From positions 1 to 34,995 of the IMG/VR virus record IMGVR_UViG_3300046167_000495: DNA of 34,995 bases; one strand, given 5' to 3'. Source of the stretch: a virus. The position numbers and the translations under genes were made by a program. The number at the start of each line of letters is the position of its first letter. Within the stretch, counting starts at the first letter, position 1. The notes below the pieces were generated by a model, which made no database searches, had not been told where the DNA came from, and worked only from the letters and a program-made list of their open reading frames with translations. Below are positions 1 to 34,995 of this stretch, piece after piece.

Positions 1-1576
1 TACAGGGGTGTGGACTCGACCACCCTCCGGTGTTGAAGAGACGGATTGGTATTACTTAGACCCCGCAGACGGCACAACAAAAACGCCTTTCCCAATCAAT
101 GATGTTGCTTATGTCATGGTGTTCAAGCAGCGAATTTGGGTGATATTGGAGAATGATGACGATGCCTATTATTTACCTGTCGCCTCGATCTCTGGTGAGC
201 TTACGCGGTTTACATTTGGCTCAAAATTGCCTCATGGGGGCGATTTACGGGGTTTATGGTCTTGGAGTCTTGACGGCGGCGCTGGCGTTGATGATTACCT
301 CGTCGCTATTAGTCGAGGTGGGGATGTTGTTGTCTATCAAGGTGAAGACCCTGAAGTCGATTTTGCAACCCGAGGCGCTTGGTTTATAGGCGAGGTTCCA
401 GAGTCTAGGCGTGTTGTTATTGAGTACGGTGCCGATCTTTTTGTGCTGAGTACAATGGGAATTACATCCGTTAAGGGGTTGTTATCTGGCGCACCTGTTG
501 CCATGACAGCACCCACCTCACCATCACAGAAGATTAACCGATTCCTTAGAGACGATGTTGTCTCTGGCAAGGACTTGGCGCAGTGGCAATTGACGTTAAA
601 TCCTAGTGATGGATTCATGCAGATTGTGACGCCAACACCCTCTAACTCAGCGTTTGCACAGTACGTTATGAACCTGAATACAGGGGCATGGGGGTTGTGG
701 GAAGAGGTGCCAATTACGTGCGGCTACAGCACTTCTGGCAATTATTTCATGGGGGCAAGTGAGCGCTATAAGCCGGGTACTGTGCTTCTATATTCTGGGT
801 CGCTTGACGGCACAACGCTAAATGGCTCGGATTTCTTCGTTGCTAACGCAGGAGATGACCCGCAAGGATTTTGGTCGCAAGTATCTGGCAATGACTACGA
901 ATGCACCGGAGGCCCATTAACGGGGCCAGCTATTTACACCATCAATATCGGTAGATCGTCGGTTGTAGGTCAGCGGTATCAAGTTAAGTACACGGTTACC
1001 GGCGCACCGGCTGATGGTAAGTGTGCAGTGACTTTTGGGACAACGGATTACCAGCCCTATATTAATGAAGGTAATGGTGCGTTCAGTGTAACCATGGTGG
1101 CGCTTGATGTTAGTCGCGCTCCGTCAGCGGTTGAGCTTGTGGCGCTTCCCGGCTTCACAGGGAGCATTTCAAATATTGAGATTAGTGACGCGGCAGAGCT
1201 TGGCTCACCTATAAGCTTTCGCTCACTAACATCATTTCAAAGCTTTGGAGAACACGCCCGGCTAAAGCGTGTGGGCATTGCGAGAACTGCTGGGGTGCTA
1301 GCAGGAACGGCGGCGTTTAACGTTGAGGCCGTTTACGATTACAGAATAGAAACACGAATCCCTGCCCCGACTAACTACAACCCAAGCTCAGACTCAATTT
1401 GGGACTCTGCGGTGTTTGATTCATCGCGATGGGATTTCGATGTGGAGGGGAAGTCATTTCCTGTTGGCGTGTTGGGCATGGGCAGGGCGGTTGCTGTCGG
1501 CATTAGGGGTGAGGCTAGCACACGAATAAACATTGTTGGCTGGGATTTGCTGATGACAATGGGGGGTTATTTGTGA
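1..1576 (+). CDS. Tail nozzle/stabilisation protein, C-terminal part
   Basis: Continuation of the gene that starts at 34481; it is open from base 2 with no local start that looks real (the GTG at 8 is internal). The 524 or so residues here are rich in beta-strand-like alternation and short Gly/Asp turns, with WGLWEEVP near the middle, as expected of a beta-propeller nozzle protein. The stop overlaps the next gene's GTG (GTGA at 1573-1576), so the two are probably translationally coupled. I see no frameshift. Confidence 0.75.
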   Translation, partial: TGVWTRPPSGVEETDWYYLDPADGTTKTPFPINDVAYVMVFKQRIWVILENDDDAYYLPVASISGELTRFTFGSKLPHGGDLRGLWSWSLDGGAGVDDYLVAISRGGDVVVYQGEDPEVDFATRGAWFIGEVPESRRVVIEYGADLFVLSTMGITSVKGLLSGAPVAMTAPTSPSQKINRFLRDDVVSGKDLAQWQLTLNPSDGFMQIVTPTPSNSAFAQYVMNLNTGAWGLWEEVPITCGYSTSGNYFMGASERYKPGTVLLYSGSLDGTTLNGSDFFVANAGDDPQGFWSQVSGNDYECTGGPLTGPAIYTINIGRSSVVGQRYQVKYTVTGAPADGKCAVTFGTTDYQPYINEGNGAFSVTMVALDVSRAPSAVELVALPGFTGSISNIEISDAAELGSPISFRSLTSFQSFGEHARLKRVGIARTAGVLAGTAAFNVEAVYDYRIETRIPAPTNYNPSSDSIWDSAVFDSSRWDFDVEGKSFPVGVLGMGRAVAVGIRGEASTRINIVGWDLLMTMGGYL

Positions 1577-2004
1577 GGTTCCACGCGTTATCCCATGAGC
1601 ATGAGTGGCAGTGGTTTAAAGATCGCACTCATACAATTCGCTGTGAAGACTCGCAGGGTCTTGTGGTCTACAACGATGCAAATGATATTCAGGCAATGTG
1701 TGTTGCTGACTCTTTTACTGGCAATAGCTGCATGGTTCATTTTGCGATTGAAAACCCAATGGTGTTGCGGCACGGGTTCTTTGAAGAAGTTGCGGAGCAT
1801 ACTTTTCACCGTAACGAGTGCCAGCAGATATTTGGTTTAGTGCCGTCAAACAATCCGAAGGCACTAAAGCTTGATAAACATATTGGATTTACTGAAGTGG
1901 CTAGGATTCCTGATGCTATTGCGGAAGGAGTGGACACAGTTGTGCTTAGGCTGAAAAAGGCAGAGTGCCGATGGCTTAAAGAAGAATTAAGAGAGGCTTG
2001 CTAG
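1573..2004 (+). CDS. GNAT-like N-acetyltransferase, phage structural-module type
   Basis: 143 aa, starting with GTG inside the stop of the nozzle gene. The order of elements resembles a GNAT fold: strand-rich N-terminus (VVYNDANDIQAMCVAD), central strand with MVHFAIENP, helix, then IFGLVPSNNPKALKLDKHIGFTEVARIPD, which looks like the C-terminal N-x-x-A-L-x-x...G-F motif that packs on the acyl chain. Small GNAT-like proteins are often found between tail and ejection genes in podoviruses; their substrate is not known. It could be a catalytically weak structural relative, since the usual Q/R-x-x-G-x-G/A loop is not clear. Confidence 0.6.
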   Translation: MRFHALSHEHEWQWFKDRTHTIRCEDSQGLVVYNDANDIQAMCVADSFTGNSCMVHFAIENPMVLRHGFFEEVAEHTFHRNECQQIFGLVPSNNPKALKLDKHIGFTEVARIPDAIAEGVDTVVLRLKKAECRWLKEELREAC

Positions 2005-2006
2005 CG

Positions 2007-3602
2007 ATGAATTTTGACGAGTTTATGAATTTATCTGAGGGCGACAGATACAGATATTTTATGACGCTGGACGGTGCTGAGAGGGACGCACACGTTAACT
2101 CTTTGTATGAGCGCGGGTTAAACATTACTGGCGGGCCAATTAATGAAACGGCAGATGCGGACAACACAGAGTTTACCTTTGGCGGTGAGAGCGGAAGACC
2201 CGAGACGGAGACACCACCTCCACCTCCACCTCCATCTTCACCAGAAAATCCGTTTGATCGCGTAAGTGATGACAGAATTAATCAAATATACAACGACTAT
2301 TTCAATCGTGATGCTCGATCTTCAGGGTTGGATTATTGGGGGGATTGGTCTGAAAAGTATGCCTCGTCCGGGCTAGAGAACGCTATCCTTGCCGGTGCCG
2401 ATAGAAATGGCGCAGATTATCAATGGTACTATGACAACGTTCTTAATCCCCCGGCAGTGGAGACACCGCCACCTCCACCGCCACCTCCACCGCCACCTCC
2501 ACCTCCACCGCCAGAGCCAACAGGCTATGACCGGGTTAGTAACGACCAGATCAATGACATATACAACGAACTTTTTGGTCGCGATGCTCGTGAGGCGGGG
2601 CTTGATTATTGGGGCGACTGGTCTGAGCGATATAATTCAGACGGATTACGCAGGGCAATTATTGCGGGCGCGAATCAAGACGGCGTAGATTATCAATGGT
2701 ATTTCAACAACGTATTGAATGAGAAAGAGGGCGAAGGCTGGGATGATCCGTATCTTGGTGTTGGCCCTAATGAGCCTATTACAAATCCCGGCCAGACTCC
2801 GGGCGAGTCCGGTGGCTATAACTGGAACTGGGAAGACTTTCAGGCTGGCGCACCCGATATGGAGGGTGGCGGTGGCTATGACCCTAATGATTATGCGTTT
2901 GATCGTTATGTTCCCGGTCAAGAGTCACCGTGGGGCGTCCCTGATGTCGAGGGCGGTAATAAAGATTTCTACCGCAACCAGATGGTCAGCTTATTGCGTG
3001 ACGAGCAAAACTTTAGGGATCGGCAAAGAGAGTCTGATGCCATTAGGCAGGGGGCTGACCCGCTAGAGCCTACGCCTATGGACTGGTCATGGCTTGAGGG
3101 CGGACTCCCAGAGGTTCGCGTTGGTGGCAGTGCCGATGACTGGCGGCAGAATGAGGGCTATGCAGGGCTTAACAACCTTGAGGCGCTAGACATGCTTCGC
3201 AGCGGCGGTGACATATCTAAAACCACGTACGATTGGTTTAGAGGCAACTGGGGCGAAGATGACAACAACGCAAGCTGGCTAACCGGCAATACCGATTATC
3301 AAGGCTTGTCAGGCATGGGGCAGCAGCCTTGGGAAAGGGCGGCATATCAAGACGTGGCTAACGGGCTGTATGAAAACTTTGGTGACAATCCGGGAATCGC
3401 TCCCGGATACGCTGCGCCGGTTGCGGGCTATAACCCGACTCGCAATGCCAATGGCCCATCAAGCACTTATTACAACCCAATGACAGGTACTTGGGTGCCG
3501 CCCGGTGTAGGCAATACTAATAATCCCGGTGGCGGCGGTGGCGGCGGTGGCGGCGGTGGCGGTGGCCCTAAAGGGCCTTCTATCCCCAAAGACAAGAACT
3601 AG
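2007..3602 (+). CDS. Proline/glycine-rich virion protein with two DUF4214-like modules
   Basis: 531 aa from ATG 2007, chosen over TTG 1998 because GAGAGG lies about 10 bases upstream. Two copies of a module of about 65 residues (near residues 82-147 and 174-239) share DRVS.D.IN.IYN, GLDYWGDWSE and DYQWY. The module resembles DUF4214, found in secreted and surface proteins. The copies follow polyproline tracts of 7 and about 16 prolines. The remainder is Gly/Asn/Asp-rich, with PGY and YNP motifs and a run of 13 glycines near the C-terminus. Position among tail and ejection genes suggests a virion component, perhaps host-surface binding. The specific role is unknown. Confidence 0.6.
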   Translation: MNFDEFMNLSEGDRYRYFMTLDGAERDAHVNSLYERGLNITGGPINETADADNTEFTFGGESGRPETETPPPPPPPSSPENPFDRVSDDRINQIYNDYFNRDARSSGLDYWGDWSEKYASSGLENAILAGADRNGADYQWYYDNVLNPPAVETPPPPPPPPPPPPPPPPEPTGYDRVSNDQINDIYNELFGRDAREAGLDYWGDWSERYNSDGLRRAIIAGANQDGVDYQWYFNNVLNEKEGEGWDDPYLGVGPNEPITNPGQTPGESGGYNWNWEDFQAGAPDMEGGGGYDPNDYAFDRYVPGQESPWGVPDVEGGNKDFYRNQMVSLLRDEQNFRDRQRESDAIRQGADPLEPTPMDWSWLEGGLPEVRVGGSADDWRQNEGYAGLNNLEALDMLRSGGDISKTTYDWFRGNWGEDDNNASWLTGNTDYQGLSGMGQQPWERAAYQDVANGLYENFGDNPGIAPGYAAPVAGYNPTRNANGPSSTYYNPMTGTWVPPGVGNTNNPGGGGGGGGGGGGGPKGPSIPKDKN

Positions 3603-3613
3603 GAGGTATTACT

Positions 3614-4975
3614 ATGGGCGGCAAATCGAGTCCTGATTACACAGGCGCAGCAATTCAGCAAGGCGAGGCAAACCGTGAGGTTGTAAGAGATCAGACGTTT
3701 GCGAATCGTCCTGATCAATACACGCCTTGGGGTGCGACAACGTGGACGCCTTACTCGTCAACTGATCCCTCAACAGGTCAGGCAACGACCAGTTGGTCGC
3801 AGACTCAAAGCTTAACGCCTGAGTTGCAGGACATACTGAACAAGCAGATTGCTATTCAGTCTGGCAGGTCTGATATTGCTGGCGCATTGACCGGAAGGCT
3901 TGGCGCAGAATTTGGTACGCCGATGGATTGGCGCGGCCTTAATCCTATGGGTCAGGTTCCTACCGCGCAGTTTACATTGCCTGAGAATATTCAGCGTGGC
4001 GTCGATTACTCAGACATACCGACACCTCAAGACCCCATGCAGCAGACTACATTAAACACCGCTGGCATTGAGAGCATTGATTCGCCACAGCAGCAGATGG
4101 GCCTAGACTACTCAGGAATCATGGGTGTGGGTGATGGTAGCTACTATCGCGAACGGGCAGAGAACTCTATTTATGACAAAGGCGCTTCACGGCTAAATGA
4201 TCGCTTTGAGACGCAGCGAGAGCAGACAGAGATAAAGCTAAGAAATCAGGGATTGCGTCCGGGTGATGCGGCCTATCAAGCGCAGATGCAGAGCTTGGGT
4301 CAGCAAGAGACTGACGCTTATGGGCAGCTTCAGAATGACGCAATTATGGGCGGCATGGCTGAGAGCAATCAGATGTTTCAGCAAGATTCCGCACGACGAG
4401 GCATGTATACCGGAGAGCGAGATAGACAGGCGCAGTTCGGCAATCAGGCCCAACAAAACATGTTCAACATGCAGTCTGGATTGCGTGGACAACAGTTTGG
4501 AGAGCGTCAAACTCAAGGGCAATTTGGTAATCAGGCGGCCCAAGACCTTTACGGAATGCAAGCAGATTCAAGGGATCGCTATACGAATGAGCGTGACAGG
4601 GCTGCTGCGTTTTACAACCAGTCAGGGCAGCAGGCGTTTGACCAATCAAGTCAAGCTAACCAGCAGAACTATCAGCAGGCAATGGCAGGCAGTCAGTACG
4701 CCAACCAGATACGCCAGCAGCAGATCACTGAGGCCATGACTAAGCGCGGATTTAGCCTTAACGAAATTAACGGTCTGCTTAGTGGTCAGCAGGTCAACAC
4801 GCCACAAATGCCTAACTTCCAAGGCGCAAGCGCTGCACAGGCTGCACCTATCTACCAGTCGGCTGTTGACCAAGGCAACTATAACGCAGGCATGTCACCG
4901 TGGAATGCCGTGCTAGGCGCAGCGGGTACGTTAGGCGGGGCATACCTTGGCAACCCGTCAGCATTTCCGGGGTAA
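3614..4975 (+). CDS. Virion internal/ejection-type protein, glutamine-rich
   Basis: 453 aa with a near-ideal ribosome site (AGGAGG 7 bases before ATG). The N-terminus carries RPDQYTPWGATTW and a following TSWSQTQSLTPELQ segment, a recognisable beginning of a conserved protein found after the tail genes of many marine and freshwater podoviruses. The middle (about residues 195-360) is helical and Gln/Arg-rich with repeats built on QFGNQA and ERD or ERQ, likely a long coiled coil. The C-terminus is small and hydrophobic (GAAGTLGGAYLG). This fits an ejected internal virion protein; no enzymatic motif is visible. Confidence 0.6.
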   Translation: MGGKSSPDYTGAAIQQGEANREVVRDQTFANRPDQYTPWGATTWTPYSSTDPSTGQATTSWSQTQSLTPELQDILNKQIAIQSGRSDIAGALTGRLGAEFGTPMDWRGLNPMGQVPTAQFTLPENIQRGVDYSDIPTPQDPMQQTTLNTAGIESIDSPQQQMGLDYSGIMGVGDGSYYRERAENSIYDKGASRLNDRFETQREQTEIKLRNQGLRPGDAAYQAQMQSLGQQETDAYGQLQNDAIMGGMAESNQMFQQDSARRGMYTGERDRQAQFGNQAQQNMFNMQSGLRGQQFGERQTQGQFGNQAAQDLYGMQADSRDRYTNERDRAAAFYNQSGQQAFDQSSQANQQNYQQAMAGSQYANQIRQQQITEAMTKRGFSLNEINGLLSGQQVNTPQMPNFQGASAAQAAPIYQSAVDQGNYNAGMSPWNAVLGAAGTLGGAYLGNPSAFPG

Positions 4976-4988
4976 TTAGGAGCAAGCA

Positions 4989-6116
4989 ATGAGTTACTTA
5001 GGCAACCTTAATCCGTACATGACGCAGAGTAATTACGCTGAAGAAATGCGTAAGCGCAATCAAATGCTGACCGGCCCAAAGCCTGCACCGCAAATGTCGA
5101 TGAATCCTGTCGCACCGGAGTCAATGCCCGACATGTCGCCTAACACAAAGTTAAGTCGGCAAGAGCAAATAGCGAGCATGATCCGCAATTCAAATCAAGA
5201 TATGACCGCTGATGACAATGCTTTGGATTATCAGCGAGATTATGCCAAGGGATTACTAGCCACCAAAGACGCAGGGCCACGGCAACTGGGTAACGTGGTT
5301 GTAAACAATCCGTGGGAGGGCTTGTCTGTTGGTCTGAGTCGTGGGCTTGGCGGGTACATGATGGGCAAAGCTGCGGAGAAAGACAAAGAACTTCAAGTTA
5401 AGCGGGACGAGATTGCGGATTCTAAAACAGACCTTGCGGCGTTTACGCTGGGCAATCAGCTTGATCAGCAGGATACGGAAAACACTATTGCTCGCGCTGG
5501 ATTGGAGGAAGCAATAAGGAAGACGGCATACGATAGGGGTAAAGACTTAACTAACTGGGAAAAGGAAGGCCGCAGGGACTTCACAAAAGTGACCGCGAAC
5601 TTTAGAGAAATTGATGATTCTTATGGGAAAATAATTGCAGCCAGCGATATTGATCAACAAACACCGCAAACGCAAATGTCTTTAATCTTTAGCTATATGA
5701 AAATGCTTGATCCGGGTTCAACAGTAAGAGAGGGAGAGTTTGCAACAGCAGAGCAGACAACGGGGATACCGGGCATGGTTAAGAATGCCTATAACCGAGC
5801 ATTAGCTGGAGAGTTTTTGGGGGACGATCAAATCCTTGGGTTTAGAAATGCCGCAGGCGATATTTACAAGAACTCTTTAAATGCGTTTGACGCAGACTTG
5901 GCTTATTACACGGGCTTGGCAGAAGATCAGGGCGCAGACCCCAAGCGTGTGGCTCGTGACTTCGCAAGGTTTAGAAACTTTGGGGAAAAGACACCGCCGC
6001 CAGCAGATACAACAAAGCTTGTTAGGCCGAGTATCGTACCGCCGGAAACTTGGGATTTGGCAGACGATGAGCAGAAGCTTGAATTAATGAAGGCAGCAAA
6101 TGGCGGTGGCGTATGA
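4989..6116 (+). CDS. Conserved podovirus internal virion protein
   Basis: 375 aa, AGGAG 7 bases before the ATG. A Met/Pro-rich N-terminus is followed by a predominantly helical body. The segment around residues 228-252 (LIFSYMKMLDPGSTVREGEFATA) is a conserved motif of phage proteins in this genome position and was the main basis for the call. The stop overlaps the next start (ATGAG at 6113). Probably part of the ejection apparatus with its two neighbours; no catalytic residues recognised. Confidence 0.6.
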   Translation: MSYLGNLNPYMTQSNYAEEMRKRNQMLTGPKPAPQMSMNPVAPESMPDMSPNTKLSRQEQIASMIRNSNQDMTADDNALDYQRDYAKGLLATKDAGPRQLGNVVVNNPWEGLSVGLSRGLGGYMMGKAAEKDKELQVKRDEIADSKTDLAAFTLGNQLDQQDTENTIARAGLEEAIRKTAYDRGKDLTNWEKEGRRDFTKVTANFREIDDSYGKIIAASDIDQQTPQTQMSLIFSYMKMLDPGSTVREGEFATAEQTTGIPGMVKNAYNRALAGEFLGDDQILGFRNAAGDIYKNSLNAFDADLAYYTGLAEDQGADPKRVARDFARFRNFGEKTPPPADTTKLVRPSIVPPETWDLADDEQKLELMKAANGGGV

Positions 6117-7957
6117 GCCTATCAGAGGAGCAGTTTGCTGAGGTTTTATCTCAGATTTCAGCAACACAAACCGCCGCTCAAAAGCAGCAAGATAATGAGT
6201 CTGCAACGCACTTGCCTGCAAGTTATGCCAAGGGCATAGAGCCTTTATTAACCATGGTTACTAGCAGTCTTGCAGACATTCCTGCGGGCTATGCGGGTCT
6301 TGGCAGTGCATTATTTTCAGGGGCAGATGCAGGGGTTGAAACGCTTAGGAATGTTCAGGATGCGCTCACGTATAAGCCGCAAACCGCTTATGGCAGGGAG
6401 GGCGCTGAAGAACTGGCAAACGCTCCCGCAGTTAAGTGGCTAAATGATGCGGTTGAAACGGTTAGGACAAAGGCGGGTGATCGTGGTTACGAAGTCACTG
6501 GCGGTTCACCGTTGGCGGGCGCTATAGCAACAGTTATCCCCGAGGGCGTTCTTGAACTTGCGGGGGTAGGTTTAGGGCGCAGGCTAATGCCTAAAGACCA
6601 GTTCTTTGATGCTAATGGCCTTCCATCTGAAGCGCTGACGCAGGAGTTGCGAAGGCTTGGTATTGATTACGACGACCTATCAACTGAGGCTAGGGCGTTA
6701 ATACCTAACTCACCGCCGGGCAGGATAGGCGGCAGAGACAATGCGGCAAGAGGGGCGTTAATGCCTGCTGCTGCGGCACAAGTAAAAACAGGTAATGAGC
6801 CAACCTTGGCGGGATCATCACCCGAAGTTGCGTCCACGAAGATGGGGCTTGGTGAGCCTGCGTTATTGCCATACCCCAACGCGCAGAAAGCTGCCGACCT
6901 AATGGACGACCCCGGCCTGATTCAAATGATTAAGACGGCCACCCCAGAGACTAGGGCGGCAATGCTTGAGATGCTTGAGATTAGACGGCGAACTCAAGGC
7001 AACGCTAGGGCGTCCCAGTCTATACGCAGCACTGATGTATCAGGTGGCGCGGTTGTTGATCGCATTGAGTATCTTGCGGACATTGCAGGGCAGAACAGAT
7101 CGCGCCTTGATGAGATTTCAAGAAATGAACTGGCGGGCGTACGGACAAACGTGGCCCCTGTTGCTGAAGCGTATTCTGAGCTACTGGACAAGTCGCGAAT
7201 CAGGTTAAACGATGACGGTTCTTTTGATTTTGAAGACTCTATATTTAAGTCAGTCCCCGGCGCTCAAAATATCCTGAATAGAATGAATGACGTTTTAAGC
7301 AAAGACACCGTTGATGCGGGTGAGTTGCATATTATGAAGCGGCAGCTTGACGAGCTAATTCTTGAGACTAAAGGGCAGTCAGGCGCAAAAGGTAATGCGG
7401 GTTCATTCTTAGCCAGAATGCGGGCAGAGATTAACGCGGCCATTAGGTCTATCAATCCCGAATATGCGGCGGTTAATGATGAGCTATCTCAAACGCTTAC
7501 GGTGTTTGATGATCTTAATAACGCAGTGGGTTCAAAGATTGATATTTTTGATGTAACGGCAGACCAGAAGCTAGGGCAGGAGCTGCGAAAGTTATTTAGT
7601 AATTACGGTTCTCGTGTCGACATAGGCCAATCCATTAGAGAGCTTGAGAACGTTGCCACATTGCAGGGCGCTGAATTTGGGTCTAGCGCGGGAGACTTGG
7701 CAAAACTAGCCAGCAGTCTGAACCGGCGTTTAGGGGATGAGGCCGAGGGTAGCTTGCGCGGGATCATTCAAAGCTCAAGCAATCCTAGAGGGACTATGGG
7801 GTATGACGCGGCAGATATTGTGTTAGAGAGTACAGCGCCCGGCGGCGGTGTAATGCTAAACAAGATCAAAAAAATGTTTAAAGAAGACGGCGCAACAAAT
7901 GCAGAAATCATGGGTGCGCTAGAGACATTGATTAAAGAATTAGGGACAGGGGAATAA
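6113..7957 (+). CDS. Large internal virion/ejection protein
   Basis: 614 aa, translationally coupled to the preceding gene. The N-terminal 170 residues contain hydrophobic helices (SSLADIPAGYAGLGSALFSG; PLAGAIATVIPEGVLELAG) as seen in ejection proteins that reach the host membrane. Residues from about 280 onward are long amphipathic helices (RAAMLEMLEIRRR; AGELHIMKRQLDELILETK; AEINAAIRSINPEYAAVNDELSQ). I see no transglycosylase or peptidase motif. Assigned by position and composition; precise function unknown. Confidence 0.5.
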   Translation: MSLSEEQFAEVLSQISATQTAAQKQQDNESATHLPASYAKGIEPLLTMVTSSLADIPAGYAGLGSALFSGADAGVETLRNVQDALTYKPQTAYGREGAEELANAPAVKWLNDAVETVRTKAGDRGYEVTGGSPLAGAIATVIPEGVLELAGVGLGRRLMPKDQFFDANGLPSEALTQELRRLGIDYDDLSTEARALIPNSPPGRIGGRDNAARGALMPAAAAQVKTGNEPTLAGSSPEVASTKMGLGEPALLPYPNAQKAADLMDDPGLIQMIKTATPETRAAMLEMLEIRRRTQGNARASQSIRSTDVSGGAVVDRIEYLADIAGQNRSRLDEISRNELAGVRTNVAPVAEAYSELLDKSRIRLNDDGSFDFEDSIFKSVPGAQNILNRMNDVLSKDTVDAGELHIMKRQLDELILETKGQSGAKGNAGSFLARMRAEINAAIRSINPEYAAVNDELSQTLTVFDDLNNAVGSKIDIFDVTADQKLGQELRKLFSNYGSRVDIGQSIRELENVATLQGAEFGSSAGDLAKLASSLNRRLGDEAEGSLRGIIQSSSNPRGTMGYDAADIVLESTAPGGGVMLNKIKKMFKEDGATNAEIMGALETLIKELGTGE

Positions 7958-7960
7958 GCA

Positions 7961-9200
7961 ATGCCAAGAGATTCAGCAGGCAACTACACATTACCCGCAG
8001 GGAACCCTGTATCGAGCGGGGAGGTTATTTCGGCAACGTGGGCTAATACCACAATGGATGATCTAGGTGACGCTGTAGCGGCCTCTCTAGACCGCTATGG
8101 TCGTGGTGGCATGTTGGCACCGTTTGCCTTCAGTGATGGGTCGGTTACGGCTCCCGGCGCAGCGTGGTCTAACGAACCCACAAGTGGTTTTTATCGAGCT
8201 TCCTATGGTGACATTCGCGTAACGGTGATCGGCGCAGATAGGCAGCGCTGGACTGACACGGGGACTCAATTGTGGAACCCCACGACAAGCTCATGGGAGG
8301 AGATAGTCACATCGGCGGGCGGCAATATTCCGACAGTCATTGTTAATGATCTTACTGTTCTGGATAGCTTTGCGTCTCCGGGCATTTCTGACAACGCCAC
8401 GGCTACGGCAATAACTATTGATGACACTAACGGTGTAGGCATTGGTTATACGCTAGACGTTGCTGGGTCTACCACGCTTGATAGTTTGACGGTTACTAAT
8501 GATGTTACCGCTGACAGTCTGACGGTTACCAACGGTGTCACCGCCGCAACATTCGTGGGGGATGGGTCAGGACTAACAAACCTTCCGGGCATTTCATCTG
8601 TTTCGGCATCAGACATTACCGATGGCGACATGGCCTACACCGGCACTATAAACCTTGATGGCTCAGTGACGGCCACAAGTTTTACGGGTGACGGCTCCGC
8701 ACTAACCAACCTTCCCTCGTCTGGCATCCCAGAAGCTCCAGAAGATGGCAAACAATATGCCCGAGAAGACGCCACTTGGACTGAAGTAGTCGCAGCAACA
8801 TCGCTACCTGCATCAGCAATCACTGACGGCGCTATGGCCTACACAGGCAGCATTAACATCACAGGTGACATAATTGAGACAGTGCGAGAGCCAAGATACC
8901 AAGGCGGTTCTGCAACGCTAGAGCTAAACCTAGCCAACAATTTCACCATGAACTTCTCAGGTTCTACTAGCTATATTCTAGGACTCTCTGGTGCGCCTTC
9001 TGCGTCCGGTGACGCCTATGGTTGTACGCTAACACTGGACACCACCAGCATGGTTGCCTTTGGTCTGGGACGCAAGCATCAAGTGGTCAACAGGCATAGC
9101 ACCTGTGCTGGCCGCTGACTCAACCTATGTGTTCACCTTCCTAACCACAGACAACGGCACAACCTTCAAGGGCTTTGTCGGAGGGCAGGCGTTCGCATGA
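7961..9200 (+). CDS. Tail fibre protein, interrupted by a +1 frame change near 9061-9069
   Basis: As read, translation from 7961 stops at 9118. The conserved end of the protein (DASIKWSTGIAPVLAADST, then VFTFLTTDNGTTFKGF) follows in the +1 frame and ends at 9200. Joining frames at the CTGGGA of 9065-9070 gives 412 aa. The joined stop overlaps the next gene's start as ATGA, the coupling used elsewhere in this operon, which supports the joined reading. The N-terminus (NPVSSGEVISATWANTTMDD) is a typical virion-attachment region of phage fibres; the middle holds repeats of DSLTVTN and FxGDGSxLTNLP, a beta-helical shaft motif. It likely binds the host receptor. Confidence 0.7.
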
Positions 9201-11125
9201 GTATCTCTAGGAAGATAACAGGAGACGCTAGTGGCGGCTCTGGTGGCTCAGGCAAGTACGTTGATGACGTGTTCTCCACCTACCTGTACGAGGGCGACCA
9301 GACAACCTCAAGTAGACAGATTGTTAATGGTATAGACCTCGACGACAAGGGTGGTTTGGTTTGGATAAAAGAGAGATCACAGGATAGATTTCATTTCCTA
9401 TTCGACACCGAAAGAGGGGAGGGATATCGGCTATCTACTAATTCCACGGAAGCCGAAAGCTCATTCAGCAATGAGTCCTTGCAATCATTTAACTCTGACG
9501 GCTTTACTATCGGAGACTTCTACGGAGTCTCTGAAACGGGGGAAGACTTCGCCTCATGGTCATTCGCCAAGCAGGAAGGCTTCTTCGATGTCGTGACATG
9601 GACGGGCGACTATGTTTTCCCAAGGCAGATACCCCACAACCTTGGCAGTACACCGGGGATGGTCATAATCAAGAAAACCAGCGGTAGTGAGTATTGGATG
9701 GTTAGGCATAGCGCTCTGCCGGAGCTTGATTACATATGGCTTAATGAAAACGATGCGGCTGGCACGTCTAACGATCCCGATGGTAAACCACCGTTTGAGA
9801 TGGACGACACCCACCTCACATTTGACAGTCAGATATGGTCTAACTATACCAATGCATCTGGCGCTGAATACGTAGCCTACCTATTCGCAGATGACGCCCC
9901 CATGTTCGGCCCTGATGGCGACGAGAGCATCATCAAGTGCGGGAGCTATACGGGTACTGGTGTGGCTGGTCTTGAGATCGATCTGGGGTGGGAACCTCAA
10001 TATGTGTTACTGAAGAACGCAGATTACGCCTCTGATTGGTACACCTTTGACACGATGAGAGGTATCGTAACAGGGGGTGTTGATAGCATTCTTAAACCTA
10101 ATGTAAGCAACGCCGAGTCAGCTTCAAGCAACAGCATAGAAGTAACTCCCACAGGGTTTACGATAAGCACAGGCTCACAGGGGTGGAACAAGGCAGGTTC
10201 TCAGTTCATCTACATGGCGATCCGCAGGCCCATGAAGCCAGCAGAGGAGTTCGAGCCAGAGGAGTTGTTTGCTGTTGAGGAAGCTACTGGAAGCGTATTG
10301 CCTCAGTTCAAGTCAGGGTTTCCTGTGGACTTTGCATTTAGAAGGAGTATCAACGGGGCTTTGGACACGGATACATCTGCTCGGCTCATTCAAGGCAAAC
10401 GCTTAAAAACCAACACGAATGCTGCAGCCGATAACGATAGCTCTGCTTACTTTGATTTCATGAATGGGTGGAGGGACAGTGGTTCTAGTGGCTCGACGGT
10501 CCTTTCATGGATGTTCAGACGCGCCCCCGGCTTCTTCGATGTGGTGACGTATGCAGGAGACAGCGTAGCAGGTCGCGAGGTTCCTCATAATCTTGGGGTA
10601 GCGCCCGAGATGATGTGGGTTAAATCGACAGGATCGACTAATTGGGGTGCGTACAATAAAGCCACAGGCGGTACTGAGTACATGAACGTTGATAACGATA
10701 ACCCTTCGTATGTTAACGATAGCTTTTGGAATGATACTGATCCTACCGACGAGCATTTCACTCTCGCTAATAAGATTGCAACCAATGGTTCAGGCTATAA
10801 CTACATAGCCTTCCTATGGGCCTCAGTCCCCGGCATCTGTGACATCGGTAGCTACACGGGTAATGGTGATTATCAAGACATTGATTGTGGCTTTACCAAT
10901 GGCGCTAGGTTTGTGCTGCTCAAGCGCACTGACAGCTATGGCGACTGGATGTACTTCGACACTCTCAGAGGTATTAGCAACAGCAATAGCCCAATGCTGC
11001 AACTTAATACCACAGCCGCTCAAAATACAGCCAGCTTCATTAGACCGTTTAGCGGCGGCTTTCAAGTCACTGCAAACCCTACGGGCATAGCCAGCGCTAC
11101 CTACATCTACATCGCAATCGCATAA
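9197..11125 (+). CDS. Large tail/receptor-binding protein with repeated GFFDVVT...PHNLG domains
   Basis: 642 aa starting within the stop of the tail fibre (ATGA). Two or more beta-rich domains recur, each with GFFDVVTxxGD, REVPHNLG or RQIPHNLG, then a strand with VKS or IIKK, and a later SYTGNG or SYTGTG unit followed by YVLLK or FVLLKRTD and TLRG or TMRG. These occur near residues 128-300 and 428-640. This repeat is widespread in tail proteins of aquatic phages. The Gly/Ser N-terminus (ASGGSGGSGKYVDDVFSTYLY) looks like a linker to the virion. Role in host recognition is inferred. Confidence 0.65.
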   Translation: MSISRKITGDASGGSGGSGKYVDDVFSTYLYEGDQTTSSRQIVNGIDLDDKGGLVWIKERSQDRFHFLFDTERGEGYRLSTNSTEAESSFSNESLQSFNSDGFTIGDFYGVSETGEDFASWSFAKQEGFFDVVTWTGDYVFPRQIPHNLGSTPGMVIIKKTSGSEYWMVRHSALPELDYIWLNENDAAGTSNDPDGKPPFEMDDTHLTFDSQIWSNYTNASGAEYVAYLFADDAPMFGPDGDESIIKCGSYTGTGVAGLEIDLGWEPQYVLLKNADYASDWYTFDTMRGIVTGGVDSILKPNVSNAESASSNSIEVTPTGFTISTGSQGWNKAGSQFIYMAIRRPMKPAEEFEPEELFAVEEATGSVLPQFKSGFPVDFAFRRSINGALDTDTSARLIQGKRLKTNTNAAADNDSSAYFDFMNGWRDSGSSGSTVLSWMFRRAPGFFDVVTYAGDSVAGREVPHNLGVAPEMMWVKSTGSTNWGAYNKATGGTEYMNVDNDNPSYVNDSFWNDTDPTDEHFTLANKIATNGSGYNYIAFLWASVPGICDIGSYTGNGDYQDIDCGFTNGARFVLLKRTDSYGDWMYFDTLRGISNSNSPMLQLNTTAAQNTASFIRPFSGGFQVTANPTGIASATYIYIAIA

Positions 11126-11135
11126 GGAGCAACAC

Positions 11136-11669
11136 ATGAAGTACAGAAAGAGAACGGATGGCTCCTTAGCGACCAAGAGCCAACTCAAAGCAGAGAACCC
11201 CAACACGAGTCTACCTAAGACATGGACAGCAGCAACCCTAGAGTTCCTAGGCGTTGACCCCATACTCGCCAGTCCTAAGCCACCTGTGGGTGACTATGAG
11301 GTAGCGGTAGCAGCTCCTCCAGTTCAGTCAGAGGGTAGCTGGGTAGAGGCATGGACAGTGCAGCCTATGTTCACAGCCACGGATGACGCCACGGTAGAGG
11401 AGCAGATAGCCGCCTACGATGCACAGCAGCTACAGAAGAAGCGTCAGAGGATGTCAGCCACCAACGAAGACCTACGGTTGGCCCTGAACAGCGCGGGTGT
11501 GTATCAGACGCTCACGGCCTCTAAGTCGCTTATTGAGAACCCTGAGCTAGACATACGGTTTCAATTTGCGGTAACGATCAACAGGCTTGACGAGTGGTTT
11601 ATTGAGGCAACGTCCGGGCTTATGACAGATGAGCAGCTTGATGATTTATTTGAGGCAGCACATTCATAA
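11136..11669 (+). CDS. Tail-fibre-assembly-like or accessory tail protein
   Basis: 177 aa with AAGGAG 7 bases upstream. The first 60 residues (RKRTDGSLATKSQLKAENPNTSLPK, then GVDPI) and the following segment with VEAWTV resemble small accessory proteins encoded directly after phage receptor-binding proteins, which act as chaperones or caps. The C-terminal half is helical. No catalytic motif. The call rests mainly on position and weak resemblance. Confidence 0.45.
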   Translation: MKYRKRTDGSLATKSQLKAENPNTSLPKTWTAATLEFLGVDPILASPKPPVGDYEVAVAAPPVQSEGSWVEAWTVQPMFTATDDATVEEQIAAYDAQQLQKKRQRMSATNEDLRLALNSAGVYQTLTASKSLIENPELDIRFQFAVTINRLDEWFIEATSGLMTDEQLDDLFEAAHS

Positions 11670-11676
11670 ACTTAAT

Positions 11677-11726
11677 GGTGGGCGGGGGCCAACGCTAGTC
11701 CCTTCACTAGTGCCTCGTCCGCCACC
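11677..11726 (+). promoter_or_regulatory. Long interrupted hairpin before the lipoprotein gene
   Basis: Between two late genes the sequence folds as nested perfect stems: GGTGG 11677-11681 with CCACC 11722-11726, CGG 11683-11685 with CCG 11719-11721, GGC with GCC, and CTAGT 11695-11699 with ACTAG 11706-11710 around a CCCTTC loop. No T-run follows, so it is not a typical intrinsic terminator. It may protect or process the mRNA or tune expression of the gene that begins 17 bases later. Confidence 0.5.
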
Positions 11727-11743
11727 AATCGAAGGGGATTATT

Positions 11744-12538
11744 ATGAAACACCTACTACTTTTACCACTGTTTGTTTTGGGAGCCTGCACCAGTGTTGAG
11801 GACAAGACAGCGTACAGACAAGCGCAGATTGACATGGTTCGTCAGCAGCAACAAAGCCGAGAAACCATTGCCACCCAGCGCGAGCAAGCCGAAGCTGAGA
11901 AGTGGAAACACGCGGCGGCAATCGTAGCGGCCAACCCTGAGTCAGCAGATGCTTTCGCAGTTGCTATGGCGGTTAGCGTAGTGACTAACAACAACGAGGC
12001 TGACGCCCCTGTGGTGACATTGCAGCGTGAATCTAACGAGGCGCTTGAAGTTGTTAAAGCCGTAGCCCCCAGCCTGATTAACGTACTGGGTACAGTTGGC
12101 ACAGTCGCCTTGAATGCTGATGTGGCGAAGACGCAAAGCAGGAACAACGCTGCTATTCAGATTAACGACAGCCAGCAGGATGCCCGCATTGTGGAGGCCG
12201 TAGCAGGCTTAGGTGTGGCGGCAAGCTCACAAGTTGGTACGTCAGTAGGTGGTGATTACTATGTGACTGGCGGCAACGTAGACCAGTCCACGCAGACCAG
12301 CACCGCAACAACTACCAACACTGAAACAACCACCACCACCAACACGGATAGCAATAACGTGACTGAAGCAGTAACCAACGAGTATGTAACCACGGAAGGT
12401 ACGAACGTAAGCCTAGAGGATATTCAGGCGCTCTTGGCTAATAACCTAGAGGTCACTGTTTTAATTGACGGTGAGGCTGTCGAGGTCGAACAGTGTGAAG
12501 ACGGTGGCCTAACGTTTGGCGGCGATACTTGCACTTGA
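11744..12538 (+). CDS. Phage lipoprotein, Thr/Asn-rich
   Basis: 264 aa. The N-terminus is a lipoprotein signal: MKHLLLLPLFVLGACTS, with lipobox LGAC and the lipidated Cys at about residue 15. Residues 20-60 are a charged helix rich in Gln/Glu; residues about 170-220 are a low-complexity Thr/Asn/Ser tract, and the C-terminus has two Cys (EQCEDGG, DTCT) that could pair. It probably anchors in the outer or inner membrane facing the periplasm. Candidates are a spanin-like lysis component or a superinfection or surface-modifying lipoprotein; nothing in the sequence decides. Upstream AAGGGG serves as ribosome site. Confidence 0.55.
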   Translation: MKHLLLLPLFVLGACTSVEDKTAYRQAQIDMVRQQQQSRETIATQREQAEAEKWKHAAAIVAANPESADAFAVAMAVSVVTNNNEADAPVVTLQRESNEALEVVKAVAPSLINVLGTVGTVALNADVAKTQSRNNAAIQINDSQQDARIVEAVAGLGVAASSQVGTSVGGDYYVTGGNVDQSTQTSTATTTNTETTTTTNTDSNNVTEAVTNEYVTTEGTNVSLEDIQALLANNLEVTVLIDGEAVEVEQCEDGGLTFGGDTCT

Positions 12539-12549
12539 GGTAATAGATT

Positions 12550-14076
12550 ATGGGTTTAGCTACACAAATGATGAAGGAAGTTGCAGACCTTATTCGGCTT
12601 GGCTTCCCTGAATCTACTGCCACCAAGATCGCGTCTGGTGAGCTTCCTATGGATACAGCCAGCAGGATGCAGCGGGCCGAAGAGCAGGGGTATGACGTTG
12701 ATACTCCGGTGTATCACGGTACTGCTGCTGATGTTCGCCAGCTAAAAGCAACGGGTGAAACTACAAAAGCGCGAAGTGCAAAACACTCTGTATGGTTAGT
12801 AGATGATCCTAATGTCGCCGGTACTTATGCGCGGTATGCAGCAGAAAGCCGACCAGTTGAGCGCTTAATTGAGCAAGCCGATTCACATGGTCGTAAGGGA
12901 GAATTTGACAGGCAGGAACAGCTTTATCATCAAGCCGAAGAGTTAGAATCTAGCGGAGAGTTAGTTGATGCTGGCGGGCAAAACATATTGCAGGTGTACG
13001 CCAACATGAAGAATCCCATGCGTAAGGATGCGGACGGAGCAACCATGTCTGACTTAGATGATTCGCAGTTGTTTAAGTGGCTTCAAGAGGGTAGGTCGAA
13101 CAACAATGATGGCTTAATTATTGATAATTTCAGTGACAATGCAGACTACGGGCAGTACCTACCCGCGAAACATTTGGCGGTTCAGCCTGATCAAGTCCGT
13201 TCAGTCAACGCCGCCTTTGATCCAGATTACAAAGGCCCAAACCTACTAGGCGAGTACGCACTACCCGCAGGCAGCACAGCGCTAATGGCCTCGTTACTAG
13301 CCGCACCGGAACAGGCAGAGGCTGGGCCGCTAGCAAAAGTCATAAGCAAGACTATTAACCGCCAAGATGATGCCAACCTTCCTTGGTCAAGCGAAGCGCA
13401 GTATACGCACGATCAATCAGGCGGCTTTATGCGGCTTGGAGTATACCCGGACGGCAGGGTTTCAACTTTAGAACTAGAAGTCCCAGAGGAATTTAGGCGC
13501 AGAGGTATTGGCGGCGAATTGCAGGAGTCGGCGCTGCGCGATTACCCAGAAATGCAAGGCCAAGTTTCATCTAAGTCTGCATTAAGAAATGCTTACCGCC
13601 TTGGTCGCAGACCCGTTGAAGAGCCTAATGCAACTCTGGAGCGGGCGCTAGAAATGCAATCACAGGCAAGTTCGGTCAACATGAAAAGGCCGACAAGTGG
13701 GGAGCGTGGCGCAGCAACCCCCGGCATGATGGCACTACTAGCCGCAGGCGGTGCAGGAGCTACAGCAGCAGGCAGTGAGTCCAATGCCGTCACAGAGGCC
13801 ACAAGCCGTATTGTGAACCACATGTTAGACAACGTAACCGAAGTCACGGACTTACTTGAAATCCCTCAGCGGGGCATTCAGGGGTTACTGCGGGCAGGCT
13901 ATGGCCTTATGCAAGGGGACGGACTAGACGCCTCACTAAATGCGGGCGCTGATGTGGTTAATCAGGGTGTTGAGGCAACGGCCAAACAAGCCGGGGATGC
14001 CATGCTAGAGAGGACTGGCAACCCGGAGTTGGCGACTATGGCCTATACCGCCGTCATGCTAGGCAGTCCGATCTAA
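12550..14076 (+). CDS. Polyvalent-type protein: ADP-ribosyltransferase plus GNAT-like domain
   Basis: 508 aa. Residues about 48-235 match the ADP-ribosyltransferase found in phage polyvalent proteins: DTPVYHGT (NAD-binding His), SVWLVDDPNVAGTYARYA (conserved Tyr), and the closing QVRSVNAAFDP. Residues about 283-370 look like a GNAT acetyltransferase: RLGVYPDGRVSTLELEVPEE followed by FRRRGIGGELQE, with the R-x-x-G-x-G acetyl-CoA loop. A Gly/Ala hydrophobic segment (MMALLAAGGAGATAAG) and amphipathic helices follow. Family knowledge suggests modification of host proteins after co-injection with DNA. It is the last late gene; its stop overlaps the stop of the opposing gene by 4 bases. Confidence 0.65.
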   Translation: MGLATQMMKEVADLIRLGFPESTATKIASGELPMDTASRMQRAEEQGYDVDTPVYHGTAADVRQLKATGETTKARSAKHSVWLVDDPNVAGTYARYAAESRPVERLIEQADSHGRKGEFDRQEQLYHQAEELESSGELVDAGGQNILQVYANMKNPMRKDADGATMSDLDDSQLFKWLQEGRSNNNDGLIIDNFSDNADYGQYLPAKHLAVQPDQVRSVNAAFDPDYKGPNLLGEYALPAGSTALMASLLAAPEQAEAGPLAKVISKTINRQDDANLPWSSEAQYTHDQSGGFMRLGVYPDGRVSTLELEVPEEFRRRGIGGELQESALRDYPEMQGQVSSKSALRNAYRLGRRPVEEPNATLERALEMQSQASSVNMKRPTSGERGAATPGMMALLAAGGAGATAAGSESNAVTEATSRIVNHMLDNVTEVTDLLEIPQRGIQGLLRAGYGLMQGDGLDASLNAGADVVNQGVEATAKQAGDAMLERTGNPELATMAYTAVMLGSPI

Positions 14077-14261
14077 TTCCACTTAGGGGTTACACGCTCC
14101 AGCCAACGCGAGGGTGCGTCCACCTGCCTTCGCACTGATAGGTCAAACAGTATTACCATTGGCTCGTTGAGATTATCGGCCATGTTCTGTGCGGCCCTAA
14201 TTGCAATGCTTACGTCTTCAGAGTCCCATGTGGGTATGTACTTATTTACGCTGGCGTTCAT
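14073..14261 (-). CDS. Small hypothetical protein beside attP
   Basis: 62 aa, ATG at 14261 with AAAGGA 7 bases upstream. Charged and soluble-looking (DSEDVSIAIRAAQNMADNL; SVRRQVDAPSRWLERV), with no recognised domain. It is read toward the late genes and its stop overlaps theirs by four bases. Position between attP and the late block, in the integrase orientation, would suit a small regulator or an accessory expressed from the prophage. That is speculation. Confidence 0.5.
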   Translation of the reverse strand: MNASVNKYIPTWDSEDVSIAIRAAQNMADNLNEPMVILFDLSVRRQVDAPSRWLERVTPKWN

Positions 14262-14271
14262 GTCATTCCTT

Positions 14272-14475
14272 TAAGGCAAATCTAAGGCAAAATGAATGAC
14301 AAACAAAGGGCTTTATGGCCTTTAATAACACCGTATAAGTTATTAAAATCAATGACTTAGCTTTAGCATAAACAAGTTCGAGTCCCGTCCGCTCCGCCAT
14401 TTTATCCCTTCAATTGTCGTTTAACTTCAGTAACTTACAAAATCCAAATGTAATTTAAGGCAAGATTTAAGGCAA
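14272..14475. repeat. Four TAAGGCAA direct repeats flanking attP (integrase arm sites)
   Basis: TAAGGCAA occurs at 14272-14279, 14283-14290, 14456-14463 and 14468-14475, all in the same orientation. Two lie on each side of the tRNA-like core, with start-to-start spacing of 11 and 12 bases, about one DNA turn. This is the layout expected of arm-type binding sites for the N-terminal domain of a tyrosine integrase. The last repeat overlaps the integrase stop codon. Confidence 0.75.
14376..14399 (+). other. attP: attP core: tRNA-Asp 3' end identity
   Basis: A 24-base segment beginning GTTCGAGTCCCG and ending GCTCCGCCA equals the T-loop, T-stem 3' strand, acceptor strand, discriminator G and CCA of a proteobacterial tRNA-Asp. 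The 5' part of a tRNA is absent, so this is not a tRNA gene. It lies just past the 3' end of the integrase gene. Integration at this core would restore the 3' end of the host tRNA-Asp gene. The tRNA identity is from memory of the acceptor/T-arm consensus. Confidence 0.85.
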
Positions 14476-15655
14476 CTTGCGATTGAGTGGTGTGTCAAAA
14501 ATCTGTTGGTCGGCATACTCTTCAATGTACTCAGAATAGATACGCAAGAACATTTCTACGCTATGACCCATTTGCTTGGCTGCGGCGGCTGGGTTGACAT
14601 TAGCGGACAGCAGTTCAGCGGCCCGAGTGTGTCGACAAACGTAGGGTATCCGATACGCAATACCCGTAACGTCATGGGCTTGCTTCCACGCATCAGCCAC
14701 TAGCTTGCTGTCCAACATGGCTGTGCCTTTGGTGTTTAAGAACATGTGACCGCCTGCAAACCGTGACGGCAATTCGTTAATCAGTACGCGCACCCAAGAG
14801 GGTACGACCACGGATCGGCTCTCGTCGTTCTTCAGTGTGTCTAGCTTCCTCCGGGTCATTGAGCGTTCAAGGTGTAGGCGCTCACCGTCCCAGTCACCCC
14901 ACTGTAAGCCCAGCACTTCACCCGTCCGCAATCCAGCGCCAAACATAATGGCAAAGAACACCCGAGCTTGGCCGTCCAATGCACCTAACAACGCCTCACG
15001 TTCTTCAGGCTTATAGCGCTCCACCTTGGGCCGCTGCTGCTTTCTTAGCCGTATGGATGAGCAAGGGTTAGGGCTAATCTCTGCGTGGTCTAGGACGCCT
15101 TTAAGCACCAACAGGGCGTTACGCTTCGTTTTATTTTTAACGTCACGCTCGGCCAATATGCGCTTGATCACTCTGGCATTAATCACGTTGAGCTTGGTGT
15201 GTTCAAGCTGGGGCATCCACCAACTATTCAACAGGTTGGCATAAGACATTGAGGTGCTGCGTTTAACATCAACCGTGTTCAGCCAGTCCTGTGCAGCCTC
15301 GCCAAAGGTGGCAAATGAAAGGACAGCGCCATTACTGACTAACTCAATAATTTGATTGCGGCGCTTTACGCAAGCGGTGATGTGAGCTTTGTCACAGGTG
15401 CCTTCGTGTTCTTCTGAGTAGGACTTTCCGTTGACCGTGACACGGATTCGGATACCAGCGTTTTGTTTGCTGAGTCCTGTCGGAAGCCTTCGCTTAACCA
15501 TTTCTCTGCCTCGTCCCTTTTTAACCAATGTGGTCTTACCAACCACCACGTAATGTACACCACGCGTCCAGTAGTTGTTTCTCTGCCATGACTTAACGGT
15601 GGTTTCAGGCACCCCCTAGTTCATCGCAAAATGATTTCCTGCTAATCAGGTTCAT
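14467..15655 (-). CDS. int: Tyrosine integrase with N-terminal HTH, +1 frame change at a run of five C
   Basis: The long frame begins at GTG 15612, but a better start is ATG 15655 (GGAG 8 bases upstream): it gives MNLISRKSFCDELG, which joins to VPETTVKSWQRNNYW if one G of the G5 run (C5 at 15612-15616) is skipped. The joined protein is 395 aa and starts with an excisionase-like helix-turn-helix. Catalytic boxes are clear: GAGLRTGEVLGLQW (Arg), CRHTRAAELL (His-x-x-Arg), QMGHS, and the Tyr within RIYSEYIEEY. It catalyses integration and excision at the adjacent attP. Confidence 0.85.
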
Positions 15656-15667
15656 ACATAAAGCTCC

Positions 15668-15706
15668 AAAAAAGTCCCCGCCGGGAGTCTCCCAACACCA
15701 GCGGGG
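15668..15706 (-). terminator. Intrinsic terminator of the recombination operon
   Basis: On the leftward strand GCCCCGC...GCGGGGAC (stem CCCCGC 15676-15681 with GCGGGG 15701-15706, and an inner GGGAG/CTCCC) is followed at once by six T. It ends the operon read from 17918 to 15714. The T-run abuts the GGAG ribosome site of integrase, so integrase is probably insulated from recombination-operon transcription unless antitermination occurs. Confidence 0.8.
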
Positions 15707-15713
15707 CAAAGGG

Positions 15714-16001
15714 TTAAAAGGGTATATCCTCAGGCGCAGCCATAGGCTCAGGAGCGGCTACAGGCTTAGGGGCGGGTGCTGCATCAGGCTTCCACGTATC
15801 AACGACCGCGTAACCCTTATCAGCCTTGGACAGCTTCATGTCGATATTGATCCACTCCGCGCCTTGGTTGGCTGACAAGTGGGATTTCATCCAATCCCTA
15901 AATTGCTCGACGTTGATTGACAGCTTGCCGATCACAAAATCGGGTGCATTTCCATGCGGCTTTTTAGGGTACAGGCCACTAACGAGTTCTGAATCATCCA
16001 T
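15714..16001 (-). CDS. Small SSB-like protein with C-terminal DIPF tip
   Basis: 95 aa, start overlapping the exonuclease stop. The core (YPKKPHGNAPDFVIGKLSINVEQF, then WINIDMKLS, then VVDTWKP) resembles small phage proteins encoded with recombinases. The Pro/Ala-rich tail ends in EDIPF, the acidic tip that single-strand binding proteins use to recruit partner enzymes. At 95 aa it is shorter than a full SSB, so the OB fold is uncertain. Its place in an annealase-exonuclease operon supports a ssDNA role. Confidence 0.55.
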   Translation of the reverse strand: MDDSELVSGLYPKKPHGNAPDFVIGKLSINVEQFRDWMKSHLSANQGAEWINIDMKLSKADKGYAVVDTWKPDAAPAPKPVAAPEPMAAPEDIPF

Positions 16002-16869
16002 TTTTAACTTCCTTCAGTTGTAGTGTTTCCACCAGTTCACCCCGAAACGGCTCTAAGTCCGCTTGAGGCATTAATGATTTAAAGGCTTTGGCGTAACTAA
16101 TAGAGCCTTTGCGTGTTGTCTTTTGGACGCGGTAGTTGAGGCCAACCACGTCACGTTCTTTGGCATGCTCAAACATCAAGCCTTTGAGGTGCTTTGCTGA
16201 TAATTCAGCGCTCGCCAACTTCTTCATTACCGCCTCATATTGCCCCTCAAGAATCAGCCAATCAGCGTCTTGGCTAAGGTCGGCAATGTCGGGGGTATCT
16301 TCCAAGTCTTTAAGGAACTGAACCCAGCCATCACAGATAGCCTCGCGTAATTCAAGGTCAGGCAGATACCATTGGTGACAGCTTTCAGTCTCATTGCTTG
16401 CCATGAACAAACACTGGTCTGCGCCACTCACTAATAACTGCTGTTCCATTTGAATGCGGTGCTGTAAAGGTATCTGTCCTGCGTCAATAGCCGCCTGTAT
16501 CTTTTGGTTCCAAGTTTTGTGTTCCCACAATACGGTGTGTTCCATGTCGATACCGTCAAAGCTTGCCGACAAGCGGCCCTGAATGGCGTCAGGCAGGCCG
16601 TTGCCGTCATAGACCCCAGACATAGGGGCTAAGTCTTCGCCTGCTATCTCGCAAGCAAACGGAAGCGCACGGGCCTCTAACTCATGGCCCTTGGCAAAGA
16701 GCATCTCTTGATAGCTGCTGATGTTCTTTTCTTTGCCCCAGTTGCGAATGAACGCATCTCTAGAGCCATAGCCTTCGCCCATCATTTCAGGTGCTTGGGA
16801 GGCAGTTAGGTGGGTGGCCCTAAATAGGTGCCACTCAGGAGTGCCTTGGTCGAGGTCAACTATCTTCAT
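15994..16869 (-). CDS. YqaJ-family viral exonuclease
   Basis: 291 aa, overlapping both neighbours by a few bases. The order of motifs is that of the YqaJ/lambda-exonuclease PD-(D/E)XK fold: N-terminal LDQGTPEWHLFRATHLTAS, GHELEARA, LSASFDGID (metal Asp), WEHKTW (E-x-K) and HRIQMEQQLLVSGAD (Gln helix). It degrades one strand of duplex ends to give ssDNA for the annealing protein encoded just upstream. A C-terminal helical region (about residues 200-290) is longer than the bare nuclease core. Confidence 0.85.
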   Translation of the reverse strand: MKIVDLDQGTPEWHLFRATHLTASQAPEMMGEGYGSRDAFIRNWGKEKNISSYQEMLFAKGHELEARALPFACEIAGEDLAPMSGVYDGNGLPDAIQGRLSASFDGIDMEHTVLWEHKTWNQKIQAAIDAGQIPLQHRIQMEQQLLVSGADQCLFMASNETESCHQWYLPDLELREAICDGWVQFLKDLEDTPDIADLSQDADWLILEGQYEAVMKKLASAELSAKHLKGLMFEHAKERDVVGLNYRVQKTTRKGSISYAKAFKSLMPQADLEPFRGELVETLQLKEVKNG

Positions 16870-17454
16870 GCAGCCACCTCTGGTTCATTCTCTCGCAGCA
16901 GCTTTTCCAGATCAGCGCTGATGGTGTACTTGCGCTTCCAGTGGGCGATGGCTTTATCCGCAGTGCCGCGTCCCGCCTGAATAGCCTCTATGACCTTCTC
17001 AACAGCGTCTTGTGGGACGTTGGGTTTTACCTTGGGCTGTCTGACCGCAGGGGCAGGTGGTGTGCTGTGCTTGCTGTCTTCACCGTCTAAGTCAGCTTGA
17101 GCCACCCCGGTCATTGCAGCCAATCCATAGCGGCGTAGATAGGTGGTTGCAGAGCCAATGCCTTGGCCGTCCATTTTGGCAGGGACGCAACTCGCCTCAC
17201 TGCTAATACTGCCGCCGCCTGCATGTGCCAGTACCGTAGTTACCGTCACCATATGGACCGTCAAATGCTGTACCCTGAAAGACAGCAATGCCATTTTTTG
17301 AGAGCGCAGGTTTAACGGTGTCGAGGATAGACGCCAAATCAGCGTAGTCAGATTTAAAGTGCGGGTTCTTGGCGTTCTTTGCGGCGTTGACAATCTCGCC
17401 TTGCGCCTTGGCTAGAGCGCCATATAGCTCCGCGTTTCCAGTTTCAGTGTACAT
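16866..17454 (-). CDS. ERF-family single-strand annealing protein, +1 frame change near 17250
   Basis: ATG 17454 has AAGGGAG upstream. The N-terminal part (ELYGALAKAQGEIVNAAKNA, NPHFKSDYADLASILD, KNGIAVFQG) stops in the first frame at 17203. The expected continuation VTVTTVLAHAGGG then QGIGSATTYLRRYGLAAMTGVAQAD, the ERF core signature, lies in the +1 frame and ends at 16866. Dropping one base of the CC at 17249-17250 restores a 195-aa protein, a normal ERF length. It pairs ssDNA made by the adjacent exonuclease. An independent start for the second half is unlikely because the core would be split. Confidence 0.75.
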
Positions 17455-17665
17455 AGTTACTCCCTTCAAGAATCTCACCCAGATAATGCTGGGCCTCTTC
17501 AGCGGCCTCCTCGGTCGCCAGTTCCAGCGCAGCAGTCAGTTGAGTGTGGTTAGCGGCAAAAGTGATCTCACTCACAGCGCTCTCCACAAACACGTTCCAC
17601 TCGCCATTTCTTCGTACAGCGGTCGTGTTAAACCGCAGTCGATCAACTGAGCTTTTCGACAACAT
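17444..17665 (-). CDS. Small hypothetical protein in the recombination operon
   Basis: 73 aa from ATG 17665 (GGAGG 8 bases upstream; the TTG at 17680 is less likely). It contains LSKSSVDRLRFNTTAVRRNGEWNVFVES and an Ala/Glu-rich helix (TAALELATEEAAEEAQHYL). It overlaps the genes on both sides. Function unknown; membership in the ERF-YqaJ operon suggests an accessory recombination or anti-nuclease role. Confidence 0.5.
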   Translation of the reverse strand: MLSKSSVDRLRFNTTAVRRNGEWNVFVESAVSEITFAANHTQLTAALELATEEAAEEAQHYLGEILEGSNYVH

Positions 17666-17918
17666 CAGACATGCCTCCAATTATGTGCCGCAACATATCC
17701 CCGGCACGTTGGTCAAACTTATGGTGGTCACGGGCGTCCATAGCTTCCAAAGCGCTAACAATGTAATTGCTAACCACCTCTTCGCTAACGTCCCATTGTT
17801 CAAGCGTGGTGCCTGCGAATATGCCGTCATTAATCATTGACTCGACACAGGACTTTGGAGACTCGTCGCAGTAATCAATCAGCTTTTGCAGCTTCGTTCT
17901 GTCTTGTTCTAGTTGCAT
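17643..17918 (-). CDS. First gene of the leftward recombination operon, unknown function
   Basis: 91 aa from ATG 17918, which has AAGGGA 5 bases upstream; the longer frame from 17951 lacks a ribosome site. Acidic, mostly helical (EQDRTKLQKLIDYCDE, EVVSNYIVSALEAMDARDHHKF). No motif recognised. It overlaps the next gene by 23 bases and follows the promoter at 17961-17989. Confidence 0.5.
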   Translation of the reverse strand: MQLEQDRTKLQKLIDYCDESPKSCVESMINDGIFAGTTLEQWDVSEEVVSNYIVSALEAMDARDHHKFDQRAGDMLRHIIGGMSDVVEKLS

Positions 17919-17960
17919 AGCATTCCCTTTTTCTTTGCGTTGCAATGTCATACAAAGCGG

Positions 17961-17989
17961 ACGATAAAGGGCTTTAACGGTCTTTGCAA
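17961..17989 (-). promoter_or_regulatory. Sigma-70-like promoter for the recombination operon
   Basis: On the leftward strand TTGCAA (17984-17989) and TATCGT (17961-17966) are spaced by 17 bases, about 45 bases before the first start codon. An imperfect inverted repeat, TACATA...TGTGTA, lies just upstream at about 17995-18012 and could be an operator. Recognised by eye only. Confidence 0.5.
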
Positions 17990-18101
17990 GTGTTTACATA
18001 CAAATGTGTACAGTGATGCTACATGTGGTTAGTATGGCGGGGACGGCATAGGGTATGGCGTGAATAGATACAGAGGTCCGAACATTTAGTCGGATATTGT
18101 G

Positions 18102-18107
18102 TATAAA
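18102..18107 (+). promoter_or_regulatory. Possible -10 element for the gene at 18132
   Basis: TATAAA at 18102-18107 precedes AAGGAG at 18114-18119. An inverted repeat CCGAACATTTAGTCGG (18078-18093) occupies the -35 zone, which could place this promoter under repressor control. No good -35 hexamer is visible. Confidence 0.3.
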
Positions 18108-18131
18108 TCATCCAAGGAGAGGTGTGGGTAG

Positions 18132-18326
18132 ATGGGTTCAGTGGTACAGGATTTAATTAAGTTGAACAGCGAAATGAGTGCAGCAGGGAAGGTAGCAATG
18201 CTTGAAGCTCTCAGCGCCGTTCAGTCGCACGGTCAGCAAGCAACGCAACCAACCGCAACAAATCCTGTTGAGGTAGACGCCGAGACAGATCGCCAATCAG
18301 ACGGCGTAAGTCATCGGGAGCCATAG
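18132..18326 (+). CDS. Small protein convergent with and overlapping the repressor gene
   Basis: 64 aa: GSVVQDLIKLNSEMSAAGKV, then MLEALSAVQSHGQQA. The first 26 residues lie outside the repressor gene and look like a helical protein. The rest is antisense to the last 116 bases of the repressor and is less protein-like. AAGGAG is present but 12 bases from the ATG. It could be a short real gene, or a transcript that acts on the repressor mRNA from the opposite strand. Confidence 0.35.
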   Translation: MGSVVQDLIKLNSEMSAAGKVAMLEALSAVQSHGQQATQPTATNPVEVDAETDRQSDGVSHREP

Positions 18327-18630
18327 CCTCTAACTGCTGCTCAACGTTGATTAAATCATCCGGGGGAACGATAAAGTTCTCTGCTAATGAGGGGTCGATA
18401 TCATAAGGACTGACGCCCAGATACTTAGCAAAGCGGCTAATTGCATTCGCATTTAGGGGTATTCGTCCCAGCATATATTGGCCTGCTGTGCCGACTGTCC
18501 AACCTAACGCCTTAGCCATGTCTCTTTGGGTAACGCCTTCACGCTCCTTCTTTGCCAGCCATAAGCTGTGGATACGTGCGGCAATCTTTTGCTCCTTATC
18601 GGTGAGCTTCCTTCGGTTAGTTATGGTCAT
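18211..18630 (-). CDS. Short HTH transcriptional repressor (lysogeny regulator)
   Basis: 139 aa, AAGGA 7 bases before ATG 18630. A helix-turn-helix of the XRE/cI type spans about residues 33-78 (VTQRDMAKALGWTVGTAGQYMLGRIPLNANAISRFAKYLGV, here in two parts). There is no S24 peptidase domain; the C-terminus is a short helical segment (DDLRRLIGDLSRRLPQQDLLRLVALL) likely for dimerisation. So induction would not be by RecA-stimulated self-cleavage. It lies between the leftward recombination operon and the rightward early operon, the usual place of an immunity repressor. Confidence 0.75.
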   Translation of the reverse strand: MTITNRRKLTDKEQKIAARIHSLWLAKKEREGVTQRDMAKALGWTVGTAGQYMLGRIPLNANAISRFAKYLGVSPYDIDPSLAENFIVPPDDLINVEQQLEAMAPDDLRRLIGDLSRRLPQQDLLRLVALLADRATERR

Positions 18631-18638
18631 CCTTCTCT

Positions 18639-18724
18639 ACCTGTTGATGTAGGGGTCGCTTATAGCATTGCGATACATGCGCTGACAACCTGTTGATTTA
18701 TACAGGCGTGGCAATGCGATACAG
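18639..18724. promoter_or_regulatory. Repressor promoter and operator-like repeats
   Basis: The leftward promoter reads TTGTCA (18683-18688), 18 bases, TATAAG (18659-18664). Overlapping it are paired repeats: ACCTGTTGAT at 18639-18648 and 18688-18697, and TGCGATACA at 18669-18677 and 18715-18723. The second ACCTGTTGAT is half of a dyad, CCTGTT...TACAGG (18689-18706). This is what an immunity operator region looks like. A rightward early promoter should also lie here, but I cannot place it confidently. Confidence 0.55.
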
Positions 18725-18764
18725 AAAAACGCTTGCAATGAAATATGAAGGGGGATTAAGATCG

Positions 18765-19240
18765 GGTCGAGTCAATGGTGTTACCAGCACCGATTGAGAC
18801 CGTGAGCAAGACTGGAAAAGAACGATACACACGACCCAGCGTCATTATACTGTATCCGCCTCTTCCAGCAACACCTCACAAACTCATACACCATTGACCT
18901 CTCTATCAGTTGTCGGGGAAACCACGGCAGGGCTGATTGAAGCGCGGTTACTGTGGGATGTGTTCATAGCCGCAAGGGGACTCGAAAGGTGGAACCCCGA
19001 ACACTCAGGCGCAGATTAGCCTGATTAAGTTGCCACCGAACTCATAGCTACTGCGGTGTATGAGTGACCTAACTGCCGATGTGACGGTGACGGGTGAGAG
19101 AGAGTGAACCTAGGCGAATTCTTTCCTAAGTTCCTCTCTAACCTATCAACCAATGCTCTGGCTCTGGGTGAGTTTTAAGGCATTACAAGAATTCGCTGTA
19201 TTACACAGCAATAGCGGGCCACCGGCTATCAGGTGGAACA
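18765..19240 (+). ncRNA. Candidate large structured RNA or 5' leader upstream of the ParB-like gene
   Basis: About 475 bases without a credible gene but with a dense series of perfect inverted repeats. In order: GTCAATGGTGT 18771-18781 with ACACCATTGAC 18888-18898, enclosing GTGAG/CTCAC, CTGGAA/TTCCAG and GATACA/TGTATC, all nested; ATCAG/CTGAT (18905/18933); GCGGTTA/TAGCCGC (18944/18967); GGGG/CCCC (18976/18995), whose loop holds GGTGG pairing with CCACC 19033; TCAGGC/GCCTGA (19005/19019); ACTCATA/TATGAGT (19040/19059); a 15-pair stem 19099-19139; GCTGT/ACAGC (19195/19205). The strand is assumed rightward, as for the next gene. I do not recognise it as a known class. Confidence 0.45.
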
Positions 19241-19252
19241 CGGGAGAGAAAG

Positions 19253-20473
19253 ATGAAAATTGCAATCAGCAATATAGACCACAACCCGCATCGTGATATG
19301 AAGCGGAACCCTTTGGACAAAGCACAGGTGAAAACCATTGTTGAGTCCATCAATCGAAATAATTGGGGTGAGAACGTCATCGTTCGCAAGCACCCCACCC
19401 AGAAGGGCCGTTATCAACTGGCCTACGGGCATCATCGTCTAGCCGCACTTAAAAATCTTGGCGTCGAGCAAGCTGAGTTTATCGTCAAGGATGTTGATGA
19501 TTGGGCTATGTACACGTGGATGGTTGACGAGAATGAGAGCCAGCGAGAAGTAACGCCTGCCCTCATCTTTGAGAACATCGAAGCTGGAATTAATTTCCTT
19601 GAGCCAATCGTGCGTGAGTGCGAAACGCTGGATGACTTTGAAGCAGTAGTCCCCCGGGGGACTGGTGCTATGAGGCCCGATGCGTACACACAGGTCAGGA
19701 ACAGTCTGCTCAGTGGCGAGGGGCTTGGAGTTAGCTTTCTGTCTAGCACCTTACCCGGCGGTAGCTCTACCCGCCGCGATAACGTGCAGTCTGTGGTGGA
19801 CTCTCACTACGCCAAGACTAAATCACAGGCCAAGCAGAAGCGAGCAGATGCCAAGAAAGCTGAGGCTGAGGCCAAGCGCAAGGCGGCAGAAGCGGCCAAG
19901 TCTGCGGCGGCGGCAAAGAAAGCAAGGGCTGAAGCTGAAAAGCTAGATGCTCAGAGCGCCGAGCTTGAGAGTCAAGCCAAGGCTCTGGACAGCATCATGG
20001 CTCAGAAACTCCTGCTGAAGATGCCGACTACCCGCCACATGACGGAGCTTGCCACGGCTGTAAAGGTTCACAAGATACCAGCGGCTAACCATGCCGACCT
20101 TGTAAGCCACATCCTCAACAACGATGTGAGAAGTAAGCAAGTGCGCCGCGCTGTTGAGCAGTGGTGGTTCGTTGCCAGCGGCGAGTCAGCCAAGCGCCGT
20201 GCCGACACTAAGCGGCAGGAGTTCAGGCGCAAGCACAAGTCCAAATCCCTTGAGGATTTTGCGGCTGAGCTTAACCAGAAAGTCAAGGCGGTAGCCAAGG
20301 AGATTCACGCTGTTCTGAATTACACAGACCAGATTGAAAACCCAAGGCTCCGAGCAAGCCTGTCAGATTCCCTGCTTAATCTTTCAGAGGGCGCGAATGC
20401 TGTCGGGACTGCTCTAAGAAATGAGTCTGACCACCTGACCCCAGACCTTCCAGCTCTGGAATTGGTGAAGTGA
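19253..20473 (+). CDS. ParB-like protein with Ala/Lys coiled coil
   Basis: 406 aa; GGGAG about 8 bases before ATG. The N-terminal 95 residues match the ParB/Spo0J nuclease-like fold: HNPHRDMKRNPLDKAQVKTI, SINRNNWGENVIVRKHP, GRYQLAYGHHRLAALKNLG (the G-x-x-R-like box, here YGHHRLAA). Residues about 185-245 are an Ala/Lys/Glu heptad-like coiled coil (QKRADAKKAEAEAKRKAAEA). The C-terminal helical part is not recognised. First gene of the early rightward operon and directly after the structured leader. Phage ParB-like proteins can be DNA-binding regulators or nucleases; an integrating phage does not need partition, so regulation or DNA modification is more likely. Confidence 0.7.
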   Translation: MKIAISNIDHNPHRDMKRNPLDKAQVKTIVESINRNNWGENVIVRKHPTQKGRYQLAYGHHRLAALKNLGVEQAEFIVKDVDDWAMYTWMVDENESQREVTPALIFENIEAGINFLEPIVRECETLDDFEAVVPRGTGAMRPDAYTQVRNSLLSGEGLGVSFLSSTLPGGSSTRRDNVQSVVDSHYAKTKSQAKQKRADAKKAEAEAKRKAAEAAKSAAAAKKARAEAEKLDAQSAELESQAKALDSIMAQKLLLKMPTTRHMTELATAVKVHKIPAANHADLVSHILNNDVRSKQVRRAVEQWWFVASGESAKRRADTKRQEFRRKHKSKSLEDFAAELNQKVKAVAKEIHAVLNYTDQIENPRLRASLSDSLLNLSEGANAVGTALRNESDHLTPDLPALELVK

Positions 20474-20485
20474 TATTTCACCCTC

Positions 20486-20510
20486 AAGCCCATTCGATGA
20501 GTGGGCTTTT
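20486..20510 (+). terminator. Possible terminator/attenuator after the ParB-like gene
   Basis: AAGCCCA 20486-20492 pairs with TGGGCTT 20502-20508 around a nine-base loop, followed by TT then GGG, so the T-tract is only four long. It lies between two genes of the same operon and may give partial termination or protect the upstream mRNA end. Confidence 0.5.
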
Positions 20511-20544
20511 GGGTGCAATGTCGCACCGCAAAAAGGACTGCGTT

Positions 20545-21216
20545 ATGACACGCGAAGATAGAAGAAACGCTTTATCCCTAGCCCTAGAGAACCAGCAACG
20601 TGCTGGCAAGGGAGGCCCGAACATTGGCGGCCTTCGGATGAAGAAACGTGATGGCTCATCCGGCTTTGGGTGGGATATGGCTCAGCTTTTAGACGCCAGA
20701 AACGGCTCTATTCAATGGGATCTTAGCGACCCGAAAAATGGGGTTGAAGTATTCGATAGCATTTACGAATACATAGCGGCTGAGATTCACGCGCCTCAAG
20801 CAACGACTCGCATCAGGGTTGAGGCCGCGCAAGAGTACGCGCATGAGGTTCGCTCGGGCGTCAACACCTTGGCTGGCTGGCTTGAAGATCAGTGGGGAAT
20901 ACCGCTGTTCCGATGTCAGTGCGCTGGTGCTGGGAACAAAGTTACCGCCATCACGGTAGACCCTTACGTTGTAGTTGACGAATCCACTGGCATGACAGCC
21001 TCAGAGTCTCAGAAGCGGCGTGACCGCAAGAGCCTTGAGGGTGTTACCCGTGCGGCTTACACCCGCATAGGCAGGCAGTTTGGTGAGTTGGAGGCTGGTA
21101 AGGCGCTGCGAAATGCCGTTGATAGCGCTTTATCTCAACATTTGCCAGAGCCTCGGATGAGGCAATTAGAGGGACAGGGGGATACGACAGCAGAGGCCGT
21201 GCAAAGTCAAAGCTGA
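20545..21216 (+). CDS. Conserved-looking early protein of unknown function
   Basis: 223 aa from ATG 20545 (AAAGGA 7 bases upstream; the longer frame from 20470 runs through the hairpin and is rejected). Notable segments: RAGKGGPNIGGLRMKKRDGSSG, FDSIYEYIAAEIHAPQATTRIRVEAA (split here), WLEDQWGIPLFRCQC, AITVDPYVVVDESTGMTASES and RRDRKSLEGVTRAAYTRIGR. No motif identified. Position after the ParB-like gene and before replication genes suggests early DNA metabolism or regulation. Confidence 0.5.
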   Translation: MTREDRRNALSLALENQQRAGKGGPNIGGLRMKKRDGSSGFGWDMAQLLDARNGSIQWDLSDPKNGVEVFDSIYEYIAAEIHAPQATTRIRVEAAQEYAHEVRSGVNTLAGWLEDQWGIPLFRCQCAGAGNKVTAITVDPYVVVDESTGMTASESQKRRDRKSLEGVTRAAYTRIGRQFGELEAGKALRNAVDSALSQHLPEPRMRQLEGQGDTTAEAVQSQS

Positions 21217-21231
21217 ACATACCCCCGCTGT

Positions 21232-21296
21232 CCACGGGACATAGTGTACTCCACTCCCGTGGGTTCCAGTTGCCGATCTGGGTTATCAAAATCGGC
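21232..21296 (+). promoter_or_regulatory. Two adjacent hairpins between early genes
   Basis: CCACGGG 21232-21238 pairs perfectly with CCCGTGG 21256-21262, enclosing AGTG/CACT; GCCGAT 21272-21277 pairs with ATCGGC 21291-21296. Neither is followed by a T-run. They precede the gene at 21324 by 28 bases and may affect mRNA stability or processing. Confidence 0.4.
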
Positions 21297-21323
21297 CACT
21301 ATTCCAATCAAGAGGAGTTAATG

Positions 21324-21581
21324 ATGATTACCGAAAAACTCAGCAAGACGCAGCAAAAAGTAATGAACGCATGGCCTGACACTTGTGAGGTTTGTTATTT
21401 TCCTAAGCCTGAAGGGGACGGCAACCACAGGGAATTTGTGCGTTGCAGGGATATTAAGGGAAAAAAAAGATACGCAGGTATGGTTTATATCGGCGGATCA
21501 ACTGTTGAGGCTCTAGCAAGAAAAGGTGCAATTAAAAAGGTTAATTCTGACCCTTGGTTTCATGTCTATCACAGAGCGTAA
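21324..21581 (+). CDS. Small early protein of unknown function
   Basis: 85 aa. ATG 21324 is 6 bases after AGAGGAG; ATG 21321 is too close. The sequence holds SKTQQKVMNAWPDTCEVCYF, GMVYIGGSTVEALARKGAIKK and PWFHVYHRA. The T-V-x-A-L-x-x-K-G pattern resembles the recognition part of small winged-helix proteins like its downstream neighbour. Unrecognised otherwise. Confidence 0.5.
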   Translation: MITEKLSKTQQKVMNAWPDTCEVCYFPKPEGDGNHREFVRCRDIKGKKRYAGMVYIGGSTVEALARKGAIKKVNSDPWFHVYHRA

Positions 21582-21593
21582 AAAGGAGGCTTT

Positions 21594-21818
21594 ATGTCCC
21601 AGACACTACAAATCTTAAACCACCTGAAGAAGTCACCCATTACCCCTCTCGACGCCTTGAGCAACTACGGTTGTATGCGGTTGGCTGCGCGTATTAATGA
21701 TCTACGCTTTCAGGGTCATCTCATTGAGACTGATATGAAGGAGCGGGATGGTAAGCGATTTGCGTCTTATCGCTTGGTCAAGAATAATGGCAATGCTATG
21801 CGAAGGGGTACAGCATGA
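21594..21818 (+). CDS. Winged-helix DNA-binding protein (HTH_39 type)
   Basis: 74 aa with AAAAGGAGG upstream. TLQILNHLKKSPITPLDALSNYG followed by CMRLAARINDLRFQGHLIET and GKRFASYRLV is the helix-turn-helix/wing pattern of a small protein widely found in phage replication regions. Likely binds DNA; target unknown. Its stop overlaps the next ATG. Confidence 0.65.
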   Translation: MSQTLQILNHLKKSPITPLDALSNYGCMRLAARINDLRFQGHLIETDMKERDGKRFASYRLVKNNGNAMRRGTA

Positions 21819-21931
21819 TGATATTAATAATGGTTTGTTACACATGGTGGGCGATTGAGCGGGAGCGAGAATACCGCCGGATGCTGCCACCACGCCGTCT
21901 AGCGCCTTTCTCAACGGAGGGTGTGCAATGA
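21815..21931 (+). CDS. 38-aa small hydrophobic protein
   Basis: ATG 21815 overlaps the previous stop (ATGATGA context) and its own stop overlaps the next ATG (ATGA at 21928-21931), with AAGGGG upstream. The protein begins MMILIMVCYTWWAIE, a short membrane-type stretch, then a basic tail (RERE, RRMLPPRRLAP). The perfect coupling on both sides argues it is translated. It could be a small membrane protein; function unknown. Confidence 0.5.
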   Translation: MMILIMVCYTWWAIEREREYRRMLPPRRLAPFSTEGVQ

Positions 21932-22263
21932 CTGTAGAAGAGCAGATTAAGGCGCTGACAGCGCGGGTCGAGGAACTGGAGGCCCAGTTTATTAAGAAGC
22001 GGGGCAAGGCGTTTAAGCCGCCTACAGTGCGCGAGGTAGAAGACTACGCCACTAGCCGGGGCTTAATCATTCAGGCTTATGCCTTCGTTGATTTCTACGA
22101 GTCTAAGGGCTGGAAGGTTGGCACGGCCAAAATGAAGTGCTGGAAGTCATCGGCTAACAATTGGATTCGCAATCAAGCTAAGTTTGAGAAGCCCAACGCC
22201 GTCACCCTAGCCAACAAGAACTCCAAGCTGGTCACTGATGACACAATGGGGTGGCTGGAATGA
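21928..22263 (+). CDS. DnaD-like replication initiator fragment-type protein
   Basis: 111 aa. A short N-terminal coiled coil (EEQIKALTARVEELEAQF) is followed by PPTVREVEDYATSRG and YAFVDFYESKGWKVGTAKMKCW, the signature of the DnaD-type or YCRERGN-like C-terminal module of phage replication initiators, which binds DNA and recruits the helicase loader. The usual N-terminal winged helix is missing, so the protein is shorter than most initiators. It is coupled by ATGA to the loader gene downstream. Confidence 0.6.
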   Translation: MTVEEQIKALTARVEELEAQFIKKRGKAFKPPTVREVEDYATSRGLIIQAYAFVDFYESKGWKVGTAKMKCWKSSANNWIRNQAKFEKPNAVTLANKNSKLVTDDTMGWLE

Positions 22264-22742
22264 ACGCTAAGGAAATGGACGATTGCTTACATGCACTGGG
22301 TCAGACCTATGCGTTTTACGGCAAAGAGCTGGACAGCTTGCAGGTAGGGTTTTGGCGGCAGTTTTTCAACGGTAAGAACCCTCACCACGCTCTCAGCGCC
22401 ATAAAGGCTTACGCCATTTCAGGCCGCTATGCACCTAAGCCCAAGGACTTGCTTGAGGAATACCAGAAGCTTAAAGACGCTGACACGGTTGAGCGTAGCT
22501 ACGTCACCCCGGCTTTAGCGGCTCCCAAATGCCCTGATGACGTCAGTTTGGGTTGGCGTTATTGGCTGCCTCGGTTTTATGGCAATGACGTTGGTGGCCT
22601 TATGGGAAAGGTAGACAAGGTGACTGATGAGCAGGCTGAACACCTGCTTTTCATTGTCAACAAAGAGGCCAAGGATCAAGGGCTGATCGAGGCCATACCC
22701 GAGGCTTTCAGATTGGAGGCCGTATGGGGAAGAGCCTGCTGA
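22260..22742 (+). CDS. Helicase-loader-like protein (lambda P/G40P-inhibitor type)
   Basis: 160 aa, start overlapping the initiator's stop. The first 75 residues (LGQTYAFYGKELDSLQVGFWRQFF, then HHALSAIKAYAISGRYAPKPKDLL) match the N-terminal pattern of loaders that bring the host DnaB helicase to the phage origin. No ATP-binding site is visible, as in that family. With the gene before it, this is the likely replication-start module. Confidence 0.6.
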   Translation: MNAKEMDDCLHALGQTYAFYGKELDSLQVGFWRQFFNGKNPHHALSAIKAYAISGRYAPKPKDLLEEYQKLKDADTVERSYVTPALAAPKCPDDVSLGWRYWLPRFYGNDVGGLMGKVDKVTDEQAEHLLFIVNKEAKDQGLIEAIPEAFRLEAVWGRAC

Positions 22743-22912
22743 GGAAGAAGGTGAAGCAGAGCAGGGGATGGGACGCGGATGACCACATGACACGTCAAGA
22801 GGTCGCTGAGTCCCTAAACCTAACCTATGGGCAAGTTAAGCGGGCAGAAACCACTGGCCTTAACAAGCTTTATGACAACAAATTAATGAGGGCATGGGCT
22901 GATGAGCGGTAA
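22724..22912 (+). CDS. Small HTH protein, sigma-region-4-like
   Basis: 62 aa; GGAGG 5 bases before the ATG. After a basic N-terminus (KSLLRKKVKQSRGWD), residues 22-54 read MTRQEVAESLNLTYGQVKRA, ETTGLNKLYDNKL, the helix-turn-helix order of sigma-70 region 4. Too small to be a sigma factor alone; it may activate late transcription or bind host RNA polymerase. It overlaps the loader's 3' end. Confidence 0.55.
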   Translation: MGKSLLRKKVKQSRGWDADDHMTRQEVAESLNLTYGQVKRAETTGLNKLYDNKLMRAWADER

Positions 22913-23323
22913 TGGCGAAGCTTGGACGGTTAAGGATTCAGACACGTTGCAGCATTTCGTGGCTTATGTGACGGCTCGACACACGCAGGGCATCACGTAC
23001 AGCATTCAGAGGCCCAATCGTACAGGGCAAACAGAACAACGCCATACACGCCTGTTTGCGGCGTCTAGCGAGGTCACTGAATGACGCAGGTTACGGGGTG
23101 GCTCATCCATTAAAAGCCTGAGCTTGAGATTCCCTACTCCGAGAGCAGCGTTAAAGAGCTTTTGCTGAAGCCGATTCATTAGCGCCTCTATATGACGTTG
23201 ACAGCACCAGCAAGCTTGACACTGAGCAGGTGAGCAAGGCGATGGGGTCTAATGCTTAACCGTGTTGCAGAGCTTACTGGGGTGGTTGAGGAGTTTATTT
23301 TGGGGGAACTCAGCCATGAATGA
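22902..23323 (+). pseudogene. NinB-like/conserved phage recombination-module protein, broken into several frames
   Basis: Read with frame changes, the segment yields one 139-aa protein: WTVKDSDTLQHFVAYV and YSIQRPNRTG (frame of 22902), KQNNAIHACLRRLARSLNDA (after an extra G near 23030), KPELEIPYSESSVKELLLKP (after an extra A at 23112-23115), YDVDSTSKLDTEQVSKAMG (a base missing near 23177-23180), and LMLNRVAELTG (after an extra G at 23243-23246). The pattern IPxxExSVKExLxxPI followed by ST..LDT is a conserved phage family usually found before NinG or HNH genes. Sequence error, or real decay, is possible. Confidence 0.55.
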
Positions 23324-23414
23324 TCAGCATTGGTGTCTCTGTGGCGCTCTCCTACTGCCTTCACGAAGTGGTGAGGGCTGCGGGCGAGACAAATGGCGGG
23401 TTAATGCTGACTAG
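23316..23414 (+). CDS. 32-aa Cys-containing small ORF
   Basis: Starts inside the previous gene and reads MNDQHWCLCGALL, then GEGCGRDKWRV. The C-x-C and single C could take part in metal binding. It overlaps the next small ORF. Whether it is translated alone or joined to the next frame is not clear; this is the most error-prone part of the window. Confidence 0.35.
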   Translation: MNDQHWCLCGALLLPSRSGEGCGRDKWRVNAD

Positions 23415-23475
23415 CCGCTGGTGGTGGATATGCCACACCTGCTTTAGCTTTGAGGCTCATCATGGCGGGGATTAA
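23404..23475 (+). CDS. 23-aa small ORF with C-x-x-C
   Basis: Reads MLTSRWWWICHTCFSFEAHHGGD. It is in the +1 frame relative to the ORF at 23316, and together they carry two Cys pairs of a zinc ribbon, so a joined 55-residue zinc-binding protein is a reasonable alternative. Its end overlaps the HNH gene start at 23462. Confidence 0.3.
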   Translation: MLTSRWWWICHTCFSFEAHHGGD

Positions 23476-23884
23476 GCGAACAGCCGCAGACGCGCATTTT
23501 AGTAACGCGGTTAGAAGTCGAGACAGGTGGACATGTCAGCGTTGCCGCAAGAGCTATGAGCATTCTACTCAGGGGCTAGACTGCGCTCATATTGTAGGAC
23601 GTAGAGGTGCCAGTACGCGTTATGACTTACAAAACGCATTGAGCCTTTGTTTTACATGTCATCGGTGGTTTGACGGGGAGATACTAGAGGCTGGCGACTG
23701 GTTTTGTCAGACGTTTGGCGAGGACCGTAAGGACTATCTACTGGAGCGCAAGAACTGGGTGGTGAAGAACAACGACAAGCTACGCAATGCGGTATCCGCA
23801 CATTACCGGCAAGAGCTTCAGGCTTTAAAGGACGACCCGCTGTATAAGATCAACAACTTCGACATAGTACCGTTCAAAAAATAA
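23462..23884 (+). CDS. HNH nuclease, NinG/Rap-like
   Basis: 140 aa from ATG 23462. RDRWTCQRCRKSY and LCFTCHRWFDG give two C-x-x-C pairs of a zinc site; LDCAHIVGRRGASTRYDLQNALSL contains the H-N core of the HNH fold. Phage proteins with this order near the replication region resolve or nick recombination intermediates. The last gene of the early rightward operon; its stop lies within the stem of the terminator at 23882. Confidence 0.7.
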   Translation: MAGIKRTAADAHFSNAVRSRDRWTCQRCRKSYEHSTQGLDCAHIVGRRGASTRYDLQNALSLCFTCHRWFDGEILEAGDWFCQTFGEDRKDYLLERKNWVVKNNDKLRNAVSAHYRQELQALKDDPLYKINNFDIVPFKK

Positions 23885-23904
23885 GGGGCCATAGCAGCCC
23901 CTTA
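23882..23904. terminator. Bidirectional terminator between convergent operons
   Basis: TAAGGGGC 23882-23889 pairs with GCCCCTTA 23897-23904 around a seven-base loop. The flanks give TTA/TAA rather than long T-runs in both directions. It stands between the HNH gene and the opposing gene ending at 23924, where a shared terminator is expected. Confidence 0.7.
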
Positions 23905-23923
23905 ATCGCGTTCTAAGCAATGG

Positions 23924-24247
23924 TCACTGGTCGCTATCGTACTCATACCCAGAAGCACTCAAAGCGCTGATGATGGCGCTCTCGACGTAAGGGGCCAGCT
24001 TGCCGGGCTTTGCGGCCTTGATTGCCATGCTCTTTAGCTGTTTGGTGACTCTGATGGTGATAACAGCGTCCCGCGTGACCCGTTTCTCTGCGTTGAGGTT
24101 GCGGGCTAGGGACTTGTATTTCCCATCTGTCCGGCAAGGCTCAGTCTCTTCACTAGGGGTATCTACTACCTCATCAACGAGGGTAGGGGTATCAATCCCC
24201 AAAGCCGCTAAACGGGCCTTGAGCTGTGCGTGATCAGTAAGTGCCAT
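23924..24247 (-). CDS. Small putative ribbon-helix-helix DNA-binding protein
   Basis: 107 aa, AAGGAG 7 bases before the ATG. The C-terminal half has RVTRDAVITIRVTKQLKSMA, then KLAPYVESAIISALSA: a strand followed by two helices, as in ribbon-helix-helix regulators. The N-terminal half (LKARLAALGIDTPTLVDEVVDT) is acidic and probably a separate helix. Last of a three-gene leftward operon. Function inferred from pattern only. Confidence 0.45.
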   Translation of the reverse strand: MALTDHAQLKARLAALGIDTPTLVDEVVDTPSEETEPCRTDGKYKSLARNLNAEKRVTRDAVITIRVTKQLKSMAIKAAKPGKLAPYVESAIISALSASGYEYDSDQ

Positions 24248-24257
24248 ATCGCTCTCC

Positions 24258-24464
24258 TTAGTCTTTGCGCTCAGTGTCTACAATCTGACCGTTCACTATG
24301 CTTCGGTCGTAGCTCTGAACCTTAGCTGCTAGGTCGTTACGAGTTGCCCGCAATGCAATCTCTGCATTGATTGCGTCTCGCAGACCTTCGTGCCGTTCTG
24401 GCAAGGTGATCCAAGTACCGTTAGAGTCAAGTTGCTTTAAGCCATATACAATAGTTGTGTTCAT
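24258..24464 (-). CDS. Small hypothetical protein, middle of leftward operon
   Basis: 68 aa: TIVYGLKQLDSNGTWITLPE, then RHEGLRDAINAEIALRATRNDL. Preceded by AGGAGAACGAC directly before the ATG, the same leader as the next gene upstream. Not recognised. Confidence 0.45.
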   Translation of the reverse strand: MNTTIVYGLKQLDSNGTWITLPERHEGLRDAINAEIALRATRNDLAAKVQSYDRSIVNGQIVDTERKD

Positions 24465-24479
24465 GTCGTTCTCCTAAAG

Positions 24480-24716
24480 TCAGGCCAGAGCCTGCTTTTT
24501 CTTGTTGAGTGATTGAACGCAGTGCTGGCATAGGTTCGGTGATTTCGCGCCGACATATTCATACCAATCAGGAATCTCGACGGTATAAGAGCTGTCGTTT
24601 TTGCCGCACACGGCTTTGATGCGATCTAGCGGAAGGTTCCGCTTGTGCTTATGGCGGTATTTGGTTTTCCCGTCATCACCCACAAAAAGCTCTAAGTCTG
24701 ATAAATGAATTTTCAT
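24480..24716 (-). CDS. Small hypothetical protein with possible zinc site
   Basis: 78 aa, first gene of the leftward operon, with leader AGGAGAACGAC before the ATG. Contains KYRHKHKRNLPLDRIKAVCGK, PDWYEYVGAKSPNLCQHC and a Lys-rich end. Three cysteines (VCG, CQHC) and nearby His might bind zinc. Unknown function. Confidence 0.45.
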   Translation of the reverse strand: MKIHLSDLELFVGDDGKTKYRHKHKRNLPLDRIKAVCGKNDSSYTVEIPDWYEYVGAKSPNLCQHCVQSLNKKKQALA

Positions 24717-24784
24717 GTCGTTCTCCTAGTGACTGGAAGCCCTCCAGCGGGGTGGGTCATGTGAATTAACAACCCATGAGAAGA

Positions 24785-24813
24785 ATACTAAACTGTTTTG
24801 TATGACAATGCAA
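24785..24813 (-). promoter_or_regulatory. Sigma-70-like promoter for the three-gene leftward operon
   Basis: On the leftward strand TTGCAT (24808-24813) and TAGTAT (24785-24790) are 17 bases apart, about 70 bases before the first start codon. Good match to a constitutive promoter; possibly active in the prophage. Confidence 0.55.
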
Positions 24814-25038
24814 GGGTTATGAGGCAGATATTGCAAGATAATTGGGTGCTTGCCGGGTGGTTATTGAGTGGTTACGAAGGCGGCTTGTTGCTGTCTCGAT
24901 GGGTGGCTAGGCAGGCTGTTCTGGGGGTGTGTTGCTGGTTGATAGGGGGTAGGGGCTGGTGGGTATCGTAATCGGCCTGAAAGCCTTTGGTGGTGCCATT
25001 TCGCATGTGTCCGGCAAAGACCTGTCTGCACCCAACGT

Positions 25039-25169
25039 ATAAGGGGATAGTAATAAGGAAGTATAGAAGAAGATAAAGGGATAGACATAAGGGGTTAATG
25101 ATTAAGGAAGGGCTGTTAAGGGCTAATGACAGCATTGCGGGTTATTGGTGTATAGTGGCGGAATAAGGG
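25039..25169 (+). repeat. Purine-rich ATAAGG/TTAAGG repeat cluster
   Basis: Seven related elements: ATAAGGGGATAG 25039, ATAAGGAAGTATAG 25053, ATAAAGGGATAG 25073, ATAAGGGG 25087, TTAAGGAAGGG 25102, TTAAGGG 25116, ATAAGGG 25163, with 14-20 base spacing for the first six. Could be iterons, terminase-binding repeats or a late-activator site. Confidence 0.45.
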
Positions 25170-25340
25170 TAAGTGAATTGATTAACACCGCTCTGAAATA
25201 GGGATTGGTTATGTGCAGGAAATTGGGGGGAAATGGGGGGGAAACTACGCTCGCGGGCGCGCTCAGGTTTCGCCGGGAGGGGGCCAACCTATGCCTCTTC
25301 CCTCACCTTATGCCTTCCCCAAACCACCCCTGTTTTTGGC

Positions 25341-25460
25341 CCATAATGTCAAACCACCCGACCATAATGTTTGCGTAACATGATAACTCCAGCCAAATCA
25401 AACACTTACGGAAATGTAACATTGCGCATAATAGGTAAAATGTTAAATTCCATAATGGAA
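25341..25460. repeat. CCATAATG repeats and a 13-bp palindrome
   Basis: CCATAATGT occurs twice close together (25341-25371) with CAAACCACCC between, and a third copy sits in the odd-centred palindrome TTCCATAATGGAA (25448-25460). AAACCACCC also recurs. Possible protein-binding sites before the terminase genes. Confidence 0.4.
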
Positions 25461-25555
25461 CCAACTAAATCGAACAAAAGAAAAAGCAAACAAACCCCCA
25501 CAACCCAACCACCCCCCCCGGCCTGTTTGAAGTCGATGCCGCAGATGGGGTTTAG

Positions 25556-25590
25556 ACCCCCCTCAAAAATTTCACCCCCCTCAAAAATTT
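25556..25590 (+). repeat. 18-bp tandem repeat adjoining the terS ribosome site
   Basis: ACCCCCCTCAAAAATTT occurs at 25556-25572 and 25574-25590 with one base (C) between; GGAGG of terS follows at once. Two exact copies next to the terminase start could be a binding site for the small terminase protein. Confidence 0.6.
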
Positions 25591-25599
25591 GGAGGAAAC

Positions 25600-26079
25600 A
25601 TGCCTAGAGGATGCAAACCCGGACAGAAGCACTCAGGCCACTTCAGCAAGGGTTTTGACCCACGCCGCAACACGAAGGGTAATTATTTATATCGTGAACG
25701 TGCGTCTGTTGAGCAGAAGTTCCGTGAGCATACGGAGACGGCTCTGAGGGCGTTATTAGCGGTGTTAGAGGATAAGGACGCGCCGCATAAGGACGTTGTG
25801 ACGGCGGCTAACAGTTTGTTGGATAGGGCGCATGGTAAGGCGGTGGATAGGATACAGGTGGCTAGTTTGGGGAATGATGTGGGTAATACGGCCTCATTAA
25901 CCCGTGATGAGCTAATGGCGCGTTTGACCCAGCAATATACGGACCCTACGCAAGACACTGTGAGTGATTTAGAGGATGCCGACGAAGACGCTGATTACGC
26001 GGTCAAAGTCGGAACCACCGATGATGATGATATTGAAGAGGCTGATTACGAAGAGCTAGGCGAAGCCAAGTATGGATGA
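25600..26079 (+). CDS. Small terminase subunit candidate
   Basis: 159 aa; GGAGG 5 bases before ATG. A basic Gly-rich N-terminus (PRGCKPGQKHSGHFSKGFDPR) leads to a helical part (SVEQKFREHTETALRALLAVLED and DVVTAANSLLDRAHGKAVD) and a strongly acidic C-terminal tail (DLEDADEDADYA, TDDDDIEEADYEEL). Assigned by position directly before TerL and DNA-binding-like composition; the sequence family is not certain. The last codons overlap the proposed TerL start at 26072. Confidence 0.55.
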   Translation: MPRGCKPGQKHSGHFSKGFDPRRNTKGNYLYRERASVEQKFREHTETALRALLAVLEDKDAPHKDVVTAANSLLDRAHGKAVDRIQVASLGNDVGNTASLTRDELMARLTQQYTDPTQDTVSDLEDADEDADYAVKVGTTDDDDIEEADYEELGEAKYG

Positions 26080-27593
26080 CGCCGATCTCTCTTATTTAAC
26101 CGATGTTGAGCGTCAGTTTTATGAGGTTGAACACGCTTTATCCAGCTTGGAGTTATTTCGTCAGTATATGGCGGCCTTCTGATCACAATGACTTTGTGTT
26201 TCCTCATCAGGAGCATCATCGGGTTGTGGCGCATCACTTAGAGCGTGTGGTTCGGGGTGAGATAAAGCGTTTAATGGTGTGTTTGCCGCCGGGGGCCGCG
26301 AAATCAACCATTGTGTCCATTCAGTTTGCGACATGGTGGTGGGCGATGAATCCTGAACACCATATTTTGCGTTGTTCGGCTACGCAGTCGTTGGCTGAGA
26401 AGTTTGCGCGGCGTTGTCGTGCGGCCATTCAGACCGAGCAGTTTCGGATATTGAGTAGTACGACGATTGACCCCTCTAACCAATCGGTAAGTTCCTTTTC
26501 TAATTTGAAGGCGGGGACGATGACAGCGGCGGGTGTGGGTACGTCTATTGTGGGCCTGCGCTCTAATCTGTCGATTCTTGATGACCCGGTGAGTTCGTTC
26601 GAGGCGGTGCATAGTGAAACACAGCGACAGGCAGCGTTGGATTGGTATCGTACTGAATACCGCAGTCGATTAATTCCCGGCTCACCTGAGATTATCGTGA
26701 CAACCCGCTGGCATACGGATGACATCCCCGGCGCTATCTTGAAGTCTGAAGAGGCTGAGACATGGGAGGTTGTTCGGATTCCTATGGAGGCTGATAGCGT
26801 TGATGACCCGATTGGCCGGGAGATAGGGCAGCGTTTATGGCCTGAATGGTTCACGGATCAGATGGTATCGGAGGCCAAGCGTGATCCTGAGCGCTGGGCG
26901 GGCATGTATCAGCAAAAGCCGCTGACTAGCGAGGGTGATTGGCTGAATCCTGATGACATTGAGATTGTGGATAAGGCTCCGCAGATGAATCTGTACGGCG
27001 GTTTGGATATTGCGATGACTGAGGGCCGTGGTGACTTCTCTGTCTGCGTGATTGGCGGGATACACAACGGGGATTTGTATTTGGTGGATATGTGGCGTGA
27101 TCGCGTTACCCCCGACAATATCGTGACTAACCTGATTCGACTGCATCAAACGTGGAATATGATCGAGGTGCTGATTGATGACGACGTAGGTGCCAAGGTC
27201 TTTAAGAATCTGGCGCACAAGATACTGAGGGAGCAGGGGACGCTGGTGCCTTTAAATGGAATGCCAACACGGGGCCAGAATAAGGAGTTAAGGGCGGCGG
27301 CTTTTCGGGGCTTGGCGAAAATGGGCGGCGTGAAGATGGTGCGCGGCAACTGGAATACCGATTTATTGCGTGAGATTAGCGAGTTCCCGTTTGGTGACCA
27401 TGACGACATTGTTGACTGTCTTTCTTTGCTGGGTCGACGGGCCGCTAGCATGGGTGAGAAAAATGTCAATGCTATAAACGAGAAAAAGGCAATGGAATGT
27501 GCGATTATCCGCAAAGATGGTGGTCTTTATACCCGCGAAGCGCTGGGTGACATGTGGAACACACCCCAAAGGCGGGGCCGACAGAGGATTTAG
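26072..27593 (+). CDS. terL: Terminase large subunit, +1 frame change near 26171
   Basis: The ORF visible from 26103 begins with out-of-frame residues. The true N-terminus starts at ATG 26072 (MDDADLSYLTDVERQFYEVE) and runs to RQYM; dropping one G of the GG at 26170-26171 joins it to RPSDHNDFVFPHQEHH, for 506 aa. ATPase: Walker A LPPGAAKST, Walker B-like LSILDDPV, coupling segment TTRWHTDD. Nuclease: GLDIAMTEGRGDFSV, LIDDDVGAKVF, and DHDDIVDCLSLLG. It packages DNA and cuts it; the Walker A variant is typical of one phage terminase group (TIGR01630-like). Confidence 0.85.
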
Positions 27594-27595
27594 GT

Positions 27596-29740
27596 ATGGA
27601 TTCAAGTATTGAGTCGCAGGTTGTTTACGAAATGAACCCAGAAGGCGAAAAAACACCCCAGCAATGGGCGCAGCACTGGCAAAAAGAGATTGCCGCTGCG
27701 AGTAAGCGTCTAAGGGACTTCCAGTCCAAGGGTAATAAGGTGGTTGACCGCTATTTGGACGAGCGCCGCTCTGATGGTGGTCCGCAAAGCCGTTTAAACC
27801 TGTTTTATACCAATGTTTCGACGTTGCAGAGCATGTTGTTTGGCTCAACGCCCCGTGTAGACGTTTCACGGGCGCACCAAGACCCTGATGACGATGTGGC
27901 GCGTGTTGCATCTAACCTTTTCCAGCGTTTGCTAGAGGCCGATTCAGAGCCGTCTGGTGAGGACTTGCCGAGCGTCCTAAAAGCGGCTTTGCAGGATCGT
28001 TTGTTGCCCGGACTCGGTATGGCGCGGGTTCGCTATACCTATGAGTCCGAAGTAGAGGTGGTGATTGACCCCATGACAGGCATGGAAATGGAGATGGAGA
28101 ACATCACCAACGAGCGGGTGCCGATTGACTACGTTCATTGGCAGGACTTGCTGTGGGGCTGGTGTCGCACATGGGATGAGATGCCGTGGCTGGCATTTAG
28201 GAATTATATGACCAAATCCGAGATTGCCGAGCGGTTTGGCGAGGATTATGCGGGAAAACTTGAATACAAAAACCAAACGCCAACGGGCGAAAACGATTCG
28301 GAGGCGGATCAGGAAAGTTCAATCCAGAAAGCAGCGGTTTGGGAAATATGGTGCAAGAAGTCCAAGAGTGTCTATTGGTGGTCAAAAGGCTGTGACACGG
28401 TGCTGGACAGTGCGCCTGATCCCCTCCAATTAACGGGATTTTGGCCTTCCCCACGCCCTATGGCGGCTAACTTAACAACCAACCTGTTTCGCCCTGAAGC
28501 CGACTTTATCTTGGCGCAGGACTTATATAACGAGGTTGACGAGCTACAGACCCGCATTGCCATTATTACCGAGGCTGTGAAGGTTGTGGGGGTCTATGAC
28601 GCCACGGCTGGTGCCAGTGTTGGCCGTATGCTACAGGAGGGCGTTGATAATGACATGATACCTGTGGATAACTGGGCCATGTTCAGTGAGAAAGGGGGTG
28701 TCAGGGGCGCGGTTGATTGGTTCCCTGTGGATACGGTTGTGGGTGTCTTACAGACATTGCAGGGTGTTCAGCAGGCTAAAGTAAGCCAGTTGTATGAGGT
28801 CACAGGACTGTCTGACATTATGCGCGGCGCTCAGACTGACCAGTATACGGCGGCGAGTACACAGGCCACTAAGGTCAAGATGGGTTCGATTCGCGTTCAG
28901 GCGTTACAGGAGGAGTTTGCGCGGTTTGCCAGTGAGATTGAGCAGTTAAAGGCCGAGGTGATTGGCAAGCACTATACGCCGCAGTCCATTGTGACCCAAT
29001 CCGCTGCCATGTATATGCCGCAAAATGACTCACAGTTTATTGAGCCTGCTATCCAGCTAATGAAATCACCTGATTGCAAATGGCGTATTGAGATACGTCC
29101 CGAATCCATTGCGATGCAGGATTACGCGCAGGTGAAGCAGGAAAGGACTGAGTTCCTGATGGCGATGTCTCAGTTTGTGCAAAGCGCACAGGCGGCGGTG
29201 AAGGTCATGCCTGAGGCGCTACCGATTCTGATTGGCATGATTAAGTTCACCATGAGCGGCTTTAAAGGCGCGTCATATCTTGAGGGGATGATGGATCAAG
29301 CGTTGGATTCGCTTCAGCAGTCACAAGCTCAACAACAGGGCCAGCAGCAGCAGCCCTCACCTGAGCAGATGAAAGCTCAGATGGAGCAGCAGAAGATGCA
29401 GATGGAGATGCAGAAGTCTCAGATGGAGCTTCAGAAGATGCAAATGAAGGCCCAAGCTGATATGGCGCTTCAGCAGTCCAAGCTTCAGGGTGAGATGGCG
29501 AAGATTCAGGCCGATAGCCAAGCGGATATGACTAAGGAGCAGGTTGCGTCACAGAACAACTTAGCGGCGATTGCGGCCCAGATGAATGCCCGATTACAAG
29601 AGAGTCAGGCACAGCTAGCGGCTGATCTGGAGATAGAGCGGGCGCAGGCTGAATATGATGTGGCTTCACAGCAGATAGAGCATCAAAACAACATGACGGA
29701 GGCGGCACTCAATGCCCAAATATCGGCAGGTTCTCGATAA
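27596..29740 (+). CDS. Portal protein
   Basis: 714 aa from ATG 27596 (AGAGGA about 8 bases upstream; the frame from 27554 starts inside terL). The N-terminus (LRDFQSKGNKVVDRYLDERR, then LNLFYTNVSTLQSMLFGSTPRVDVSR) is the start of a podovirus-type portal. The middle holds DYVHWQDLLWGWCRTWDEMPW and the FWPSPRPMAANLT segment; LSDIMRGAQ and AASTQATKVKMGS are conserved stem parts. Residues about 580-700 form a Gln/Met-rich coiled coil as seen in barrel-bearing portals. It forms the dodecameric DNA channel. Confidence 0.8.
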   Translation: MDSSIESQVVYEMNPEGEKTPQQWAQHWQKEIAAASKRLRDFQSKGNKVVDRYLDERRSDGGPQSRLNLFYTNVSTLQSMLFGSTPRVDVSRAHQDPDDDVARVASNLFQRLLEADSEPSGEDLPSVLKAALQDRLLPGLGMARVRYTYESEVEVVIDPMTGMEMEMENITNERVPIDYVHWQDLLWGWCRTWDEMPWLAFRNYMTKSEIAERFGEDYAGKLEYKNQTPTGENDSEADQESSIQKAAVWEIWCKKSKSVYWWSKGCDTVLDSAPDPLQLTGFWPSPRPMAANLTTNLFRPEADFILAQDLYNEVDELQTRIAIITEAVKVVGVYDATAGASVGRMLQEGVDNDMIPVDNWAMFSEKGGVRGAVDWFPVDTVVGVLQTLQGVQQAKVSQLYEVTGLSDIMRGAQTDQYTAASTQATKVKMGSIRVQALQEEFARFASEIEQLKAEVIGKHYTPQSIVTQSAAMYMPQNDSQFIEPAIQLMKSPDCKWRIEIRPESIAMQDYAQVKQERTEFLMAMSQFVQSAQAAVKVMPEALPILIGMIKFTMSGFKGASYLEGMMDQALDSLQQSQAQQQGQQQQPSPEQMKAQMEQQKMQMEMQKSQMELQKMQMKAQADMALQQSKLQGEMAKIQADSQADMTKEQVASQNNLAAIAAQMNARLQESQAQLAADLEIERAQAEYDVASQQIEHQNNMTEAALNAQISAGSR

Positions 29741-30014
29741 AGAGACAGGTAAGTATGAGTTGGTTGAAGTGGGGGCTGCTGTCACGCGCAGTTCTCACGC
29801 TATCCACGGCGACATTGACGCTTTCAAAAGCGTTGTTGATGGCAGTGTGATTTCTGACCGCAAGCAATTGCGGGAACATAATTTGCGTAACGATGTTGTG
29901 CAAACTGCGGACTTAGGTGGTGTTTCGCCTAATGTTCGGACGAAGGCAGGTTGGTCACAGGAAGTTAAACAAGCGATTTATGAGCGAATCAATCAATTGG
30001 AGAGACAGCAATGA
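29712..30014 (+). CDS. Small conserved phage protein between portal and scaffold
   Basis: 100 aa, overlapping the portal end by 29 bases and the scaffold start by 4. YRQVLDKETGKYELVEVG followed by SHAIHGDIDAFKSVVDGSVI and SDRKQLREHNLRNDVV is a recognisable small protein encoded in this spot by many phages. Its role is unknown; head assembly is likely. Confidence 0.65.
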   Translation: MPKYRQVLDKETGKYELVEVGAAVTRSSHAIHGDIDAFKSVVDGSVISDRKQLREHNLRNDVVQTADLGGVSPNVRTKAGWSQEVKQAIYERINQLERQQ

Positions 30015-31007
30015 GTGAAGAAGACACAAGCTTAATGGACGAATTAACCGCTGCATGGGAGGAGCATGAGAGCGAAGATGTTGACGCCCTCGATGCTGCG
30101 CCTATAGATGACGCTCCGGTTCCGGAGACACCACAAGAGGCACCCGGTGAATCGCCTGCTGATGCGCCAATAGAGGCGTCAGAAAAGCCAATAGACGCGC
30201 CAGAGCCGACTGTTTCAGAGGATGAGGCACCCAAAGGTCTGTCTGTTGGGATGCGTGAAAACTGGAAGAACTTAGACACTCAAACTAAGAATGAGTTTAA
30301 ACGGTACGAGGAGCGTATTGGCGGCATGGCGCAGAAGTACGCCCATGATGCTCGACGCGCTCAAGCAATGGATAAGGTCATGCAGCCTTATAGCCAGTTG
30401 ATGCAGATGAATGGCGGGCCTCAGAATATCTTGCCGGGGCTGTTGCAGACGGGTGCAGCGCTACAGACAGGTAATGAGGTTGAGAGAGCGCGAACAGTTG
30501 CAAGCTTGATCAGCCAGTTTCAGGTTAATCCCGCACAAGTTGCGGGCTTTCTGAAAGGAGAGAACCCCGAGCCTTCGCAGAATGATCAAATCCAGCAAAT
30601 GATTAACAAGCAAATGGCCCCGGTGCATCAGCAGCTTCAGCAGTATCAGCAGCGTGACCAGCAAATGCGTCAGCAGGGGCAGGAGCAGATAAAGGGGAAA
30701 ATTCGCGAGTTTGCAGATGCTAATGAATTTTACGGTCAGCTAAATGAGTCCTATGGCTGACATCATGGACATTGCAGCCCGAAATGGCCGGGAGATGGGA
30801 TTGCAGGAGGCGTATGACGCCGCAGCATGGCAGCACCCAGAGATTAGAAAGATTTTGATCGCTAGACAGTCTCAGGGTCAGATTCAGCAACGTAAGCGCG
30901 CCTCTAGCTCTATCCACGGCACCCCCGGCGGCGAGGGTTCAAGTGCAGCTCCGGGCGACCTTAGAAGTACATTAGAGCAGGCTTTCCAAACGGCTAATCG
31001 TATGTAA
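30011..31007 (+). CDS. Scaffold protein, split by a +1 frame change near 30750
   Basis: The first frame (249 aa) has an acidic Pro/Ala-rich N-terminus, then KGLSVGMRENWKNLDTQTKN and Gln-rich helices, ending FADANEFYGQLNESYG. The next frame, starting at ATG 30744, supplies MADIMDIAARNGREMGLQEA and YDAAAWQHPEIRKIL, the usual end of this scaffold family, with spacing that fits a single protein (331 aa). Skipping one base between 30749 and 30758 joins them. The ATG at 30744 has no ribosome site. The stop is UGA followed by C, so programmed +1 shifting can be considered, but a base insertion is simpler. Confidence 0.65.
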
Positions 31008-31020
31008 TACTTCAAGTAAT

Positions 31021-31045
31021 GCTCTATCACTCATCATGGTAGAGC
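31021..31045 (+). terminator. Hairpin between scaffold and capsid genes
   Basis: GCTCTATC 31021-31028 pairs with GGTAGAGC 31038-31045 (one G-T), followed by TATAAATTT. It may be a weak terminator or mRNA-processing point that separates low scaffold from high capsid expression. Confidence 0.45.
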
Positions 31046-31147
31046 TATAAATTTAAGAGGTCATTCAAGGGACTTCTATCAGCCAAAGCCTCTCACGCGG
31101 CCAAGGTAACGAGTTGAACTTTCAGGCTTTTGATAGGAGAAACTACT

Positions 31148-32110
31148 ATGGCCTTCGCAAATGTTAGCGATATTGTCGCAACCACCATTGAATCTCGCAG
31201 CAAATCCGTTGCGGATAACGTCACCAAAAACAATGCACTGCTTTCGCGTCTTGAGCAAAAAGGAAAGGTTAAGCCTTTTACTGGCGGCTCAAAAATCATG
31301 CAAGAGCTTTCGTTCGCGGAAAACTCTAACGCAGGCTACTACTCAGGTTATGACATTCTGCCCGTTGGCGTGAGTGACGTAATCTCTGCGGCTGAGTTCC
31401 AAATCAAGCAGGCAGCGGTTCCTGTTGTTATCTCAGGTCTTGAGATGCTTCAGAACAGCGGCAAAGAGGCGATGATTGACTTGTTAGAGTCACGCATCAC
31501 TGTTGCCGAGTCTACTTTGTCTAACCTGATCTCTTCAGGCTTGTACTCAGACGGTACGGGTTCTGCGGGTAAGGAAATCGACGGACTAGACGCAGCGGTT
31601 CCTGTTGACCCCACGACTGGCACGTATGGCGGCATTGATCGCGCTACGTGGACATTCTGGCGTTCTGCCACTGACACAGCGACGGCAATTAGTGCCTCAA
31701 CTGTTCAAGGCGCAATGAATGCGATGTGGTCTAACTTGGTACGCGGAACTGATCGCCCTGACTTGATCATGGTTGATAACACGTTCTGGGCTGCTTACAC
31801 CGAAAGCCTTCAGGCTATTCAGCGCTTCACCGACTCCAGTTCTGCTGCTTTGGGTTTCCCAAGCATCAAGTTCATGGATGCCGATGTCGTTCTTGACGGT
31901 GGTATTGGTGGCTACGCAGACGCGGGTACAGCTTACATGCTGAACACCAACTATCTGCACTACCGACCACACTCAAAGCGCAACATGGTGAATCTGTCAC
32001 CCAATAAGCGTTACGCCACCAACCAAGATGCTGAAGTTAGCATTTTGGCATGGGCTGGAAACTTAACCTCTTCAGGTTGTCAGTTCCAAGGTCGTATCAC
32101 TTCAGCGTAA
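31148..32110 (+). CDS. Major capsid protein
   Basis: 320 aa from ATG 31148, with AGGAGA 7 bases upstream; the TTG at 31130 is rejected. The order is HK97-like: short N-terminal arm (SDIVATTIESRSKSVADNVT), NNALLSRLEQKG, E-loop-like GGSKIMQELSFAENSNAGYYSG, spine helix KEAMIDLLESRITVAESTLS, and C-terminal strands HYRPHSKRNMVNLSPNKRYA. The absence of a protease gene fits the separate scaffold and short arm. It forms the icosahedral shell. Confidence 0.8.
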   Translation: MAFANVSDIVATTIESRSKSVADNVTKNNALLSRLEQKGKVKPFTGGSKIMQELSFAENSNAGYYSGYDILPVGVSDVISAAEFQIKQAAVPVVISGLEMLQNSGKEAMIDLLESRITVAESTLSNLISSGLYSDGTGSAGKEIDGLDAAVPVDPTTGTYGGIDRATWTFWRSATDTATAISASTVQGAMNAMWSNLVRGTDRPDLIMVDNTFWAAYTESLQAIQRFTDSSSAALGFPSIKFMDADVVLDGGIGGYADAGTAYMLNTNYLHYRPHSKRNMVNLSPNKRYATNQDAEVSILAWAGNLTSSGCQFQGRITSA

Positions 32111-32116
32111 GCATCA

Positions 32117-32142
32117 GGGGGCTTCGGCCCCCTTATCTCTTT
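32117..32142 (+). terminator. Terminator after the capsid gene
   Basis: GGGGGC 32117-32122, TTCG loop, GCCCCC 32127-32132, then TTATCTCTTT. A very stable tetraloop hairpin right after the capsid stop; the T-tract is interrupted, so read-through to the downstream late genes is likely. Confidence 0.75.
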
Positions 32143-32153
32143 AAGGGGTCAGC

Positions 32154-32756
32154 ATGGCATATTACATAGATGGTAGCGTGACACCCGCAGGCGCAAAGCT
32201 TGGGACTCTCACTGAGGGTTTAGGCTTTGACCTAGTAACTGTAGACACCGCAGCAGGGCGCTCAACTGGCGTAGACGTAAGCACTGAATACGTTTTTATG
32301 GGCCAGAGTGACAGCGACCAGCAACCCTCGGCAACCAACGAAATCATGCAGGTCAGATTTGGCCCCGCAGATGCGACTAGCGCCTTTGAGTTGGCCGCTG
32401 ACGGCACGTTGACTTGCTTGCAGGCTGGCAACTACAACTTTTACAGCCGTTTGCTGGTAGGCCGCACAGGTGGTTCTACGGGGGCAGCAGATATATTTAT
32501 TAGGGCCACCATGAACGGTGTTCAGACAGGCCCAACTGTGTTCGCCAAGGTTGCGGGAACAGACTTCGTATTTCCCGCAATATTTAACTACCACCTTGAC
32601 ATGAATGTTGGCGACACAATGGTTGTTGAGCTTATTCGTGGATCAAGCGGCGTTAATGAAGGCGGCATATTACGGCAATCACCAACACTGGCGGGGTGGG
32701 GTGAAGTCCCTTCTGCCTATATAGCGATTTCACAAACCACAGGCACTTTACTCTAA
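32154..32756 (+). CDS. Virion accessory protein, beta-rich (decoration/head protein candidate)
   Basis: 200 aa with AAGGGG before the ATG. The second half (LTCLQAGNYNFYSRLLVGRT, ADIFIRATMNGV, FNYHLDMNVGDTMVVELIRG) has the strand order and the AGxYxF pattern of C1q/TNF-like jelly-roll domains often seen in phage decoration or fibre proteins. It follows the capsid gene, so a capsid decoration protein is the best guess. Confidence 0.5.
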   Translation: MAYYIDGSVTPAGAKLGTLTEGLGFDLVTVDTAAGRSTGVDVSTEYVFMGQSDSDQQPSATNEIMQVRFGPADATSAFELAADGTLTCLQAGNYNFYSRLLVGRTGGSTGAADIFIRATMNGVQTGPTVFAKVAGTDFVFPAIFNYHLDMNVGDTMVVELIRGSSGVNEGGILRQSPTLAGWGEVPSAYIAISQTTGTLL

Positions 32757-32768
32757 ATAGGAGGCCAC

Positions 32769-33122
32769 ATGGCTAACTCACCCAATACGTACTTTGACCC
32801 TGCTGCAATTGTTGCCCGCGAAGGCGAAACAGTCCCCGCGATTGGCTTCGGCTTTAACGCTAACGGCGGCATGAACTATGGCTCTTGTCAGCCCGGCATC
32901 GGCATTGCAACTGATCAGCCCAACCTTACAGGTGACGCGAATCAGTGGACGCTGCTGGATCAGGATGGCGCTGCACGTACTCCGCAAAACTCTCAGTACA
33001 TTGGTGACGTAATGACGCCTGCACTGATTGTGGCAAATACCACTGACGGTAATGTGGATTCGCCTGCTGATGCAACGCTTACAACCTTGGCGGCTGGATG
33101 GACTGGCGCAGCAGCACCTTAA
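32769..33122 (+). CDS. Small hypothetical head-module protein
   Basis: 117 aa; AGGAGG 6 bases before ATG. Reads YFDPAAIVAREGETVPAIGF, GSCQPGIGIATDQPNL, then SQYIGDVMTPALIVANTTDG; soluble, acidic, beta-rich. Not recognised. Located between the capsid and adaptor genes, so probably a virion or head-completion protein. Confidence 0.5.
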   Translation: MANSPNTYFDPAAIVAREGETVPAIGFGFNANGGMNYGSCQPGIGIATDQPNLTGDANQWTLLDQDGAARTPQNSQYIGDVMTPALIVANTTDGNVDSPADATLTTLAAGWTGAAAP

Positions 33123-33149
33123 ACATTAATTCTCTGGAGGGAGAGACTT

Positions 33150-33743
33150 ATGGAAGCTGATTTCGGCACAACAGACATGGCGATGGGCCGCAACGGGGCG
33201 GCAAGTGGAGACGATACCTTAATGGTGCGTTTCTTCTTACACCCCAGAGAGAACGCGGCAAAGAGCAAAGAATCGGGACGCCCTATATTTGAGGAAATTC
33301 CGTATGTCTCAATTAAGCAGCCCGGACAAAAAGATAGTGAAGTTATTGCCCCGGTAAGGCAGAAGCATAAGGAGCGTTTCCCGCGACATTGGGCAATGTT
33401 TGAGGCAAAGAAAGATCAAGACTATGTAAGTGGCACACCGCTTGAAGAGTGGCCGGGGGTTACCCGCTCAATTGCTGAGGAGCTAAAGCACTTCAACATT
33501 AGAACAGTTGAGCAGCTTGCAGGCATGAGTGATGCCAATGCCCAAAACATGATGGGTATTAACGGACTGAAGCAGAAAGCAAATGATTGGCTTGAATCGA
33601 GTGACAACCAAGCCTCTGCCATTGCGCTGCGAGAGTCTACTGAGATGAATGAAATGCTGCTTAAAGCAATTGAAGACATTAAGAAGCAGTACGAAGAGCA
33701 AACGGAAGTCATCGCGCACTTAAAGGCGCAGTTAGCGGAGTAA
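33150..33743 (+). CDS. Helix-hairpin-helix head-module protein
   Basis: 197 aa; GGAGGG upstream. The N-terminus (DTLMVRFFLHPRENAAKSKE, then EEIPYVSIKQPG) is beta-like. Residues about 95-150 (LEEWPGVTRSIAEELKHFNI, RTVEQLAGMSDANAQNMMGI, NGLKQKANDWLE) are two helix-hairpin-helix-like repeats. The C-terminus is a coiled coil (EMLLKAIEDIKKQYEEQTEV). Similar small proteins occur near the adaptor in several podoviruses; a DNA-contacting or head-completion role is inferred. Confidence 0.55.
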   Translation: MEADFGTTDMAMGRNGAASGDDTLMVRFFLHPRENAAKSKESGRPIFEEIPYVSIKQPGQKDSEVIAPVRQKHKERFPRHWAMFEAKKDQDYVSGTPLEEWPGVTRSIAEELKHFNIRTVEQLAGMSDANAQNMMGINGLKQKANDWLESSDNQASAIALRESTEMNEMLLKAIEDIKKQYEEQTEVIAHLKAQLAE

Positions 33744-33746
33744 TGT

Positions 33747-34481
33747 ATGGCCCGATTTGAAACTGCAAACACTCTGATTAATAGAGCGGCTGTTGAAGTC
33801 GGGCTTAACTCTGACGCTGACCCAGTGGGATCGCCAGATGAAACGTATGTTCAGATGCAGGCATTGCTTGACTCTTTAGGGCAGGAGCTTGTCAATCTCT
33901 ATGACTGGCCGATTTTGGTTAGAACTTGGACAATAGACACTAGCGCAGACCCGTCTGGTATCTATGACTTGCCCGCTGATTATGATCACATGATCAATCA
34001 AACGCAGTGGGATATGAATAACACCGTCCCTGTTTCTGGGCCATTGTCCCCGCAGCAGTGGACATACCTCGAAGGCACTAATCTTGTAAGTCAGACCATA
34101 TATGCCTCGCTGCGACAGTTTGATGACAAGCTAGAGCTTTACCCGCAGCCCGCACCACCAACGCTTATTATGATGGAGTATATCTCTCGTTACTGGGTGA
34201 TGGAGCAGGGTCAGACTGTCCCTAATCGCGACACAATATCGACGGGTTCTGATCTCATCATGTATGACCCGCTGCTAGTTGTGAAGATGCTCAAGCTCAA
34301 GTATTTACAGGCCAAGGGATTACCGGCACAGGACGCGGCAATGGAGTTTGACACCATGCTCCAAGCGCGGATGTCTAAAGCTCAAGGCGCACCCATGCTT
34401 AACGCTGGCCGATCTGCCCGGCGATACCACTACATCAATGGCTCTAATGCGCCTGATACAGGCTACGGTGGAATTCACTGA
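33747..34481 (+). CDS. Head-tail adaptor (tail tubular A-like) protein
   Basis: 244 aa. TANTLINRAAVEVGLNSDAD and LLDSLGQELVNLYDWPILVR give the helical part; GIYDLPADYDHMINQTQWDM followed by SGPLSPQQWTYLEGT is the conserved strand motif of podovirus adaptors. A helix with YDPLLVVKMLKLKYLQAKGL and an Arg/Tyr-rich end follow. It connects the portal to the nozzle protein, whose gene begins in its stop codon (TGATG). Confidence 0.7.
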   Translation: MARFETANTLINRAAVEVGLNSDADPVGSPDETYVQMQALLDSLGQELVNLYDWPILVRTWTIDTSADPSGIYDLPADYDHMINQTQWDMNNTVPVSGPLSPQQWTYLEGTNLVSQTIYASLRQFDDKLELYPQPAPPTLIMMEYISRYWVMEQGQTVPNRDTISTGSDLIMYDPLLVVKMLKLKYLQAKGLPAQDAAMEFDTMLQARMSKAQGAPMLNAGRSARRYHYINGSNAPDTGYGGIH

Positions 34482-34995
34482 TGTACGCTAGGCAGAAAAC
34501 ATTGAGCCGGTATGGTCGTTCGGCCCAGCCCTCTGCTACTGGTGTTACGTTTCCTGCGCCGGTCGGTGGCATTAATGCTTATGACAGCTTGATGCAGATG
34601 CCTATAAACGATTGCATTTATAGCTTTAATCTAATGCCTGTTGAGTATGGCCTACGGCTTCGCAAGGGCTATTCTGAATGGGCAACGGGATGTGTCGAAT
34701 CACCGAAAAGGGCGACAGGTGAAGTTCGGACGATTATCCCCTACGAGTCAAATATCAACGCCAGCATTGCTGACCGCATTTTCGCAGTAACAGATGAGGG
34801 CATTTGGGACACAACAAACAAAGGCGAAACATCGCCTAGCCAGCTAGTAACCTTTACGGAGGTGGGCGACGAGGCAGGCCGCGGCGTGTGGGTTGAGTAT
34901 ACGGGCGCGGCGGCTGATGCTCCTGAAGCTGGGGCGCGAGGGCATTATCTTTTTTACGCTGATGGCCTAAACGGTATTTGGCAGTATGAAGAAGC
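34481..34995 (+). CDS. Tail nozzle/stabilisation protein, N-terminal part (continues at base 1)
   Basis: The first 171 codons of a gene open to the window's right edge. The last two bases (GC) plus base 1 (T) make an Ala codon and the frame runs straight into the reading frame at 2-1576, for a total of 696 aa. The start overlaps the adaptor stop as TGATG. The N-terminus (PVGGINAYDSLMQMP, then ...LRLRKGY) has the signature of podovirus proteins that sit below the adaptor and close the tail channel (nozzle or DNA-stabilisation role, comparable in position to P22 gp10 or T7 gp12). The family assignment is from pattern memory; the closure is seen directly. Confidence 0.75.
   Translation, partial: MYARQKTLSRYGRSAQPSATGVTFPAPVGGINAYDSLMQMPINDCIYSFNLMPVEYGLRLRKGYSEWATGCVESPKRATGEVRTIIPYESNINASIADRIFAVTDEGIWDTTNKGETSPSQLVTFTEVGDEAGRGVWVEYTGAAADAPEAGARGHYLFYADGLNGIWQYEE

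Follow-up and report, generated by a model that had tools for sequence, protein, structure and literature searches.

A probable divergent member of the RF02932-type RNA family in the early region of an IMG/VR virus

Put RNAs are encoded 3' of early promoters, putR being about 270 nt from the transcript start, and a put RNA comprises about 70 nt folded into two stem-loops (PMC9378689). GOLLD and ROOL are large structured phage RNAs without known function. They are often found near tRNA genes (PMC12286853). RF02932 (Betaproteobacteria-1 RNA) is typed in Rfam as an sRNA gene; its model holds helices P1, P2 and P5 only, stops short of P6/P7 and has no 5' domain, and neither its accession nor its name was mentioned in the literature searched.

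Here, we analysed a stretch of 34,995 nt (the window) from the IMG/VR virus record IMGVR_UViG_3300046167_000495, in which about 620 nt lacking any plausible gene separate a repressor gene from a ParB-like gene (Table 1). As judged by sequence comparison, this interval very probably encodes a divergent member or homologue of an RF02932-type viral RNA family, lying under the curated threshold. Like HK022 put, it would be a noncoding element that follows an early promoter, within the early transcript of a temperate-type phage, whereas its family core is about three times longer and pseudoknotted. By position, HK022 put is the best functional analogy. GOLLD and ROOL are likewise large and structured; in contrast to them, the RNA described here is shorter, gives no match to their Rfam models and occurs mostly away from tRNA genes.

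An earlier note had pointed to inverted repeats in this block, and all of them were located: an 11-bp perfect pair between GTCAATGGTGT and ACACCATTGAC, three in-register stems inside it (GTGAG/CTCAC, CTGGAA/TTCCAG and GATACA/TGTATC), a 15-pair hairpin and several more stems. A repeat finder with a minimum length of 12 reported no inverted repeat in the stretch. The minimum-energy fold of the noncoding stretch contains more than ten helices. When compared with 100 dinucleotide shuffles per strand, its energy gave a z of -2.24 on the plus strand and -2.63 on the minus strand, and 1 of the 100 shuffles was as good in each case. Thus, the anticipated extensive folding was observed, but the energy excess is only moderate. 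Fold energy by itself is borderline evidence for a structured RNA; the decisive support comes from homology. These z values of only -2.2 to -2.6 would also suit an ordinary noncoding spacer with stems formed by chance; such a spacer is most improbable, given matches to RF02932 and to an independent model far above background, and covariation across the family. The block is indeed noncoding, as had been proposed: its homologue L003 carries a 1-nt and a 4-nt indel inside it, so that no reading frame is conserved and a coding sequence is ruled out.

At gathering thresholds, Rfam gave zero matches in the window, including none to GOLLD, ROOL or HEARO, the models that the note had named for such a search. 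An unbiased Rfam scan with E-values shown revealed RF02932 at 18902-18994 with 33.9 bits (E of 1.5e-4 in 801 b and 0.0097 in 53 kb). Neither the window nor L003 reaches the gathering cut-off of 49.4 bits at this score, which makes the window sequence a divergent homologue rather than a curated RF02932 member. We do not retain the idea of a wholly new RNA family, as the core falls within RF02932. The window shares with RF02932 the loop motif GUCGGG..AAA..ACGGCAG, the 19-nt spacing, ACUGUGGG, helices P1 and P2 and their order; it differs in a diverged 3' half, in P5 strands that appear to have diverged, and in additional hairpins after P4.

The same homology was found with R2, a covariance model of P1, P2 and P4 built from 39 other viral sequences, the window being excluded. 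R2 scored the window at 36.5 bits (E of 1.8e-6 in 653 kb) and L003 at 36.8 bits, and P1 and P2 are present with their conserved loops. Relatives score 84-123 bits (Acidovorax phage AP1, 84.6; MW202545, 91.0), while the best other match reaches 8.9 bits in viral loci and 28.0 bits in 297 Acidobacteriota genomes. A search of 199 Acidobacteriota genomes with RF02932 returned weak GC-rich matches (best, 30.5 bits), which were taken as background. On an Acidobacteriota contig with McrB-like and recombinase-like genes nearby (L008), positions 429-511 score 26.9 bits with RF02932 and 15.3 bits with R2. This is a possible very distant homologue; about two chance matches are expected for its pattern, and we give it little weight beyond its matching stems.

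Relatives were collected with patterns derived from the conserved loops. These patterns led to L027-L037 in viral contigs, 10 of the 11 exceeding the RF02932 cut-off at 98-112 bits. The eleventh, L032, is not a family member; it carries a NiCo riboswitch (3854-3947, 77.7 bits) on a contig classed as viral. A second, strict pattern matched at least 120 stretches in IMG/VR, from which eight coding or chance matches were dropped and 73 had enough flank. Matches L013, L046, L055, L063, L072, L092, L094, L102 and L107 were rejected as coding or chance, and L014 as coding by eye. It should be noted that the pattern letters (TACTGTGGG and GGYGGCGAAG) are invariant because of how the sequences were picked, unlike the varying columns used for covariation.

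The core of these viral relatives covaries strongly, as the proposal of a structured RNA had called for. Alignment A6, with 39 nonredundant members and without the window sequence, contains five covarying helices with 92.4% of cells paired. Double-change cells number 264; the shuffles gave 83, with none of 500 reaching the observed count, and slid versions gave 61 or fewer. In the relatives' core, P3 crosses P2 and P5 crosses P4; the core is thus two interlocked pseudoknots. With homologues of this kind and a window scoring as a divergent member, the earlier proposal of a large, folded noncoding RNA or leader is borne out. In the 3' part of relatives such as L039, L042 and L062, a P6-loop motif such as CTCCGAAAGGCA reappears nearly unchanged after P7 (CACCAAAAGGCA). 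Copies of this type vary together between viruses, and the repetition may be a sign of alternative pairing. Repeated units of the AGAGTAGGTA type directly follow the RNA in L042, L082 and L109.

In the window, P1, P2 and P4 are preserved with their own letters in the R2 alignment. P3 and P5-P7 are proposed there by analogy with relatives; for P5, GGUGG at 18988-18992 has several candidate partners. The window and L003 differ most at 18802-18880, where each still forms a long hairpin with different pairs.

Table 1. Features of the repressor-ParB interval and its borders (positions in the window).
Feature	Position	Strand	Basis
Cro/C1-type repressor gene, divergent from the RNA	18211..18630	-	Pfam HTH_31/HTH_3 and PHROG repressor matches; 99% identity in L003
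Operator-like direct repeats ACCTGTTGATGTA/ACCTGTTGATTTA and GCATTGCGATACA/GCAATGCGATACA	18639..18723		Repeat search; putative operator role
Promoter-like TTGCAA-18-TAAGAT, predicted start ~18765-18770	18733..18762	+	Sequence; kept in L003; analogy with relatives
5' hairpin H0, ~15 pairs; loop altered but hairpin kept in L003	18765..18801	+	Folding, L003 comparison
P0-like 11-bp long-range helix, 5' strand; alternative to H0	18771..18781	+	Pairing analysis
Inner arm, three in-register stems; re-paired with altered sequence in L003	18802..18879	+	Folding, L003 comparison
11-bp helix, 3' strand; abuts P1 like P0 of relatives	18888..18898	+	Pairing analysis
Helix P1 with conserved loop GUCGGGGAAACCACGGCAG (18912-18930)	18902..18940	+	RF02932 and R2 matches
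Helix P2 GCGGUU/AGCCGC around conserved ACUGUGGG	18944..18973	+	RF02932 and R2 matches
Proposed pseudoknot helix P3 GUGUUC (18960-18965)/GAACAC (18999-19004)	18960..19004	+	Position as in relatives; by eye
Helix P4 GGGG/CCCC with conserved CGAA	18976..18998	+	R2 alignment
GTGACGGTGACGG, near-match to GCGACGGTGACGG in P6 region of relative L034	19081..19093	+	By eye
Terminal hairpin GAACCUAGG...CCUAAGUUC, P7-like	19098..19139	+	Fold; by analogy
Module boundary, end of L003 similarity	19178..19180		Comparison with L003
Separate short leader hairpin CCACCGGCTATCAGGTGG, part of ParB module	19208..19252	+	Kept in L002
ParB-like gene, first downstream	19253..20473	+	Pfam ParB_N 31.4 bits; PHROG ParB-like

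L003 is 95% identical to the window over 16865-19178 and then diverges completely, and its downstream gene is of the ParB-methyltransferase type, unrelated to the ParB-like gene of the window. Conversely, L002, an otherwise different virus, shares with the window the ParB gene (89% identity) and a leader hairpin of about 45 nt, and lacks the RNA. These comparisons indicate that the RNA ends at about 19178 and belongs to the repressor-side module. Of the block first delimited at 18765-19250, the part up to about 19178 is gene-free and folded as described, whereas about 19208-19252 belongs with the ParB gene. The hairpin CCACCGGCT.TC.GGTGG lies just 5' of the ParB-like start codon in the window and in L002 (~3945-4000), with different upstream regions, and may regulate ParB translation. 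A riboregulator or riboswitch serving the ParB-like gene alone, as once suggested, would agree with the ParB-like genes found immediately 3' of the RNA in the window, L003 and L029. This reading is very unlikely: the block's final ~70 nt are part of the ParB module, the RNA is conserved in L003 beside a replaced gene, L002 carries the same ParB without it, and the downstream genes of most relatives are other than ParB-like. The RNA lies in the early region and is independent of its downstream gene.

Two pairs of direct repeats, 13 nt each with spacings of 49 and 46 nt, lie between the repressor and the RNA and look like repressor operators. The promoter that follows them is a weak match to the consensus (8/12 positions) and was not listed by the promoter scan; we infer its use in this virus by analogy with relatives, as a good sigma-70-like promoter lies upstream of the RNA in 34.5% of relatives versus 2.7% of control windows. 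Moreover, the relatives carry a 5' module. A long helix P0 that runs up to P1 was found in 32 of 59 sequences (57 relatives, the window and L003), scoring above the 95% level of mismatched controls, and the loop of the preceding hairpin H0 pairs with the P0 arm as a kissing loop (mean score 19.0 versus 13.1, sd 2.9). The core is preceded in 31/57 relatives by a terminator-like stem and T run, versus 0/244 control windows. An intrinsic-terminator-like site follows the core in only 2/58, and most copies therefore probably lie within running transcripts, which favours a role in cis.

Transcription would proceed rightward from the repressor-facing early promoter, and the RNA would make up the initial ~410 nt of this early (lytic) transcript. 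Alternative hairpins would form in the 5' domain, followed by a core with P2/P3 and P4/P5 interlocked as in relatives. The folded RNA would then work in cis upon the complex that transcribes it, for instance by rendering host RNA polymerase resistant to pausing or termination, as does HK022 put, whose genomic position is comparable. The downstream gene swapped in L003 beside a retained RNA speaks for this cis action. Against it stand the terminator-like stem of relatives, upstream and not downstream of the core, the weak promoter match of the window, the length and pseudoknots of the core, which set it apart from put, and P5 and the 3' half of the window, which have no confident alignment. The RNA has the position of put/EAR-type elements, that is, in a leader of the early region or within an operon whose transcript runs on, which is consistent with such a role but not specific to it. 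Action on polymerase in cis, taken alone, is proposed tentatively. A broader version appears rather unlikely, namely a widespread viral RNA class whose double-pseudoknot core would reprogram a host machine, RNA polymerase or another, without the help of a protein, with a promoter, a kissing-loop hairpin pair and a conditional terminator 5' of the core, the window being a divergent clade without the terminator.

Nearly as likely as the cis role is a trans-acting phage RNA, an equally tentative reading in which the core would be processed from the early transcript or transcribed apart from it, and would serve as a stand-alone structured RNA with a target in the host or the phage, the mode of action supposed for GOLLD and ROOL. 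The varying neighbours, the enriched promoters and the sRNA type given to RF02932 would fit this, as would L029, where a promoter-like sequence and an intrinsic terminator flank the RNA by eye. The rarity of terminators 3' of the core weighs against it, as do L030, L034 and AP1, where the RNA directly follows a primase gene and the 5' module is absent. In L154 (MW202545, 3229-3804), the RNA is immediately preceded by six tRNA genes, a neighbourhood like that of GOLLD and ROOL, whereas 25 of the 28 related loci scanned have no tRNA gene (3/28 have any); the window has none.

The relatives sit in early regions. Their upstream neighbours include Cro/YdaS-like regulators (7/48) and Toprim primases (5/48), and RecE/RecT-like, ParB-like, primosomal and replication-initiation proteins are also encoded nearby; a partition/helicase/primase operon of AP1 and of MW202545 has the RNA behind its primase gene. 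In AP1 (OM049504), the core occupies about 11853-11983, between the primase and the gene after it. No fixed partner gene emerges, which disfavours regulation of one gene. The primase, primosome, helicase and ParB-like genes among these neighbours could suggest a role in phage replication, either as an origin or priming RNA or, through the inverted repeats, as a DNA site. We consider this improbable, because the covariation is of RNA type, with G-U pairs and pseudoknots, and because the location varies between replication, regulatory and other genes.

Overall, the best explanation is a divergent RF02932-type RNA carried on the early transcript and acting in cis on the transcribing complex, a reading that we favour while holding it to be somewhat short of probable.

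The window alone, used as a nucleotide query, found no match in phages or plasmids. Eleven diverse members used as queries matched 2 of 50,697 named phage records, and a five-member query gave no match in plasmids. With more than 100 IMG/VR stretches versus two named phage records, this is mainly an RNA of environmental viruses. RF02932 has been a little-noticed Rfam entry; its relatives found here come from viruses, abound among environmental ones and hardly occur in records of named phages, and the Rfam model lacks their two pseudoknots as well as the regulatory module on the 5' side. Divergent members can hide under curated thresholds, and Acidovorax phage AP1 offers a named phage with a defined, mutable structure for functional tests.
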